From contig NZ_CP098478.1 of the NCBI RefSeq assembly GCF_023702675.1, forward strand, positions 1,178,001-1,242,000: a stretch of DNA of 64,000 nt, written 5' to 3'. The notes below the pieces were generated by a model, which saw only the letters and a list, made by a program, of their open reading frames with translations, ran no database searches and was not told where the DNA came from. The translations under genes were made by a program, and so were the position numbers. This document shows, piece after piece, positions 1-64,000 of the stretch (its first letter is position 1; every line of letters starts with the position of its first letter). The stretch comes from Acinetobacter sp. C26M (GTDB taxonomy: Bacteria > Pseudomonadota > Gammaproteobacteria > Pseudomonadales > Moraxellaceae).

Positions 1-1180
1 CACCAATACACATCGAACACAAGGCATATTGACCTTGGATCTGTTCAAGCTGGTTTAAGGCGGTGGTGACTAGACGCGCACCTGAAGCACCTAAAGGATG
101 ACCCAAGGCAATTGCACCACCATTTGGGTTAATTCGTGCATCATCATCCGCCAAACCCAAATCACGCGTCACTGCTAAAGCCTGTGCCGCAAAGGCTTCA
201 TTCAGTTCAATCACGTCCATCTGAGCTAGAGACAGATTGGCCTGTTTCAGTAATTTCTTGATTGCAGGTGCAGGCGCAAAACCCATAATCCGTGGTTCAA
301 CCCCAACGGTAGTCGCGGCAATGATTTTGGCACGTGGCTTGAGCTGGTATTTTTCTACCGCTTCATCAGAAGCGATTAGCAATGCTGCTGCACCATCATT
401 AATCCCGGAGGCATTACCTGCTGTGACGGTACCTTCGGCTTTCACCACACCCTTGAGTTTAGTCAACGTTTCCAATGTGGTTGATGCACGTGGATGCTCA
501 TCGGTATCCACCATAACTGCATCACCCTTACGCTGTGGAATGCTGACAGGCACGATTTCATTTTTAAAGAAGCCATTTTCTTGCGCCGTTGCCGTACGTT
601 GTTGGCTGTTAAGTGCAAACTGGTCTTGGTCGGCACGATTAATCTTAAATTGTTCCGCCACGTTTTCAGCCGTTTGTGGCATGGTATCTACACCATACAT
701 TTCTTTCAGTTTTGGATTAATAAAACGCCAGCCCATGGTGGTGTCTTCAATCTTTTGGTTACGGCCAAAGGCACTATCTGATTTGCCCATTACATAAGGC
801 GCACGACTCATGCTTTCGACACCACCTGCAATAATTAGGTCAGCTTCATTGGCTTTAATCGCACGTGCCGCCATCGCAATGGCATCTAAAGATGAACCAC
901 ATAAACGGTTCACTGTGGTAGCAGGCACTTGATAAGGTAAACCTGCCAATAGTGCTGACATACGTCCAACGTTGCGATTGTCTTCACCTGCCTGATTGGC
1001 ACAGCCATAGATCACATCATCCACTTGTTGCCAATCGACACTTGGATTGCGTTGCATCAAGGCTTGAATTGGAATAGCTCCCAAGTCATCAGCACGTACA
1101 GGTGCAAGACCACCGGCATAACGACCGAATGGTGTACGGATGGCATCGATGATATAAGCGTTTTTCATGTGTTTTTCCAT
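1..1180 (-). CDS. catF: Beta-ketoadipyl-CoA thiolase CatF/PcaF (3' end outside window)
   Basis: Last step of the beta-ketoadipate pathway: thiolytic cleavage of 3-oxoadipyl-CoA to succinyl-CoA and acetyl-CoA. About 393 residues are visible. They include the N-terminal thiolase signature with the acyl-accepting cysteine ([10 protein letters not shown], about residue 95) and the [10 protein letters not shown] motif. The sequence runs off the window at CSMCIG, just where the second catalytic cysteine lies, so only the last few residues are missing. Two in-frame ATGs exist, at 1180 and 1168; the first sits 10 nt after a GGGAGGG ribosome site, the second gives the usual MKNAYIIDA start. It follows catJ in the same direction but is separated by a palindromic repeat. 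The pca paralogue pcaF encodes the same reaction; the catechol-branch context favours catF. Confidence 0.93.
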
Positions 1181-1187
1181 TATCTAA

Positions 1188-1256
1188 AATCCCTCCCAAC
1201 CTCCCTTTAATAAAGGGAGGAGTTCCCCTCTTTTTAAAGAGGGGTTAGGGGAGATT
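1188..1256. repeat. REP-like double palindrome between catJ and catF
   Basis: Two adjacent near-perfect hairpins are visible: 1200-1220 (10-bp arms built on CCTCCCTTTA) and 1225-1244 (9-bp arms CCCCTCTTT/AAAGAGGGG). The outer flanks (AATCCCTCCC and GGGGAGATT) are also roughly complementary, so the whole 69-bp block could fold as one long imperfect hairpin. It resembles repetitive extragenic palindromes. I see no second copy in this window. Read on the minus strand, its edge supplies the GGGAGGG that serves catF. Confidence 0.6.
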
Positions 1257-1258
1257 CA

Positions 1259-1912
1259 TTATCCTTGTGTCGCATCAATCAATTGAGCACCCGTCAATGC
1301 CTGTAACTCATCAAAGCTCAGACCATCCACTTTCTCAATCACTTTTAAACCTTCTGTGGTCACATCAATCACACACAGATCGGTATAAATACGATCGACA
1401 CATTTCAAGCCTGTGGCTGGATATGAAAGGGTTTCAACAATCTTGGGTTCACCCTGCTTGGTGTTGTGATCGGTGGTGATAAACACTTTCTTGGCACCTA
1501 CCGCCAAATCCATCGCACCACCTACCGCAGGAATTGCATCTGCCGCACCAGTATGCCAGTTGGCTAGATCACCATTGGCTGCTACTTGGAAAGCACCAAG
1601 CACGGCAATATCCAAATGCCCGCCACGCATCATGGCAAAGGAATCGCCATGGTGGAAAAAGCTGCCGCCAGTAAGCATAGTGACGTATTCCTTACCTGCA
1701 TTAATCAACTCAGGATCTTCTTCACCTTTGGCAGGTGGTGGACCGAATGCCAGCAAGCCATTTTCAGAATGTAAGAACACATCTTTATCGGCAGGAAGAT
1801 AATTGGAAATCTTGGTTGGTAGGCCAATGCCTAAATTGACATAAGCACCATCGGGAATATCTTGTGCGACACGTTCAGCAATTTGGTCACGGCTTAGTTT
1901 TTGATAGCTCAT
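1259..1912 (-). CDS. catJ: 3-oxoadipate CoA-transferase subunit B
   Basis: Beta subunit of succinyl-CoA:3-oxoadipate CoA-transferase, which activates beta-ketoadipate for the thiolase. 217 residues, normal for the family. The SENGLLAFGP segment (about residues 49-58) carries the family's catalytic glutamate, and GGAMDLAVGAKKV is the conserved second half motif. It starts 3 bases after the catI stop codon, so the two subunits are translationally coupled. The pca-branch enzyme PcaJ is nearly indistinguishable by sequence; the name follows the cat context. Confidence 0.94.
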   Translation of the reverse strand: MSYQKLSRDQIAERVAQDIPDGAYVNLGIGLPTKISNYLPADKDVFLHSENGLLAFGPPPAKGEEDPELINAGKEYVTMLTGGSFFHHGDSFAMMRGGHLDIAVLGAFQVAANGDLANWHTGAADAIPAVGGAMDLAVGAKKVFITTDHNTKQGEPKIVETLSYPATGLKCVDRIYTDLCVIDVTTEGLKVIEKVDGLSFDELQALTGAQLIDATQG

Positions 1913-1914
1913 GT

Positions 1915-2598
1915 TTATGCTCCTGTACCATTGGCTGCATCGACAGCGACTAGATGCTGTACAAAAATCCCAGGGGTAATGATGTGTTCAGGATCAAGTT
2001 GCCCCAGTTCGACCAGTTCAGAAACTTGAGCAATAGTGACATCCGCAGCCATGGCCATGATTGGGCCAAAGTTACGTGCAGATTTGTTATAAACCAGATT
2101 GCCCCAACGATCACCTTGATGAGCTTTGATCAAGGCAAAGTCGGCTTTAATTGGATACTCAAGTACATAGTCTTTGCCCTCGATATGACGGGTTTCTTTA
2201 CCTTCTGCCAATAAAGTACCAAAGCCAGTTGGCGTGAAGACTGCACCGAGGCCCATACCTGCAGCTTGAATACGGCACGCTAGATTGCCTTGTGGTACCA
2301 GTTCCAGTTCAATTTTGCCAGCATGATACAGTTCATCGAATACCCATGAGTCTGACTGACGAGGGAAAGAACAGATGATCTTACGTACAGCACCTGTTTT
2401 AAGCAGTTTGGCCAAACCATAATCGCCATTACCTGCATTATTATTGACGATGACCAGATCTTTGATCCCGAGTTCGATCAATCCATCAATCAGTTCTGCG
2501 GGTTGTCCTGCGGTGCCAAAGCCACCAATCATGATGGTTGCGCCATCCTTGATCTGTGACAGTGCCTCAGTCAATGTGAGGGTACTTTTATCAATCAT
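1915..2598 (-). CDS. catI: 3-oxoadipate CoA-transferase subunit A
   Basis: Alpha subunit of the beta-ketoadipate CoA-transferase, partner of the downstream gene. 227 residues. The N-terminal GGFGTAGQPAELIDGL glycine-rich motif and the NNAGNGDYGLAKLL segment are typical of class I CoA-transferase alpha chains. It lies 119 bp downstream of catA with a terminator-like hairpin and a second inverted repeat in between, so catIJF may form a partly separate transcript from catBCA. Confidence 0.94.
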   Translation of the reverse strand: MIDKSTLTLTEALSQIKDGATIMIGGFGTAGQPAELIDGLIELGIKDLVIVNNNAGNGDYGLAKLLKTGAVRKIICSFPRQSDSWVFDELYHAGKIELELVPQGNLACRIQAAGMGLGAVFTPTGFGTLLAEGKETRHIEGKDYVLEYPIKADFALIKAHQGDRWGNLVYNKSARNFGPIMAMAADVTIAQVSELVELGQLDPEHIITPGIFVQHLVAVDAANGTGA

Positions 2599-2624
2599 AA
2601 GGCCAACCTTTTATCCATGTTTTC

Positions 2625-2674
2625 AAATTTCTATACATACGAATTACTGTATAAACGGGTATGCATAGAAATTT
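2625..2674. promoter_or_regulatory. Inverted repeat upstream of catI (possible operator)
   Basis: Two 15-bp arms (AAATTTCTATACATA at 2625-2639 and its complement with one mismatch at 2660-2674) flank a 20-bp spacer. Between them lies ATAC-N8-GTAT (2637-2652), one base longer than the ATAC-N7-GTAT element known for CatM/BenM. Position just upstream of catI suggests control of catIJF. Whether a regulator binds is inference. Confidence 0.35.
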
Positions 2675-2704
2675 AAAAACTGTGAGCTAAGGTCTAGCTC
2701 ACAG
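2675..2704 (-). terminator. Rho-independent terminator after catA
   Basis: On the minus strand a perfect 10-bp stem (CTGTGAGCTA with TAGCTCACAG, loop of 5) is followed by five T residues. It sits 14 bases after the catA stop, inside the cat cluster, and should reduce read-through into catI. Confidence 0.7.
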
Positions 2705-2717
2705 TAAATTTGTGGTG

Positions 2718-3638
2718 TTAAGCACCGACACGACGACGGTCAACTTCGGTAGTTGGCGCACCTGTTTTTTCTGCAACCAATTCAACATTAAAGGTAATGT
2801 GTTTGAATGGCTTATTCACACCACGACGAGCAAGTTCAGCTTCATCAGTCACATCAACAGCAGTTGCGACCAAGCCTTCACGTGTTGCAAATGCAAAATC
2901 ATCCCACAGGTATTGATCACCTTCGATATTGAACTGCGTGGTTAATTTGCGATAACCCGGTGCAGACACAAAATAGTGCACATGAGAAGGGCGGTTACCG
3001 TGACGACCGAGTAAGTTCAGCACAGCTTGTGTGGTCCCTTCTGGTGGGCAGCCATAACCCACAGGCATGGTTGTTTGTGCCACATAGTGACCATTGGCAT
3101 CCGACAAAATGGTACGACGTAAGTTAAAGTCAGATTGAGATTTATCAAAGAACGAATAGTTACCTAGGCTGTTAGCATGCCACACTTCAACTTTAGCGCC
3201 TTCGATAATATTGCCTTCAGGATCGGTTACAGTTCCTTCGATGAATAAAGTATCGACTTTGTCCGATTCAGAACCGTCATCCATACGGGCGAAACCGACA
3301 GATTCAGGCGCACCAGCCACATACAATGGACCTTCAATAGTACGTGGTGTACCACCCGTAATACCTGCTTTGGCATCTGCTTCATCGGCACGCAAATCTA
3401 GATAATGCTCTAGACCTAAGCCTGCTGCCAATAAGCCAAGTTCATTGGCTTGGCCTGCATCGGTAAAGTATTCCAGACCTTTCCATAGTTCACTTTGCGA
3501 GATATCTAAATCTTCAATCGCCTGAAAAAGATCACCGAGCAGACGAACCACAATTTGTTGTACACGTGGATTGACTTCACCTGTCGCGGTATCCACATTC
3601 ATTTTTTTAACCAGTGCATCGATTTCTTGACGGTTCAT
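2718..3638 (-). CDS. catA: Catechol 1,2-dioxygenase (intradiol, Fe3+)
   Basis: Cleaves catechol between its hydroxyls to cis,cis-muconate. 306 residues from the ATG at 3638, chosen because a strong AGGAG lies 9 bases upstream; the longer open frame to 3725 has no such site and encodes family-unlike sequence. The non-haem iron ligands are visible as the tyrosines in GNYSFF and PVGYGCPP and the two histidines in RPSHVHYF. The helical N-terminal dimerisation domain precedes the beta-sandwich catalytic domain. It is embedded between catC and catI. In the well-known ADP1 strain catA stands apart from the catBCIJFD operon. Confidence 0.95.
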   Translation of the reverse strand: MNRQEIDALVKKMNVDTATGEVNPRVQQIVVRLLGDLFQAIEDLDISQSELWKGLEYFTDAGQANELGLLAAGLGLEHYLDLRADEADAKAGITGGTPRTIEGPLYVAGAPESVGFARMDDGSESDKVDTLFIEGTVTDPEGNIIEGAKVEVWHANSLGNYSFFDKSQSDFNLRRTILSDANGHYVAQTTMPVGYGCPPEGTTQAVLNLLGRHGNRPSHVHYFVSAPGYRKLTTQFNIEGDQYLWDDFAFATREGLVATAVDVTDEAELARRGVNKPFKHITFNVELVAEKTGAPTTEVDRRRVGA

Positions 3639-3757
3639 ACATAATCTCCTGAAGTATGATAGTTTTTGGTGGCTTGCGAACTTGCTGTTTTGCTGCTTGC
3701 TTGGCTTGCCACATTCCTTGTTCAAATTCTGTTTTTAACTTTATCTGCTATGCGCGT

Positions 3758-4048
3758 TTAGCTGTCATCTTCACGAATGGCTGATGGGTGACGATTCATC
3801 GCCATCACTTCAATATTCATGTAGGGATATAAAGGCAGTCCCTGTAAAATATTGTGCAGTTCCTCATTGCTGTCCACATCAAAGATACTGATGTTTGAGT
3901 ATTGTCCAGTGATGCGCCAGATATGACGCCATTTGCCTTGACGTTGTAAATCTTGTGAATAGGCCTTTTCAACTGCTTTAATTTGATTGGCTTGTTCAAC
4001 TGGCATATCGAGCGGGATATTTACATCCATTCGTACATGAAAAAGCAT
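3758..4048 (-). CDS. catC: Muconolactone delta-isomerase
   Basis: Converts (+)-muconolactone to beta-ketoadipate enol-lactone. 96 residues, the standard length for this small decameric enzyme. It opens with MLFHVRMDVNIP and contains KWRHIWRITGQYSNISIFDV, the family core. It starts 14 bases after catB stops and is clearly co-transcribed with it. A 119-bp gap rich in repeated CTTGC units separates it from catA. Confidence 0.95.
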   Translation of the reverse strand: MLFHVRMDVNIPLDMPVEQANQIKAVEKAYSQDLQRQGKWRHIWRITGQYSNISIFDVDSNEELHNILQGLPLYPYMNIEVMAMNRHPSAIREDDS

Positions 4049-4062
4049 GGCAACTCCTTAAA

Positions 4063-5172
4063 TTATTGACGACGTAAGTTGTCGATTTTGTCTTCATCCA
4101 GTTCAATACCGAGACCTGGGCCAGTTGGAATTTTGAGTTCAAAATTGCCATATTGGAGTGGTGTTTTTAAAATTTCTTCCGTGAGTAGTAGCGGACCAAA
4201 CAGTTCCGTGCCTGCGGCTAAATTGCTAAAAGTAGAGAAGGCATGTGCGGAAGCAATGGTGCCAACAGGACCTTCCAACATGGTGCCACCGTAAAGATCA
4301 ATCCCTGCCAGAGTGGCAATTTTCCCGACCTCACAGGCTTCAATCAGACCACCTGATTGGGCAATTTTTACTGCAAATACTGAGGCAGCATTGCTTTTTG
4401 CTAGTTGATAAGCACTTTGCGGACCCGTTAAAGATTCATCCGCCATAATGGCAATATCGAACTTGCGCGTCAGACGTTGCATGGCTTCAATATTGTGAAT
4501 CGCGCACGGTTGCTCGATCAGATCAACTCCACCGTCCTGAAGCATTTGAATCCCTTTAATCGCATTCAACTCAGACCATGCGCGGTTGACATCGACACGA
4601 ATCGAAACCTCTGCCCCCAAGGCTTGTTTAATCGCCAGTACATGTTCAACATCCTGCTCAACAGGGCGAGAGCCGATCTTGAGCTTGAATACATTGTGGC
4701 GTTTTAACGCAACCATTTTTTCTGCTTCAGCAATGTCCTTTTCAGTATTGCCTGAGGCTAAAACCCAAAGTACAGGAACACTATCACGTAGGCGCCCACC
4801 TAAGACTTCACTGAGCGGTAAACCTAAACGCTGCGCCTGAATATCCAGTAGTGCTGTTTGGATGGCACATTTAGCAAAACGGTTCCCATTGATGTTATTT
4901 TGAATGACCTGTAGTGCTTGAGCCACATTAAAACTGTCCAAGCTTTTTAACAATGGCGAAAAGTAATGTGCGATATTGGTTTTGACACTTTCAGGACTTT
5001 CATCTCCATAACCCAAGCCACCAATGGTCGTTGCTTCCCCCCAACCGATAAAACCATCTTCTGTTGTCACTTTAATGAGGACTAAGGTTTGGGTTTGCAT
5101 GGTTGCAACCGCCATCTTATGTGGACGGATGGTTGGGATCTCGACAAGTAGGGTTTCTATGGATTTATACAT
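4063..5172 (-). CDS. catB: Muconate cycloisomerase
   Basis: Lactonises cis,cis-muconate to muconolactone; an enolase-superfamily, Mn2+-dependent enzyme. 369 residues. The KLKIGSR motif holds the catalytic lysine pair, and RVDVNRAWS, LIEQPCA and IMADESL contain the three metal ligands of the (beta/alpha)7-barrel. First gene of the leftward cat operon, divergent from catM across a 104-bp control region, so expression should need CatM with muconate. Confidence 0.96.
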   Translation of the reverse strand: MYKSIETLLVEIPTIRPHKMAVATMQTQTLVLIKVTTEDGFIGWGEATTIGGLGYGDESPESVKTNIAHYFSPLLKSLDSFNVAQALQVIQNNINGNRFAKCAIQTALLDIQAQRLGLPLSEVLGGRLRDSVPVLWVLASGNTEKDIAEAEKMVALKRHNVFKLKIGSRPVEQDVEHVLAIKQALGAEVSIRVDVNRAWSELNAIKGIQMLQDGGVDLIEQPCAIHNIEAMQRLTRKFDIAIMADESLTGPQSAYQLAKSNAASVFAVKIAQSGGLIEACEVGKIATLAGIDLYGGTMLEGPVGTIASAHAFSTFSNLAAGTELFGPLLLTEEILKTPLQYGNFELKIPTGPGLGIELDEDKIDNLRRQ

Positions 5173-5256
5173 CTTTGGTATTTCTTTCGTCCTAAGCTAT
5201 TTACATACCCTAAATTAATGTAATATCTATAACTAGGCTGAATTTGGTATTTTTAG

Positions 5257-5271
5257 ATACTTAAAAGGTAT
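5257..5271. promoter_or_regulatory. CatM-type operator ATAC-N7-GTAT
   Basis: ATACTTAAAAGGTAT matches the ATAC-N7-GTAT element established for CatM and BenM. It lies in the catB-catM intergenic region, 5 bases before the catM ATG, and overlaps that gene's AAGG ribosome site. A third half site, GTAT at 5247-5250, and a weaker ATAC at 5205-5208 lie on the catB side. Confidence 0.75.
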
Positions 5272-5276
5272 ATTAA

Positions 5277-6194
<918 letters not shown>

Positions 6195-6223
6195 GTTGAT
6201 TGGAATGATTCATGTATTTAGAG

Positions 6224-6247
6224 GCGGTCAAGAAGACCGCTTTTTTA
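6224..6247 (+). terminator. Terminator after catM
   Basis: GCGGTC stem, AAGAA loop, GACCGC, then six T residues, 30 bases past the catM stop. It separates catM from the porin gene. The remaining bases up to the porin are AT-rich; an imperfect GTAT/ATAC palindrome at 6282-6300 is the only other structure noticed. Confidence 0.85.
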
Positions 6248-6484
6248 TTTATCTTTGAAAGGGTCTTACAGAAGACTTTAAAGGTATAACTATATACTTC
6301 ATTATCTATGGAAAATTACATTAACAATTCAAATAATAGGGCATGATCATTATTTGCTCAAATATATCTTTCTGAATTTATGTCAGTTTTAAAGGTATCG
6401 GCAAGCATGGTCTCAGTTGTGAGGGCGGTCTTAACTCTCAGCGTGAATGAATAAGAATTTCAAATACTCAGGAAAGGATTTCCC

Positions 6485-7750
6485 ATGTTAAAACCAGATA
6501 CGCTGTATAAAGCACAGCGCGTAGCCTTATATACACTCTTTGGTTGTCTAAACATCAATGCGGCTTATGCAGATTTTTTCGAAGACAGCGAAAAAAGCAT
6601 TTATCTGCGTAATTTTTACTTGGAACGGGATTTTGAAAATACCAATAAAGATTTAGGCAGTTGGTCTCAGGCGATGACAGGACGCTTTGAATCAGGTTAT
6701 ACCGATACACCGCTTCAAGTTGGTTTGGATCTGGGATTTCAATATGCCCTGCGTTTAACGGATCGCTATGATGAACGTCTGGATACCGTATTTAAATATG
6801 ATCAGCACGAAGGTCGGCAGGAACGTGATTATTTAAAATTAGGCGCGACTTTAAAATTTAAATATCACAATACTGAACTGAAAGTGGGTGAGCTTTTCCC
6901 AAAAACACCGGTACTGTTTATTGATGATTCTCGACAATTGGTCACCACCTACGCAGGCGCAATGCTGGAAAGTAAAGACATTAAAAATTTAAAAGTATCG
7001 GCAGGGCGTTTTACCCATGTGAATGCTCGAGATGATGATGAATATCGAAAATTTACCTTAGGCAACTCGACTGACCCAAACAAAAGAAGTGACGGGTTGA
7101 ATTTCTTGGGGCTTGATTATAATTTTACTCCTCAGTTGACGGGTTCTTATTGGTTTGGGCAGCTTGAAGATATTTACCAACAACAATATTTGAGTGCGGC
7201 CTATACGGAAACAGTCAACAAAAGCAAGCTCAAAGTAGATGCCCGCTACTTTAATTATAAAGAAGATGGGGATGCTTATTTTGGCGATATTGATGTCCAG
7301 TCGATCGGTCTGCAAGCCAGTGTGCAAAATGGACCACATACCATTTTGACGGGTCTGCAAAAGCATATGGGTGAGGACAATATTCCTCTGTTAAATGGTT
7401 ATGTACCACAAGCCTATTTACAGAGTTGGTCAGCAATTGCTTTCTACAAAGCCAAAGAGTTCACTTGGCATGTTTTATATAGTTATGACTTTAAAGAGCA
7501 GGGTATTCCTGGGCTAAAACTGACTTTACGTTATTTAAATGGTAGTGAAATCTATCGGGAAGGCTTTAAAGATAATAAAGAAACTGAGAAGAATGTGATC
7601 GTCAATTACACCGTACCAGAAGGTAAACTAAAAGGTCTCGGTTTTGAATGGCGACATATTCGCGCTGATATTAAATATGGTGCAGGCAATAATCCAGGTA
7701 CAGATTTTGTCGAAAATCGAATCATGACGACGTATACACATAAGTTCTGA
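6485..7750 (+). CDS. OprD-family outer-membrane porin
   Basis: Substrate-selective beta-barrel porin of the OprD/BenP type. 421 residues with a signal peptide ending near NAAYADFFED (about residue 30). Typical OprD features are the DRYDERLDTVFKYD segment, KVGELFPKTPVLFIDDSRQL, and a C-terminal strand ending in aromatic-plus-F (TYTHKF). A strong AGGAAAGGA ribosome site precedes the ATG. Its position beside the catechol genes suggests uptake of an aromatic acid such as benzoate, but the substrate is inferred from context. It could equally be a general OprD-like amino-acid channel. Confidence 0.85.
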   Translation: MLKPDTLYKAQRVALYTLFGCLNINAAYADFFEDSEKSIYLRNFYLERDFENTNKDLGSWSQAMTGRFESGYTDTPLQVGLDLGFQYALRLTDRYDERLDTVFKYDQHEGRQERDYLKLGATLKFKYHNTELKVGELFPKTPVLFIDDSRQLVTTYAGAMLESKDIKNLKVSAGRFTHVNARDDDEYRKFTLGNSTDPNKRSDGLNFLGLDYNFTPQLTGSYWFGQLEDIYQQQYLSAAYTETVNKSKLKVDARYFNYKEDGDAYFGDIDVQSIGLQASVQNGPHTILTGLQKHMGEDNIPLLNGYVPQAYLQSWSAIAFYKAKEFTWHVLYSYDFKEQGIPGLKLTLRYLNGSEIYREGFKDNKETEKNVIVNYTVPEGKLKGLGFEWRHIRADIKYGAGNNPGTDFVENRIMTTYTHKF

Positions 7751-7797
7751 TTTAACATTGTATGAATATCACTTTATTGTATTAGATCTTGTACCTC

Positions 7798-7844
7798 GAC
7801 CCATTTATTCTATCGATATTAGTTAAATAGGTGGGTCTTATTAT
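7798..7844 (+). terminator. Possible terminator after porin
   Basis: A 12-bp stem (7798-7809 with 7826-7837, two G-U pairs, 16-base loop) is followed by TTATTATT. Weak by stem composition but well placed 47 bases past the porin stop. Confidence 0.4.
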
Positions 7845-7998
7845 TATAAAATAGAAACTTTTTATTTAATTGTTCTACGGAATATAGCATTATATTGGTA
7901 GTAGACAATGCTATTACATACGTTGTAGATAAGTTTTTAATAATATGGAATAACCAATTTTAAAATTTAAATAAAAAATACAAGTAATAGGATAATTT

Positions 7999-9678
7999 AT
8001 GAAGAAAAGTAGCTTTATCGTGTTGATCGGAATTTTAATATTAAGCAATGAAATTACACGAGCGAGCTATGATGATGGTCAGGTTATAAATATTCAGAAA
8101 GAAAATAATGTGACTAACTTTAAAGAATTGAATGTGTTAGCAAGACAAGGAGATGTAAAATCTCAGCTTGCTTTAGGAATAATCTATTTAAAAAGACAAG
8201 ATATAACTCAGGATTATTCGCTAGCCTTGTATTGGTTTCGTAAAGCTGTAGAACAAGGCAATGCCAATGCACAATACAACCTCGGGCAGATGTATCGCTT
8301 AGGGCTTGGAATACGTCAAGACGATGATCAAGCTGCTAATTGGTATCTTAAAGCTGCTGAGCAAGGTAATGCTCAAGCGCAAAATAATTTAGGTCTAATG
8401 TATCAACTCGGGCAAGGTGTAAGACAAGATTATTCTCAAGCCTTAAGTTGGTATCGTAAAGCTGTTGAGCAGGGTAATGCTCATGCTCAAAATAATTTGG
8501 GCGTAATGTATCAATTAGGGCAAGGTTTAAGTCAAGACTATTCTCAAGCTGTCAGTTTGTATCTTAAAGCTGCTGAGCAGGGCAACGCCGAAGCGCAAAA
8601 GAATTTAGGCTTAATATATGTTCAGGGACAAGGTACAGCACAGGATTATAAGCAAGCCTTTAACTGGTTTCTTAAGGCTGCTGAACAAGGTGAAACAGTT
8701 GCACAATATAATCTGGGACAAATGTATCGATTGGGGCAGGGTGTTGATAATGATAATGTTCAAGCGGTGAACTGGTACCGTAAAGCTGCTGAGCAAGGCA
8801 ACGCCGAAGCGCAAAATAATTTAGGTTTATTATATGTTCAGGGGCAAGGTACAGCAAAGGATTACAACCAAGCCTTAAACTGGTTTCTTAAGGCTGCTGA
8901 GCAAGGTAATGCAAATGCTCAGAATAACTTAGGCTTGATGTATCGACTAGGGATAGGTGTAAGCCAAGATTATTCTCAAGCCTTAAATTGGTTCAATAAA
9001 GCTGTTGAACAAGATAATGCTGCTGCACAAAATAATTTAGGTTTAATCTATAAACATGGATATGGTGTACGCAAAGATGAAGTTCAAGCCATAAATTGGT
9101 ACCTTAAAGCTGCAGAACAGGGAAATTCAGAAGCACAAAAAAATCTGGGTTTAATATATGCCCAAGGACAAGGGGTAAGTCAGGATTATACCCAAGCCGT
9201 AAGTTGGTTTCTTAAAGCTGCAGAGCAGGGTAATACTGTTGCCCAATACATCTTAGGGTGGATGTATTTTAAAGGAGAGGGTATAACTCAGAATTATACA
9301 AAAGCTTTAAATTGGTTACGTAAAGCTGCTGAAAAAGGTAATGCCGATATGCAATTTCAGCTTGGTATGATTTATCATGAAGCAAATAAGTCCGAAAATA
9401 AAGGTTATGATGTTGAAGCAGTTAAGTGGTGGTTGGCAGCGGCACAACAAAATCACCCAATTGCGCAAAATAATATGGGAATGGCTTATTTAGAGGGAAT
9501 AGGTGTTAGGCCAGATTGTAAACTTGCCTTAAGTTGGTTTCATAAGTCAGCTAATCTAGGAGAGCGCAGAGCAATGTATAACTTGGGTGATTTATATTCT
9601 AAAGGGCTATGTGTAGACCAAAATAAAATTCAGGCTGAGACATGGTACAAAAAATTTAATGAGGCCGTGAAGAACTAA
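7999..9678 (+). CDS. Secreted Sel1-like repeat protein (C-terminal frameshift likely)
   Basis: 559 residues: a signal peptide (MKKSSFIVLIGILILSNEIT, cleavage near the RAS) followed by about 14 tandem 36-residue Sel1 repeats of the form AEQGNAxAQxNLGxMYxxGxGV. Sel1/TPR-like solenoids serve as protein-binding scaffolds in the periplasm or outer membrane; the partner is unknown. Inserting one C after position 9666 would turn EAVKN-stop into EAREELITYDKQV and extend the frame to the stop at 9729-9731, so the native protein was probably about 17 residues longer. The gene stands alone between a porin and an iron-uptake operon. It is AT-rich, with several almost identical internal DNA repeats that could recombine. 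Confidence 0.8.
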   Translation: MKKSSFIVLIGILILSNEITRASYDDGQVINIQKENNVTNFKELNVLARQGDVKSQLALGIIYLKRQDITQDYSLALYWFRKAVEQGNANAQYNLGQMYRLGLGIRQDDDQAANWYLKAAEQGNAQAQNNLGLMYQLGQGVRQDYSQALSWYRKAVEQGNAHAQNNLGVMYQLGQGLSQDYSQAVSLYLKAAEQGNAEAQKNLGLIYVQGQGTAQDYKQAFNWFLKAAEQGETVAQYNLGQMYRLGQGVDNDNVQAVNWYRKAAEQGNAEAQNNLGLLYVQGQGTAKDYNQALNWFLKAAEQGNANAQNNLGLMYRLGIGVSQDYSQALNWFNKAVEQDNAAAQNNLGLIYKHGYGVRKDEVQAINWYLKAAEQGNSEAQKNLGLIYAQGQGVSQDYTQAVSWFLKAAEQGNTVAQYILGWMYFKGEGITQNYTKALNWLRKAAEKGNADMQFQLGMIYHEANKSENKGYDVEAVKWWLAAAQQNHPIAQNNMGMAYLEGIGVRPDCKLALSWFHKSANLGERRAMYNLGDLYSKGLCVDQNKIQAETWYKKFNEAVKN

Positions 9679-10019
9679 TTACTTATGATAAACAAGTGAA
9701 AGCCTATAAAGAAAATTTAAAAAATAATTAACAGAAAAATGAGTGAATTGATGATTTTTTGACTGAATTTTTTTCTATTTTTTATCAAAATCACCAAAAC
9801 CTGAGTTCAACATCTTCTTAAAGTTGAGCACTTTTTTAATTGTTAAGATTCATTGATCGTCTTCTATATCTCATAAGCTTTTGTTGTTATTGATGACTTG
9901 AATATATGGAGGAATAGAGAGTTAATGTTATTATTGATAATAATTATCATTATTATTGTCATTTTTGTTGCTTTTGTGTATTATTCACGAAATTTTTAAG
10001 AATGAATTAAGGTTCTTAC
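9679..10019. other. Intergenic control region of TonB-receptor operon
   Basis: The first 53 bases hold the displaced reading frame of the Sel1 protein C-terminus. The remainder is non-coding, more than 70 percent AT by eye, and carries a Fur-box-like sequence about 65 bases upstream of the receptor start. No other gene seen. Confidence 0.6.
9936..9954. promoter_or_regulatory. Fur box upstream of TonB receptor operon
   Basis: GATAATAATTATCATTATT matches 16 of 19 positions of the GATAATGATAATCATTATC consensus. It implies iron repression of the downstream receptor/PepSY operon. Confidence 0.7.
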
Positions 10020-12854
10020 GTGTTAGAACAAAATAAATCTCTCAAATCATCTCAATTTATTAGAACAACACTCTGCACTTCTGTTTTATTGGTGTTGTCA
10101 TCTCCACATGTATTTGCGCAAGACAGTACAGATAAAGCTTCGACACTGCCGACTATTGCAGTGACAGCAAGCAAGGCTGATACTGCCTATAAATCGGGCA
10201 ATATGGATATTCCACGTACTGAAGACGATGTCCAAGCCTATACCATGATCGAGCGGGAAGAGATTGAACGTTCAGGCACCACCACAGTCACCGAATTATT
10301 GTCTAAAGTACTGCCGATGGCGACTTCAACCAATAATTCCAGTTACTTCTCAGGTACATCGAGTCAAATCAATTTACGTGGGCTTGGCGCCAGTCAAACT
10401 TTAGTATTGATTAATGGTCGTCGTAGTGCAGGAACAGGGAATCGAGGTACTTCAGAATCTACCGATCAACCCAATTTAAATAATATTCCCTTGGCTGCAA
10501 TTGAACGGATTGAAGTGTTACCAACATCAGCCGCTGCGATTTATGGCAGTGGGGCGATTGGTGGCGTCATCAATGTGATTTTACGCAAAGACTATGTTGG
10601 CACCGAAGTGAATGTGCGCTATAGCGATACTGTGGATAATCAACAACCTGCCAAGTCTTTTAATTTGGTTTCAGGTTTTTCTTTGGAAGATGGCCGTACT
10701 CATGTGATGTTGACTGCATCCAAAAAAGACCAAGATAGTTTGCTAGCGAGTGAACGTGACTGGAAAAGTAAATCACGCCAAAATATTTTAAAAAATAATC
10801 CGAAGAGTATTATTGGGGACAAGGTCAATCCGCCTGCAGGTCATCTAACCAATATTCGTAGTAAAGATGGTTCTGAATTAGTGCCAGGATGGGGCTCATC
10901 TATGGCGCATCTTCCCAAAGGTTGGAATGGCGATCTGAGCAAACTGGGACAAGGTTATACCTTAGGTTTGTCGGATGGGGTCAGTGCTTGGTCAGGCAAA
11001 GAAGCTTTGCTTTATGATACCAAGACGGAAGCATTTGGCCTTTCTTTAAATCGTGATTTTACTGATCGTCTGAATGTGTTTCTTGAAGCAGGCTATGAAA
11101 AAGAAGAGGGGTGGTCATTTAATACTGTACCACATAACTATGGGGTGATAACGGTTAACAAAGACAGTCCGCATAATCCGTTTGGTAAGGATATTTTAGT
11201 GAATTATCCATTACGTTTGGATAGTCTGGGTGCCTTTGCCAAGGACACATTTGAAACCACCCAGAAGAAAGTTGCGACGGGCTTTACCTTTGACCTTACA
11301 CCAGAATGGATACTCTCGGCAGATTATGCATGGAGTAAATCGGATATTCGTCAACGTTATACACGTCAGGGTAGCAAAAATCCAAAAGCCAGTGCATGGA
11401 ACAAAGATACCACCAATAATGCAATTGATTTTCTGCAAGATTTCACCACCACACCAACGGACTTAATTTCAAAATATTGGAACTATCCAAAAAATAATAC
11501 GCAGCAGACTTTAAATGATTTCTCGGTTCGTGCCACAGGTCAGATCGCAAAATGGTATGCAGGTGATATTCGATTGGCAACGGGGATTGAACACCGTCGT
11601 TATGAAAGTGAAGGCTTTGCAGATCACCAACATGTCGACAATCCTTGGGTGAAGCCGACTGAACGTAAGAGCAATGCATCCAGTGTTTACACGGAATTTA
11701 ACATTCCAGTGATTTCACCTGAGCTGAATTTACCTTTCGCCAAATTACTGGATGTGCAATTGGCTGCACGCTATGAAGATTTCAATGTCCAAGCAAAAAC
11801 GCCACAATATGACAGCCAAATTGATCCAGCAACGGGATATCGTTCTAAGTTTTTAAATTATAGCGATTCGGGTAAATCAAAATTTGATGCAATCACACCA
11901 ACGGTTGGTTTCCGCTTCGCACCAAACGATCAATTGATGTTCCGTGCGTCTTATAGCGAAGGTTTTGTGACGCCATCGGTTTCTCAAATTTCTCAAGCGA
12001 CGTCGACCCAAGTGACGGGCGCGACATTAACCGACCCTACAACAGGAAAAATTATTAGCACTTATGAAGGTATTTCTGGCGGTAATCCTGATCTAACCCC
12101 AGAAAGTTCAAAAAGTATTAATGCTGGGATTGTGTTAACCCCAGAGGCGATTCCTGATTTACGCCTATCGATTGATTATTACAACATCAAAAAAACCAAT
12201 AATATTAGTTCGATCAGTGCGCAATACATTCTAGATAATCAAAGTAAATATGGCAGTCGAATTAAACGTAACCAAGCAGGCGATATAGTTTCGATTGATA
12301 CCACACCATTCAACGCTTTAAATCTAAAAACCAGTGGAATCGATACCAATTTAAATTATCGCTTTGATAGTGTGATTGGAGAAACCACCTTTAATTTGGG
12401 CTATACCCATGTTAATGAATATCGCCAAAAACATAATTTGATCGATCCAGAAAAGAATTTTGTCAGTCTTGTTGGCGGTGCGGTATCAGATGCACCGTTA
12501 AAACATCGTGCCAATGCATCGATTTATCTACAGGCTAATGACAATTGGGGCTTTGGTTGGGCAAGTCAATATTATGGTTCATATGACATGGTCAACGCGG
12601 CTGCGATTTTAAATCAAACGGGTCATGCCGATAAAAAATTAAAAATTGAAGATCAAATCTACCATGACATTTTTGCCAAGGTGAGTTTACCGAGCAGTAA
12701 GTTGCTGAAACACAGTAGCAGTGAGCTGAGCTTCGGTATTCAGAATTTATTTAATGATTACACGGTCGATATGTCTGGAACGCAATCATACCTCAGCAAA
12801 TATAGTGATGTCCGTGGTCGCCAATATTATCTAAACCTTAAGTTTTCTTTCTAA
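10020..12854 (+). CDS. TonB-dependent outer-membrane receptor
   Basis: Energy-dependent uptake of an iron-chelate or similar ligand. 944 residues beginning at GTG (an ATG 18 bases upstream runs into a stop after two codons); AAGG lies about 7 bases before it. Signal peptide ends near HVFAQ (about residue 34), then a TonB-box-like TIAVTASK, a plug domain with INLRGLGASQTLVLINGRR and AAIYGSGAIGGVINVILRK, and a 22-strand barrel ending LNLKFSF. There is no STN signalling domain, unlike the receptor at 15.4 kb. It leads an operon with DUF3649, PepSY and DUF3325 proteins. The ligand is unknown; a siderophore is the best guess. Confidence 0.88.
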   Translation: MLEQNKSLKSSQFIRTTLCTSVLLVLSSPHVFAQDSTDKASTLPTIAVTASKADTAYKSGNMDIPRTEDDVQAYTMIEREEIERSGTTTVTELLSKVLPMATSTNNSSYFSGTSSQINLRGLGASQTLVLINGRRSAGTGNRGTSESTDQPNLNNIPLAAIERIEVLPTSAAAIYGSGAIGGVINVILRKDYVGTEVNVRYSDTVDNQQPAKSFNLVSGFSLEDGRTHVMLTASKKDQDSLLASERDWKSKSRQNILKNNPKSIIGDKVNPPAGHLTNIRSKDGSELVPGWGSSMAHLPKGWNGDLSKLGQGYTLGLSDGVSAWSGKEALLYDTKTEAFGLSLNRDFTDRLNVFLEAGYEKEEGWSFNTVPHNYGVITVNKDSPHNPFGKDILVNYPLRLDSLGAFAKDTFETTQKKVATGFTFDLTPEWILSADYAWSKSDIRQRYTRQGSKNPKASAWNKDTTNNAIDFLQDFTTTPTDLISKYWNYPKNNTQQTLNDFSVRATGQIAKWYAGDIRLATGIEHRRYESEGFADHQHVDNPWVKPTERKSNASSVYTEFNIPVISPELNLPFAKLLDVQLAARYEDFNVQAKTPQYDSQIDPATGYRSKFLNYSDSGKSKFDAITPTVGFRFAPNDQLMFRASYSEGFVTPSVSQISQATSTQVTGATLTDPTTGKIISTYEGISGGNPDLTPESSKSINAGIVLTPEAIPDLRLSIDYYNIKKTNNISSISAQYILDNQSKYGSRIKRNQAGDIVSIDTTPFNALNLKTSGIDTNLNYRFDSVIGETTFNLGYTHVNEYRQKHNLIDPEKNFVSLVGGAVSDAPLKHRANASIYLQANDNWGFGWASQYYGSYDMVNAAAILNQTGHADKKLKIEDQIYHDIFAKVSLPSSKLLKHSSSELSFGIQNLFNDYTVDMSGTQSYLSKYSDVRGRQYYLNLKFSF

Positions 12855-12868
12855 TCTTCCTGAAATGG

Positions 12869-12899
12869 AGGTGGCGATTATTTTGCATAATCGCCACCT
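12869..12899 (+). promoter_or_regulatory. Perfect 13-bp hairpin between receptor and DUF3649 gene
   Basis: AGGTGGCGATTAT and its exact complement flank a TTTGC loop, between the receptor stop (12854) and the next start (12915). No T-run follows, so it is not a standard terminator. It may stabilise the receptor mRNA 3' end or mark differential expression within the operon. Confidence 0.5.
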
Positions 12900-12914
12900 G
12901 ACTGGGTGTCTTTT

Positions 12915-13262
12915 ATGAATATTGAAGCTTCTGTGCCCTTGGCCTCCGCCAAAAGGGTCACAAAAAAGAAGGTTGAACAATCATCATTGATTAAATATCG
13001 ATTGATGATTTTTTCACGTTTTGTCTTGGCCATTTTTGGTGGCTATTACTTTGCTGCGATTGCTGCAATGTTGATGGGTTTCCTGTTTTCAGCTGAACCT
13101 TCCAAAGCCAATGCGGTATTTGGGGCAACCATGTTGGCTTTCGTGATCCATTGTGCCGTGTTCATTTGGGTATTTTTGGTCAACTCAACCGTGAAAGTCT
13201 GGTTAGGCGTTATTGTTCCCAGTGTATTGATGACGTTGATTTATTGGTTTTTAAAAGGGTAA
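12915..13262 (+). CDS. DUF3649-family small membrane protein
   Basis: 115 residues with three hydrophobic segments (about residues 33-58, 65-85, 93-113) after a basic cytoplasmic N-terminus rich in Lys. This family is found next to PepSY proteins and TonB receptors in iron-uptake operons; its exact role is not known. The ATG at 12915 was chosen; an in-frame GTG at 12906 is possible and neither has a convincing ribosome site. It ends 4 bases before the PepSY gene. Confidence 0.7.
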   Translation: MNIEASVPLASAKRVTKKKVEQSSLIKYRLMIFSRFVLAIFGGYYFAAIAAMLMGFLFSAEPSKANAVFGATMLAFVIHCAVFIWVFLVNSTVKVWLGVIVPSVLMTLIYWFLKG

Positions 13263-13266
13263 TCTA

Positions 13267-14964
13267 ATGCGTGTTGATGGTAAAAATGAAGGCCCTCGCC
13301 AGTCGATGTCATGGTTACATACATGGACAAGCCTGCTCTTGGGATGGTTGCTTTATGCAGTTTTTCTGACGGGTACGCTCAGTTTTTTCCAAAATGAAAT
13401 TACGGTGTGGATGAAACCTGAATTGCATCAGTCTGTGAATAATACTTCACAGCAGCAACAATTGGGTTATGCACTACAGTATTTGCAGCAAAACGGGCAG
13501 CCTGCCGAAAGTTGGAATATCCGTTTTGCCAATGAACGCCAACCTGCCATTATGCTGAATATCCGTAAGCCGGGTGAAGGCCGCCGTCGGGGTGGTGAAA
13601 TCTATTTAGATGCACAAACGGGACAAGAGATTAAAGCGCGAGAAACTCGGGGTGGCGGTTTCTTATATCGCTTTCATTTTGAACTCTATGGTATGCCACG
13701 TATTTGGGGGCGTTGGATTGTTGGTATCGCAACCTTATTCATGTTTGTCGCGATTATCAGCGGTATTATCACCCATAAAAAGATTTTCAAGGATTTCTTT
13801 ACCTTCCGTCCAGCCAAAGGTCAGCGTTCTTGGCTCGATGCTCATAATGCAACGGCTGTATTTGCTTTACCTTTTCATATTATGATCACCTTTAGTGGTT
13901 TGCTATTGTTAATGTTCATGTTTATGCCATGGGCGATGAACAGCCACTATGGAAATGGGCAAAATTTCTATCAAATGCTGAATGAACCTGTTGCTAAAAC
14001 ACCAGAGCAAGCACGTTTATTGGCAGAGCAAAAACAAAAAGAAGCAGCCGAAGAAGGGCGCGGCAATCGCGGTGGTGGCCGCCGTGGTGAAGCTGAACAA
14101 GCAGCGCCCGTGCTTGCAGCAGCACCAATGGTGAATTTGCTGACATTGAGTCAATACGTTCAGCAAGGTTGGGAAGATAATCCGATTGCTTCGATTCGAG
14201 TGAATAAGCCGAATACGGTTGAAGCTGATGTTCAATTTAATGCAACCCGTACTACCACATTGCTTGATCGAGAAAGCATTCCTTCAATGAAGTTTAATGC
14301 GGTGACAGGGCAATTGATTGATGAAGCCAAGCCAGTTAACTCAACTTCCAAAGCCATTTATACCTTGGTGACATGGTTACATATGGCACATGGTGTGGAC
14401 TCGGTGTTGCGTTGGTTGTTATTTTTATCAGGTGTGTTAGGCACAATGATGGTGGCTTCTGGTCTGATCTTATGGGTAGTAAAACGCATTCCAGATGTAC
14501 AGAAGTTGGGCTATAAGCCATTTGGTCATCGTCTGGTTGAAGTGCTGAATATTACCGCAATTACAGGCCTACCGATTGCCTGTGCTGCTTATTTCATTGC
14601 CAATCGTTTTATCCCAGCTCAATTGGCCGAACGTTCTCCGCTAGAGATTAATGTGTTCTTTATCGTATGGCTGCTGTGTTTAATTCATGCGGCTATTCGG
14701 GCACATCGTCCTGCATGGTTGGAGCAACTGGCTTTAGCTGCTGTACTGTTCCTGTTTATGCCAATCCTAAACTTCTTAACAGGCGGGCAGGCACTATGGA
14801 TGAGTATTTATCATGGACAATGGATGATCGCCAGTTTTGATCTGGTGTGCATTATTTTGGGTCTGATTTTTATCTATTCTTATTACAAGTTAAAGCGTTA
14901 CCAAGGTCTAGCTGTAAAGCAGAAAAAACAGCCTAAGGTTCAAGCTGGACAGGAGCAAGCATAA
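13267..14964 (+). CDS. PepSY-domain inner-membrane protein (siderophore-iron reductase type)
   Basis: 565 residues in the PepSY_TM family. N-terminal transmembrane helix in SWLHTWTSLLLGWLLYAVFL, a periplasmic PepSY-like region, further helices near residues 150-175 and 200-225, and a bundle at 365-545. Histidines within the helices (WLHTW, HNATAVFALPFHIM, WLHMAHG) fit haem binding, as in FoxB/PiuB-like proteins thought to reduce ferric siderophores in the periplasm. An unusual Gly/Arg-rich stretch (GRGNRGGGRRGE, about residues 264-275) interrupts the periplasmic part. It overlaps the next gene by one base. Role is inferred from family and operon. Confidence 0.8.
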   Translation: MRVDGKNEGPRQSMSWLHTWTSLLLGWLLYAVFLTGTLSFFQNEITVWMKPELHQSVNNTSQQQQLGYALQYLQQNGQPAESWNIRFANERQPAIMLNIRKPGEGRRRGGEIYLDAQTGQEIKARETRGGGFLYRFHFELYGMPRIWGRWIVGIATLFMFVAIISGIITHKKIFKDFFTFRPAKGQRSWLDAHNATAVFALPFHIMITFSGLLLLMFMFMPWAMNSHYGNGQNFYQMLNEPVAKTPEQARLLAEQKQKEAAEEGRGNRGGGRRGEAEQAAPVLAAAPMVNLLTLSQYVQQGWEDNPIASIRVNKPNTVEADVQFNATRTTTLLDRESIPSMKFNAVTGQLIDEAKPVNSTSKAIYTLVTWLHMAHGVDSVLRWLLFLSGVLGTMMVASGLILWVVKRIPDVQKLGYKPFGHRLVEVLNITAITGLPIACAAYFIANRFIPAQLAERSPLEINVFFIVWLLCLIHAAIRAHRPAWLEQLALAAVLFLFMPILNFLTGGQALWMSIYHGQWMIASFDLVCIILGLIFIYSYYKLKRYQGLAVKQKKQPKVQAGQEQA

Positions 14965-15299
14965 TGGCAGCATTGATGTTGTGGTGTGTTGCTGTGGTGG
15001 CGTTATCGGCACTTGCGTGTGGGATGAGTAAGCATCAGCGTGATATTTTTAGTTCTCAGATCTCAGCACAAAATAGTCGACGTTTTGAGATTGTAGGTTG
15101 GGTAATTCTTCTTATATCTGCGTTGGTGATGGTTTACTTTAAAGGTGCCTCAGTTGGTTTATCTGAGTGGTTGGGTTGTATCACCTTTGCTGCTTTGGCA
15201 GTGGGGTTATTATTAACCTATCAACCTAAAAAACTGTTGCAGGCGAATGCGATTGTGACAGTTTTATTTGGGCTACTGCTTATTGTGACCTTGATTTAA
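14964..15299 (+). CDS. DUF3325-family membrane protein
   Basis: 111 residues, three to four hydrophobic helices, almost no soluble part. Starts inside the stop codon of the PepSY gene (TAATG), so translation is coupled. DUF3325 proteins accompany PepSY and DUF3649 proteins in receptor operons. No catalytic motif is visible, and a structural or stabilising role for the reductase is a guess. Confidence 0.7.
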   Translation: MAALMLWCVAVVALSALACGMSKHQRDIFSSQISAQNSRRFEIVGWVILLISALVMVYFKGASVGLSEWLGCITFAALAVGLLLTYQPKKLLQANAIVTVLFGLLLIVTLI

Positions 15300-15323
15300 G
15301 CTTTCGTTGTATCGCGGTGAAAT

Positions 15324-15353
15324 AAAAAGAGGAAACGAAAGTTTCCTCTTTTT
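15324..15353. terminator. Bidirectional terminator between converging operons
   Basis: AAAAAGAGGAAAC, loop GAAA, GTTTCCTCTTTTT: a 13-bp stem with A and T runs on its two sides. It can end both the rightward PepSY operon and the leftward receptor gene. Confidence 0.85.
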
Positions 15354-15379
15354 ATGCGTTATAGGTTGATTTTGCGGGC

Positions 15380-17872
15380 TTAGTAACTTGCTTTTAAAGT
15401 CAAAAGGACATTACGCGGTTCGCCATAAAAATTACCATAACCAGGGTTGCCGATCGTACTGTAATAGGTTTTGTCAAAAATATTGTTTAGGTTAAGTGCG
15501 ATATTCCATTGAGGATTAATATCATAAGCGACACGCGCTGACCAAATAGCATAATTGGGTTGAACCAGTTCAATATTTTTCCGAGCACCATCAAACTTTT
15601 GTGTGACTGGATTAAATTCTTTGACTGATCCAGTTGCATAGTTTTTACTTTGAGCGATTACACCGCCACCTATTTCTAATCCATCGACAATTTGATCAAG
15701 CTGATAGGTTGTCCAAATTTTTAACAGATTTTTAGGGGTGTAGGTATTATATGGATTTTCAGTATTATCCTTTTTCTCGTTTTTATTGTAGGTATAACCT
15801 ACAGATAAATTCCAGTCAGGGCTAATATTGCCATTGAGTTCAACATCAACCCCTTTACTTTCCATAGAACCTGTACCGATGTAACAGCATAGTGAGTTGC
15901 TGTTTGGAATGCTGGTATAGGTGTTATACACTTTTTCCTTTTCTTTTTTGATATCGAAGTAGGCAATGGACGCAAGCAAGTTTGCATTAATTTGATGCTT
16001 GATACCAAATTCAATATTTCGCCCTGTTAATGGTTCGAGCCCTGGACCATCTGCTGCTGTTAAATAGTTACGCTGATTTTTATAAATTTCTGCAAAGCTT
16101 GCATAGGCTGTTGTAGAAGGCAAAATATCATAGGTAATCCCATAATAAGGAACAAACTTTTTGTCTTCTGTGTATGTGTTTTCAATATTGCTATTGTGGT
16201 TGTTGATGGTTAACTCATCTTTAAAGGTATAGCGGCCACCAATAATGAGGGCTAAATCATCAACAGGGCGTAATTTTAAAGAACCATAAAGTGCAGATTT
16301 ATTATTCTTGTTGGTCGTATTGGTTGCCCAAGAGAGCGCAGGGTAGTCCCATTCTGGCGGTGCAACGCGATTAAATGCATCACCATCAGCATAATAGGTC
16401 CAATTTAGTCGATAATCTTTTTGGTTGTTACTATGATCAATACCTAAAATCAGATCATGCTTTTGTTCAAATAAATTAAAGCTGCCTTGTAGGTTTAAAT
16501 CCATTGTTGTTTCTTTAAAGCGTGTATCATCCTGATAGCGCCACCATTGGCTTTGGTGAGTCTCATAACTGACAGCACCTTCCATTTCAGCGCTGTTAAT
16601 CGCATCATTACCAATGTTGTGACGCACATTCAGTTGTGTTTTCCAGTCATCATTAATTTGGTGTTGAAGATTGGCGAAAAAGGATGTGTTTTTACGTTCG
16701 ATCCAACCCCAAGGTGCTCCCATCGTTGTACTGCGAGGTAAATGCAGATCTGCGCCATCTTCCCAACGAGGTAAGCTAGCGTTAAAAGCATCCACTTTAT
16801 CTTTTTGATAACTCACACCCGTAAACAATGTTGTTTCGGGTAATAAGTCAAAGCTTAATGCACCGTAGACCATTTCACGGCGGCTTTGTGTCGGTTTGTA
16901 GAAGAAGTCTCGATCTTGGAAAACAGTGACCAAACGACCTTTAACACTTTGATCTTCTGTTAAAGAACCAGTCGCATCGAATTCACCACGATAATTATTC
17001 CAGCTACCTGCTGAAATTGATCCATTGATTTCGGTTTCTGCTTTTGGTCGTTTAGAGGTGAGATTAATTACACCGCCAGCTTCACCGGCACCGAATAAAC
17101 CATCTGCACCACGCAACACCTCAACTGCGTCATATTGTGCCATATCAGCACTGTTACTTCGATCTTCTAGACTTGAAGTACTGCCGCCGTCATAACGGAT
17201 ATTTTCAATCTTTAGACCACGTGCACTATAGTTATTATTTAACCAGAGCTGTTCGCGTGTTACACCTGTTGTTTGTACCATGACATCATCAAGGGTTTTT
17301 AGGCCTTGTTCATCAAGACGCTGACGAGACATAACGGTTACAGATTGTGGTACGTCTTTAATATTCTGAGCTTGCTTGCCAACATTTGTCATATTTTGGT
17401 TGGCGGCTTTGATCGAAATTGTTGGGAGCTGTGCTGAATTGCTTTCTTGCTGAGCGTTGTTATTTTGAGCTTGATCTGCTCGTGTGCGAATCGCTTCTAA
17501 TTTAACCACTTTAGGTTCAACAGCAGCCACAGTTACTTTGGCTTGAATACTGTATCCAGCATTGGCAACTTTGATTGCTTCAAATGCATGTGGTTTAAGC
17601 AAAGTCTCTAAAGCAGTTTCTACTGAATAATTTCCTTTTAGTGAAGCGCTTTTTATTTTAGAAAGTATGGTTGAGTCATAGCTAATGGTGGTGCCTGTTT
17701 GAATCGCGAGTTGTTTAAGTGCTTGATCGAGTGTGGTCGAGCTAATCGAAATCTGATAAACATTGGCAGCATAAGCAGAAGTAGTTGCAATGCTGACAAC
17801 GCTGAGTGGCATGCCCCATAAAATGGCGCGTACAGCCAACGCCAAGGTAGTTTTCGCCTGATAATCCTTCAT
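15380..17872 (-). CDS. TonB-dependent siderophore receptor with STN signalling domain
   Basis: 830 residues. Signal peptide to about residue 35 (TTSAYAAN), then an STN domain at 38-110 (YQISISSTTLDQALKQLA, LETLLKPHAFEA) that contacts the anti-sigma factor FecR. A linker with a TonB box (LPTISIKA) follows, then the plug (KDVPQSVTVMSRQRLDEQG; VEVLRGADGLFGAGEAGGV) and a barrel ending VLLTLKASY. The plug wording is that of FpvA/FhuE-like ferric-siderophore receptors. It lies 66 bp downstream of fecR and is probably induced by its own ligand through the adjacent FecI. No siderophore synthesis gene is in the window, so a xenosiderophore is possible. Confidence 0.92.
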   Translation of the reverse strand: MKDYQAKTTLALAVRAILWGMPLSVVSIATTSAYAANVYQISISSTTLDQALKQLAIQTGTTISYDSTILSKIKSASLKGNYSVETALETLLKPHAFEAIKVANAGYSIQAKVTVAAVEPKVVKLEAIRTRADQAQNNNAQQESNSAQLPTISIKAANQNMTNVGKQAQNIKDVPQSVTVMSRQRLDEQGLKTLDDVMVQTTGVTREQLWLNNNYSARGLKIENIRYDGGSTSSLEDRSNSADMAQYDAVEVLRGADGLFGAGEAGGVINLTSKRPKAETEINGSISAGSWNNYRGEFDATGSLTEDQSVKGRLVTVFQDRDFFYKPTQSRREMVYGALSFDLLPETTLFTGVSYQKDKVDAFNASLPRWEDGADLHLPRSTTMGAPWGWIERKNTSFFANLQHQINDDWKTQLNVRHNIGNDAINSAEMEGAVSYETHQSQWWRYQDDTRFKETTMDLNLQGSFNLFEQKHDLILGIDHSNNQKDYRLNWTYYADGDAFNRVAPPEWDYPALSWATNTTNKNNKSALYGSLKLRPVDDLALIIGGRYTFKDELTINNHNSNIENTYTEDKKFVPYYGITYDILPSTTAYASFAEIYKNQRNYLTAADGPGLEPLTGRNIEFGIKHQINANLLASIAYFDIKKEKEKVYNTYTSIPNSNSLCCYIGTGSMESKGVDVELNGNISPDWNLSVGYTYNKNEKKDNTENPYNTYTPKNLLKIWTTYQLDQIVDGLEIGGGVIAQSKNYATGSVKEFNPVTQKFDGARKNIELVQPNYAIWSARVAYDINPQWNIALNLNNIFDKTYYSTIGNPGYGNFYGEPRNVLLTLKASY

Positions 17873-17938
17873 GTGGTCTTCTCGACTGGGAGTGTATTTC
17901 TCTATAAGTCGAACAAGATCAAAAAAAGGGTCAAATTT

Positions 17939-18895
17939 TTATCTTTTTTTTATTTTTAATACATATGGACTGTAATAGCTCAGCTCAAGTTGATGGGTAT
18001 AGGCCAGTGTTTCTAAGCTTTGTTGAGGATTTTTTAATGAAAACACACCTGAAACGCGAAGGCCTTTTAACGCTGGCTCGATAAAATAAGTGCCTTTTTT
18101 ATAACGATATAGTTCACTAATGACTTTTTCTAGTGGCCATTGTTCTACCACCAATAAGTGCTGTGTCCAATAGGGCTGCTCATTGTTTAGTGGGAGTGGT
18201 TTAGAGATCTGTTGACTGTCGAAATATACACGTTGACCTTGCTGTAAAATTTGCCGTTGCCCAGAATCCTGCGGCTGTAAAGCAACAGCATGTTGATACA
18301 CTTTGACCCGAGTTTGATCATGATGCTCTTGTCGTACCGTAAACTGAGTACCTAAGGCCTCAATTGCACCATCTTTGGTCTTCACCATAAATGGACGATG
18401 TTGCGGATCTTTGGCGGTCTGGATATAAATTTCACCTTCGATCAGTTGAATTTTTCGAGTCTGTTCGGAGAAATCCACGTTGATATAACTATCACTCGCC
18501 AATATCAAAGTTGAACCATCTTGCAGTGTAATAGTTTTAATTTCACCGATCTCAGTATGATCATCAGATTGCCATTTTGCCCAAGGCAACAAATATATTC
18601 CGCAGCCGATAACCAACAATCCTAAAAGGCTAAACAGCATATTTCGTTTCGCGGTCAGATTAAATTTTTGATTGGACTGGACTAAAGAGTCTGAGGGAAA
18701 GTGGTTGGATAAACCTGTTAGGCCATGGGTAAATTTATTGATTTGCTGAATGGCTAAGGCATGTTCTTTTTTTTCTGTTTGCCAGTGTTTGAATTGTTGC
18801 TGCTGTAACTCAGTCATTTCACCAGAATGTAATAGCACCAGCCAATCGGTGGCTTCATCCAATACATGATCAGGTATTTTAGGGGCTTGGGACAT
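17939..18895 (-). CDS. fecR: FecR-family anti-sigma regulator
   Basis: 318 residues. N-terminal cytoplasmic DUF4880 domain (EATDWLVLLHSGEMT), a single transmembrane helix at about 85-104 (MLFSLLGLLVIGCGIYLLPW), then the periplasmic FecR domain (KTITLQDGSTLILASDSYINVDF; GTQFTVRQ) and a C-terminal STN-interacting part. It should hold the sigma factor until the receptor reports ligand. It begins 22 bp after the sigma-factor stop, in the usual sigma / anti-sigma / receptor order. Confidence 0.9.
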   Translation of the reverse strand: MSQAPKIPDHVLDEATDWLVLLHSGEMTELQQQQFKHWQTEKKEHALAIQQINKFTHGLTGLSNHFPSDSLVQSNQKFNLTAKRNMLFSLLGLLVIGCGIYLLPWAKWQSDDHTEIGEIKTITLQDGSTLILASDSYINVDFSEQTRKIQLIEGEIYIQTAKDPQHRPFMVKTKDGAIEALGTQFTVRQEHHDQTRVKVYQHAVALQPQDSGQRQILQQGQRVYFDSQQISKPLPLNNEQPYWTQHLLVVEQWPLEKVISELYRYKKGTYFIEPALKGLRVSGVFSLKNPQQSLETLAYTHQLELSYYSPYVLKIKKR

Positions 18896-18917
18896 GACAG
18901 AAAAGCAAATTTAGCAA

Positions 18918-19433
18918 TTAATCGGTCTGATTATAAAGACTTATACAGGCTAGAAAAGCCTGTTTCATATCTCTTTTGACCGTTGCTTCAGAAATATCTA
19001 GCTTTTCACTAATTGCACGATAAGTCAGCCCATCCAATTGCGATAATAAAAACACCTGTGCAGTACGCTGTGGCAACTTTTCTAACATTAAATGGACTTG
19101 GTAAAGCGTTTCTCGAATACACACTTCGTATTCAGCAGAGGGGTAATATTCTTCTGGCAGCTGTGCAAGCGCATCTAAATACAGGTGTTCTACATGCTGA
19201 TGCCGCCAATAATCAATAATGACGTGTTTAGCAATACCCATTAGCCATGCCTGTGGCTCTTTAATCTTTTCAAAGCAATAGTCACTTTTTAAGGCACGAT
19301 AGAATACTTCCTGACTCAAGTCTTCAGATTGGTGGTGATGCTGCAGTTTATGCTTAAACCATGACAGCAACGAGCTTTGCTGGGTTTGATAAACGTGGCT
19401 AAACCATAACTGTTTTTCTACATTTAGGTTCAT
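18918..19433 (-). CDS. fecI: FecI-type ECF sigma factor
   Basis: 171 residues. Sigma-2 region with HQSEDLSQEVFYRALK, and a sigma-4 helix-turn-helix (DGLTYRAISEKLDISEATVKRD). The start at 19433 (MNLNVEKQLWF) fits the family; the open frame to 19496 adds a family-unlike hydrophobic N-terminus and would begin at the edge of a Fur box. It directs RNA polymerase to the receptor gene when FecR releases it. Divergent from the RND efflux operon. Confidence 0.9.
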   Translation of the reverse strand: MNLNVEKQLWFSHVYQTQQSSLLSWFKHKLQHHHQSEDLSQEVFYRALKSDYCFEKIKEPQAWLMGIAKHVIIDYWRHQHVEHLYLDALAQLPEEYYPSAEYEVCIRETLYQVHLMLEKLPQRTAQVFLLSQLDGLTYRAISEKLDISEATVKRDMKQAFLACISLYNQTD

Positions 19434-19498
19434 GACAGGGGGTCCAGATATCGGCAGGGAGAAGCCAATCACAAGAAGATGAAAAAATATTTTCAAAT

Positions 19499-19517
19499 AG
19501 TAATGATAATTATTATT
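19499..19517. promoter_or_regulatory. Fur box in fecI / RND divergent region
   Basis: AGTAATGATAATTATTATT matches 15 of 19 Fur-consensus positions, 66 bp before the fecI start and about 150 bp before the RND operon. Iron repression of fecI is likely; an effect on the pump is possible. Confidence 0.65.
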
Positions 19518-19665
19518 AATATCAATAAAATTGTATACATACTTTTACAGAAAAAATTGAGCTGATTTTGATTTTCGTTCGACTAAACCAATGCAGGGGA
19601 ACATTTTTTGTTTTCTTCGTCTCCCATATTTTTAATGAATTTTGTTTGATTAAGTAGAGCATGCC

Positions 19666-20877
19666 ATGAGTGAACAACAGATTGATTTAAAACCACAACA
19701 GCATTCTCGATCAAATAAAATCAAATGGTTGATTGCCTTGACGGTGCTTTTATTGCTCATGGTATGGGGTTGGAATTATTGGAAAAAATCCCAAGCCGAT
19801 CAACAAGAGTCGTTTAGCCAATGGAGTAAACCTGTGCCTGTTCGCGTGGTCGGGGTACAACGTGGCGATTTGCAATTACAAATTAAGGCGATTGGTACGG
19901 TCGTACCAGCCAATACTGTGAATGTTCAAAGTCAGGTGTCAGGTGTACTGCAAAAGCTGTATTTCCAAGAGGGACAACACATCAAGAAAGGGCAATTGCT
20001 GGCACAAATTGACCCGACACCCTTTCAGGTCGCATTGGCGCAGGCACAAGGGACACAGCAACAAAATTTAGCGCAGTTGCAAAATGCACAAACTGAATTG
20101 AATCGCTACCAGTTGCTATTTAAGCAAGACTCGATTGCCAAGCAACAGGTCGACCAACAACAAGCCCTAGTCAATCAGCTCAAAGGACAGATGCAAGCCA
20201 ATCAAGCACAGGTCGATGCGGCAAAGTTACAACTGTCTTATACCAAAATATATGCGCCGATAGATGGTCGTGTTGGCTTTCGCTTAAAAGATGCTGGTAA
20301 TTTAATCCAAGCCAATGAAGTAACAGGTTTATTGAGTATTACTCAAATCCATCCTGTGTATATTCAGTTTGCAGTGGCAGAAAATTATTTAGACACGGTA
20401 CGCCAAGCCACAAAAAATAAAGAAAGCATTCAGGTGAGTGCTTGGGATCGTGCAGAACAAAAACAACTGGCAACAGGATCAGTTCAGGCACTGGATAACC
20501 AGATTGATTTGAATACTGGCACACTCAAAGTAAAAGCCGTTTTTGCCAATCTTGATGATGCTTTATTCCCCAATCAATTTGTCAATGTTCGATTAAATGC
20601 CAAGACCTTGCAAAATGCAGTGCATTTACCGAGTGATGCCATTCAACACGGGGCAAAAGGCACTTATGTTTATATCGTGAATAAAGAACATAAAGCCGAA
20701 GTTCGTATGTTAAAGCTGGGTGCGGTTTCACAAGGACAGACCGAGATCATTGAAGGCTTACAAGGCAATGAACGTGTTGTTCTAGAGGGGATTGATCGTC
20801 TTTCCGAAGGACAAGAAGTACAAGTCATTCAAGATGATGTTTCTAAGCCACTACCAGCAAAAACAGTAGCTGGATAA
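19666..20877 (+). CDS. mdtA: RND efflux periplasmic adaptor (MdtA/MuxA type)
   Basis: Membrane-fusion protein of a tripartite pump. 403 residues: N-terminal anchor (IKWLIALTVLLLLMVWGW, about 19-36), barrel-sandwich/lipoyl halves (VNVQSQVSGVLQKLYFQEGQ; YTKIYAPIDGRVGFR) separated by a Gln-rich alpha hairpin (about 115-190), then beta-barrel and membrane-proximal domains. The next gene starts 4 bases after its stop. The pairing with two permeases marks the MdtABC/MuxABC class. Confidence 0.85.
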   Translation: MSEQQIDLKPQQHSRSNKIKWLIALTVLLLLMVWGWNYWKKSQADQQESFSQWSKPVPVRVVGVQRGDLQLQIKAIGTVVPANTVNVQSQVSGVLQKLYFQEGQHIKKGQLLAQIDPTPFQVALAQAQGTQQQNLAQLQNAQTELNRYQLLFKQDSIAKQQVDQQQALVNQLKGQMQANQAQVDAAKLQLSYTKIYAPIDGRVGFRLKDAGNLIQANEVTGLLSITQIHPVYIQFAVAENYLDTVRQATKNKESIQVSAWDRAEQKQLATGSVQALDNQIDLNTGTLKVKAVFANLDDALFPNQFVNVRLNAKTLQNAVHLPSDAIQHGAKGTYVYIVNKEHKAEVRMLKLGAVSQGQTEIIEGLQGNERVVLEGIDRLSEGQEVQVIQDDVSKPLPAKTVAG

Positions 20878-20881
20878 GCGT

Positions 20882-23800
20882 ATGAATATTTCCAGATTCT
20901 TTATTTTACGACCCGTCGCCACCACTTTATTGATGTTGGCGCTATTTTTCAGTGGCCTGTTGGTTTGGCGTTTATTACCTGTATCAGCATTACCGCAGGT
21001 TGATTATCCGATTATTCAGATATACACCTTTCAGCCGGGTGCAAATCCAGATACGGTGCAGCGAACCATCAGCTCACCTTTAGAACGAGAAATGGGCAAA
21101 ATTGCAGGTTTGAAGCAAATGTCTTCGAATAGCTCGGTCGGTGCTTCTGTGATCACCCTGCAATTTGAGTTATCTGCCGAGCTGGGCATTGTCGAGCAAG
21201 AAGTACAGTCGGCCTTAAGTACCGCAAGCAGTAAATTGCCCAATGATTTACCGACACCACCGATTTATCGCAAAGTGAATCCTGCGGATGTGCCCGTGAT
21301 TACCCTTGCAATTAGCTCTGACAGTTTGCCACTGACCACGGTCTATGACATGGTCGATACGCGAGTGGCACAGAAATTGTCTCAGCTCTCTGGGGTGGGG
21401 ATGGTCAGCCTTGCAGGCGGACAACGCCCTGCGATCCGCGTGCAGATGAACCCAACTGCGCTTGCGGCCTTTAAGCTCAGTGCTGAAGATGTGCGTGCAG
21501 CTATTTCTGCCGCCAATGCCAATCAACCGAAAGGGAGTTTTGATGGGCCTTTTCGCTCGACCATGCTGGATGCCAATGATCAGATGCGTTCGATTGCCGA
21601 TTATGAAAACCTGATTTTACGTTGGAACAATGGTGCACCGATTCGCTTAAAAGATGTTGCACAGGTACTTGAGGGCAGTGAAGATCGCTATATGGCTGCA
21701 TGGGCGGATAGCCAATCGGCTATTTTGGTAAATATCCAGCGTCAGCCCAATGCCAATGTAATTGAAGTGGCTGATCAGATCAAAAAAATCCTACCTGAAT
21801 TACAACAGAACCTACCCGACAATGTTCGTATTCGCGTCCTGACCGACCGAACGGAAAGTATTCGTAGTTCGATTAAAGATGTACAAAAAGAACTGGTCTT
21901 CGCTGTGTGTTTAGTGGTGTTGGTCACCTTCCTGTTTTTGCGTAACTTTGCTGCGACCTTGATTCCGAGTATTGCCGTACCGCTATCGATTATTGGTACG
22001 TTCGTACTGATGTATTTCCTTGGTTTCTCAGTGAATAACCTGACTTTAATGGCCTTAACCATCGCTACGGGATTTGTGGTGGATGATGCTATTGTCATGC
22101 TTGAAAATATTGCGCGACACCGAGAGTCAGGTGAAAGCATGTTGCAAGCGGCATTGAAAGGTTCTAAAGAAATTGGCTTTACCCTGATTTCTTTGACGAT
22201 TTCCTTGATTGCCGTTTTGATTCCTTTGCTTTTTATGGGCGATGTGGTCGGACGCTTATTCCATGAGTTTGCGGTGACACTGGCTGCTGCAATTGCACTT
22301 TCATTGGTTGTTTCGTTGACTTTAACTCCAATGATGTGTGCCTATTTACTGAAAGATGCACCGAAGCATGCAGAGCAACCGAGTCGATGGAGTCTGGATC
22401 GTGTGATTCAGCATTATGCGAAGTTGTTGCAATGGGTGCTTCGGCACCAATTGCTGACCTTGATGGCGATGTTGGCCACAGTGTTGCTGGCAGGGCTGCT
22501 GTATTGGTCGATTCCGAAAGGCTTTTTCCCTGTACAGGACAATGGTGTGATTCAGGTGGTGACTGAGGCCCCTGACCAGATTTCATTTCAGGCCATGAGT
22601 GAGCGTCAACAGGCCTTGGCCGAAGTGATTTTAAAAGATCCTGCGGTAGCCAGCTTATCTTCTTTTATTGGTGTCGATGCCAATAATCCGAAGTTAAGCA
22701 ATGGGCGCATTTTGGTGAATTTAAAAGCACATGCCGAACGTGCACCTGCTGCGGAAGTGATGGCACGACTGAATGAAAATTTTGCACAGGTACATGGCAT
22801 TAAAGGTTGGATGCAACCTGTGCAAGAACTCAGTATAGAAGACAAAATTAGCCGCACCCAATATCAGCTGAGTGTGACAGCACCGAAAAATCAATTGGTT
22901 GAGGAGTGGACACCTAAACTGGTTCAGGCGTTGCGTCAGCAGGCTGCATTTGCAGCAGTGACCAGTGAAGATGCAGGGCAGGGTTTACAAGCCTATATTG
23001 AGGTTAACCGTGATGCAGCAGCACGTTTAGGTTTGAGTGTTGAGGACATTAGCTTGTCTTTGCAGAACCTATTTGCGCAACGCCAAATCGCAACTTTATA
23101 TACCCAGTCTAATCAGTACCGTATCGTTTTGGAGTTAGATCCTAGACTCACCCAAGGGATTGAGGCCTTAAATCAGACTTATATCCATAACAACCAAGGA
23201 CAGCCGATTTTATTGAGCTCTGTCGCCACGATTGTCGAAAAACATGCGCCTATTCTTTTACAGCAACAGTCTCAATTTCCTGCGGTTGGGATTTCCTTTA
23301 ATTTAGCCAAGGATGTCTCTTTAGGCGAAGCGATTGCTGCGATTGAGCAGGTTAAACAAAGCCTTGATCTACCACCAGAGTTACAGGTGCAACTGCAAGG
23401 GGCGGCAGCGGCTTTTGAAAATTCACAGCAACATACCTTTTGGTTGGTGATTGCAGCAATCGTGACCATGTATATTGTGCTCGGCATGTTGTATGAGAGT
23501 TTTATTCATCCAGTCACCATTCTTTCAACCTTACCTTCTGCCGCGATTGGTGCATTACTGGCTTTGTTTATGGTGGGGCGGCCGTTGGACATGATTGCGC
23601 TGATCGGGATTATTTTATTGATTGGTTTGGTCAAGAAAAACGGCATCATGATGGTGGACTTTGCACTTGCCGCACAACGTAATGAGGGGTTATCAGCTGA
23701 GCAGGCCATTTATCAGGCTGCTTTATTACGCTTCCGTCCGATTTTGATGACCACATTGGCCGCAGTCGTTGGCGCAATTCCGCTGATGCTGGCTTCTGGT

Positions 23801-23971
23801 TCTGGGGCTGAACTTCGTCAACCCTTAGGCTTGGTGATGGTCGGTGGGCTATTGGTCAGTCAGGTGCTCACCTTATTTACCACACCTGTGGTGTATCTGT
23901 TTTTTGATCGTCTGCAAGCCAAGCAAACTGATGCAAACATGCTTTCAGATCAGGCAGGACTATCGAAATGA
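20882..23971 (+). CDS. mdtB: RND efflux permease, first of two (MdtB/MuxB type)
   Basis: Inner-membrane proton/drug antiporter subunit, 1029 residues with the classic layout: TM1, large periplasmic loop, TM2-7, second loop, TM8-12. The proton-relay pair in TM4 is present (ATGFVVDDAIVMLENI), as is the GFFPVQDNG motif before the second loop. MdtBC-like pumps work as mixed trimers of two permeases. The stop overlaps the next start by 4 bases. Confidence 0.88.
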   Translation: MNISRFFILRPVATTLLMLALFFSGLLVWRLLPVSALPQVDYPIIQIYTFQPGANPDTVQRTISSPLEREMGKIAGLKQMSSNSSVGASVITLQFELSAELGIVEQEVQSALSTASSKLPNDLPTPPIYRKVNPADVPVITLAISSDSLPLTTVYDMVDTRVAQKLSQLSGVGMVSLAGGQRPAIRVQMNPTALAAFKLSAEDVRAAISAANANQPKGSFDGPFRSTMLDANDQMRSIADYENLILRWNNGAPIRLKDVAQVLEGSEDRYMAAWADSQSAILVNIQRQPNANVIEVADQIKKILPELQQNLPDNVRIRVLTDRTESIRSSIKDVQKELVFAVCLVVLVTFLFLRNFAATLIPSIAVPLSIIGTFVLMYFLGFSVNNLTLMALTIATGFVVDDAIVMLENIARHRESGESMLQAALKGSKEIGFTLISLTISLIAVLIPLLFMGDVVGRLFHEFAVTLAAAIALSLVVSLTLTPMMCAYLLKDAPKHAEQPSRWSLDRVIQHYAKLLQWVLRHQLLTLMAMLATVLLAGLLYWSIPKGFFPVQDNGVIQVVTEAPDQISFQAMSERQQALAEVILKDPAVASLSSFIGVDANNPKLSNGRILVNLKAHAERAPAAEVMARLNENFAQVHGIKGWMQPVQELSIEDKISRTQYQLSVTAPKNQLVEEWTPKLVQALRQQAAFAAVTSEDAGQGLQAYIEVNRDAAARLGLSVEDISLSLQNLFAQRQIATLYTQSNQYRIVLELDPRLTQGIEALNQTYIHNNQGQPILLSSVATIVEKHAPILLQQQSQFPAVGISFNLAKDVSLGEAIAAIEQVKQSLDLPPELQVQLQGAAAAFENSQQHTFWLVIAAIVTMYIVLGMLYESFIHPVTILSTLPSAAIGALLALFMVGRPLDMIALIGIILLIGLVKKNGIMMVDFALAAQRNEGLSAEQAIYQAALLRFRPILMTTLAAVVGAIPLMLASGSGAELRQPLGLVMVGGLLVSQVLTLFTTPVVYLFFDRLQAKQTDANMLSDQAGLSK

Positions 23972-26900
23972 CGCTGCTGTCTGTATTTGTAAAACGCCCA
24001 GTGGCCAGTATGCTGCTAGGTATTGCGATTGTTCTGCTCGGTATATTGGCCTATCTGCGTTTGCCAGTTGCGGCATTGCCACAAGCGGATATTCCGACCA
24101 TTGTGGTGCGTGCCAATCTACCCGGTGCCAGTCCAGAAAGTATGTCTGCGACTGTCGCTACACCCTTAGAACGTGCCATGATGGGGGTGTCTGGGGTTAA
24201 AGCGATTAATTCATCCAGCAATCAAAGTTCCACACAGGTGGTTTTACACTTTGATTTAAATACCGATATCAATGAAGCAGCGCGTGAGGTTCAGGCTGCC
24301 ATCAACGCGGCAATGTCGCAGCTACCTGCGGGAATGCCGAGTCCACCTGAATATTTCAAAATCAACCCGAGTCAAAGCCCGATTTTCTATTTGGCACTCA
24401 GCTCAAAGCAACTTTCAGCAGCAAAGTTATACGAAATTGCCTCTAATCAATTGCAACCGAATTTGGCACAGATCAGTGGTGTCGGTGAAGTGTCGATTGA
24501 TGGGGCTTCCATGCCTGCGGTACGTATCACCATCAATCCAACTGCTCTAATTTCAACGGGTTTATCTCTAGAGCAGGTGCGGCAGGTGGTCGCGAAAAGT
24601 AATGTGGTGCAGGCATTGGGCGTGGTAGAGCAACAGCAATTACGTTGGCAAGTGGCACTTTCTACAGAATTAAAGACCGCCGAAGATTTTGCCAATTTGA
24701 TCATCCGACACACCGATCAAGGGGTGATTCGCTTAAAAGATGTTGCAGAAGTACGTGATTCGGTTGAAAACCGCTATGTCAGTGGTTTTCACAATGGGCA
24801 GCCTGCAGTGATTTTAAAAATTAGCCGACAGCCCAATGCCAATACCGTGGCGACCATTGAACTGATTAAAGCCAAATTGCCCGTTCTAAGAGAACTGATA
24901 CCACGTGATGCACAATTAACTGTGGTGATGGATGGCTCGACTATTGTCCGTAATAGTTTAGAAGAAGCAAGGGATACTCTGTTTTTATCGATGTTATTGG
25001 TGGTCATTGTTGTGGTGCTGATGTTAGGGCGATTGCAAAGTGCGGTGATTCCCGCAATGGCATTGCTGGTCACTTTAATTGGTGTATGCAGTCTGATTTA
25101 TTTGGCTGGATTTTCCCTGAATAATCTATCGATTATGGCGATCATCGTGGCAATTGGCTTGGTGGTGGATGATGCCATTGTAGTACTCGAAAATATTGAA
25201 CGCTATATCGAGCAAGGAGATTCTCCCGCACAAGCAGCGGTAAAAGGCATCCAAGAGGTGGGCTTTACCTTGATTGCCATGAATCTGGCATTGATGGTGA
25301 TTTTCCTCTCAGTGTTGTTTATGGGTGGTGTGATAGAACGCTTATTCAGAGAGTTTTCGCTCACATTGGTTTTTGTGGTGATTTTATCGGTCTTTGTGTC
25401 CTTAATCTTAACCCCAAGCTTATCAGCACGCTGTTTAAAACCCCTATCTCTCAATCAACCTTCACGATTGTATCGTTATAGCCATGACCTGATTCAGGGC
25501 TTGACCCAATCTTATATTCGCTCTCTGCATTGGGTGCTCAAACATGCTTATCTGATTGTGGTGCTGTGGTTGACGGCAATCATTGCTTCAGTTTATCTCT
25601 ACAATTTATTACCTAAACGTGTTTTGCCTGAACAGGACACAGGGCGAGTTGGTGCTTTTATTCGTGGCGATGATGGCTTTTCTTTTCAGATTATGCAGCC
25701 AAAAATTGCCGCGTTTAATCAAGCCTTACTCAAAGATCCCGCAGTAAAGGATGTGGTCGGTACTTCTGGTGGCGGTGGCGGCATGACCAACTCATTTTTA
25801 ATGGTCAGTCTCAAACCAAAAGCTGAACGCGATGGTTTAAGCTCCAAACAAGTGGTCGAGCGTTTAAAGAAAAATGCACCTTGGCAGGCAGGGGCCGTGT
25901 TCTCGGCGGATGTTGAACAGGATTTGGAACTGGATGATCCTTTTTCCAGTGGTAATGCACAGGAATATTTATTGCTGCTGCAATCTGACAATGTGAGCTT
26001 ACTGCGTGAATGGGCGCCCAAAGTTGCAGAGGCCATGCGTAAACTGCCTGAGTTTGAAGAGGTGGAAACACAGGGCGATGAAGGGGCGCAGCATGTCACT
26101 TTAGATATTGACCGTGAAGCCGCAAAACGATTGGGCATTGATATTGAAAGCGTTTCCAGTGTTCTCAATAACTCCTTTTCGCAACGGCAGATTTCCACAA
26201 TTTATGATCGCAATGATCAGTTTTATGTAGTGATGGAAGTTGATCAACGTTTTACCGAACATCCTGAAGCCTTGGCAGATGTCAAAATTCCGAATCAACA
26301 AGGAGCCTATGTGCCCTTAAGCAATTTTGCTACGTGGAGTTATGGCATTAGTAATGATCGGGTTCATCGCCGAAATCAATTTGCTGCCATGGGTGTTGGC
26401 TACGTGGTGAAGAAAGGCTATAGCTATGAACAGGCAGATGCTGCGATTCGTCAGGTCTTGCCAAAGATCATGCTGCCAAAAGAAATCTTTGTGATGACAG
26501 ATCGCGATGTCGAAACTGAAAGTCTACAAGCAGGCTTGAGTACACCTGCTTTGATTGCGGCTGTGATTGTGCTGATTTTTATCGTCTTAGGAATCACTTA
26601 TGAAAGTATTGTGCATCCTTTTACCATTTTATCCACTATTCCCACAGCAGCTCTGGGTGCTTTACTTAGCTTATGGTTGTTTCAGATTCCTTTTAGCCTG
26701 ATTGCCTTGTTAGGCATCTTTTTGCTAATCGGGATTGTGGTGAAAAATGCGATCTTGCTGATTGATTTTACTTTGCAGCAACGGCGTCAAGGTCAAACCG
26801 ATTTAGATAGCATTATCGCTGCGGCAACATTGCGTTTCAGACCGATTTTAATGACCAATACCGCAGCTTTATTGGGTGCGATTCCTTTGGCACTCGGTTG

Positions 26901-27075
26901 GGGCGAAGGCTCGGAAATGCGGCAACCACTGGGGATTGCCATTGTTGGCGGATTGGCACTGGGGCAATTATTAACCTTATATACCACCCCTGTGATGTAT
27001 CTCATATTTGAAAAATTGGCTCAATTCCTGAATCGCTTCAAACTGCGATTGAATGTCATGCGTTGGAATAAATAG
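23968..27075 (+). CDS. mdtC: RND efflux permease, second of two (MdtC/MuxC type)
   Basis: 1035 residues, same 12-helix topology as its upstream partner, with IGLVVDDAIVVLENIERY in TM4 and LPKRVLPEQDTGRVG before the second loop. ATGA overlap with the upstream gene implies equal production, as expected for a heterotrimer. Substrates cannot be read from sequence; MdtABC/MuxABC relatives export bile salts, novobiocin, beta-lactams or siderophore-like compounds. Confidence 0.88.
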   Translation: MTLLSVFVKRPVASMLLGIAIVLLGILAYLRLPVAALPQADIPTIVVRANLPGASPESMSATVATPLERAMMGVSGVKAINSSSNQSSTQVVLHFDLNTDINEAAREVQAAINAAMSQLPAGMPSPPEYFKINPSQSPIFYLALSSKQLSAAKLYEIASNQLQPNLAQISGVGEVSIDGASMPAVRITINPTALISTGLSLEQVRQVVAKSNVVQALGVVEQQQLRWQVALSTELKTAEDFANLIIRHTDQGVIRLKDVAEVRDSVENRYVSGFHNGQPAVILKISRQPNANTVATIELIKAKLPVLRELIPRDAQLTVVMDGSTIVRNSLEEARDTLFLSMLLVVIVVVLMLGRLQSAVIPAMALLVTLIGVCSLIYLAGFSLNNLSIMAIIVAIGLVVDDAIVVLENIERYIEQGDSPAQAAVKGIQEVGFTLIAMNLALMVIFLSVLFMGGVIERLFREFSLTLVFVVILSVFVSLILTPSLSARCLKPLSLNQPSRLYRYSHDLIQGLTQSYIRSLHWVLKHAYLIVVLWLTAIIASVYLYNLLPKRVLPEQDTGRVGAFIRGDDGFSFQIMQPKIAAFNQALLKDPAVKDVVGTSGGGGGMTNSFLMVSLKPKAERDGLSSKQVVERLKKNAPWQAGAVFSADVEQDLELDDPFSSGNAQEYLLLLQSDNVSLLREWAPKVAEAMRKLPEFEEVETQGDEGAQHVTLDIDREAAKRLGIDIESVSSVLNNSFSQRQISTIYDRNDQFYVVMEVDQRFTEHPEALADVKIPNQQGAYVPLSNFATWSYGISNDRVHRRNQFAAMGVGYVVKKGYSYEQADAAIRQVLPKIMLPKEIFVMTDRDVETESLQAGLSTPALIAAVIVLIFIVLGITYESIVHPFTILSTIPTAALGALLSLWLFQIPFSLIALLGIFLLIGIVVKNAILLIDFTLQQRRQGQTDLDSIIAAATLRFRPILMTNTAALLGAIPLALGWGEGSEMRQPLGIAIVGGLALGQLLTLYTTPVMYLIFEKLAQFLNRFKLRLNVMRWNK

Positions 27076-27084
27076 GAAGTCGCT

Positions 27085-28491
27085 ATGAAAAAAACAGTTT
27101 TTACACTTTCTATGGGGCTCGCAGTGACGATGCTGCTCACAGCATGTCAGTCGTCCAGTACCTTTAAGCCCGCAGTCTATCAGCAGCCCGTGATTCAAAG
27201 TGCTGCACAGTATAAATATGCAGATTTGCAGTGGATTGAAGCTTCTAAAATAGCAGCGACGCCACAGCCATGGTGGGAGATGTATCAAGATCCGACCTTA
27301 TCCACGCTGATACAGCAATTGGATCAAGACAACTTGAGTATCCAACAGGCCCAAGCCAAGTATCGCCATGCCATGGCACTGTTAGATGGACAACGGGCCA
27401 ATGCGCTTCCGAGCATCAGCATGGGCGGTAATGCTAATCAGACCGAAACTAAAAATGCTGGCAAGAGTCGTCAATTCGGTGCCAATGTCGCAGTGAGTTG
27501 GATTCCTGATCTTTGGGGGAGAGTTGCAAAAGCGGTGGAAGGGCAACAGGCGAATCTACAAGCATCTGCTGCAGATTTGGCTGCCATTCAACTGAGTCAG
27601 CAACTGCTTGCAGCAGAGGCCTATTGGAGCATTCGTTTGTTCGACGCCAAACTGGACGTGTTAAATCAGACCCAGCAAAGTTATCAGCGATCTGTGCGTA
27701 TTTTACAGCAGCAATACCAAGCAGGCATGATTGCACGGGCTGATGTGATTCAGGCTGAGACCCAACTTAAACAAGTCGGGTTGCAATTGTTAGAGCTACA
27801 ACGTAGTCGTGATTTGCAAGAGAATGTGTTGGCGGTCTTAGTTGGACGCAATGTAGCGGACTTTAATTTAAATAAAAATCGCTATCAATTCAGCACCCCT
27901 CAAATTCCGACCCAAATTCCAAGTCGCCTGTTGGCACAACGTCCCGATGTAATTCGTAGCGAACGCGAATTAGCATTCACACATGCGCAATTAGGCTTAG
28001 CTCAGACTGCTTGGTTACCTGATTTGATCATCAGCTTGGATAGCAGTGCCAATAGTCAGGTTTTCCATACCTTATTGCAGTCACCCAATACTGCATGGTC
28101 AATGGGTGCAAAAGTCTTAGGCACATTGTTTGATGGGGGAAAACGACAGGCTGATATTCAACAGGCTCAAGCCAATTACGATGAAAAGCTTGCAGCTTAT
28201 AAGCATTCTGTTTTAACAGGTTGGAAAGAGGTGGAGGATGGTTTGCTGCAAGCAGGTCATTTCCAGCAGCAGATCGCAGCGCAACAGCAACTGCTTAAGC
28301 TGTCGATTGAAAATGAACGGGTTGCCAAGCAACGTTATCAAGCTGGTTTGGTCAGCTATTTAGAAGTCGCGACAGCACAGAATCTGCGTTTGAGCGCAGA
28401 AGAACGCTTATTGGAATTACAGCAATTGCATCTCAAAAATTCAGCGCAATTGGTGGCTGCATTGGGTGGTGGGATGAATTTTTCATCTTAA
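27085..28491 (+). CDS. NodT-family outer-membrane efflux lipoprotein
   Basis: Outer-membrane channel of the pump. 468 residues with a lipoprotein signal (MLLTACQSSS, lipid-modified Cys at about 21) and two repeats of the outer-membrane-factor fold (SIQQAQAKYRHAMALLDG; RADVIQAETQLKQVGLQL; ERVAKQRYQAGLVSYLEV). OpmB of the MuxABC system is the likely counterpart. Its inclusion makes the operon self-sufficient, without relying on TolC. Confidence 0.87.
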   Translation: MKKTVFTLSMGLAVTMLLTACQSSSTFKPAVYQQPVIQSAAQYKYADLQWIEASKIAATPQPWWEMYQDPTLSTLIQQLDQDNLSIQQAQAKYRHAMALLDGQRANALPSISMGGNANQTETKNAGKSRQFGANVAVSWIPDLWGRVAKAVEGQQANLQASAADLAAIQLSQQLLAAEAYWSIRLFDAKLDVLNQTQQSYQRSVRILQQQYQAGMIARADVIQAETQLKQVGLQLLELQRSRDLQENVLAVLVGRNVADFNLNKNRYQFSTPQIPTQIPSRLLAQRPDVIRSERELAFTHAQLGLAQTAWLPDLIISLDSSANSQVFHTLLQSPNTAWSMGAKVLGTLFDGGKRQADIQQAQANYDEKLAAYKHSVLTGWKEVEDGLLQAGHFQQQIAAQQQLLKLSIENERVAKQRYQAGLVSYLEVATAQNLRLSAEERLLELQQLHLKNSAQLVAALGGGMNFSS

Positions 28492-28881
28492 ATTGAGTGG
28501 CATTATCAATCATTGCAGCTATTCATATTCAATTTGAATGGCGTTTGGATCGCTGCAATTTATTTATTAAATTCGAAAGATATTGCTTGGGTTATTTTTT
28601 GCTTTGTAAGGTTAAAAAGAATCATGATTGATGATTTTATTTTTGGATTTTTGAGGAGACGGATTCCAATTTTTTAGAGCGGTATTCTATTCAGCTCATG
28701 ATTTTTATTTTTCAGTATCATCTGAATGCCTTTGTGTAAATTTTAGTAGTTAATCAAGCAAATAGCACTTCGATATGTAGAATAAAAAATAGCCGTTTTT
28801 ATTAAAGAAAGACGTTCATCATAATTTAATTTAGATCTTTCTTATTTCATCTTCATCCCAATCTGAGATAACGGAGCAAAT
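28492..28881. other. Intergenic region before fadE
   Basis: 390 bases with no convincing gene. An 8-bp inverted repeat (ATTGCAGC at 28512-28519, complement at 28552-28559) with an inner ATTCAATTTGAAT palindrome lies just after the efflux operon and may end it. The last bases carry a GGAG ribosome site for fadE. Confidence 0.5.
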
Positions 28882-31347
28882 ATGATTGTATTATTGATAT
28901 TGCTTGGCCTATTGATTCAGTTAGTTGTGGTATGGGCTGTTTTTTATTTTGAAGCCAATCGAACTGTTGGCTGTGTTGTTTCCATTGTCGCTGCGATTCT
29001 CTGTAGTGTGTTGATCACACCGTGGAGTCTGTTACTGGGCATCCCGATTATTCTCGCGAGTGTGATTGTTTTGATTGCACCTTTACGTGATGCTTTGGTG
29101 AGTCGACCTGCGTTTAATATTCTCTCAAAAGCAATGCCGAGTATGAGCATCACCGAAAGAGAAGCCTTGGAAGCGGGGACCAGTTGGTGGGAAAAAGAGC
29201 TATTTATGGGGGCACCTGATTGGGAAAAGTTTGATCAATATCCTTATCCAACTTTATCAGCAGAAGAACAGGCATTTTTAGATCATGAAGTACAACAGCT
29301 CTGTTTCATGTTAGATGAATGGCAGATTCATCACCAAGAAAAAGACCTACCGCCAGAGGTTTGGCAATTTATTAAAGACAACGGCTTTTTAGGTTTGATT
29401 ATTCCTAAATCATTTGGCGGTAAGCAATTTACCCCGTTTGCGCAAAGTCGTATTATGAGCAAAATTGCGTCTCGTTCCTTAACTGCTGCCGTCAGTTGTA
29501 TGGTGCCGAACTCGCTTGGGCCAGGTGAGTTGCTGCTGCACTATGGAACGGAAGAGCAAAAGCAACGCTATCTGCCCGGACTGGCAAAGGGCACAGAAGT
29601 TCCTTGTTTTGGTTTGACCAGCCCTGAAGCAGGTTCGGATGCAGGTGCAATACCTGATACGGGTGTAGTTTGTTATGGGCAGTACCAAGACCAAGAAGTT
29701 CTAGGTCTAAAAATGAATTTCTCCAAGCGTTGGATTACCCTTGCACCGATTGCCACCGTGATTGGTTTGGCGTTTAAGCTCTATGATCCAGATGGCTTAC
29801 TTGGTGATAAAAATAAAGTGGAATATGGCATTACCTGTGCTTTGATTCCTGCTGACCATGAAGGCATTCAGATCGGCCCTCGACATAATCCTGGTGCACC
29901 GTTTATGAATGGTACGGTTGAGGGCAGTGATGTCTTTATTCCATTGGACTGGATTATTGGTGGGCAGCAAAATGCAGGTAAAGGTTGGCGTATGCTGATG
30001 GAATGTCTAGGCGTGGGCCGAGGTATTTCACTGCCTGCTTTGGCAACGGCTGGAGGAGAAATGAGCTACCTGTTGGTCGGTGCATTTGCCAGTGTTCGCC
30101 AACAATTCAAAATCTCGGTTGGGCATTTTGAAGGGGTACAAGAGGCGACCAGTGATATCGCCAGTGATGCCTATATGTTGGAATCATTTCGTTATCTGGT
30201 GACCTGTGGTTTAAACCAAGGTGGAACGCCTGCGGTGATGACAGCAATGGCAAAATACTATGCTACTGAAACCATGCGTAAAGTGGTGAATCACGGTATG
30301 GATGTGGTGGGTGGGCGAGCGATTCAATTAGGTCCACGTAACTTCCTTGCACTGACTTATCAATCTATTCCTGTGGCGATTACGGTAGAAGGGGCCAATA
30401 TTCTGACCCGCTCATTGATGATTTTTGGTCAGGGGTCAATGCGTTGTCACCCTTATCTATTTGAAGAATTACAGCTATTACAATCGGAAGATAAGGCATC
30501 TGCTTTCAAAGCTTTTTCTCCATTACTGTTTAAACATCTGGCTTATACCTTTAATCGTGCGGCCAGAGCAGCGGCATATTCGATTACCGGTGGTTCAGAT
30601 CAAGGCTCTCAACAAGCGGATGATTTTTCTAAAGCGTATTACAGCAAGATTAACCGTTTCAGTGCTGATTTTGCATTAACTGCGGATATGGCACTTGGAA
30701 TTTTAGCAGGTGATTTAAAACGTAAAGAAATGCTGTCTGGTCGGTTGGCTGATATCCATGCGAACTTATTTATTGCTACAGCAATTTTGAAATATTATGA
30801 GCATGGTCAAAGAACTGAGGCCGAACGAAAACATGCAGAATTGGCCCTCAATAAAGCTTTATATCAAGTGCAAGAAGCGTTCTTTGGCTTCTATGACAAT
30901 TTCCCGATGAAACTTGCTGCGTGTATGGTCAAATTCCTGTGCTTCCCATTTGGCCGTCCAATTGCAGCACCATCAGATCAATTGAAGCAAGAAGTGGCTC
31001 AGTTAATCATGCAAGAACATGCATTCCGTGATCAGTTGAAGCAACATGTTTACTACAACACCGATGCTAACGATGTGATGGGACGTATGGAATCTGCTTT
31101 TCAGGCTTTACTACAACTACAACCGTTGTGGAATAAGTTTAAAAAAGCAGAATCGAAAGATCAGTTTAGTGGTTTGACCTTTGAGGAACATATTACTGAT
31201 GCGATTGAGACAGGTTTCATTACAACTGCTGAGGCAGAGTCACTTGTACAATACAACGCTAAACGTTATGACAGTATGTTGACGGATATTTTTGATGCAC
31301 ATTTAGATAAGGAACTGCCATTGGATAATCCGCATTTGAAAACCTGA
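28882..31347 (+). CDS. fadE: Acyl-CoA dehydrogenase FadE
   Basis: First oxidation step of fatty-acid beta-oxidation, acyl-CoA to trans-2-enoyl-CoA. 821 residues, close to the 814 of E. coli FadE and much longer than ordinary acyl-CoA dehydrogenases. Two N-terminal membrane helices (about 1-70) precede the dehydrogenase core (PEVWQFIKDNGFLGLIIPK; CFGLTSPEAGSDAGAIPDTG; ITVEGANILTRSLMIFGQG) and the FadE-specific C-terminal domain. Monocistronic; no fad operator could be confirmed by eye. Confidence 0.93.
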   Translation: MIVLLILLGLLIQLVVVWAVFYFEANRTVGCVVSIVAAILCSVLITPWSLLLGIPIILASVIVLIAPLRDALVSRPAFNILSKAMPSMSITEREALEAGTSWWEKELFMGAPDWEKFDQYPYPTLSAEEQAFLDHEVQQLCFMLDEWQIHHQEKDLPPEVWQFIKDNGFLGLIIPKSFGGKQFTPFAQSRIMSKIASRSLTAAVSCMVPNSLGPGELLLHYGTEEQKQRYLPGLAKGTEVPCFGLTSPEAGSDAGAIPDTGVVCYGQYQDQEVLGLKMNFSKRWITLAPIATVIGLAFKLYDPDGLLGDKNKVEYGITCALIPADHEGIQIGPRHNPGAPFMNGTVEGSDVFIPLDWIIGGQQNAGKGWRMLMECLGVGRGISLPALATAGGEMSYLLVGAFASVRQQFKISVGHFEGVQEATSDIASDAYMLESFRYLVTCGLNQGGTPAVMTAMAKYYATETMRKVVNHGMDVVGGRAIQLGPRNFLALTYQSIPVAITVEGANILTRSLMIFGQGSMRCHPYLFEELQLLQSEDKASAFKAFSPLLFKHLAYTFNRAARAAAYSITGGSDQGSQQADDFSKAYYSKINRFSADFALTADMALGILAGDLKRKEMLSGRLADIHANLFIATAILKYYEHGQRTEAERKHAELALNKALYQVQEAFFGFYDNFPMKLAACMVKFLCFPFGRPIAAPSDQLKQEVAQLIMQEHAFRDQLKQHVYYNTDANDVMGRMESAFQALLQLQPLWNKFKKAESKDQFSGLTFEEHITDAIETGFITTAEAESLVQYNAKRYDSMLTDIFDAHLDKELPLDNPHLKT

Positions 31348-31375
31348 TCGTTTTAGCATATTGACGTTAAGATCG

Positions 31376-31438
31376 AACAGTCCTAAATATATTGATGATC
31401 ATGCTGTGATGAATGTAGCAAATATATTTGGGGCTGTT
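31376..31438. repeat. Long imperfect hairpin downstream of fadE
   Basis: 18-bp arms (31376-31393 and 31421-31438; two G-U pairs) around a 27-base loop. An alternative short hairpin CTGTT-TTCAT-AACAG (31434-31448) shares its right arm. It may be the fadE 3' structure or a leader for the small ORFs that follow. Confidence 0.4.
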
Positions 31439-31531
31439 TTCATAACAGTTCCAATTGTTCCATGCTTATCTGTTATATTTTTTTTAGAAAATTCTGTGTC
31501 TTTTTTTATTCTGTATCTTATTGCACTATAA
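31409..31531 (+). CDS. Possible 40-residue hydrophobic peptide
   Basis: An ATG frame encoding MNVANIFGAVFITVPIVPCL and a second hydrophobic half, two potential membrane helices with almost no polar residues. No clear ribosome site. The start lies in the loop of the hairpin above. It could be chance in an AT-rich region; not recognised. Confidence 0.2.
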   Translation: MNVANIFGAVFITVPIVPCLSVIFFLENSVSFFILYLIAL

Positions 31532-31564
31532 CAACATGAGTTGAGCAAAGCCAAAGGTGCCGAT

Positions 31565-31675
31565 ATGAGTTTTTTGAAAAAAAAGAATAATGCCAGTTTT
31601 GTGTTCTTCATCATTACACTGTATGCATTCCTCGGATTTGGTCTAGGCTACATTATCTGGGAATATGTTTTATAA
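31565..31675 (+). CDS. Small single-helix membrane protein (36 residues)
   Basis: MSFLKKKNNASFVFFIITLY followed by a glycine-containing hydrophobic half ending IIWEYVL. Positive Lys-rich N-terminus then one membrane-spanning segment of about 22 residues, as in genuine small membrane proteins. AAAGGTG lies about 6 bases upstream of the ATG. Function unknown; convergent with the hydrolase gene. Confidence 0.5.
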   Translation: MSFLKKKNNASFVFFIITLYAFLGFGLGYIIWEYVL

Positions 31676-31759
31676 GCAGCAATTTCTGTGTCTTGTTGAA
31701 GCAGAGTTAAGACAGACAAATAGGGAATAACATTATTCCCTATTGGGTCGAGCGTATAT

Positions 31760-32455
31760 TTATTTTGCCAAATATGTAGCAGCTTCAGTAATTAAGGCAG
31801 TTACTTCTTTCGGTTGTGAGGCCAATGAAGCATGACTTGCGTTTAAAGAAATTACTTTTTTAGCATTTAAACGATCAGACATCACCGCTTGGTTTTCTGG
31901 ACTGATCATTCGATCTTGAGTTGAAATTTGATACCAAGAGGGTTTTGTTTTCCAAGCTGGGGTAGAAATGTTATCCCCAAAGGTGCTTGCTAAAGGTGCT
32001 TTTTGAGTGACACCCATTGCAAAGCCTTCATCTTGACCGAGGTCCTGACAGAAACTTTCGTGAAACTTATCAACTTTTAACCAAAGATAACCATCACTGT
32101 CTGGTTCTAGGTTAGGAGCTGCAACAGGTAGATGTTGTTGCGTAATTGCACCAGGACTTTCATTACTATCTGGTGCAAAGGCAGCAATATAAACCAAACC
32201 CACGACATTTGGATGATTGCCAGCTTCTGTAATCACTGCTCCACCGTAAGAATGACCCACCAAAAGTACATCACCATCCACTTGGGCAATCATTTTTTTG
32301 GTTCGTTCAACGTCATCTGCAAGTGAGGTCAAAGGGAGTTCGACGGCACGTAAGGCACTATACCCCTGATGTGAGAGTTCAGTAATCACTTTAGTCCAAT
32401 GGGCTGCACCGCCCCAAAAACCGTGTACGAGAATAATTGTGGGTTGAGTACTCAT
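31760..32455 (-). CDS. Alpha/beta hydrolase
   Basis: 231 residues, single alpha/beta-hydrolase domain without signal peptide. Oxyanion motif HGFWGGAAHW (about 12-21), nucleophile elbow GHSYGG (Ser about 70), and catalytic His in NASHASL (about 206). These cytoplasmic esterase-like proteins act on small esters or remain uncharacterised. Divergent from an AraC-type regulator across about 200 bp, which probably controls it. Confidence 0.8.
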   Translation of the reverse strand: MSTQPTIILVHGFWGGAAHWTKVITELSHQGYSALRAVELPLTSLADDVERTKKMIAQVDGDVLLVGHSYGGAVITEAGNHPNVVGLVYIAAFAPDSNESPGAITQQHLPVAAPNLEPDSDGYLWLKVDKFHESFCQDLGQDEGFAMGVTQKAPLASTFGDNISTPAWKTKPSWYQISTQDRMISPENQAVMSDRLNAKKVISLNASHASLASQPKEVTALITEAATYLAK

Positions 32456-32658
32456 ATTTATCTCCTAGCTGAACGCTATTGTGTTGAATTTTATAAGCTT
32501 AAGAAGGGAAGGTTGACTGTATAAGAATGAAAAAGAGGTTGGTCGATTTTTATACTATCGGAATCTTCTAAAAAAGATTATTGGTGATTTGTTCGGCTTG
32601 TACAATAACTGAAACGCCAATGTTTTTGCAGAAACACTTTTGAGGACAGACGAGCAAA

Positions 32659-33534
32659 ATGAGTGATGAGCATGCTTTAACAGATATCTTTTTTGATATT
32701 TATCGATTTGCTGAGATATCGGGTGAAATCTATGGTTTAGAAAACTTTTCACAGCAGAAAAAACTAAATTTTCATGCTCAATATCCCTATATCCATATTA
32801 TTCAAAATGCGAGTTGCAGACTTAAAATTAAACGACTTAATCTTGACCTAATTTTAAAAGCTGGAGACATTGTTGTCTTGCCAACGAAGCTTGAGCATTC
32901 GATTGAAATCGTAAGTGAACAGCTAACAGACGCATCTGTAATTAGCTGTATTTTTCAGCTGAAAGGAATCTATGGAGAGGCAATTGCAGAAGGATTACCC
33001 ACTTATATTCATGTACCTTCGCATCATGAAGCCGAAAAAATTGCAGAATGGGTACCTATGACTGTTGCTGCAATCAAGCTTGAACTTGAACACCCCGCGC
33101 TTGGCAGTCGAGTAATGCTGTCTCGAATTATTGATTTATTGTTGGTTTGGTCGATACGGTTTTGGTTAGCAACAGAGACGATTGAACATCAAAGTTGGAT
33201 TTCTGCATTACGCGATCCAATCATGAGTAAGGCATTGTCTTTGATGCATGCGCAACCTGCGTATGAATGGGATGTTGCATCACTTGCCCAACTGACCAAA
33301 CAATCTCGCTCTAGTTTTTCCAAGAAGTTTGTTGAGTTGGTGGGTATATCACCGATGTTATATTTGAAAAATTGGCGTATGAAATTGGCCTGTCAGTTGC
33401 TTAAAGAGACTGATAAAAATGTTGCACAAGTTGCTGAATTAGTAGGTTATTCATCCCAAGCCGCTTTTAGTCGTGCTTTTGCACAAAGCTTTGGTTGTGC
33501 CCCGAAAGTGTTTAGGGCATCGTTAAGTCAGTGA
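32659..33534 (+). CDS. AraC-family transcriptional regulator with cupin-type sensor
   Basis: 291 residues. N-terminal beta-rich ligand domain of the AraC_binding/cupin_6 kind (GDIVVLPTKLEHSIEIV) and a C-terminal pair of helix-turn-helices (WDVASLAQLTKQSRSSFSKK; NVAQVAELVGYSSQAAFSRA). Likely activates the divergent hydrolase gene in response to an unknown small molecule. Start ATG at 32659 follows GGACAGACGAG, a weak ribosome site. Confidence 0.82.
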   Translation: MSDEHALTDIFFDIYRFAEISGEIYGLENFSQQKKLNFHAQYPYIHIIQNASCRLKIKRLNLDLILKAGDIVVLPTKLEHSIEIVSEQLTDASVISCIFQLKGIYGEAIAEGLPTYIHVPSHHEAEKIAEWVPMTVAAIKLELEHPALGSRVMLSRIIDLLLVWSIRFWLATETIEHQSWISALRDPIMSKALSLMHAQPAYEWDVASLAQLTKQSRSSFSKKFVELVGISPMLYLKNWRMKLACQLLKETDKNVAQVAELVGYSSQAAFSRAFAQSFGCAPKVFRASLSQ

Positions 33535-33625
33535 GTAGTCCCAAGGATTCGAGCAAATAAGTTGGTGAAAATTTAAACTGATACAGAGTGAACTGCATCA
33601 GTGCATTGAAATCTAAATTTTGATT

Positions 33626-34309
33626 TTATTTGCTCAGTGACCACTGAATCGCAGCATCAAATAGTTTCAAGCCATCCTCAGATAGATTGCCAAAGGTTTC
33701 ATTGTTGAGAAAGAACATCAGTCGTTTCGCTGGTGCAAGTGATTCATAATCCATGGTCGCACCTTTTTCATAACCCCAGATTGCGACTTTTTCAGGTTGC
33801 CCATAAATGGTTGCAATGATGGTTGAACCGAGTCCTGGTTTACCCCAACTCATGGGTGATTGAGCTTTATAGACATTGAGTGTGCCAGCAGACAATTGAG
33901 CTGATAAAGGGTGGGGTGCATTGACTAGCCATAAATAGCGTTCTTTATCGACTTCACCGAAATCAGTATTGATCCGTTTACCTGTCATGGCCAGATCATC
34001 GAGATAATCATTTTCCCATGTCATCAGCGGAATCGGCAGTTGTCGCCAACCCGATTGCAGATTTTTGGATGCTACTGTTGAAGAGATAATTACTAGATCC
34101 GTGTTTTTTAAACTGTTGGGGGAAACCGATTGATCAAGTACCTCAACCTGATAGCCCTTGCTTTGCAAGTATTTTTGGATGGCAGTATCGGTACTCGAGG
34201 ACGAAGCATTAAGCTGTGAAATCAGCGCAATCCGTGTTTGGGCGTAAACAGAGGATGTCCATGTACTAAAGGCAAGGATCATCGTCATGATAGTAAGAAT
34301 TTTTTTCAT
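33626..34309 (-). CDS. Secreted ThuA-like/glutamine-amidotransferase-like protein
   Basis: 227 residues with a clean signal peptide (AFSTWTSSVYAQ, cleaved about residue 24). The mature part alternates beta strands and helices (RIALISQLNA; YLQSKGYQVEVLD; LKNTDLVIISSTV; KVAIWGYEKGA), resembling ThuA/class I glutamine-amidotransferase-like folds. I cannot identify a catalytic Cys. It lies 46 bp downstream of a TonB-dependent receptor gene, so a periplasmic role with the same ligand is plausible but unproven. Confidence 0.55.
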   Translation of the reverse strand: MKKILTIMTMILAFSTWTSSVYAQTRIALISQLNASSSSTDTAIQKYLQSKGYQVEVLDQSVSPNSLKNTDLVIISSTVASKNLQSGWRQLPIPLMTWENDYLDDLAMTGKRINTDFGEVDKERYLWLVNAPHPLSAQLSAGTLNVYKAQSPMSWGKPGLGSTIIATIYGQPEKVAIWGYEKGATMDYESLAPAKRLMFFLNNETFGNLSEDGLKLFDAAIQWSLSK

Positions 34310-34321
34310 ATTGATCTCAAA

Positions 34322-34346
34322 AGCGCAGTAACGAACTTACTGCGCT
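34322..34346 (-). terminator. Hairpin between receptor and secreted-protein genes
   Basis: Perfect 10-bp stem AGCGCAGTAA/TTACTGCGCT with a 5-base loop, followed on the minus strand by only TTT. Probably a partial terminator or mRNA-end structure within the operon. Confidence 0.5.
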
Positions 34347-34355
34347 GATCCTATA

Positions 34356-36524
34356 CTAGAATTTAAAAGTGGCACGTAATACTGCTTGACGAGAATCGCC
34401 TTGAGACACCGCCAAATTATTAACGCTGGCCGTATAGTAGGTTTTATCAAAGATATTATTTAAATTAAATTGAAAATTAACCGCTTGTTTGGCAATGGTG
34501 GTGTCATAACTGACAAAGGCATTGGCCAATGCATACTCAGGCAGATCAAATTGATTTTTCGAATCTCCGGCACGTTTGCCGACATAATTGCCACTCAGAC
34601 CTAAACGTAATTTACCATTATAAAGTTCACCATAATTGTAGGCCAATGCCAGTGAAGCGGTATCTCTTGCCACATTATTCAAGCGATTACCTTGCAGACC
34701 AGTTTCATCTTCAGTGACTTTGGCATCGGTATAGGCATAGGTCAGGGTAGCATCAAGCTGATCTGTTAGACGGCCAGTCAGGTCGAGTTCAGCACCTTTG
34801 GAACGAACGGCACCTGTGGTATGTAATTCTGTGTCTTGCCCTGGTTTAGTGATTACGACTAAAACATTACGTTTTTTAATATCGTAGAGGGCAAAATTGG
34901 TCTTAATACGATCATTGAACTCGTATTTTGCACCGACTTCATAAGATTTGGCTTGCTCAGGTTTGACATCGGCATCAATCACTGCATTGCCGCCTAAAGG
35001 TGCAATTGAGGAATTTGGTTTAAGTGACTCAGTATAGCTGCCATAGAAAGACAGCTGATCATTCCATTGATAGACTAAGCCGGCATGCGGGAGCCAAGCA
35101 TCATCTTTGCTATTGGTATTTTCTTTAAATGGTCGCCCACGGCCAGCAGTCTGTTGATAATTCAGATAACGTCCACCGAGTACGGCAATCCAATTTTCAT
35201 TTAAGTGAATCGCATCTTGCAGATAAAAACCATAGGTATGCAATTTATCAGTTTGGTCGCTATCGTCATTGCTGATCTTACGAGACGGTTCGACAGTTCC
35301 AAACTTTGGATTTAAATAATCCAAAGTTGAATCACCTCCACGAACCATCTTTGGGCGGAAATATTTACGGTATTCGATATCTGAACCAATTTGAATATCA
35401 TGTTTTAAACCCAGTAAATTGACTGAACCATTGAGATAGACCTGGGCATTACTATCTACACTTTCTGCATTTAAGGTGGCATCGGTACGACGCTTCACGA
35501 TGTGATTCTTTGTATCAAAACTAAGTACACGTAACTGATTGGCATCATAGCTTTCATAGTTATAGCTATAACCCAAGTGAGCTGACCAGTTATCATTAAG
35601 CTGATGATCTACCAATAATTGTGCCAAATGAGCTTCACCTTTCATTTGGTTAAAGGCTTCATCTAAGCGTTGATATTTTGAGATCGGTAAGGCTTGTTTC
35701 GTTTTAGGATCAAAAATGGTTGAGCGATCAAACGGGACGTCAAAGTCACGATATTGATAACTTAAATTGACTTTGGTCTGGCCATTATCCCAACCCAATG
35801 AGGGTGCAATTAAAGTCTGTTTAAGATTACCGAAATTACGCCAGTAGTCTGCATCGGAATGATCGGCAATAAAACGATAGGCAAAGTTACTGTCGCTGAT
35901 TGAACCAGTAGTATCCAGACTTGCACCTAGACCATTTTTACCTGCAGCGAAGCTTGAACCATAAACTGAAAATTCAGTTTTTTGTGTCGTTTCAGGTTTT
36001 TTGGTAATGACATTAACCACACCACCTGGGTCCATAATGCCATAGAGTAAAGACGCAGGACCTTTTAAGACTTCTACTTGTTCAACTGCCGCATTCATGG
36101 TGCGACCTTGCACAATTGGCATGCCATTCACGGTAATCGAGCCATCACGATTATCACCAAAACCTCGTTTCATAACGGTATCTTGAGTACCACCCAACGT
36201 ATTACCTTGCGTAATACCACTAACTTGGGTCAGTGCATTATCCAAGTTTGCTGGCAAATAATCTTTCATATATTGTTTAGACACCACATTTACCGTTTGT
36301 GGGCTTTCTAGATTGTTTTGATTGCCACGTAATGTTGATGCTGTTTGTGCTGCGATATAGCTTGAGGATTGTCCAGCTTGAACATTGATGGTTGCGAGTT
36401 GAGTGGGTTGTTCTGATGTTGTTTCTGCCCATGACAGCACAGGTATTAAAGATAAAAGTAATGGGCTGCTTTGTTTTAAAATTTCAATAGTAATGGGGTT
36501 TTTGCGTGGGGAAAAAGCAGACAT
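34356..36524 (-). CDS. TonB-dependent siderophore receptor
   Basis: 722 residues from ATG 36524 (CAGGT site 7 bases upstream; the longer frame to 36599 adds a non-signal-like N-terminus). Signal peptide ends at SWAETT, TonB box LATINVQAG, plug with LESPQTVNVVSKQYMKDY and VEVLKGPASLLYGIMDPGGVVNVITKKP, barrel finishing AVLRATFKF. The plug is of the FhuA/FoxA-FhuE hydroxamate-type superfamily; the ligand is not determinable. There is no STN domain, so no surface signalling. A Fur-like sequence precedes it. Confidence 0.9.
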   Translation of the reverse strand: MSAFSPRKNPITIEILKQSSPLLLSLIPVLSWAETTSEQPTQLATINVQAGQSSSYIAAQTASTLRGNQNNLESPQTVNVVSKQYMKDYLPANLDNALTQVSGITQGNTLGGTQDTVMKRGFGDNRDGSITVNGMPIVQGRTMNAAVEQVEVLKGPASLLYGIMDPGGVVNVITKKPETTQKTEFSVYGSSFAAGKNGLGASLDTTGSISDSNFAYRFIADHSDADYWRNFGNLKQTLIAPSLGWDNGQTKVNLSYQYRDFDVPFDRSTIFDPKTKQALPISKYQRLDEAFNQMKGEAHLAQLLVDHQLNDNWSAHLGYSYNYESYDANQLRVLSFDTKNHIVKRRTDATLNAESVDSNAQVYLNGSVNLLGLKHDIQIGSDIEYRKYFRPKMVRGGDSTLDYLNPKFGTVEPSRKISNDDSDQTDKLHTYGFYLQDAIHLNENWIAVLGGRYLNYQQTAGRGRPFKENTNSKDDAWLPHAGLVYQWNDQLSFYGSYTESLKPNSSIAPLGGNAVIDADVKPEQAKSYEVGAKYEFNDRIKTNFALYDIKKRNVLVVITKPGQDTELHTTGAVRSKGAELDLTGRLTDQLDATLTYAYTDAKVTEDETGLQGNRLNNVARDTASLALAYNYGELYNGKLRLGLSGNYVGKRAGDSKNQFDLPEYALANAFVSYDTTIAKQAVNFQFNLNNIFDKTYYTASVNNLAVSQGDSRQAVLRATFKF

Positions 36525-36973
36525 ATAGATACCTGATGAGTGCTGTTGGAGCAGAGGAGAGGTGGTTTTAACTAACCTGAAGACAGGGTAGGACGACAAT
36601 AAGGGGGTAAAGTATATTTAAATGAGAATTATTTACAAGAAGTTGGTTGGTGCGCAAAGATTGATAAAAATTAAGCAGTTGATAATGCATTTATTATTTT
36701 TAAAAAGTGCATTTTATTTTTATAAGTTGAGAACATAGTTTCTTGTAAGCTTTTAATAAAGCTATGAAATTAATAGTTATTGTATGAATATAGGTCAGCC
36801 ATTCCTGACATGCAATGAATCATATTCATACTTGAATATTTAAATAAATCATTTTATTCATAGTGCTTTGTTGAGTAGGCTAAAACCACGAACACTGTAT
36901 TTAGAAATATTAGAGATGCCATGGATGAGCATCATTTCAGATTTTATGTGCTGAGCTTATATCGAGTACAACA
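36525..36973. other. Intergenic region between receptor and amidohydrolase
   Basis: About 450 bases, strongly AT-rich, with stop codons in all frames at short intervals. Contains the divergent promoters and the Fur-like sequence at 36618-36636; no gene seen. Confidence 0.5.
36618..36636. promoter_or_regulatory. Weak Fur-like box upstream of receptor
   Basis: TTAAATGAGAATTATTTAC matches 12 of 19 Fur-consensus positions with an intact AATGAGAAT core, 94 bp before the receptor start. Confidence 0.4.
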
Positions 36974-38050
36974 ATGACAAGATTAGATTTTGCAATTATT
37001 GATCCGCATATTCATCAGTGGGATCCTTATCACACACCGCATTCAGCAGCCTTATTGGTCAAAGCTTTAGGGAAATATCCTGCTGTAATGGATCGCGTAG
37101 TGCGGTTGGTTAAACCCAAACCATTATTGGAAAGTTTAGGGTCAACAGAATATGCATTGAGCCCCTATTTACCAGAGCATTATCGGATAGATACAGCGCC
37201 ATTTTCAGTTGAGTGTGTAGTTCATGTCGAAGCCAACTGGCATCACCACAAAGGCTTGGGTGTGGTTGAAGAAACAGATTGGATTCAGCAATTAGATTTT
37301 AAAGCACAGGGACTAAAATTAGGTGCAATTGTTGCGACAGCTGACCCAAGAGATCGAAAATTCAAAGATATTCTTCAAGCACATCAGAATGCAAGCCCGC
37401 TCTTTCGTGGTATTCGTAAAATGGCAGCTTGGCATCAAGATAGCGGTGTTTATCGTTGGTGTGATCGGCCTCATCTCTATTGTGACAAGAAATTCTTAAA
37501 AGGTTTTGAACAACTTGCAAAACTGGATTTATCTTTTGATGCTTGGGGGTATTCCACGCAATTAGCAGAAATAACCAGTTTGGCGAAACAATTTCCTGAA
37601 ACACCTATTGTGCTTGACCATTTGGCGACACCTGTCGGTTTATTTGGAGCCGTGGGCAAGAAAACGGGAATGACACAATTGCAGCGTGATGCCATTTTTA
37701 AACAATGGCAGCAAGATATTGCAGTTCTGGCGGAACAGAAAAATGTTCATGCCAAAATCTCAGGCTTGATGATGCCTGTACTTGGACACACATTTTATAG
37801 ACAGGGTCGAACTGCAAGCATTGCAGAGATGGTGAATTTACTTACACCGATGATTCAGCACGCAATCTCAGTATTTGGTACAGAGCGAATTATGTTTGCT
37901 TCTAATTTTCCAATGGATAAGCCGAACACCCATTTAAATGATCTAATCCATGCCTATATTCAAATGTTGAGTCCTTATGGTGATCAGGCTTTGCATGCCA
38001 TATTTAGACAAAATGCTGCCAATTTTTATCAACTTTCTTTAGAGTCATAA
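36974..38050 (+). CDS. Amidohydrolase-2-family metal-dependent hydrolase
   Basis: 358 residues of TIM-barrel type. The N-terminal metal motif DPHIHQWDP (about 10-18), a VVHVEAN strand, the catalytic region PIVLDHLATP, and a late FASNFPMDKP where the family has an Asp/Asn ligand. Relatives hydrolyse lactones or decarboxylate small acids. The SDR gene begins one base after its stop, so the pair acts in one pathway; the substrate is unknown. Confidence 0.78.
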   Translation: MTRLDFAIIDPHIHQWDPYHTPHSAALLVKALGKYPAVMDRVVRLVKPKPLLESLGSTEYALSPYLPEHYRIDTAPFSVECVVHVEANWHHHKGLGVVEETDWIQQLDFKAQGLKLGAIVATADPRDRKFKDILQAHQNASPLFRGIRKMAAWHQDSGVYRWCDRPHLYCDKKFLKGFEQLAKLDLSFDAWGYSTQLAEITSLAKQFPETPIVLDHLATPVGLFGAVGKKTGMTQLQRDAIFKQWQQDIAVLAEQKNVHAKISGLMMPVLGHTFYRQGRTASIAEMVNLLTPMIQHAISVFGTERIMFASNFPMDKPNTHLNDLIHAYIQMLSPYGDQALHAIFRQNAANFYQLSLES

Positions 38051-38051
38051 T

Positions 38052-38888
38052 ATGAAAAACTTTAATCAAAAAGTCGCTGCAATTACGGGTGCAGGGTCAG
38101 GAATCGGTCAACAGTTGGCTGTTTTATTGGCGCAGCAAGGTACACATTTGGCCCTAAGTGATGTCAACGAACAGGGGCTGACAGAAACACAAGCTTTAGT
38201 ACAGCAATATCCAATTAAGGTTACATTGACTAAATTGGATGTATCAGATCAACAAGCCGTTCGTGATTGGGCAGAAGACAGCTTCAAGGCACATGGTAAG
38301 ATCAATATGATTTTTAATAATGCAGGTGTGGCTTTAGCAAGTACGGTAGAAGGCATGAGCTATGATGAACTGGAGTGGATTTTTAAGATTAATTTTTGGG
38401 GCGTGGTCTACGGTACCAAAGAGTTCTTGCCTTATCTCAAGCAAAGTGGAGAAGGGCATATTATTAATATTTCCAGTCTGTTTGGCTTAACCGCACAACC
38501 AACCCAAAGTGCTTATAATGCGACTAAATTCGCAGTGCGTGGTTTTACAGAGGCTTTACGACAAGAATTAAAACTCCAGAATGATGGCTTAAGTGCAACT
38601 TGTGTGCATCCAGGTGGAATCCGAACCAATATTGCCAACAGTGCTAGAATGAGTGACAGTATTCGAAGTTTAGGGATGAACCCAGCCAAGGCGAGTCAGG
38701 CATTTAATAAGGTTTTAAAAACGCCACCTGAACAGGCGGCTAAAATTATTCTGAATGCAGTCAAAGCAGATAAAGCGCGTATTCTGATTGGAAACGATGC
38801 CAAGGTGCTTGATCTAATTCAACGTATTACACCGACACATTATTCGCATGCACTCAGCTTTTTCACTAAAAAAAGTAAGAAAAAATAA
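38052..38888 (+). CDS. Short-chain dehydrogenase/reductase
   Basis: 278 residues of the classical SDR fold. Cofactor motif TGAGSGIGQ (about 12-20), NNAG at about 90, active-site Ser in ISSLFG and YNATK (about 156-160). The 40-residue C-terminal extension is basic. Co-transcribed with the preceding hydrolase. NAD(P) preference and substrate cannot be deduced. Confidence 0.85.
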   Translation: MKNFNQKVAAITGAGSGIGQQLAVLLAQQGTHLALSDVNEQGLTETQALVQQYPIKVTLTKLDVSDQQAVRDWAEDSFKAHGKINMIFNNAGVALASTVEGMSYDELEWIFKINFWGVVYGTKEFLPYLKQSGEGHIINISSLFGLTAQPTQSAYNATKFAVRGFTEALRQELKLQNDGLSATCVHPGGIRTNIANSARMSDSIRSLGMNPAKASQAFNKVLKTPPEQAAKIILNAVKADKARILIGNDAKVLDLIQRITPTHYSHALSFFTKKSKKK

Positions 38889-39319
38889 ATACCATCAAAT
38901 AGACGACAGTTGATTTAGGGTCATGTTCTTTTGAATAAAATGGACATGATTTTAATTTCAGTTCGCTCTGCAAAAAGCAAAAATATTTAGATCGCTAAAA
39001 TTGTCTACTACATCAGGAAGACAGAACTTTGCTTGAGTGATTATTTCTTAACACTAAAAAGTGATTACAACGATATCACTACAATACGAAAGAGATGTTG
39101 GTGCAGAAATAATTCAAAATGTTGCAGAAAGCTTAAAAAATGATCCAAAATGGGGATTACTATTTATTTACTAAATAATGAATCAGTTTGCATACAGTTA
39201 GATTATTCGGTTTTGAGCTTCGATTAGTGTAAATTATTGCCCATGCCAGAGTTCTTTTTTGAAAGAATTTCAGCGAATAAATTTTTTGTACATTTGAGAG
39301 AGAGTCTAAAGAGTAAAGT
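38889..39319. other. Intergenic region before maeA
   Basis: About 430 bases. No terminator hairpin stood out. A GTG-initiated 37-codon frame at 39061-39174 has protein-like composition and could be a gene remnant; otherwise nothing coding was seen. The maeA promoter must lie near 39200-39300. Confidence 0.4.
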
Positions 39320-41020
39320 ATGTCTGTGAACCTTAGTAAAATCAAAAAACCTTTATATATTCACTATGCTGGAAACGCTCTTTTAGAACTACCTCTGTTA
39401 AATAAAGGCTCTGCTTTTTCTGAAGAAGAAAGAGAGAATTTTAACTTGCATGGTCTAGTTCCGTACAATATCGAGAATATTGAAGAGCAGACTCAGCGTT
39501 CGTATCAGCAGTATCTTTCGTTCGACAACGACTTGAATAAGCATATTTATTTGCGAAATATTCAAGACACCAATGAAACCCTGTTCTATAACTTATTGAG
39601 TCAGCATTTGGATGAAATGCTACCGATTATTTATACCCCTACGGTTGGTGAGGCTTGTCAACGCTTTTCGGATATTTACCGTCGTCACCGCGGTATCTTT
39701 ATTTCTTATCCCGAGCGTCAATACATCGATCAAATTATCCATAACGTTAACAAGAAAAACGTTAAAGTGATTGTGATTACTGACGGTGAACGTATTTTGG
39801 GTCTCGGCGATCAGGGTATTGGTGGCATGGGTATCCCAATTGGTAAATTGTCGCTGTATACCGCGTGTGGTGGTATTAGTCCTGCTTATACCTTACCGAT
39901 CACTATTGATGTTGGAACCAACAACCAAGAATTGCTTGATGATCCAATTTATATGGGTTGGAAACAGCCGCGCATCCGCGGTGAGCAATATTATGAATTT
40001 GTTGAGCAAATTATTACGGCAGTGCGTCAGCGTTGGCCAGATGTTCTCATCCAATTTGAAGATTTTGCGCAAACCAATGCCATGCCATTATTGACTCAGT
40101 ACCGCGACAAAATTTGCTGTTTTAACGATGATATTCAAGGTACAGCAGCGGTCACTGTAGCGACCTTAATTGCTGCATCAAGAGCGCAAGGCAAACAACT
40201 GAAAGATCAAACGGTTACTTTTGTTGGTGCAGGTTCAGCAGGATGTGGTATTGCTGAACAGATTGTTAGACAGATGATGGACGAAGGTTTGAGCGATCAT
40301 GAAGCGCGTTCACGCATCTTCATGGTGGATCGTTTTGGTCTGATGACCGATCAACAGCCGAACTTACTCGATTTCCAGCAAAAACTTGCCACACCAGTCA
40401 ATGCAATCAGCACTTGGGAATATACAGGTGACAACGTCGCTTTATTAGATGTGGTCAAGAATGCAAAACCAAGTATCTTGATTGGTGTCTCGGGACAGGC
40501 GGGCCTGTTTAGTGAAGAGGTCATCAAAACCTTAGCTAAGTATTATAAGCATCCGATCGTATTGCCATTGTCGAATCCAACTTCACAAGTTGAAGCACAA
40601 CCAAAAGATATTATTGAATGGACGCAAGGTGCTGCAATTGTAGCGACTGGTAGTCCTTTTGCACCCGTTTATTTCCAAGGCAAGGTGTATAGCATTGCAC
40701 AGTGCAATAATTCCTATATCTTCCCTGGGATTGGCTTAGGTGTGATTGCATGTGGTGCAACCCATATCAGTGATTCGATGTTGATGGCCGCAAGTACTGC
40801 TTTGGCAGATTGTTCGCCGCGTTTGAAAAATACCACAGCGGATTTATTGCCAAATATTAATGATATTCAACAAGTGTCTAAATTTATTGCCTTTAAAGTG
40901 GCAAAAGCTGCTATGGCGGATGGTTTGGCTATGCCATTGAGTAATGATGTGTTGAAACAAGCGATTGAAGATAATTTCTGGACACCAGAATATCGTAACT
41001 ATCGCCGTGTTAGTTATTAA
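39320..41020 (+). CDS. maeA: NAD-dependent malic enzyme
   Basis: Oxidative decarboxylation of malate to pyruvate, feeding acetyl-CoA and gluconeogenesis control. 566 residues, equal to the E. coli SfcA/MaeA length. Signature [38 protein letters not shown], metal region FEDFAQTNA, and Rossmann motif [14 protein letters not shown] are all present. Single gene, ended by a strong terminator shared with the opposing lrp-like gene. Confidence 0.95.
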
Positions 41021-41032
41021 GCCATTTTATTT

Positions 41033-41064
41033 AAAAAGGGACTCTGAATAGAGTCCCTTTTTTT
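41033..41064. terminator. Bidirectional terminator between maeA and Lrp gene
   Basis: AAAAAGGGACTC, loop TGAATA, GAGTCCCTTTTT: 12-bp stem with A and T runs. The right arm abuts the stop codon of the leftward regulator gene at 41063. Confidence 0.88.
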
Positions 41065-41485
41065 AGGTCTTATAGGTGGAGAGTAAAATACTGGTTTCAC
41101 TATTATAAATCCCTGAAATATTTCGGATTCGTTCCAGCGCTTTATCAAAATTTTCCAAACTATCAGATTGCAATTCGACCAAAATATCCCATTTTCCATT
41201 GGTGGTATGCAGTCGCTCAACCGCTGACTCTAAGCGTAACTCTCGAATTACCGCCTGTGCTCGCGTACCTTCCACCATGATATTCATCCAAGCCCGAATG
41301 ATATTTTTTTCAGCATTGGGACGGAAACGCACGGTATAGCCCGTAATGATCCCCGTTGATTCCATATATTCAATTCGTTTCTGCACGGTGGCACGAGACA
41401 CCCGTGTTTTTGCTGCCAAGTCTGTAATCGACATCCGTGCATTGTCTTTGAGTAAGCCTAATATAATATGATCGATATTGTTCAT
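41063..41485 (-). CDS. Lrp/AsnC-family regulator of the ast cluster
   Basis: 140 residues from ATG 41485; the longer frame starts at TTG with no better ribosome site. N-terminal helix-turn-helix (MSITDLAAKTRVSRATVQKR) and a C-terminal RAM/amino-acid-binding domain (ILVELQSDSLENFDKALERI). Divergent from gdhA-astCADBE, so it is likely an arginine- or glutamate-responsive local regulator rather than global Lrp. About 230 bp of shared control region. Confidence 0.85.
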   Translation of the reverse strand: MNNIDHIILGLLKDNARMSITDLAAKTRVSRATVQKRIEYMESTGIITGYTVRFRPNAEKNIIRAWMNIMVEGTRAQAVIRELRLESAVERLHTTNGKWDILVELQSDSLENFDKALERIRNISGIYNSETSILLSTYKT

Positions 41486-41713
41486 TTTGATTCTTTCTAT
41501 TAGCAAATTGATAAAAATTAATTCATTTTAATCATTATAACGAATTTTGTGAATCAATTTGATTCTTAATAATAATAACAATACAACACCCCAAGCATTT
41601 TCACTTCGGCACTAAAGAAGCTCGATGCACATCAGGGAGGATGGGGGTAGGACGCCCTTAAACAAAGGGAATCTGTGAATAACAGGGACAATTGATTAAT
41701 TAAGGAATAGATG

Positions 41714-42985
41714 ATGTCTTTATCATATGCGGCTCAAAATGGCAGTGCTTGGCAAACTTTTCTCACTCAAGTAGATCGAGTGGCACCTTATTTGGATGCG
41801 GACCTCAGTAACTTTGTCAACACACTGAAAACCCCAAAGCGTACGCTTATCGTTGATGTTCCAATCGTGATGGACGATGGTTCAATTCGCCATTTTGAAG
41901 GTTACCGTGTACAGCACAATTTATCACGTGGTCCAGGTAAAGGCGGTATCCGCTATCACCAAGATGTAGAATTGAATGAAGTCATGGCTTTGTCTGCATG
42001 GATGACCATCAAAACCGCAGTATTGAACCTACCGTTCGGTGGTGCCAAAGGTGGTATTCGTGTCAATCCAAAAGAACTTTCTACACGTGAGCTAGAGCGC
42101 TTAACCCGTCGTTTCACCAGTGAAATCAGTCCAATCATTGGTCCTCAAATTGATATTCCTGCGCCAGATGTCGGCACCAATGCCAATATTATGGGCTGGA
42201 TGATGGATACCTATTCAAGTATCAAAGGTCATACCGTAACAGGTGTGGTCACAGGTAAACCTGTACATTTAGGTGGTTCACTTGGCCGTGTTCGCGCAAC
42301 AGGTCGCGGTGTATTTGTAACGGGTATGCAGGTTGCGGAACGCATTAAATTACCGATTGAGGGCAGTAAAGTTGCTGTGCAAGGCTTTGGTAACGTAGGG
42401 AATGAAGCCGCTTACTTGTTTAGCCATGCAGGCGCAAAAATCGTTGCTGTGCAAGACCATACCGGAACCATTTTCAATGCAGAAGGCTTAGATGTTAAAG
42501 CATTGCAAAAGCATGTGGTTGAAACTGGCGGTGTGATGGGCTTTGTTGATTCAAGCGTGATTTCAGATGAAGAATTCTGGACGGTTGATATGGACATTCT
42601 CATTCCAGCGGCATTGGAAGGTCAGATTACGGTTGAACGTGCACAAAAGCTGAAAGCCAAGATCGTACTTGAAGGCGCGAACGGCCCAACCTATCCAGAA
42701 GCAGATGATGTATTTGTCAGTCGCGACATTACCGTTGTCCCTGACGTGATCTGTAACGCGGGTGGTGTAACTGTCAGTTATTTTGAGTGGGTTCAAGATA
42801 TGGCGAGTTACTTCTGGACCGAGGATGAAATTAATGAACGTCTTGATAAGTTGATGATCCAAGCGATTGCTGATGTTTGGAACACGGCAGCACAGAAGGA
42901 ATGCAGCTTACGTACCGCAGCTTATATTTTGGCATGTGAACGTATTCTGAAAGCGCGTAAAGAACGCGGTATTTTCCCAGGTTAA
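41714..42985 (+). CDS. gdhA: Glutamate (Glu/Leu/Phe/Val-family) dehydrogenase
   Basis: Interconverts glutamate and 2-oxoglutarate plus ammonia. 423 residues from the second of two tandem ATGs, which has the better spacing from AAGGAA (6 bases). Substrate and catalytic lysines appear in [10 protein letters not shown] and [11 protein letters not shown]; the Rossmann fold is marked by [10 protein letters not shown]. Placed first in the ast cluster, it would deaminate the glutamate released by AstE, which favours a catabolic NAD enzyme, though coenzyme choice is not proven. Confidence 0.9.
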
Positions 42986-43063
42986 GTCATTTATAAAATT
43001 AAAGAGAAGGGCTTGTTGAGCATTTAACAAGCCTGAAGATTAAACAGGAAGTGAGTAAATAAA

Positions 43064-44269
43064 ATGAGCGAAGTCGCAATTACACGTAGCAATTTTAATG
43101 ATTGGATGGTTCCAGTTTTTGCCCCAGCAAACTTCATTTTAGTGCGTGGCGAAGGGTCACGTCTTTGGGATCAAAACGATAAAGAATATGTTGATTTTGC
43201 AGGTGGGATCGCGGTAAATGCCTTGGGTCATGCACATCCTGTTGCAGTAAAAGCCTTAACTGAACAAGCACAAAAGCTATGGCACATTGGGAATGGTTAT
43301 ACCAATGAGCCTGTATTACGCCTTGCGAAACAATTGGTGGATAGTACTTTTGCTGACAAAGTCTTTTTCTGTAACTCTGGTGCAGAAGCGAATGAAGCAG
43401 CATTAAAACTGGCACGTAAAGTTGGTTTACTCAGTGGTAATCCAAACAAGAACCAGATTGTTGCATTTAAAAATGCTTTCCACGGTCGTACTTTATTCAC
43501 AGTAACAGCAGGTGGTCAGCCAAAATATTCTCAAGATTTTGCACCATTACCAGGTGGCATTGAACACACTGCATTTAATGACCTTGAAGCAGTAAAAGCA
43601 GCAATCACTGAAAATACTTGTGCCGTGATTGTTGAGCCAATTCAGGGTGAAGGTGGCGTTCTGCCAGCAGATATCGAATTCTTAAAAGGCTTACGTGCAC
43701 TATGTGATGAAAAAGGCGCTGTGCTGATTTTTGATGAAGTACAAACGGGTGTCGGTCGTACAGGTTCATTGTATGCCTATATGAACACTGGAGTAACACC
43801 AGACATTCTCACTACGGCAAAAGCATTGGGTGGTGGTTTCCCAATTGGTGCAATGATTACGACAGATCATTATGCAAACATGTATGCAGTCGGTGATCAT
43901 GGTACAACCTATGGCGGAAATCCATTGGCTTGTGCAGTTGCTGGTGCGGTATTTGAATTTATCAATACACCAGAAGTGTTAGACGGCGTTAAACAACGTC
44001 ACCAATATTTCATCGATGCCTTAAACAAAATCAATGCTGAGTACGGATTGTTCAAAGAAATCCGTGGTCAAGGTTTGTTAATCGGTTGTGTATTGAAAGA
44101 TGAACATGCAGGCAAAGCGAAGAATATCGTGACCTTAGCGGGTGAAGAAGGTTTATTGGCCTTGGTCGCAGGTGCAGATGTGGTGCGCTTTACCCCTTCA
44201 TTGATCATTCCTCAACACGATATTGATGAAGGTCTAAGTCGTTTTGTTCGTGCCTTAGCGCGCCTCTAA
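43064..44269 (+). CDS. astC: Succinylornithine aminotransferase
   Basis: PLP enzyme converting succinylornithine to succinylglutamate semialdehyde. 401 residues, class III aminotransferase (406 in E. coli). Motifs: [40 protein letters not shown], and the PLP-lysine segment [15 protein letters not shown]. It may double as acetylornithine aminotransferase (ArgD-like). An AGGAAGTGAG ribosome site lies upstream, and a GGCTTGTT hairpin (43010-43033) separates it from gdhA. Confidence 0.9.
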
Positions 44270-44290
44270 GTCTGCTTTGAGCATCTGCCC

Positions 44291-46803
<2,513 letters not shown>

Positions 46804-46835
46804 GTCGGCTCGTATCGGGACACAGGGAGAATAAA

Positions 46836-48176
46836 ATGTCAGGTTATGAAATTAATTTTGATGGTTTAGTAGGGCCGACCCATCATTATGCAGGCTTATC
46901 GTTTGGTAATGTCGCATCGACCAAGAATCGTAATAATGCGTCAAATCCTAAGCTAGCAGCAAAGCAAGGCTTAAAGAAAATGAAAGCCCTTGCTGACTTA
47001 GGCTTGAAGCAAGGTGTGTTTGCTCCCCAAGAGCGTCCGCATGTACCAACGCTACGCCGTTTGGGTTTTACTGGCAGTGATATTGACGTGATTACCCAAG
47101 CGATGCGTACTGCACCAGCCTTATTATCATCGTTGAGCTCTGCTTCTTCGATGTGGACTGCCAACTCTTGTACGGTGTCACCATCTGCTGATAGTGCTGA
47201 TGGGCGTATGCATTTTACCGCTGCAAACCTGAATAATAAGTTCCATCGATCAATTGAGCATCATACGACTACACGCATTCTTCAAGCGATGTTCAATAAT
47301 GATGTATATTTCGCGCATCACGAAGCACTGCCTGAAGCAGCTTTGTTTGGTGATGAAGGGGCAGCCAATCATAACCGCCTTGGTGGTGCATATGATCAGG
47401 CGGGTGTACAGGTTTTTGTTTATGGTCAGCAGCAACTGGGTGGAACGGTTGCACCACAGAAATTCCCTGCACGTCAAACCCGTGAGGCAAGTGAAGCAAT
47501 TGCCCGTTTACATCGTTTAGATGCGAAACGGACGGTGTTCATTCAGCAAAATCCTGATGTGATTGATCAAGGCGTATTCCACAACGATGTAATCGCGGTG
47601 AGTAATCAACAGGTATTATTCCATCATCAACAGGCGTTTTTAAATCAGGCTGCTGCGCTGGAAGAAATTGGTCAAAAAATGGCAGGTATTGGTCAAGAAT
47701 TTGTGTCGATTGAAGTGCCAGACAGTCGTGTCACAGTTGAAGATGCGGTCTCGACTTATTTGTTCAACAGCCAGATTTTGACTCGTGCAGATGGCGGCAT
47801 GAGCATTGTGGTGCCAGAGGAATCACGTCACAACAAGGCGGTATGGAGCTACTTGAATGACATGATTCAAATGGGTACGCCAATTGATGACATCAAGGTA
47901 TTTGATTTGCGTGAAAGTATGCGTAATGGCGGTGGACCTGCATGTTTGAGATTGCGTGTTGCGGTGAATGAAGCGGAACTGAATGCGGTAAATCCAAACT
48001 TGTTTATGAATGATGCATTGTTCAAAACACTGAATCAGTGGGTCGATCAGCATTATCGTGATGAGTTAACACAAGACGATTTGGCCGATCCAAGTTTATT
48101 GATCGAGAGCCGTACCGCATTAGATGAGTTAACCAAAATTTTAGCTTTAGGTTCGGTTTATCACTTCCAAAGATAA
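46836..48176 (+). CDS. astB: N-succinylarginine dihydrolase
   Basis: Hydrolyses succinylarginine to succinylornithine, two NH3 and CO2. 446 residues (447 in E. coli), amidinotransferase-superfamily propeller. [15 protein letters not shown] at the N-terminus, [10 protein letters not shown], and the catalytic Cys in [12 protein letters not shown] are diagnostic. GGGAGA ribosome site 6 bases upstream. Confidence 0.95.
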
Positions 48177-48209
48177 ACAGTAAACAACGGCTTTTAAGGA
48201 TGAAAGTAC

Positions 48210-49184
48210 ATGGTTGATCTATTAACGTTGACTTTAGAACAACGAGTTCCTGTGCAAATGCAAGGGGAAACAGCTGGATTTACATGGCAATGGCTAGGTG
48301 AAGGGCTATTGCAATGTACTCCAAAAACAGCCTATAGAAAAACCATGCTGCTTTCTGCGGGTATTCATGGCAATGAAACTGCACCGATCGAATTGTTGGC
48401 AAATATCATCAATGATTTATTTGCAGAACGTTTAACTTTGGCAGTACGGGTACTTTTTGTGTTCGGTAACCCAGAAGCCATTCGTCACGGTGTTCGTTAT
48501 CTTGAAAATGATATGAACCGTATGTTCTGTGGCGCGTATCAAAATTTAATTCAAGATCAAGAAACTGAACGGGCGGCACATTTAGAACAAGTTAGCGCAC
48601 AGTTTTTTGCCGATAGTGAGGTAGACGCACAGCGTTATCACTACGATCTACATACCGCCATTCGTGTATCACGATTACCAGTATTTGCCTTATTCCCTTA
48701 TCAGACTCAGCCTTATGATGACTTTCTCATCCAAAGCTTAAAGGCTGCTGATTTGGATGCTTTGGTCTATCACAATGCAGTTGGGAAAACCTTTACCCAC
48801 TTTACTGCTGAAAAGTTTCATGCCGCGAGTAGTACTTTGGAGTTAGGTAAGGCTAAGCCATTTGGTGAAAATGATTTAGCTGAATTTGCCAGTACCGACC
48901 AGATGCTACGTGCCGTCCTTGCAGATCAGGCTTTGCCGATCAGACAGAAATCCGACATTCGACAGTTTAAGGTGGTGGATTCAGTATTAAAACAAAGTGA
49001 AGATTTTCAACTCAAATTGAGTGCTGACGCTCCAAACTTTTCTACTTTTCAGAAAGGTGAGTTGATTGCAACACAACAGGCTGGGGATTATGTCGCGCAT
49101 GATCAACAAGTCTGGATTTTATTTCCAAACCCTAAGGTAAAAACAGGGCTTCGGGCTGGACTGATTTTAAAAGAAATTGAATAA
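48210..49184 (+). CDS. astE: Succinylglutamate desuccinylase
   Basis: Final step, releasing succinate and glutamate. 324 residues, zinc carboxypeptidase-like (AspA/AstE). Zinc-ligand motif [15 protein letters not shown] and the later HYDLHTAIR, with the catalytic Glu in [13 protein letters not shown]. Starts 33 bp after astB; last enzyme of the operon, followed by 172 bases leading to the permease. Confidence 0.93.
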
Positions 49185-49225
49185 ACAGTCGCTGCTTTAA
49201 CAGTTTAACTGTCGGCAAGGAATAG

Positions 49226-49258
49226 ATGAAATGGAGTTTGAATATGGATGTTCAATAG
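49226..49258 (+). CDS. Possible 10-codon leader peptide before permease
   Basis: AAGGAATAG followed by ATG and the frame MKWSLNMDVQ-stop. The same AAGGAATAG-ATG arrangement precedes gdhA. A hairpin/T-run begins 16 bases after its stop, which is the layout of an attenuation leader; no run of a regulatory codon is present, so this may be chance. Confidence 0.2.
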   Translation: MKWSLNMDVQ

Positions 49259-49274
49259 AACAAAGCGTGTCAAA

Positions 49275-49300
49275 GAATATCGTTTAGATATTCGTTTTTA
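49275..49300 (+). terminator. Hairpin with T-run between astE and permease
   Basis: GAATATC, loop GTTTA, GATATTC, then GTTTTTA. A low-stability stem, better seen as an attenuator or weak terminator, 57 bases before the permease start. Confidence 0.4.
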
Positions 49301-49356
49301 TGAAAGTGAAACAGCAAGGACAGGTTGTCATAAGAATACAGTTGGAGTGACCGTGT

Positions 49357-50847
49357 ATGAGTAACAATAACGAAAAGACATTTCCCTCAGGCCAAGCCCT
49401 GAGTGGACAATATGTGCCGCAGCAGGATGTTGCCAGTTTATCGGAAGCTTCGAGCGCAGAGATTGAAGTGGGTAAACCATTGAAACGTGCCATGACCAAA
49501 CGTCATTTGGTCATGATTTCTTTAGGTGGTGCAATTGGAACAGGGCTGTTTTTAGGCTCTGGCGATGTCATTTCTCAGGCTGGTCCAGTCGGTGCGATTC
49601 TCTCTTACCTATTGGGTGGTGTAATTGCATACATGGTGATGTTGTGTTTAGGTGAACTCGCTGTACAGATGCCAGTTTCAGGTTCTTTTGGTGAATATGC
49701 CAGAACCTATATTGGCCCAGGAACAGGCTATATGATCACATGGTTGTATTGGCTGACGTGGACTGCAACCTTAGGGACTGAATTTACCGCTGCGGCCTTA
49801 CTAATGCAGGAATGGTTTCCTTCGATTTCCATGTGGACCTGGACCTTATTATTTGCAGGGCTGGTGTTTAGCTTGAATGTCAGTTCGACACGACTGTTTG
49901 CTGAGTCAGAATTCTGGCTGTCTTTGGTTAAAGTCCTCACCATTATCTGTTTTATTGGATTGGGTTTAGCCGCTATCTTTGGCATGATTTCTTATCATGG
50001 GCATGAGTCGGCACCGTTGTTCAGTAAGCTGACGGAACATGGCTGGTTTCCAAATGGTATTTTCCCAATTTTTGCGACCATGTTGATCGTGAACTTTGCA
50101 TTCTCTGGCACAGAATTGATTGGTGTCGCGGCAGGTGAAGCAGAAGAGCCTGCGAAAACAGTACCTAAAGCCATCAATGCCGCGATCTGGCGTTTATTGA
50201 TTTTCTTTGTGGGTACCATTGTGGTGATCTGTGCATTACTGCCTTATGAAATGGCAGGTATAAATGCCAACAGTGTTAGTAATAGCCCATTTGTTACCGT
50301 CTTTAATTATATTGGTATTCCATACGCAGAAGATATTATTCGTTTTGTGATTATTACTGCGCTTTTATCTGCTGCAAACTCAGGTTTATTTGCTGCATCG
50401 CGGATGATGTGGTCATTGTCTGCAAAGAATCAGTTGCCGAAGGTATTTTCAAAATTAACTCGTTCAGGAACACCGATTATTGCGATTATTGTGACCATGT
50501 TTGGTGCGATTCCAGGCTTGTTATCTGAACATTTTGCACCTGAAACCATTTTTAAAAACCTACTAGGAGTCGCCGCTTTTACCATGGTGGTGGTATGGAT
50601 TTCGATTTGTGTTTCCCAATTTAACTTCCGTAGACAATGGATCAAATCGGGTAAAACAGTCAAGGACCTGAAATTTGCTGCACCATTATTCCCACTCACC
50701 CCGATTTTAGGTGGTGTGTTCTGCGTGATTACCTGTATCAGTATGGTGACCGATCCATCGATGCAAGTCGGTTTTGTCTGTTGTGTCCTGTTTATTATTG
50801 CCTGCTATGCGAGCTACAATATTTTTTATAAAAACAAAGCCGTTTAA
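49357..50847 (+). CDS. APC-family amino acid permease
   Basis: 496 residues, twelve membrane helices starting near residue 48 after a polar N-terminus of about 45. The first helix holds the substrate motif SLGGAIGTGLFLGSG, and FAFSGTELIGVAAGEAEEP matches the amino-acid transporter family (AroP/LysP/AnsP type). Following the ast operon, arginine or ornithine is the likeliest substrate by context only. Confidence 0.85.
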   Translation: MSNNNEKTFPSGQALSGQYVPQQDVASLSEASSAEIEVGKPLKRAMTKRHLVMISLGGAIGTGLFLGSGDVISQAGPVGAILSYLLGGVIAYMVMLCLGELAVQMPVSGSFGEYARTYIGPGTGYMITWLYWLTWTATLGTEFTAAALLMQEWFPSISMWTWTLLFAGLVFSLNVSSTRLFAESEFWLSLVKVLTIICFIGLGLAAIFGMISYHGHESAPLFSKLTEHGWFPNGIFPIFATMLIVNFAFSGTELIGVAAGEAEEPAKTVPKAINAAIWRLLIFFVGTIVVICALLPYEMAGINANSVSNSPFVTVFNYIGIPYAEDIIRFVIITALLSAANSGLFAASRMMWSLSAKNQLPKVFSKLTRSGTPIIAIIVTMFGAIPGLLSEHFAPETIFKNLLGVAAFTMVVVWISICVSQFNFRRQWIKSGKTVKDLKFAAPLFPLTPILGGVFCVITCISMVTDPSMQVGFVCCVLFIIACYASYNIFYKNKAV

Positions 50848-50875
50848 ATAATTTTTTATTTAAAATAAGTATATA

Positions 50876-50920
50876 GACGAATAGGTTGTAGGCGTGATCT
50901 GCAACCTATTCGTCTTTTTT
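50876..50920 (+). terminator. Strong terminator after permease
   Basis: 16-bp stem (GACGAATAGGTTGTAG with CTGCAACCTATTCGTC, one G-U pair), 7-base loop, then six T residues. Ends the ast-permease unit. Confidence 0.92.
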
Positions 50921-51026
50921 ATGCATGATGATAGGGCTGTCGTGTGGTCGGTGATAGACTAATCCGTTGCTGAGCTTTGCTCTTTCTGATAAAGACGAAA
51001 TAAGCCATCAACTCATAGGATTGAAA

Positions 51027-51128
51027 ATGCTTTTAGATGATGATTTGTTTACATATTGTGTAAGAAATACAGTCCTTGGTTGTGATTGCAAAAATAAAAG
51101 GTATAAATGGGTTAAGTCGATTTCTTAA
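51027..51128 (+). CDS. Possible 33-residue Cys-containing peptide upstream of pqiA
   Basis: MLLDDDLFTYCVRNTVLGCD then a Lys-rich tail ending KSIS. An AGGA lies 7 bases before the ATG, a good ribosome site, and the frame ends 33 bases before pqiA. Three Cys residues and mixed charge; not recognised. It may be a short leader or chance. Confidence 0.3.
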   Translation: MLLDDDLFTYCVRNTVLGCDCKNKRYKWVKSIS

Positions 51129-51161
51129 ACAATAAACAATCTGTGTGATGAGTTTGACTTT

Positions 51162-51812
51162 ATGGCGAATAAAAATAATCCATCCCTAGTGATTGGTCAG
51201 CAAGTCAGACTCACTGAACTGGCGGGTTGTGAAGAATGCGATGCAATATATCGCAGGGTTGAGCTTGCATCAGGTGAACGGGCATATTGCACCTGTTGTG
51301 GCGCGGAGTTATATCGTCGAAGTCGATCTTTTTCGTCTTTGCTTGCCTTGGTCATTACTGCTTTGATTGTTTTTGTGATTGCCAATAGTTTTCCCATCGT
51401 GATTGTTGAGCTACAGGGCAATACCTCTCAGACCACTTTAATTGGTGCTACCTGGACCATGTTTCATATTGATCGTGCATTGGTCGGTGTTTTGATTCTG
51501 ATTACAACTTTTATTGTGCCTTTGGTTGAGCTGTTATTGCTGAGCTATGTGCTTTTCTTTATTAGTGTATTGAAGATTAGGCCTCAATTTTTGACTTTGG
51601 CACTGAGAGCCTTATTTCTGTTTCGGACATGGGGAATGGTTGAGGTTTTTTTAATAGGTGTACTTGTAACCTTGGTCAAACTTGTTGGGATGGTCACCGT
51701 CATTCCTGGTGTTGCACTCTGGGCATTTACATTATTGAGCGTGCTTTTGGTCTATATTGCTTCGGTCAAGATTAAAGATATCTGGGATGAAGTTGATCGG
51801 AGTTTGGGATGA
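51162..51812 (+). CDS. pqiA: PqiA-like membrane protein, first half-size copy
   Basis: 216 residues with one PqiA domain: a Cys4 zinc-ribbon-like motif (CEECDAIY...CTCCGAEL, about 22-50) and four membrane helices. Full E. coli PqiA has two such domains fused in one chain of about 417 residues; here each half is a separate gene. Part of the inner-membrane base of a PqiABC intermembrane lipid transport complex. Stop overlaps the next start by 4 bases. Confidence 0.85.
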   Translation: MANKNNPSLVIGQQVRLTELAGCEECDAIYRRVELASGERAYCTCCGAELYRRSRSFSSLLALVITALIVFVIANSFPIVIVELQGNTSQTTLIGATWTMFHIDRALVGVLILITTFIVPLVELLLLSYVLFFISVLKIRPQFLTLALRALFLFRTWGMVEVFLIGVLVTLVKLVGMVTVIPGVALWAFTLLSVLLVYIASVKIKDIWDEVDRSLG

Positions 51813-52588
51813 AGCAAAAACATGACCATGACACCGAGATCGGTTCAATTGTAGAACACCTTTCCGATGTTGATTTACAGATCAAAAATTATGTCAGAGC
51901 AAAACAGGTTGGGCTCATTCAATGTCATTGCTGTGGATTACTGAATGCTGTAGCGAGTCACGCAGATCAGCACAATCATGCTCAATGTTCCAGATGTAAA
52001 AGTACATTGCACTCACGTAAACCACAAAGTTTAAATCGTACTTTTGCTTTGGTGGTCGCTGCAGCAATTTTATATATTCCAGCCAATGTGCTACCTATGA
52101 CGGAAACAGATTCTTTGTTGGGGCGTCAGCAAGATACCATTATTAGTGGTGTGATCTATTTTTGGCAAAATAGTGATTATCTGGTGTCTGTGGTTATTTT
52201 TATGGCCAGTATTTTTATCCCGATTTTAAAATTATTGATTCTGATTTTTTTATTAATTTCAGTCTACATGCAGTCATCTTCGAGATGGCATTTTACCCCT
52301 GAACAATGTGCGCTGATGTATCGTATTGTTGAATTTATTGGGCGTTGGTCGATGATCGATGTCTTTGTGGTTGCATTGCTGACTGCATTGATTCAAATTC
52401 AGTCATTGGCCACTATTTTGGCAGGGCCTGGCGCAGTCGCTTTTGGTGCTGTAGTGGTGCTGACCATGTTTGCTTCACTCAGTTTTGATCCAAGAATTAT
52501 TTGGGACAATTATTTCAAGGCGCGTCATGCAAATGCGCAACAATCAAATCATTTGAAAGGAACGGCGATTCATCAATTAAAGAGTTAA
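51809..52588 (+). CDS. pqiA: PqiA-like membrane protein, second half-size copy
   Basis: 259 residues, second PqiA domain: soluble head with CHCCGLLNAV...CSRCKSTL (about 37-67) and four helices (FALVVAAAILYIPANVLPM; LKLLILIFLLISVYM). GRWSMIDVFVVALL is the family's conserved helix. The ATGA overlap with its upstream copy suggests a one-to-one complex that replaces the fused protein. The tail is basic and His-containing. Confidence 0.85.
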   Translation: MKQKHDHDTEIGSIVEHLSDVDLQIKNYVRAKQVGLIQCHCCGLLNAVASHADQHNHAQCSRCKSTLHSRKPQSLNRTFALVVAAAILYIPANVLPMTETDSLLGRQQDTIISGVIYFWQNSDYLVSVVIFMASIFIPILKLLILIFLLISVYMQSSSRWHFTPEQCALMYRIVEFIGRWSMIDVFVVALLTALIQIQSLATILAGPGAVAFGAVVVLTMFASLSFDPRIIWDNYFKARHANAQQSNHLKGTAIHQLKS

Positions 52589-52633
52589 GATTGACGATGA
52601 GCCTTATTTTTGACCTATAAAAGAAAGATCACT

Positions 52634-54286
52634 ATGTCAGAAAATACCCCGAATAGCCAAGATTCTGAAGAAAACACCACGGTGTTAACGCAGAACGATG
52701 CAATCTTTGACGAACCTGAAAAAAAGAAGGGACGTTGGAGACCTGCGCTCATTTGGCTGGTTCCATTTGTTGCGCTGTTAATCGCACTTTCGCTTGCAGC
52801 AAAAGCGGTTTTGGATACAGGCCCAACCATTGAAGTGTCTTTCCGAACAGCAGAAGGCTTGGTTGCAGGGAAAACCACGGTACGTTATAAGCAGGTCGAT
52901 ATTGGTTTGGTTCGACAAATTGATCTTTCGGATGATCGTTCCCATGTCATTGCCAAAATCGAATTACGCAAAGATGCCAGTAATTTTGCTGCCAAAGATT
53001 CGCGCTTTTGGGTGGTCAGACCTCGAGTAGGAACGGGCGGTATTTCGGGTATTGATACCTTACTCTCAGGGGCATACATCGAAGTCGATGGAGGAAAAGC
53101 TGAACAGAAGCAAGAGAATTTTACTGGGCTTGAAGTTCCACCTGTAGTGTCATCGGATATACCGGGTAAGGTGTTTTTCTTAAAAGCACAGGACTTGGGG
53201 TCACTGGATGTTGGCGTGCCGATTTACTATCGCAGAATTAATGTCGGGCAGATTACAGCATATAAATTGGCAGCTGATGGAAAAACGGTTGAACTACAAA
53301 CTTTTATTCAATCTCCTTACGATAAGTTCGTAACCACAGATGCTCGTTTTTGGCAGGCCAGTGGGGTCGATGTGACCTTAAATGCGTCAGGATTTAATCT
53401 GGATACACAATCGCTTGCCAGTATTATTGCGGGTGGTATTGCCTTTGGTTATCCAGAAAATTCTAGTGGCGCTATTGCACCAGACAATAGTTATTTTACG
53501 TTATCAGACTCTCGCAAAGAGGCAATGAAAGAGCCTGATGGTAAGCCACGTCCAATTATTATGTACTTTGATCATTCGCTTCGTGGTTTAACTGCGGGTG
53601 CACCAATTGACTTTATGGGCATTGAAATTGGTAATGTCAAAGCAATCAACGTCGAATTTGATCAGTCTTATACGCATTTAAGAATGCGCGTGGATGCAGT
53701 GATTTATCCATCGCGTTTAGCGCATGGCAAAGAACTTGATCCAGATGGTGAAATTTTTAAATACTTTATCGAGAGAGGTTGGCGTGCGCAGATGCGGACA
53801 GGTAATTTATTAACAGGTCAGAACTATATTGCCTTTGATAAGTTTCCAAAAGCCAAAGCCGCTTCTTTAATTACAAGACCAGATGGACGTGTTGAAGTAC
53901 CAACTACGGCAACAGAGTTGAGTGGCTTACAAGCGCAAGTTTCACAAATCGCGGATAAAGTGAGTAAGTTCCCACTCGAAGAAATTGGACAAGATGTTCG
54001 TAAGACGCTTAATAATATGAACACCACCATTGAATCGACAGACAAATTGGTAAAACAGTTGGATGGTAAAGTCGCACCTGGTCTACAAGCGACGCTGAAT
54101 GATGTGCGTAAAACCATGCAATCGAGTGAATCCATTTTATCCAGTGATGCACCGATGCAGCAGGATGTGCGTAAAGCATTGCAGCAAATGACTCGAGCTG
54201 CGGCATCTTTACAATTAATGGCTGATTATATTGAACAGCATCCTGAATCATTGATTCGGGGTAAAAAAGCAGAGGCAAACAAATGA
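52634..54286 (+). CDS. pqiB: PqiB-like MCE-domain protein
   Basis: 550 residues: cytoplasmic start, one membrane helix (ALIWLVPFVALLIALSLAAK, about 35-54), then three tandem MCE domains (FRTAEGLVAGKTTVRYKQVDIG; FFLKAQDLGSLDVGVPIYYRRINVG; FDHSLRGLTAGAPIDFMGIEIG) and a C-terminal coiled coil. MCE rings stack into a periplasm-spanning tunnel that carries lipids. The ATG at 52634 is preferred over an upstream TTG. Overlaps pqiC by 4 bases. Confidence 0.9.
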   Translation: MSENTPNSQDSEENTTVLTQNDAIFDEPEKKKGRWRPALIWLVPFVALLIALSLAAKAVLDTGPTIEVSFRTAEGLVAGKTTVRYKQVDIGLVRQIDLSDDRSHVIAKIELRKDASNFAAKDSRFWVVRPRVGTGGISGIDTLLSGAYIEVDGGKAEQKQENFTGLEVPPVVSSDIPGKVFFLKAQDLGSLDVGVPIYYRRINVGQITAYKLAADGKTVELQTFIQSPYDKFVTTDARFWQASGVDVTLNASGFNLDTQSLASIIAGGIAFGYPENSSGAIAPDNSYFTLSDSRKEAMKEPDGKPRPIIMYFDHSLRGLTAGAPIDFMGIEIGNVKAINVEFDQSYTHLRMRVDAVIYPSRLAHGKELDPDGEIFKYFIERGWRAQMRTGNLLTGQNYIAFDKFPKAKAASLITRPDGRVEVPTTATELSGLQAQVSQIADKVSKFPLEEIGQDVRKTLNNMNTTIESTDKLVKQLDGKVAPGLQATLNDVRKTMQSSESILSSDAPMQQDVRKALQQMTRAAASLQLMADYIEQHPESLIRGKKAEANK

Positions 54287-54984
54287 TAAGAACAATCATC
54301 GCTAAACATTCATATGCTGTAGCAGGAATGCTCAGCAGCGTGAGCATCTTATCGGCTACTGTGTTGCTCACAGCCTGTTCGGGTTCACCCACACCGAATT
54401 ATTACACTTTAGCAAGCAAAGTTTCTCCATTGCCGAGTTCAAAGGTCAGGGTTATTGAAGTATTGCCTGTTGGCTTGCCTGATCGGATTAATCGTGCGCC
54501 TATCGTGATCCAGGATGCAGCAGGTAAATCTAAAATCATGGAAAACGAGCGTTGGACGTCTACGCTTGGGGCTGAATTAAGAGATAACTTATCTGCTGGC
54601 TTACAGCAAAAGCTTGGTGCAGTGGATCGTTATAACAGCGGTATGGTGGGTGGCAAGGTGTCTTATCGTGTTGCAACTGATTTTTCACATTTTGATATTA
54701 TTAATACATCTGATATTGCGAACAAAAATGTTGAAGTTTCTGTTGCATGGATCATTAAGCGTAATGATCCAAATATCACTTTGGATCAAAACTCAACTCA
54801 GAATCAGCAGTTGGCTTGTCGTATGACGTTTACTCAGCCAGTATCAAGTAAGAACAGTCAGATACAAGACATTGTGAGTGGCGCGAGTAGTTCATTGAGT
54901 CGAGTGATTGATGCAATGGCACTGTCAATTGTGTCCCTAGATGCAAAAACCTCACCCAACATAAATGGGGTACTTTGTTCATAA
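54283..54984 (+). CDS. pqiC: PqiC outer-membrane lipoprotein
   Basis: 233 residues with a lipoprotein signal (VLLTACSGS, lipidated Cys at about residue 32) and the PqiC/DUF330 domain (YYTLASKVSPLPSS; VEVLPVGLPDRINRAPIV adjusted by one residue in the family). It is expected to dock the PqiB tunnel at the outer membrane. Followed by a terminator. Confidence 0.88.
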   Translation: MIRTIIAKHSYAVAGMLSSVSILSATVLLTACSGSPTPNYYTLASKVSPLPSSKVRVIEVLPVGLPDRINRAPIVIQDAAGKSKIMENERWTSTLGAELRDNLSAGLQQKLGAVDRYNSGMVGGKVSYRVATDFSHFDIINTSDIANKNVEVSVAWIIKRNDPNITLDQNSTQNQQLACRMTFTQPVSSKNSQIQDIVSGASSSLSRVIDAMALSIVSLDAKTSPNINGVLCS

Positions 54985-54992
54985 TTTGAATA

Positions 54993-55020
54993 AAAAGTGG
55001 TCAGATTGATCACTTTTGTT
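54993..55020 (+). terminator. Terminator after pqiC
   Basis: 11-bp stem AAAAGTGGTCA/TGATCACTTTT with one G-U pair and a 3-base loop, followed by GTT and a T-rich stretch, 9 bases past the pqiC stop. Confidence 0.6.
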
Positions 55021-55152
55021 CTGTTCAGGTTTTATTGTTTATCCGCACATCACACTTTAATGTTGTTTTAAGTTGCTCTCTTTAATTTACCAGCGAATAC
55101 GAACACCTCATTTCGTCTTTAGCCAAATCAGAACATTAAAGAGAGCATAAAA

Positions 55153-58100
55153 ATGAACCAATGTGTGATGAGCGCAAAAAATATTATTCGTGGTAAGCAC
55201 CACCCAGAATTCTTACAACATGAAGTGCTGGCTGATATTTTTATTCAGACGGCACAGACTTTTCCAGAAAAAATTGCCTTGATCGAGGCAGAACAAAAGC
55301 TGAGCTATGGCGAGCTGTACCAGCAAGCATTGGTCATGGCGCAGCATTTGACCCTTAAAGGGGTCAAAGCTGGCGATATCATTGGCTTATGGCTGCCGCG
55401 TGGTATTGAATTATTAAAATCTCAGTTGGCAATTTGTCTGAGCGGAGCAGCTTGGTTACCATTTGATATGGATACGCCTGCAGATCGAATCGCCGTGTGC
55501 CTTGAAGATGCTGCAGCAGTGGGTATGATTACCAGTGATGAATGGTATGAACACTTACAAGACGTCCCACAGACCAAATGGACCAATACTGAATTACAGC
55601 GACCATTGCATGAAACTGTGGAATTAGCCAAAACCACGCCTGAGCAGCCTGCCTATATTATTTATACCTCAGGTTCAACAGGAAAGCCGAAAGGCATTGT
55701 GATTACTCAGAAGAATATTTGTCATTTTCTGCGTAGTGAAAACAGTATTTTAGGGATTCAGGCACAGGACAAGGTCTATCAGGGTTTCTCAGTTGCTTTT
55801 GATATGTCCTTTGAAGAAATCTGGTTGTCTTATCTAGTGGGTGCAAGCTTGTGGATTGCACCAAAATCCTTAGTCAGCGATCCAGAGCGACTCTGCCAAA
55901 CATTGAAACAACAACAGATTACCGTATTACATGCTGTGCCGACTTTACTGGCTTTATTTCCTGAAGACGTTCCGAACTTGCGTATCATCAACCTAGGTGG
56001 GGAAATGTGCCCTGATTCATTGGTGGAACGTTGGGCCTTACCACACCATCAAATGTTTAATACCTATGGTCCGACTGAAACCACGGTATCGGCTAGTTTA
56101 GAATTATTACAGCAAGGAAAACCCGTCACCATTGGTAAGCCATTACCGAACTACGGCATGTTGGTGATTAATGCAGAGCGAGAGCTATTAGCTCAAGGTG
56201 AAACGGGGGAGCTGTGTATTTTTGGTCCGAGTGTGGCACAAGGTTATTTAGGTCGAGCGGATTTAACTGCAGACAAATTTATTGAGAATCCTTGGGCAAA
56301 TAATGAGGATGAAATCAGCTTGTATCGCACAGGAGACCTCGCCAAAATTGATGAGTTTGGTCAAGTACATTGTTTAGGTCGTGCCGATGATCAAATAAAA
56401 ATTCGTGGTTTCCGTGTCGAACTCGGTGAAATTGAAGCTGCGTTATGTGATCTTGATGGAATTGGAACGGCAGCAGTTATTTTAAGAGCTGAAGATGGGA
56501 TTGATCAGCTGATTGCTTTTATTGCACCTGAGTTGGAGGCAAAACAAGCGATTGAAATTAAGCAGCTCAGATACCAGCTTAGTCAGCGTTTACCGCCATA
56601 TATGGTGCCAAATCGCTTTGAAATTATTGAAAAAGTGCCACGACTATTATCAGGGAAAATTGACCGCAAGGCACTGAAGGCTCGCCCGTTAACCAGTGCG
56701 ATTGACCGAAGTGAATCTGACCAGCCACAGAATGAAGCTGAACAGATTTTATTTGAGATTCTAGGTCGTTTATTTCCCAATATCCCCATCAAGTTAGATT
56801 CAGATTTCTTTGATGATCTTGGAGGTCATTCTTTACTCGCTGCAGTACTGATCTCGAATTTACGTGAACACCCTCAATATAGCCATCTGACCATTCAAAG
56901 CTTATATCAGGCAAGAAAAGTCGGGGTGATTGCAGCTTTAATGTTAGAACAACCTGAACCTTCCTTATTTGATCGCCAGATTGGACAAGACAATCCACGT
57001 CATCAAGGTTATAAATGGCTGTGTGGGATTGCACAGGCGGTGACGATTCCAGTGCTGATCTCGATCAATATTCTGCAATGGTTGGCACCATTTTTTACCT
57101 ATCATTATTTTACTGGGGGAGCACGAGACAGTATTCCTTATGCGATCGCGTTGTCTTTGCTGGTGTATATCAGTGTGATTATTGCCAGTTTTGCAGTTTC
57201 AATTACGGTAAAACGTTTACTGATGCTAGGGGTTGGTGCAGGTCGTTATCCACTGTGGGGAATGACCTATTTCCGTTGGTGGTTGGCAGATCGTATCAGC
57301 AGTATTTCACCTGTATATCTACTCTCAGGTTCAACCTTACTGAATTTATATCTCAAAGCACTTGGGGCGAAGATTGGGCATGATGTCAGCATTAGCTCGG
57401 TGCATATCCGTATGCCTTCATTGCTAAAGATTGAAGATGGTGTGAGTGTTGGTTCCAATGTAAATCTGGAAAATGCAAAGGTGGAGCACGGGTATTTAGT
57501 CTTGGGCTCAATTCAGCTTAAAAAAGACAGTTATGTGGGATCTTATGCAGTATTGGAAGAAAATACCGTGTTAGAACCGCAAGCGCATGTCAATGCTTTA
57601 ACCTCGATTGAATATGGTACAACGGTACCTGCAGGCGAAATTTGGGATGGAACACCAGCGAAAAAAATAGGCTATATAGATGAGCTTGAATCATTAGCAG
57701 CACGTCCGAAATTATCCTTAATGAGAAAATTTGCGGAATATGGTTATTACAGTGTCAGTGCCTTAATCATTGCGTGCTTATTCTTTATTCCGATTTTCCC
57801 AAGCTTCCTGTTGGTAGATTGGTTAGATGTCAATGTGTTTAATATCGACCCAAATAATCACGTTCAAACCGCACTGTATTATTTCATCCTTGCGATTCCT
57901 GCCAGTGCCATGATGATGATCATCACTGCATTAATTTCATCGGCTATACGTAAAGTGGTGTTGCCAAGTTTAGAGTCAGGCACTTATGCGGTGCATGGTG
58001 GTACATATTATCGTAAATGGTTTGCCGCTCAGATTTTAGAAACCAGTTTGCAAACCTTACATGGTTTGTTCGCCACTATATATGCTCCGACATGGTTCCG

Positions 58101-59151
58101 TATGCTGGGTGCGAAAGTGGGTAGAAATACAGAAATTTCTACCGCTACTGGTGTGATTCCTGAGATGCTGACCCTTGGTGAGGAAAGCTTTATTGCTGAT
58201 GCGGTGATGCTCGGTGATGAAGAAATTAAAGGCGGTTGGATGTCGTTGAAATCTACTCAAATTGGCAATCGTAGCTTTGTTGGGAACAGTGCATATATCG
58301 CGGATGGTACGGTATTACCTGATAATGTTTTGATTGGCGTGCAATCGAAAACGCCAGATAACCTAGAAATGTATTCGGGGCAAACATGGTTCGGTTCACC
58401 ACCTTTACTATTGCCAGCGCGTGAAGCAGCAGCACAATATCCAGATCATTTAACTTTTAAACCAAGCGCGAAACGCCGTTTAATGCGAGGCTTGATTGAA
58501 GGTTTACGTATCGTATTACCAACAGCACTTGCCATTGGTGTGGGTTATATGATTGTTTTAGAAGTGATTGATGTCATTAATGATTATAGTATTGCGATAG
58601 GATTGCTAGCTTTAACTTTAGCTGGGCTGTTATATGGAGTTGGTTGTTTTGTCATTGTGACCGTATTGAAATGGGCTTTAATTGGACGTTATCAACCACG
58701 TTCAGCACCGATGTGGACCATGTTCGTTTGGCTCAGTGAAGGGATTACCAGCCTATATGAATCTGTTGCGATTCCGAACTTCTTGAATTATTTAAGAGGG
58801 ACACCAATGTTGCCTTTCTTCTTGCGTCTTTTAGGTGTTGGGATTGGTAAGGATGTATATCTGGATACTGCTGATATCACCGAATTTGATTGTGTGAAGA
58901 TTGGTGATCGTGCTGAGTTTAATAGCTTTTCTGGACCACAAACGCATCTATTTGAAGACCGCATCATGAAAATTGGCCAAGTCAATATTGGCAGTGATGT
59001 AGTAGTAAATTCGCGCAGTATTATTTTATACAATGCCAATGTAGCGGATCATGCGGTATTGGGCCCACTGACATTGGTGATGAAAGGAGAAAACATTCCT
59101 GCAAAATCAGCATGGATTGGCTCACCTGCGGTGCCTTGGAAACATTCATAA
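55153..59151 (+). CDS. Pls/PosA-family NRPS-like poly-amino-acid synthetase
   Basis: 1332 residues. Adenylation domain about 20-510 (core YIIYTSGSTGKPKG about 166-180; TYGPTETT 304-311; Lys502 in SGKIDRK), a carrier domain with phosphopantetheine Ser560 (GGHSLL), then three membrane-spanning C-terminal units: helix pairs near 615-680, 860-935 and 1115-1185, each followed by a hexapeptide-repeat-like soluble domain. No condensation or thioesterase domain exists. This is the plan of epsilon-poly-L-lysine synthetase (Pls) and the Acinetobacter delta-poly-L-ornithine synthetase (PosA). By alignment to GrsA the binding-pocket residues are D217, M218, E221, H260, I279, L281, T304, V312, S313, K502; the Asp-Met-Glu start is seen in ornithine-activating domains. 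A basic homopolymer is the likely product. Confidence 0.85.
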   Translation: MNQCVMSAKNIIRGKHHPEFLQHEVLADIFIQTAQTFPEKIALIEAEQKLSYGELYQQALVMAQHLTLKGVKAGDIIGLWLPRGIELLKSQLAICLSGAAWLPFDMDTPADRIAVCLEDAAAVGMITSDEWYEHLQDVPQTKWTNTELQRPLHETVELAKTTPEQPAYIIYTSGSTGKPKGIVITQKNICHFLRSENSILGIQAQDKVYQGFSVAFDMSFEEIWLSYLVGASLWIAPKSLVSDPERLCQTLKQQQITVLHAVPTLLALFPEDVPNLRIINLGGEMCPDSLVERWALPHHQMFNTYGPTETTVSASLELLQQGKPVTIGKPLPNYGMLVINAERELLAQGETGELCIFGPSVAQGYLGRADLTADKFIENPWANNEDEISLYRTGDLAKIDEFGQVHCLGRADDQIKIRGFRVELGEIEAALCDLDGIGTAAVILRAEDGIDQLIAFIAPELEAKQAIEIKQLRYQLSQRLPPYMVPNRFEIIEKVPRLLSGKIDRKALKARPLTSAIDRSESDQPQNEAEQILFEILGRLFPNIPIKLDSDFFDDLGGHSLLAAVLISNLREHPQYSHLTIQSLYQARKVGVIAALMLEQPEPSLFDRQIGQDNPRHQGYKWLCGIAQAVTIPVLISINILQWLAPFFTYHYFTGGARDSIPYAIALSLLVYISVIIASFAVSITVKRLLMLGVGAGRYPLWGMTYFRWWLADRISSISPVYLLSGSTLLNLYLKALGAKIGHDVSISSVHIRMPSLLKIEDGVSVGSNVNLENAKVEHGYLVLGSIQLKKDSYVGSYAVLEENTVLEPQAHVNALTSIEYGTTVPAGEIWDGTPAKKIGYIDELESLAARPKLSLMRKFAEYGYYSVSALIIACLFFIPIFPSFLLVDWLDVNVFNIDPNNHVQTALYYFILAIPASAMMMIITALISSAIRKVVLPSLESGTYAVHGGTYYRKWFAAQILETSLQTLHGLFATIYAPTWFRMLGAKVGRNTEISTATGVIPEMLTLGEESFIADAVMLGDEEIKGGWMSLKSTQIGNRSFVGNSAYIADGTVLPDNVLIGVQSKTPDNLEMYSGQTWFGSPPLLLPAREAAAQYPDHLTFKPSAKRRLMRGLIEGLRIVLPTALAIGVGYMIVLEVIDVINDYSIAIGLLALTLAGLLYGVGCFVIVTVLKWALIGRYQPRSAPMWTMFVWLSEGITSLYESVAIPNFLNYLRGTPMLPFFLRLLGVGIGKDVYLDTADITEFDCVKIGDRAEFNSFSGPQTHLFEDRIMKIGQVNIGSDVVVNSRSIILYNANVADHAVLGPLTLVMKGENIPAKSAWIGSPAVPWKHS

Positions 59152-59176
59152 ACTTTGATGTGAAACCTACCAAAGC

Positions 59177-59212
59177 AGAGGGATAACAGGACAATTATCT
59201 TGTTATTCCTCT
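59177..59212. terminator. Hairpin after the synthetase gene
   Basis: 12-bp stem (AGAGGGATAACA with TGTTATTCCTCT, one G-U pair) and a 12-base loop, 26 bases past the synthetase stop. No long T-run, so a terminator of moderate strength or an mRNA-end structure. Confidence 0.5.
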
Positions 59213-59340
59213 TATAACTCAGCAGTTTAAAGAAAAAACACAGGCGCTTTATAATCAAGCTAAAATTATAAATTTTAATTTTATTTTAAGATTGTTTTTA
59301 TAATATTTTTTTATATAAAGTCATCATGGAATGATTGACG

Positions 59341-59913
59341 ATGTCAATTGAAACGATCGATATTCGCTTATTTAACTGGATTAACTCAGCTGCAACGCAA
59401 AACCTGCTTTTGGATAAAGTGGCTTTATTCGCATCACATAATTTAATCGCAGTATTATTTGTTTTTTTAATTGCTTCATTGTTCATTAAGGATAAAAAAT
59501 ACCAAACACAGTTTATCAAGATGCTCATCACCATCGCAGTTTCTCTATTGGTTACTCAGATCATTCATGTGGTGTATTTCCATCCACGTCCTTTTGATTT
59601 AGACATTGGACATATCCTTACAGGGCATGGTTCTTCCTCCTCTTTTCCAAGTCAACATACTCTGACAGTGGCAACGATTGCCTTCTCATATCTTTTGTCT
59701 GGTTTTCGAAAAATTGGCAGTGCGGCACTGCTACTAGGTTTGATTGTAGGTTGGTCAAGGATTTATATAGGTGTTCATTTTCCGTTTGATGTGCTCGGTT
59801 CATTTATGATTGCCTTTATCATTGGATTGGGTATGAACGAGATTTTCAAAATATTTATTTTAAGAGTGAAAAAGCCGATTTCAGCTTCAGTAGTTGAAGA
59901 GGAAATAATTTAA
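59341..59913 (+). CDS. PAP2-family phosphatase (undecaprenyl-diphosphatase like)
   Basis: 190 residues from ATG 59341; an in-frame TTG lies two codons earlier. Five to six hydrophobic helices. Catalytic blocks HPRPFD, SSSFPSQHT and SRIYIGVHFPFDVLG carry the Arg, Ser/His and Arg/His of the PAP2 active site. BcrC-like members recycle undecaprenyl diphosphate for peptidoglycan and surface glycan synthesis. Separate from the synthetase by about 190 bp; a functional link is only positional. Confidence 0.85.
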   Translation: MSIETIDIRLFNWINSAATQNLLLDKVALFASHNLIAVLFVFLIASLFIKDKKYQTQFIKMLITIAVSLLVTQIIHVVYFHPRPFDLDIGHILTGHGSSSSFPSQHTLTVATIAFSYLLSGFRKIGSAALLLGLIVGWSRIYIGVHFPFDVLGSFMIAFIIGLGMNEIFKIFILRVKKPISASVVEEEII

Positions 59914-59969
59914 CCCATATTATAATTTTAGATTTAAATGATCTTTGTATTTAGTTTTTAATTCTGTAA

Positions 59970-60012
59970 TCAAACCGATGCCTATTATTTGAATGCATCG
60001 GTTTGATATTTT
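59970..60012. terminator. Bidirectional terminator between PAP2 gene and T6SS operon
   Basis: 12-bp stem TCAAACCGATGC/GCATCGGTTTGA with a 13-base loop, then TATTTT rightwards and TTACAG leftwards. Lies between converging genes. Confidence 0.65.
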
Positions 60013-60035
60013 GCAGAAGAGAACTTATGGTAGGT

Positions 60036-61004
60036 TTAAGACTCATCAGTTCTTGCTGTTAGTTGTCCTTCAGCGGTGAGTTGTTCAGCCATTTCCTTGG
60101 TTTTTCTTAAACCTGGCATACGGTATTCGGTATGCCCATAGTCTTTGATTGATTTCCAGCGACCACCCCAAGTTAATCCAACAGACTCGGCAACTTGACC
60201 ATATAACTCATAGCCGCGCATTGCCCAAGGATCACGCTCCGTAATCACGACTTTACCATTGCGCTTAAAGGCGACATCTGCTGCTAGACCAAATTGGTGA
60301 TAACTTTGATAACCTTTGGCGCGAGTTGTATTTGGGTTGCCTGCTAACATATTCTGACGACTTGGGCTGCGGTAGCCTTCAAGTAATACCAGTTCATAAC
60401 CATGTTGTTCTTTCATGATTTTAAAGACCATAAGCAGACGTTGCTTATAGCGTGGGTTGATTTTATCCCACTTACGATCAACCAAGGATGAATTTAAACT
60501 GCCATGTGAATGGGTAATTGGAATCTCGATTTGAGAAGCATCAATACTCGGATCTGTTGGATGCTGTGCCTGATAAGCTTGCTCTAGACGAGTTGCTTCA
60601 ACAATTGCATCTTGGATCAATGTATCGTCAACATCAGGTGGTGGGCTGAGCATTTCGCCATTGAGTAAGGTATAAATTTGTGGATCGGTTTCTTTTAAAT
60701 ATTCAGCTTCAATTCGTGTGGAATTGATTGGGCGGGTAAACGCAAAAATAATAATACTGGCAAATAAAAAAAAGCCTGCGATTAAAATCCACCATTGCTG
60801 TAGGTGCCAATGAGATTGTAATTTTTCTGGTGAAGCAGCTTGATGCATGTTCTCAGCGAACTGCATTGCATTAACGATTTTCTTTTTGCCACTCGGTAAT
60901 AACGATTGCAACAACTGTTTGCATTTATAGCGTAGCTCATAAGACATGAGCAGCGTTAATCCGATCGCGACAGCGATAAAGCAAAAGAAAATAAGAAAAA
61001 TCAT
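60036..61004 (-). CDS. tagX: TagX-like M15 peptidoglycan endopeptidase of T6SS
   Basis: 322 residues. N-terminal helix (MIFLIFFCFIAVAIGLTLLM) and a second at about 70-90 place the enzyme in the periplasm. The M15 zinc motif SYHQFGLAADVAF and a later GHTEYRM supply the His/Asp/His ligands. TagX of Acinetobacter is an L,D-endopeptidase that opens the cell wall for T6SS assembly, and the neighbours here are T6SS genes. Starts 3 bases after the preceding gene ends. Confidence 0.85.
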   Translation of the reverse strand: MIFLIFFCFIAVAIGLTLLMSYELRYKCKQLLQSLLPSGKKKIVNAMQFAENMHQAASPEKLQSHWHLQQWWILIAGFFLFASIIIFAFTRPINSTRIEAEYLKETDPQIYTLLNGEMLSPPPDVDDTLIQDAIVEATRLEQAYQAQHPTDPSIDASQIEIPITHSHGSLNSSLVDRKWDKINPRYKQRLLMVFKIMKEQHGYELVLLEGYRSPSRQNMLAGNPNTTRAKGYQSYHQFGLAADVAFKRNGKVVITERDPWAMRGYELYGQVAESVGLTWGGRWKSIKDYGHTEYRMPGLRKTKEMAEQLTAEGQLTARTDES

Positions 61005-61007
61005 TTT

Positions 61008-61619
61008 TTATTGCAATTCATTCACAGCAAAAGGCTTTTGTGTCACTTTTATCTGTACTGTTGCCTCAGGTGCTTCCGCCTCTGGCTCTTTCGTTGGAGC
61101 GGCTTTGGCTGGTTGAGGGGCTACTGCTGGCTTCACGGTTTTATTTGTTATCGTGGGAGCTGGTTCACTTTTCCCTTGTTGTGATTTTGCAGGGACTACC
61201 TTTTGCTGTGCTTTGGCATTTGGCTCATTGGCAAAAGGAGAAATGTGCTGTCCAGCCGGTGCTGGTGCAGCGGGTGCAGGTGTACGTTGGAAGAATTTAT
61301 TTAAATCATTACTACCAGGTTGGGTAAAATTATTATCTTCTACCGATTCAGCTGTTTCATGATGACCAGCTGCTGTTTCCTCTGAAACTTGAGCTGTCAC
61401 TTTGCTATGTGTTTGAACACGATTATTATCTTCTAGCGCTTGTTCTTGCTGCGGAGCAACTGTATCGCTAGGACTTGAGTCCGTAGCAAAGAGAAAGAAA
61501 ATCAATGCTGCAAAGATAATCCCTGAAAGAAATCCGATCAGTAAATAAATTACAGGCGATAAGGTTTTTTTCTTATTACTCTGTAATATGCGTATAGAAG
61601 TTGCTCTTTCCTGAGTCAT
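61008..61619 (-). CDS. T6SS-cluster bitopic protein, Ala/Pro-rich
   Basis: 203 residues. Short basic cytoplasmic start, a membrane helix (VIYLLIGFLSGIIFAALIFFLF, about 24-45), then a low-complexity periplasmic tail of Ala, Pro, Gln and Lys ending in VTQKPFAVNELQ. No enzymatic motif. Lies between tssL and tagX in the same orientation and is probably co-expressed; it may anchor or tether periplasmic T6SS parts. I cannot name the family. Confidence 0.6.
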   Translation of the reverse strand: MTQERATSIRILQSNKKKTLSPVIYLLIGFLSGIIFAALIFFLFATDSSPSDTVAPQQEQALEDNNRVQTHSKVTAQVSEETAAGHHETAESVEDNNFTQPGSNDLNKFFQRTPAPAAPAPAGQHISPFANEPNAKAQQKVVPAKSQQGKSEPAPTITNKTVKPAVAPQPAKAAPTKEPEAEAPEATVQIKVTQKPFAVNELQ

Positions 61620-61629
61620 ACGTTATCAA

Positions 61630-62436
61630 CTAAGGCAAATGGATGGTGACATGTGCTTCTTCAGCAGGCGCTGAAATCACATTTTGATATGGGTTTAAAG
61701 CATTCTGGTTTTGCTTTGATAACATAAACTTGAGTCCAGCAAAGGTGAGTGCTGCAAACATAAGTAAGAAGATCAGTATCCAGAAAAAAGGCAGTTCATG
61801 GTGAATAATATGTTTAATCTGATCCGGAATTGCTGCAAACGGAGAGAATGCCGCTTTTTTACCTTTGAGATAATCAATTTCGTCACCAACACGGGCGACA
61901 AGATGGTTTAAGCTTTCAACAGATTCCAGTCGATATTTGCCTTGAAAACCGAGTAATAAGCAGTAGTGGAAAACTTCAAGCGAAGCTAAACGCTCTTTAC
62001 CACGACTACGTAATTGTTCCAATATCTCAAAAAAACGATAACCTGCGAGTTGTGAACCAAATAAGCTCAACTGAAGTGGGCTAATCAGCCAAGTATTTTG
62101 CAAGTTAAAGTAGGCTGGATCTTGTTGAGTGGCAATGGTTTCATCAATCAATGCACAAAATGCATATTTCGAATCATGAATATCATCGGCAGAAAATTGC
62201 AATCGTTTGGCCTGCTGCTCAAAACGATTTAATAGATCCAGAATTTTTTCACGGAAATCATTTGGGTTCGATGGAATGTAACGGTTACGAAGCAAGAAGA
62301 CTAAATAAAAACCGTCATGTAATAGATCAATCAAGTTGGTCGCTTGCATTTTATTTTGTGGTTGCTCAGACGTTGGGAAGCCTGAACCAATTTTTCCATC
62401 ATCGAATAAAGAGGGGATGCCTGTGGGTTGAGTCAT
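61630..62436 (-). CDS. tssL: T6SS inner-membrane protein TssL (DotU/IcmH)
   Basis: 268 residues. Cytoplasmic DotU domain (NLIDLLHDGFYLVFLLRNRY; DDIHDSKYAFCALIDETIATQ; LHNT-like NTWLISPLQLSLFG; FEILEQLRSRG) then a single C-terminal membrane helix (FFWILIFLLMFAALTFAGLKFM, about 222-243). No OmpA-like C-terminal extension, so any peptidoglycan anchoring must come from another protein. TssL joins the TssJLM membrane complex and recruits the TssK baseplate. Confidence 0.93.
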   Translation of the reverse strand: MTQPTGIPSLFDDGKIGSGFPTSEQPQNKMQATNLIDLLHDGFYLVFLLRNRYIPSNPNDFREKILDLLNRFEQQAKRLQFSADDIHDSKYAFCALIDETIATQQDPAYFNLQNTWLISPLQLSLFGSQLAGYRFFEILEQLRSRGKERLASLEVFHYCLLLGFQGKYRLESVESLNHLVARVGDEIDYLKGKKAAFSPFAAIPDQIKHIIHHELPFFWILIFLLMFAALTFAGLKFMLSKQNQNALNPYQNVISAPAEEAHVTIHLP

Positions 62437-62446
62437 TGTTATTCTC

Positions 62447-63811
62447 TTAACTATTCATTACGGCAATGAGTTCAATACTGATATCTTGGAATCCGGCTGG
62501 CACATAGACACAGATAGATTCTGATTCAAGCATCCGTTGATACAATTCGTGATGTGGCTCGATTTCAAAATAGCTCACCCCAGAGCGCACAGGAATTGCA
62601 GTTGGGACTTGCATTAAATGATGGAGTGGAACTGCTGGAAGTGCGGCAATAACACGTTGTTCAACATCAATTGTGCTACCCACTTTGAAGCGTAACGGTA
62701 CAATTTGAATAAGTTCATGCGTTTGCATCATGCTGCTTGAAACCGCGATATAGAGACGGGTATCACGGGTAATTTTGTCAGACTCAAGACTACCAACCCA
62801 ATATGATGGTCGTGTTTCTTTCAAGGCAATACTGAAATAACGACTTGAAATAATGGTATCTAATAAATCTCTTAGAATCAGATCAAGCTGCTGAAAACTA
62901 TCTTGTAACTGGTGATGCTTATACTGTGGCAAATGGTCCACATCATACGCGGTCGAGAAGGTCAGTAAAGAACCAGTTAAACGTAATAATTCAGAGAACA
63001 AACGCTCAGGGTGAATCAGTGGATATTGGAGTAAATGGTTCAGCCCTGCATATGCCGTGTTTAAAGCATTGATCAGCCAAAATGAAACAATATCCCCTGA
63101 ACGGAACTCAATCAGTTTCTGTTCATTTTCACGGTTATTACTTTGAATCATCTTAATTTTTGCCTTAATCACGTTCAAAGTACGTTTTAGGTTGTTAATT
63201 AAAGATTCTGATGCAGCAATATGCAAAATTGGCGGAATAAACTTATTATCTAATTCAAAATGGCCTGAGCTTTGGCGTTTAATTTTAGCAACAGGAACAT
63301 ATAAGAATCCATCTAGATTTTGGCTAGGTTGAATATGTTGTTCAAGCAACTTAAATTCGGCACGACGACGTAACAGATTTAGATCAGCTGGACTGGCATC
63401 GGTAAACAGATCGTGGGTTTCTACCAAGTAGTTATGATAACGGCTAGAAACTGAGCGTGTTTCATCGGCAATGTTTTTCTTATTGGCCTGCAAAATTGGT
63501 AGCGCAAGATAAACCGTCATTTCACCTTGCAGATTAAGGTCATCTAACAATAATGGTTCAGGCAACAAGTCTTGGGCAGGCGCATGATAAATTTCACCAT
63601 CTTGCCAAATGATTTCAATTTCTTCTAAAGCTAAAATATGAGTGGAAAGTTGGATTTCATCAAATTTTAACTTCTGTACCCCATAGGCGTGTGGAATCAT
63701 TGCTCGAATGGTGTGATTCAAGCGTTGTTCATGATAAGTATCTTGGATCTGGAAATGTTGAGGACGTAAAAATAAGCCTTCACCCCAAAGAATCTTTTCT
63801 GCTTTAAACAT
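62447..63811 (-). CDS. tssK: T6SS baseplate protein TssK
   Basis: 454 residues, usual length. Recognised by the N-terminal KILWGEGLFLRPQHFQIQD and the C-terminal region with PLRFKVGSTIDVEQRVIAALPAVPLHHLMQVP and VRSGVSYFEIEP. Trimeric TssK connects the baseplate to the membrane complex. Ends 11 bases before tssL begins. Confidence 0.95.
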   Translation of the reverse strand: MFKAEKILWGEGLFLRPQHFQIQDTYHEQRLNHTIRAMIPHAYGVQKLKFDEIQLSTHILALEEIEIIWQDGEIYHAPAQDLLPEPLLLDDLNLQGEMTVYLALPILQANKKNIADETRSVSSRYHNYLVETHDLFTDASPADLNLLRRRAEFKLLEQHIQPSQNLDGFLYVPVAKIKRQSSGHFELDNKFIPPILHIAASESLINNLKRTLNVIKAKIKMIQSNNRENEQKLIEFRSGDIVSFWLINALNTAYAGLNHLLQYPLIHPERLFSELLRLTGSLLTFSTAYDVDHLPQYKHHQLQDSFQQLDLILRDLLDTIISSRYFSIALKETRPSYWVGSLESDKITRDTRLYIAVSSSMMQTHELIQIVPLRFKVGSTIDVEQRVIAALPAVPLHHLMQVPTAIPVRSGVSYFEIEPHHELYQRMLESESICVYVPAGFQDISIELIAVMNS

Positions 63812-63827
63812 ATTTATTTACCAACAA

Positions 63828-64000
63828 TTATTCGTATTCATTCTTTGGCTGAACACCAAGGGTGTCCTGTAGCATTTGTAAAGGATGCTCATCCTTAATC
63901 ACCTGAGTTAACCACTCATGCAGTGGCATTTGGCTCCACTTGATGGTTTTTTGCAGCATATAGCTGACAGGGCTATGCGGCTCATTTTTTTGAAAATAAG
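63828..64000 (-). CDS. tssA: T6SS protein TssA (C-terminus only, rest outside window)
   Basis: About 57 residues at the window edge: YFQKNEPHSPVSYMLQKTIK then a stretch ending in KNEYE. The Y-F-x-x-N-E-P-x-S-P-V motif is the hallmark of the TssA C-terminal (ImpA/VasJ) region. TssA caps and coordinates sheath assembly. It lies 16 bp upstream of tssK in the same operon. Confidence 0.85.
   Translation of the reverse strand, partial: YFQKNEPHSPVSYMLQKTIKWSQMPLHEWLTQVIKDEHPLQMLQDTLGVQPKNEYE

Follow-up and report, generated by a model that had tools for sequence, protein, structure and literature searches.

A probable PosA-type delta-poly-L-ornithine synthetase in Acinetobacter sp. C26M

Described Pls/PosA synthetases and the window protein

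The closest described system is PosA of Acinetobacter baumannii 307-0294. According to the accessible text of PMC10522769, this enzyme produces delta-linked poly-ornithine in vitro, as 7-12-mers, and prefers L-ornithine over L-lysine by an apparent kcat/KM difference of >160-fold; activity with L-ornithine was not detectable in its D217A and E221A mutants. The same text describes posA as a 'single gene operon' and reports that a synthetic 12-mer inhibited three fungi, with minimal effect on two bacteria tested. The epsilon-poly-L-lysine synthetase Pls of Streptomyces (A domain PDB 7WEW) is built, in the accessible text of PMC8117764, from an A domain, a carrier and six membrane helices with C1, C2 and C3, an arrangement that recurs in the protein described below. 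A wider question touched by these enzymes is how acyltransferase-like membrane repeats can build a polymer when condensation and thioesterase domains are both absent (PMC10522769, accessible text).

The window, the whole 64,000-nucleotide stretch of Acinetobacter sp. C26M that was analysed, contains a gene (Table 1) that is very probably the PosA orthologue of its Acinetobacter, the enzyme being known from another species of the genus. Its frame begins with the ATG at 55153, remains open across all 1332 codons and closes with a stop ending at 59151, in agreement with the coordinates, strand and frame of the first-pass annotation. That annotation had also recognised the full Pls/PosA architecture, and its adenylation domain, carrier site and Pls/PosA terminal domain were all found. 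The domain matches are far beyond chance: the profile search placed TIGR01733 over residues 51-442 (380.7 bits) and the Pls/PosA terminal-domain profile TIGR02353 over 627-1326, where its score of 720.3 bits clears a cut-off of 423.1, while a PP-binding match (Pfam) coincides with Ser560 in a GGHSL motif. No other Pls/PosA terminal domain exceeds the cut-off in the 3.93-Mb genome. The adenylation domain was delimited as residues 1-512, following the construct of PMC10522769 (accessible text).

Table 1. Positions of the posA orthologue and associated features in the window
Feature	Position	Strand	Basis
posA orthologue, predicted delta-poly-L-ornithine synthetase, 1332 aa	55153..59151	+	frame, TIGR02353, naming, alignment
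Adenylation domain, residues 1-512	55153..56688	+	profile matches, structures, A. baumannii alignment
Pocket D217 M218 E221 H260 N280 G282 T304 V312 S313	55801..56091	+	code read, loci, A. baumannii alignment
Pocket residue K502	56656-56658	+	code read, alignment
Carrier (thiolation) domain, approximate ends	56755..56952	+	PP-binding match (Pfam)
Phosphopantetheine Ser560	56830-56832	+	GGHSL motif
Pls/PosA terminal (polymerase) domain, residues 627-1326	57031..59130	+	TIGR02353, hydropathy, AlphaFold2
QTHLFEDR motif, residues 1263-1270, third repeat; candidate active-site element	58939..58962	+	comparison of 16 synthetases
Terminator-like hairpin, 11 pairs	54993..55017	+	between pqiC and posA

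Alignment with the copy of A. baumannii strain VB958 ties the window protein most directly to PosA. The two are of the same length and share 1186 of 1332 residues, with 458/512 identical in the adenylation domain and 651/732 across residues 601-1332; neither Ser560 nor any of the ten pocket residues differs. PosA of strain 307-0294 likewise has the domain order and ten-letter pocket code of the window protein. The best solved structures for the window protein are 8g95-8g98, headed by 8g95/8g96, and PDB 8G95-8G98 represent the adenylation domain of the 307-0294 enzyme (PMC10522769, accessible text). A cluster of proteins 96% identical to the window protein is named 'MULTISPECIES: delta-poly-L-ornithine synthetase PosA [Acinetobacter]' by NCBI, and the closest named copies (97% identical) belong to A. 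dispersus, Acinetobacter sp. ANC 3929, Acinetobacter sp. Ac_5812 and genomosp. 15BJ. The window copy comes from another Acinetobacter species than the described enzyme, and its neighbours also differ, being pqiABC and a PAP2 phosphatase gene as opposed to the greB side in the VB958 record.

Substrate pocket and predicted product

The pocket code of the window protein reads DMEHNGTVSK. The first-pass annotation correctly proposed a Pls/PosA-type synthetase whose Glu221-containing pocket suits a diamino acid, and eight of its ten pocket residues stand (D217, M218, E221, H260, T304, V312, S313 and K502). Its I279 and L281 were taken one place too early: residues 278-283 read I-I-N-L-G-G, so the residues are N280 and G282. 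The PosA code is printed as D M E H N G T V S K in the accessible text of PMC10522769, where Asn280 alone is numbered; G282 is our own assignment for the sixth letter. At 10/10 positions the pocket has the same residues as the A. baumannii copy, and it agrees with the crystallised PosA chain at all nine positions which that chain covers, so a pocket differing from those of characterised enzymes, as had been suggested, is rejected. The idea of a new cationic polymer is likewise unsupported, because the code is exactly that published for PosA (PMC10522769, accessible text). Judged from sequence comparison, neither the pocket nor the predicted product is novel, PosA having already been described from A. 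baumannii.

The code is strongly conserved among relatives. Among 41 named loci, 22 carry DMEHNGTVSK, 15 DMEHNGTVTK and 3 DMEHNGSVSK, and one is cut off yet agrees where readable; all 40 fully readable loci thus have DMEHNGTVSK apart from serine/threonine swaps at two places. The same holds for all 117 near-full-length proteins (>1250 aa) among the best 120 of 5091 homologues. In an alignment of 125 rows, comprising these 117 proteins, seven added relatives and the window protein, DMEHNG[TS]V[ST]K is found in 121, and the four rows with another code (Azospirillum, Rhizobium, Rhodococcus and Streptomyces) had all been included on purpose. In the sets compared, the ornithine-type code occurs in Acinetobacter, Undibacterium, Pseudomonas, Massilia, and metagenome bins named Opitutae and Verrucomicrobia.

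Polymerisation of another diamino acid, whether lysine, diaminobutyrate (DAB) or something new, is extremely unlikely. The family is common to poly-lysine and poly-diaminopropionate synthetases, and the A. baumannii adenylation domain shows modest activity on lysine and low activity on DAB, but PosA formed no polymer from lysine (PMC10522769, accessible text). The window pocket, moreover, is that of the A. baumannii enzyme. Position 218 is Ala in lysine enzymes and Phe in diaminopropionate and diaminobutyrate enzymes (PMC10522769, accessible text), whereas the window protein has Met218. Comparison with Pls pointed the same way, an annotated Pls having the lysine code DAESIGTVVK.

For the window protein, as a PosA orthologue, we propose the following working. 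By homology, the adenylation domain would activate L-ornithine, with Asp217 holding the alpha-amine, Glu221, Thr304 and Ser313 holding the delta-amine, and Met218 limiting chain length. Ornithine would then be loaded onto the phosphopantetheine of Ser560, presumably put on by the product of the one gene in the genome matching the PPTase family (PF01648), which lies elsewhere on the chromosome. The membrane-embedded terminal domain would link ornithines by isopeptide bonds between delta-amine and carboxyl groups, giving a short cationic chain. By analogy with the A. baumannii enzyme, the strain would make the same delta-poly-L-ornithine and may export it, and the most likely role of the polymer would be that of an antifungal or surface-acting secreted polymer. 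Chain length could differ, because 146 residues differ from the VB958 copy, 81 of them within residues 601-1332. The window protein offers a second case of an already characterised enzyme, with which it can be tested whether chain length and role hold across the genus.

Terminal domain and a conserved third-repeat motif

Hydropathy and the helices of an AlphaFold2 model (mean pLDDT 86.5) both place three membrane-helix pairs in the terminal domain, and the model shows three strand-rich blocks, or beta-rich repeats. The first repeat matches the hexapeptide acyltransferase fold (beta-helix relatives) and the second has a Hexapep match (Pfam). PosA differs from the hexapeptide (left-handed beta-helix) acyltransferases in fusing three repeats and membrane helices in one chain; its expected substrate, moreover, is an aminoacyl group bound to the carrier, in place of their CoA ester. 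A sequence search against solved structures revealed none of the terminal domain itself, its only hits being weak ones among hexapeptide acyltransferases and gamma carbonic anhydrases, and a Foldseek search by structure likewise showed none among the 50 rows listed of 493.

The third repeat contains the motif QTHLFEDR, of which Gln1263, His1265 and Asp1269 do not vary among the 16 synthetases compared; an annotated Pls has QTHLFHDR at this place. From this conservation we tentatively suggest, as a possibility we hold to be rather doubtful, that the polymerase domain throughout the Pls/PosA family performs acyl transfer at a single functional site, for which the QTHLF[EH]DR-like motif, located in the third repeat alone, would be the marker, and that C1 and C2 are structural or channel-forming copies. 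The motif offers a direct handle on the polymerase-domain question. In the literature searched, most subscription papers lying outside it, we found none of four spellings of the motif and no paper since 2022 on the Pls polymerization domain or its cryo-EM structure. Kito et al. 2013, cited in PMC4668381, reportedly carried out a mutational analysis of the three Pls domains, which may already cover the residue.

Surroundings, distribution and lineages of posA

In the window, posA lies between pqiABC (51162-54984) and the PAP2 phosphatase gene (59335-59913). It is very improbable that posA acts in the cell envelope together with its pqiABC neighbours, which are lipid-transport genes; this reading concerns its role and not its product. 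The gene does follow pqiABC directly and in the same orientation, both in the window and in 8/41 named loci, but the stretch around posA has no pqi match in the other 33, some of these stretches being short, and in L110, a relative that lacks posA, ~170 bp separate pqiC from the PAP2 gene. The terminator-like hairpin between pqiC and posA also speaks against it and weakly suggests that posA is transcribed apart from pqiC, although the region has five such sites against 4.4 expected. A partnership with pqiABC, or with the upstream genes of the arginine-succinyltransferase pathway (ast) of arginine catabolism, was rejected as a general rule on the same count of 8/41 loci. Other Acinetobacter copies have varied neighbours, in line with the 'single gene operon' of PMC10522769 (accessible text).

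The ast genes (43064-49184) look ordinary, as do those downstream (60036-63811), an M15 peptidase gene and type VI secretion (T6SS) genes of the DotU and VasE families. The M15 peptidase was considered as a polymer-degrading partner and set aside; it is beside the T6SS genes and stays put in the posA-free relative. Downstream of two actinobacterial copies lies an M1 metallopeptidase gene, whereas no such gene was seen beside the window copy. Among nine named loci with posA followed by the PAP2 gene, eight have a ~254-aa gene on the opposite strand between the two, which in the one scanned (L038) encodes a DUF347 membrane protein; the ninth (L051) and the window (59152-59334) are without it.

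Putative PPTase genes adjoin some copies outside the genus. A ~200-aa gene lies 3' of posA in 10/41 loci, all outside Acinetobacter; of four scanned, two match the PPTase family just below the cut-off and two have no match, and on sequence grounds we take the whole cluster to encode PPTases. Two Opitutae copies have a different 3' gene, the one scanned matching the PPTase family over the cut-off, and in Rhizobium an annotated PPTase gene adjoins the synthetase gene.

Within Acinetobacter, we surveyed 149 genomes, including that of the window, as a sample of a larger group, scoring at most four candidates per genome. A posA match (E-value 0) was found in 26, of which 22 have a full-length uninterrupted copy and four only broken ones (G119, G115, G024 and G099). 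G119 carries the gene twice (L112 and L113), both copies being split in two but at different points, and one of them lies beside pqiABC; the gene is in two pieces in G115, interrupted in G024, and reduced to about residues 1-646 and 1228-1331 in G099. In A. higginsii (L061), another frame, which we take to be a transposase, sits inside posA. Such patchiness and decay, together with the little effect of a posA knockout in A. baumannii, where growth was as in the wild type and biofilm slightly up (PMC10522769, accessible text), would fit a gene that is idle or decaying in the window strain too. This would be compatible with PosA orthology, but it is unlikely, since the window copy is open across its whole length with pocket and carrier motifs intact.

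A tree was built from 22 named loci plus the window, leaving out a broken A. ursingii copy, and in it the Acinetobacter copies form two lineages of 11 and 5 rows, each with support of 100/100. The second comprises A. baylyi, A. soli, A. guerrae and two unnamed strains and is 65-68% identical to the window PosA; the broken ursingii copy is equally distant. A core protein used as control, which we take to be SecF, is 85-88% identical to that of the window in the five second-group genomes searched. In A. rudis, SecF is 79-81% identical but PosA 84%. A second core protein, a weak control that is erratic within close groups (88-98%), places A. rudis (89-90%) no nearer than the second-lineage group (92-95%). 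One explanation for the two lineages would be movement of posA between species; another would be two old copies followed by losses. The GC content is unremarkable (0.427 for posA, 0.419 for the window). Four A. baumannii records labelled as plasmids match posA (CP040041.1, NZ_CP077849.1, NZ_CP064203.1 and NZ_CP104448.1), and we rejected plasmid carriage in Acinetobacter, reading them as mislabelled chromosomes on account of their length in three cases (3.66-4.09 Mb) and, in the fourth, of htpX, ttcA and greB lying near posA.

Second-lineage loci L049, L050, L066, L072 and L078 share an upstream gene on the same strand that we take to encode an ABC transporter, a possible exporter. On a plasmid of Skermanella rosea (L125 1-6896), ectB (diaminobutyrate transaminase), a Pls/PosA synthetase, a hypothetical protein, an S41 peptidase and a porin are encoded on one strand, and this row may be an operon for a diamino-acid polymer that leaves through the outer membrane.
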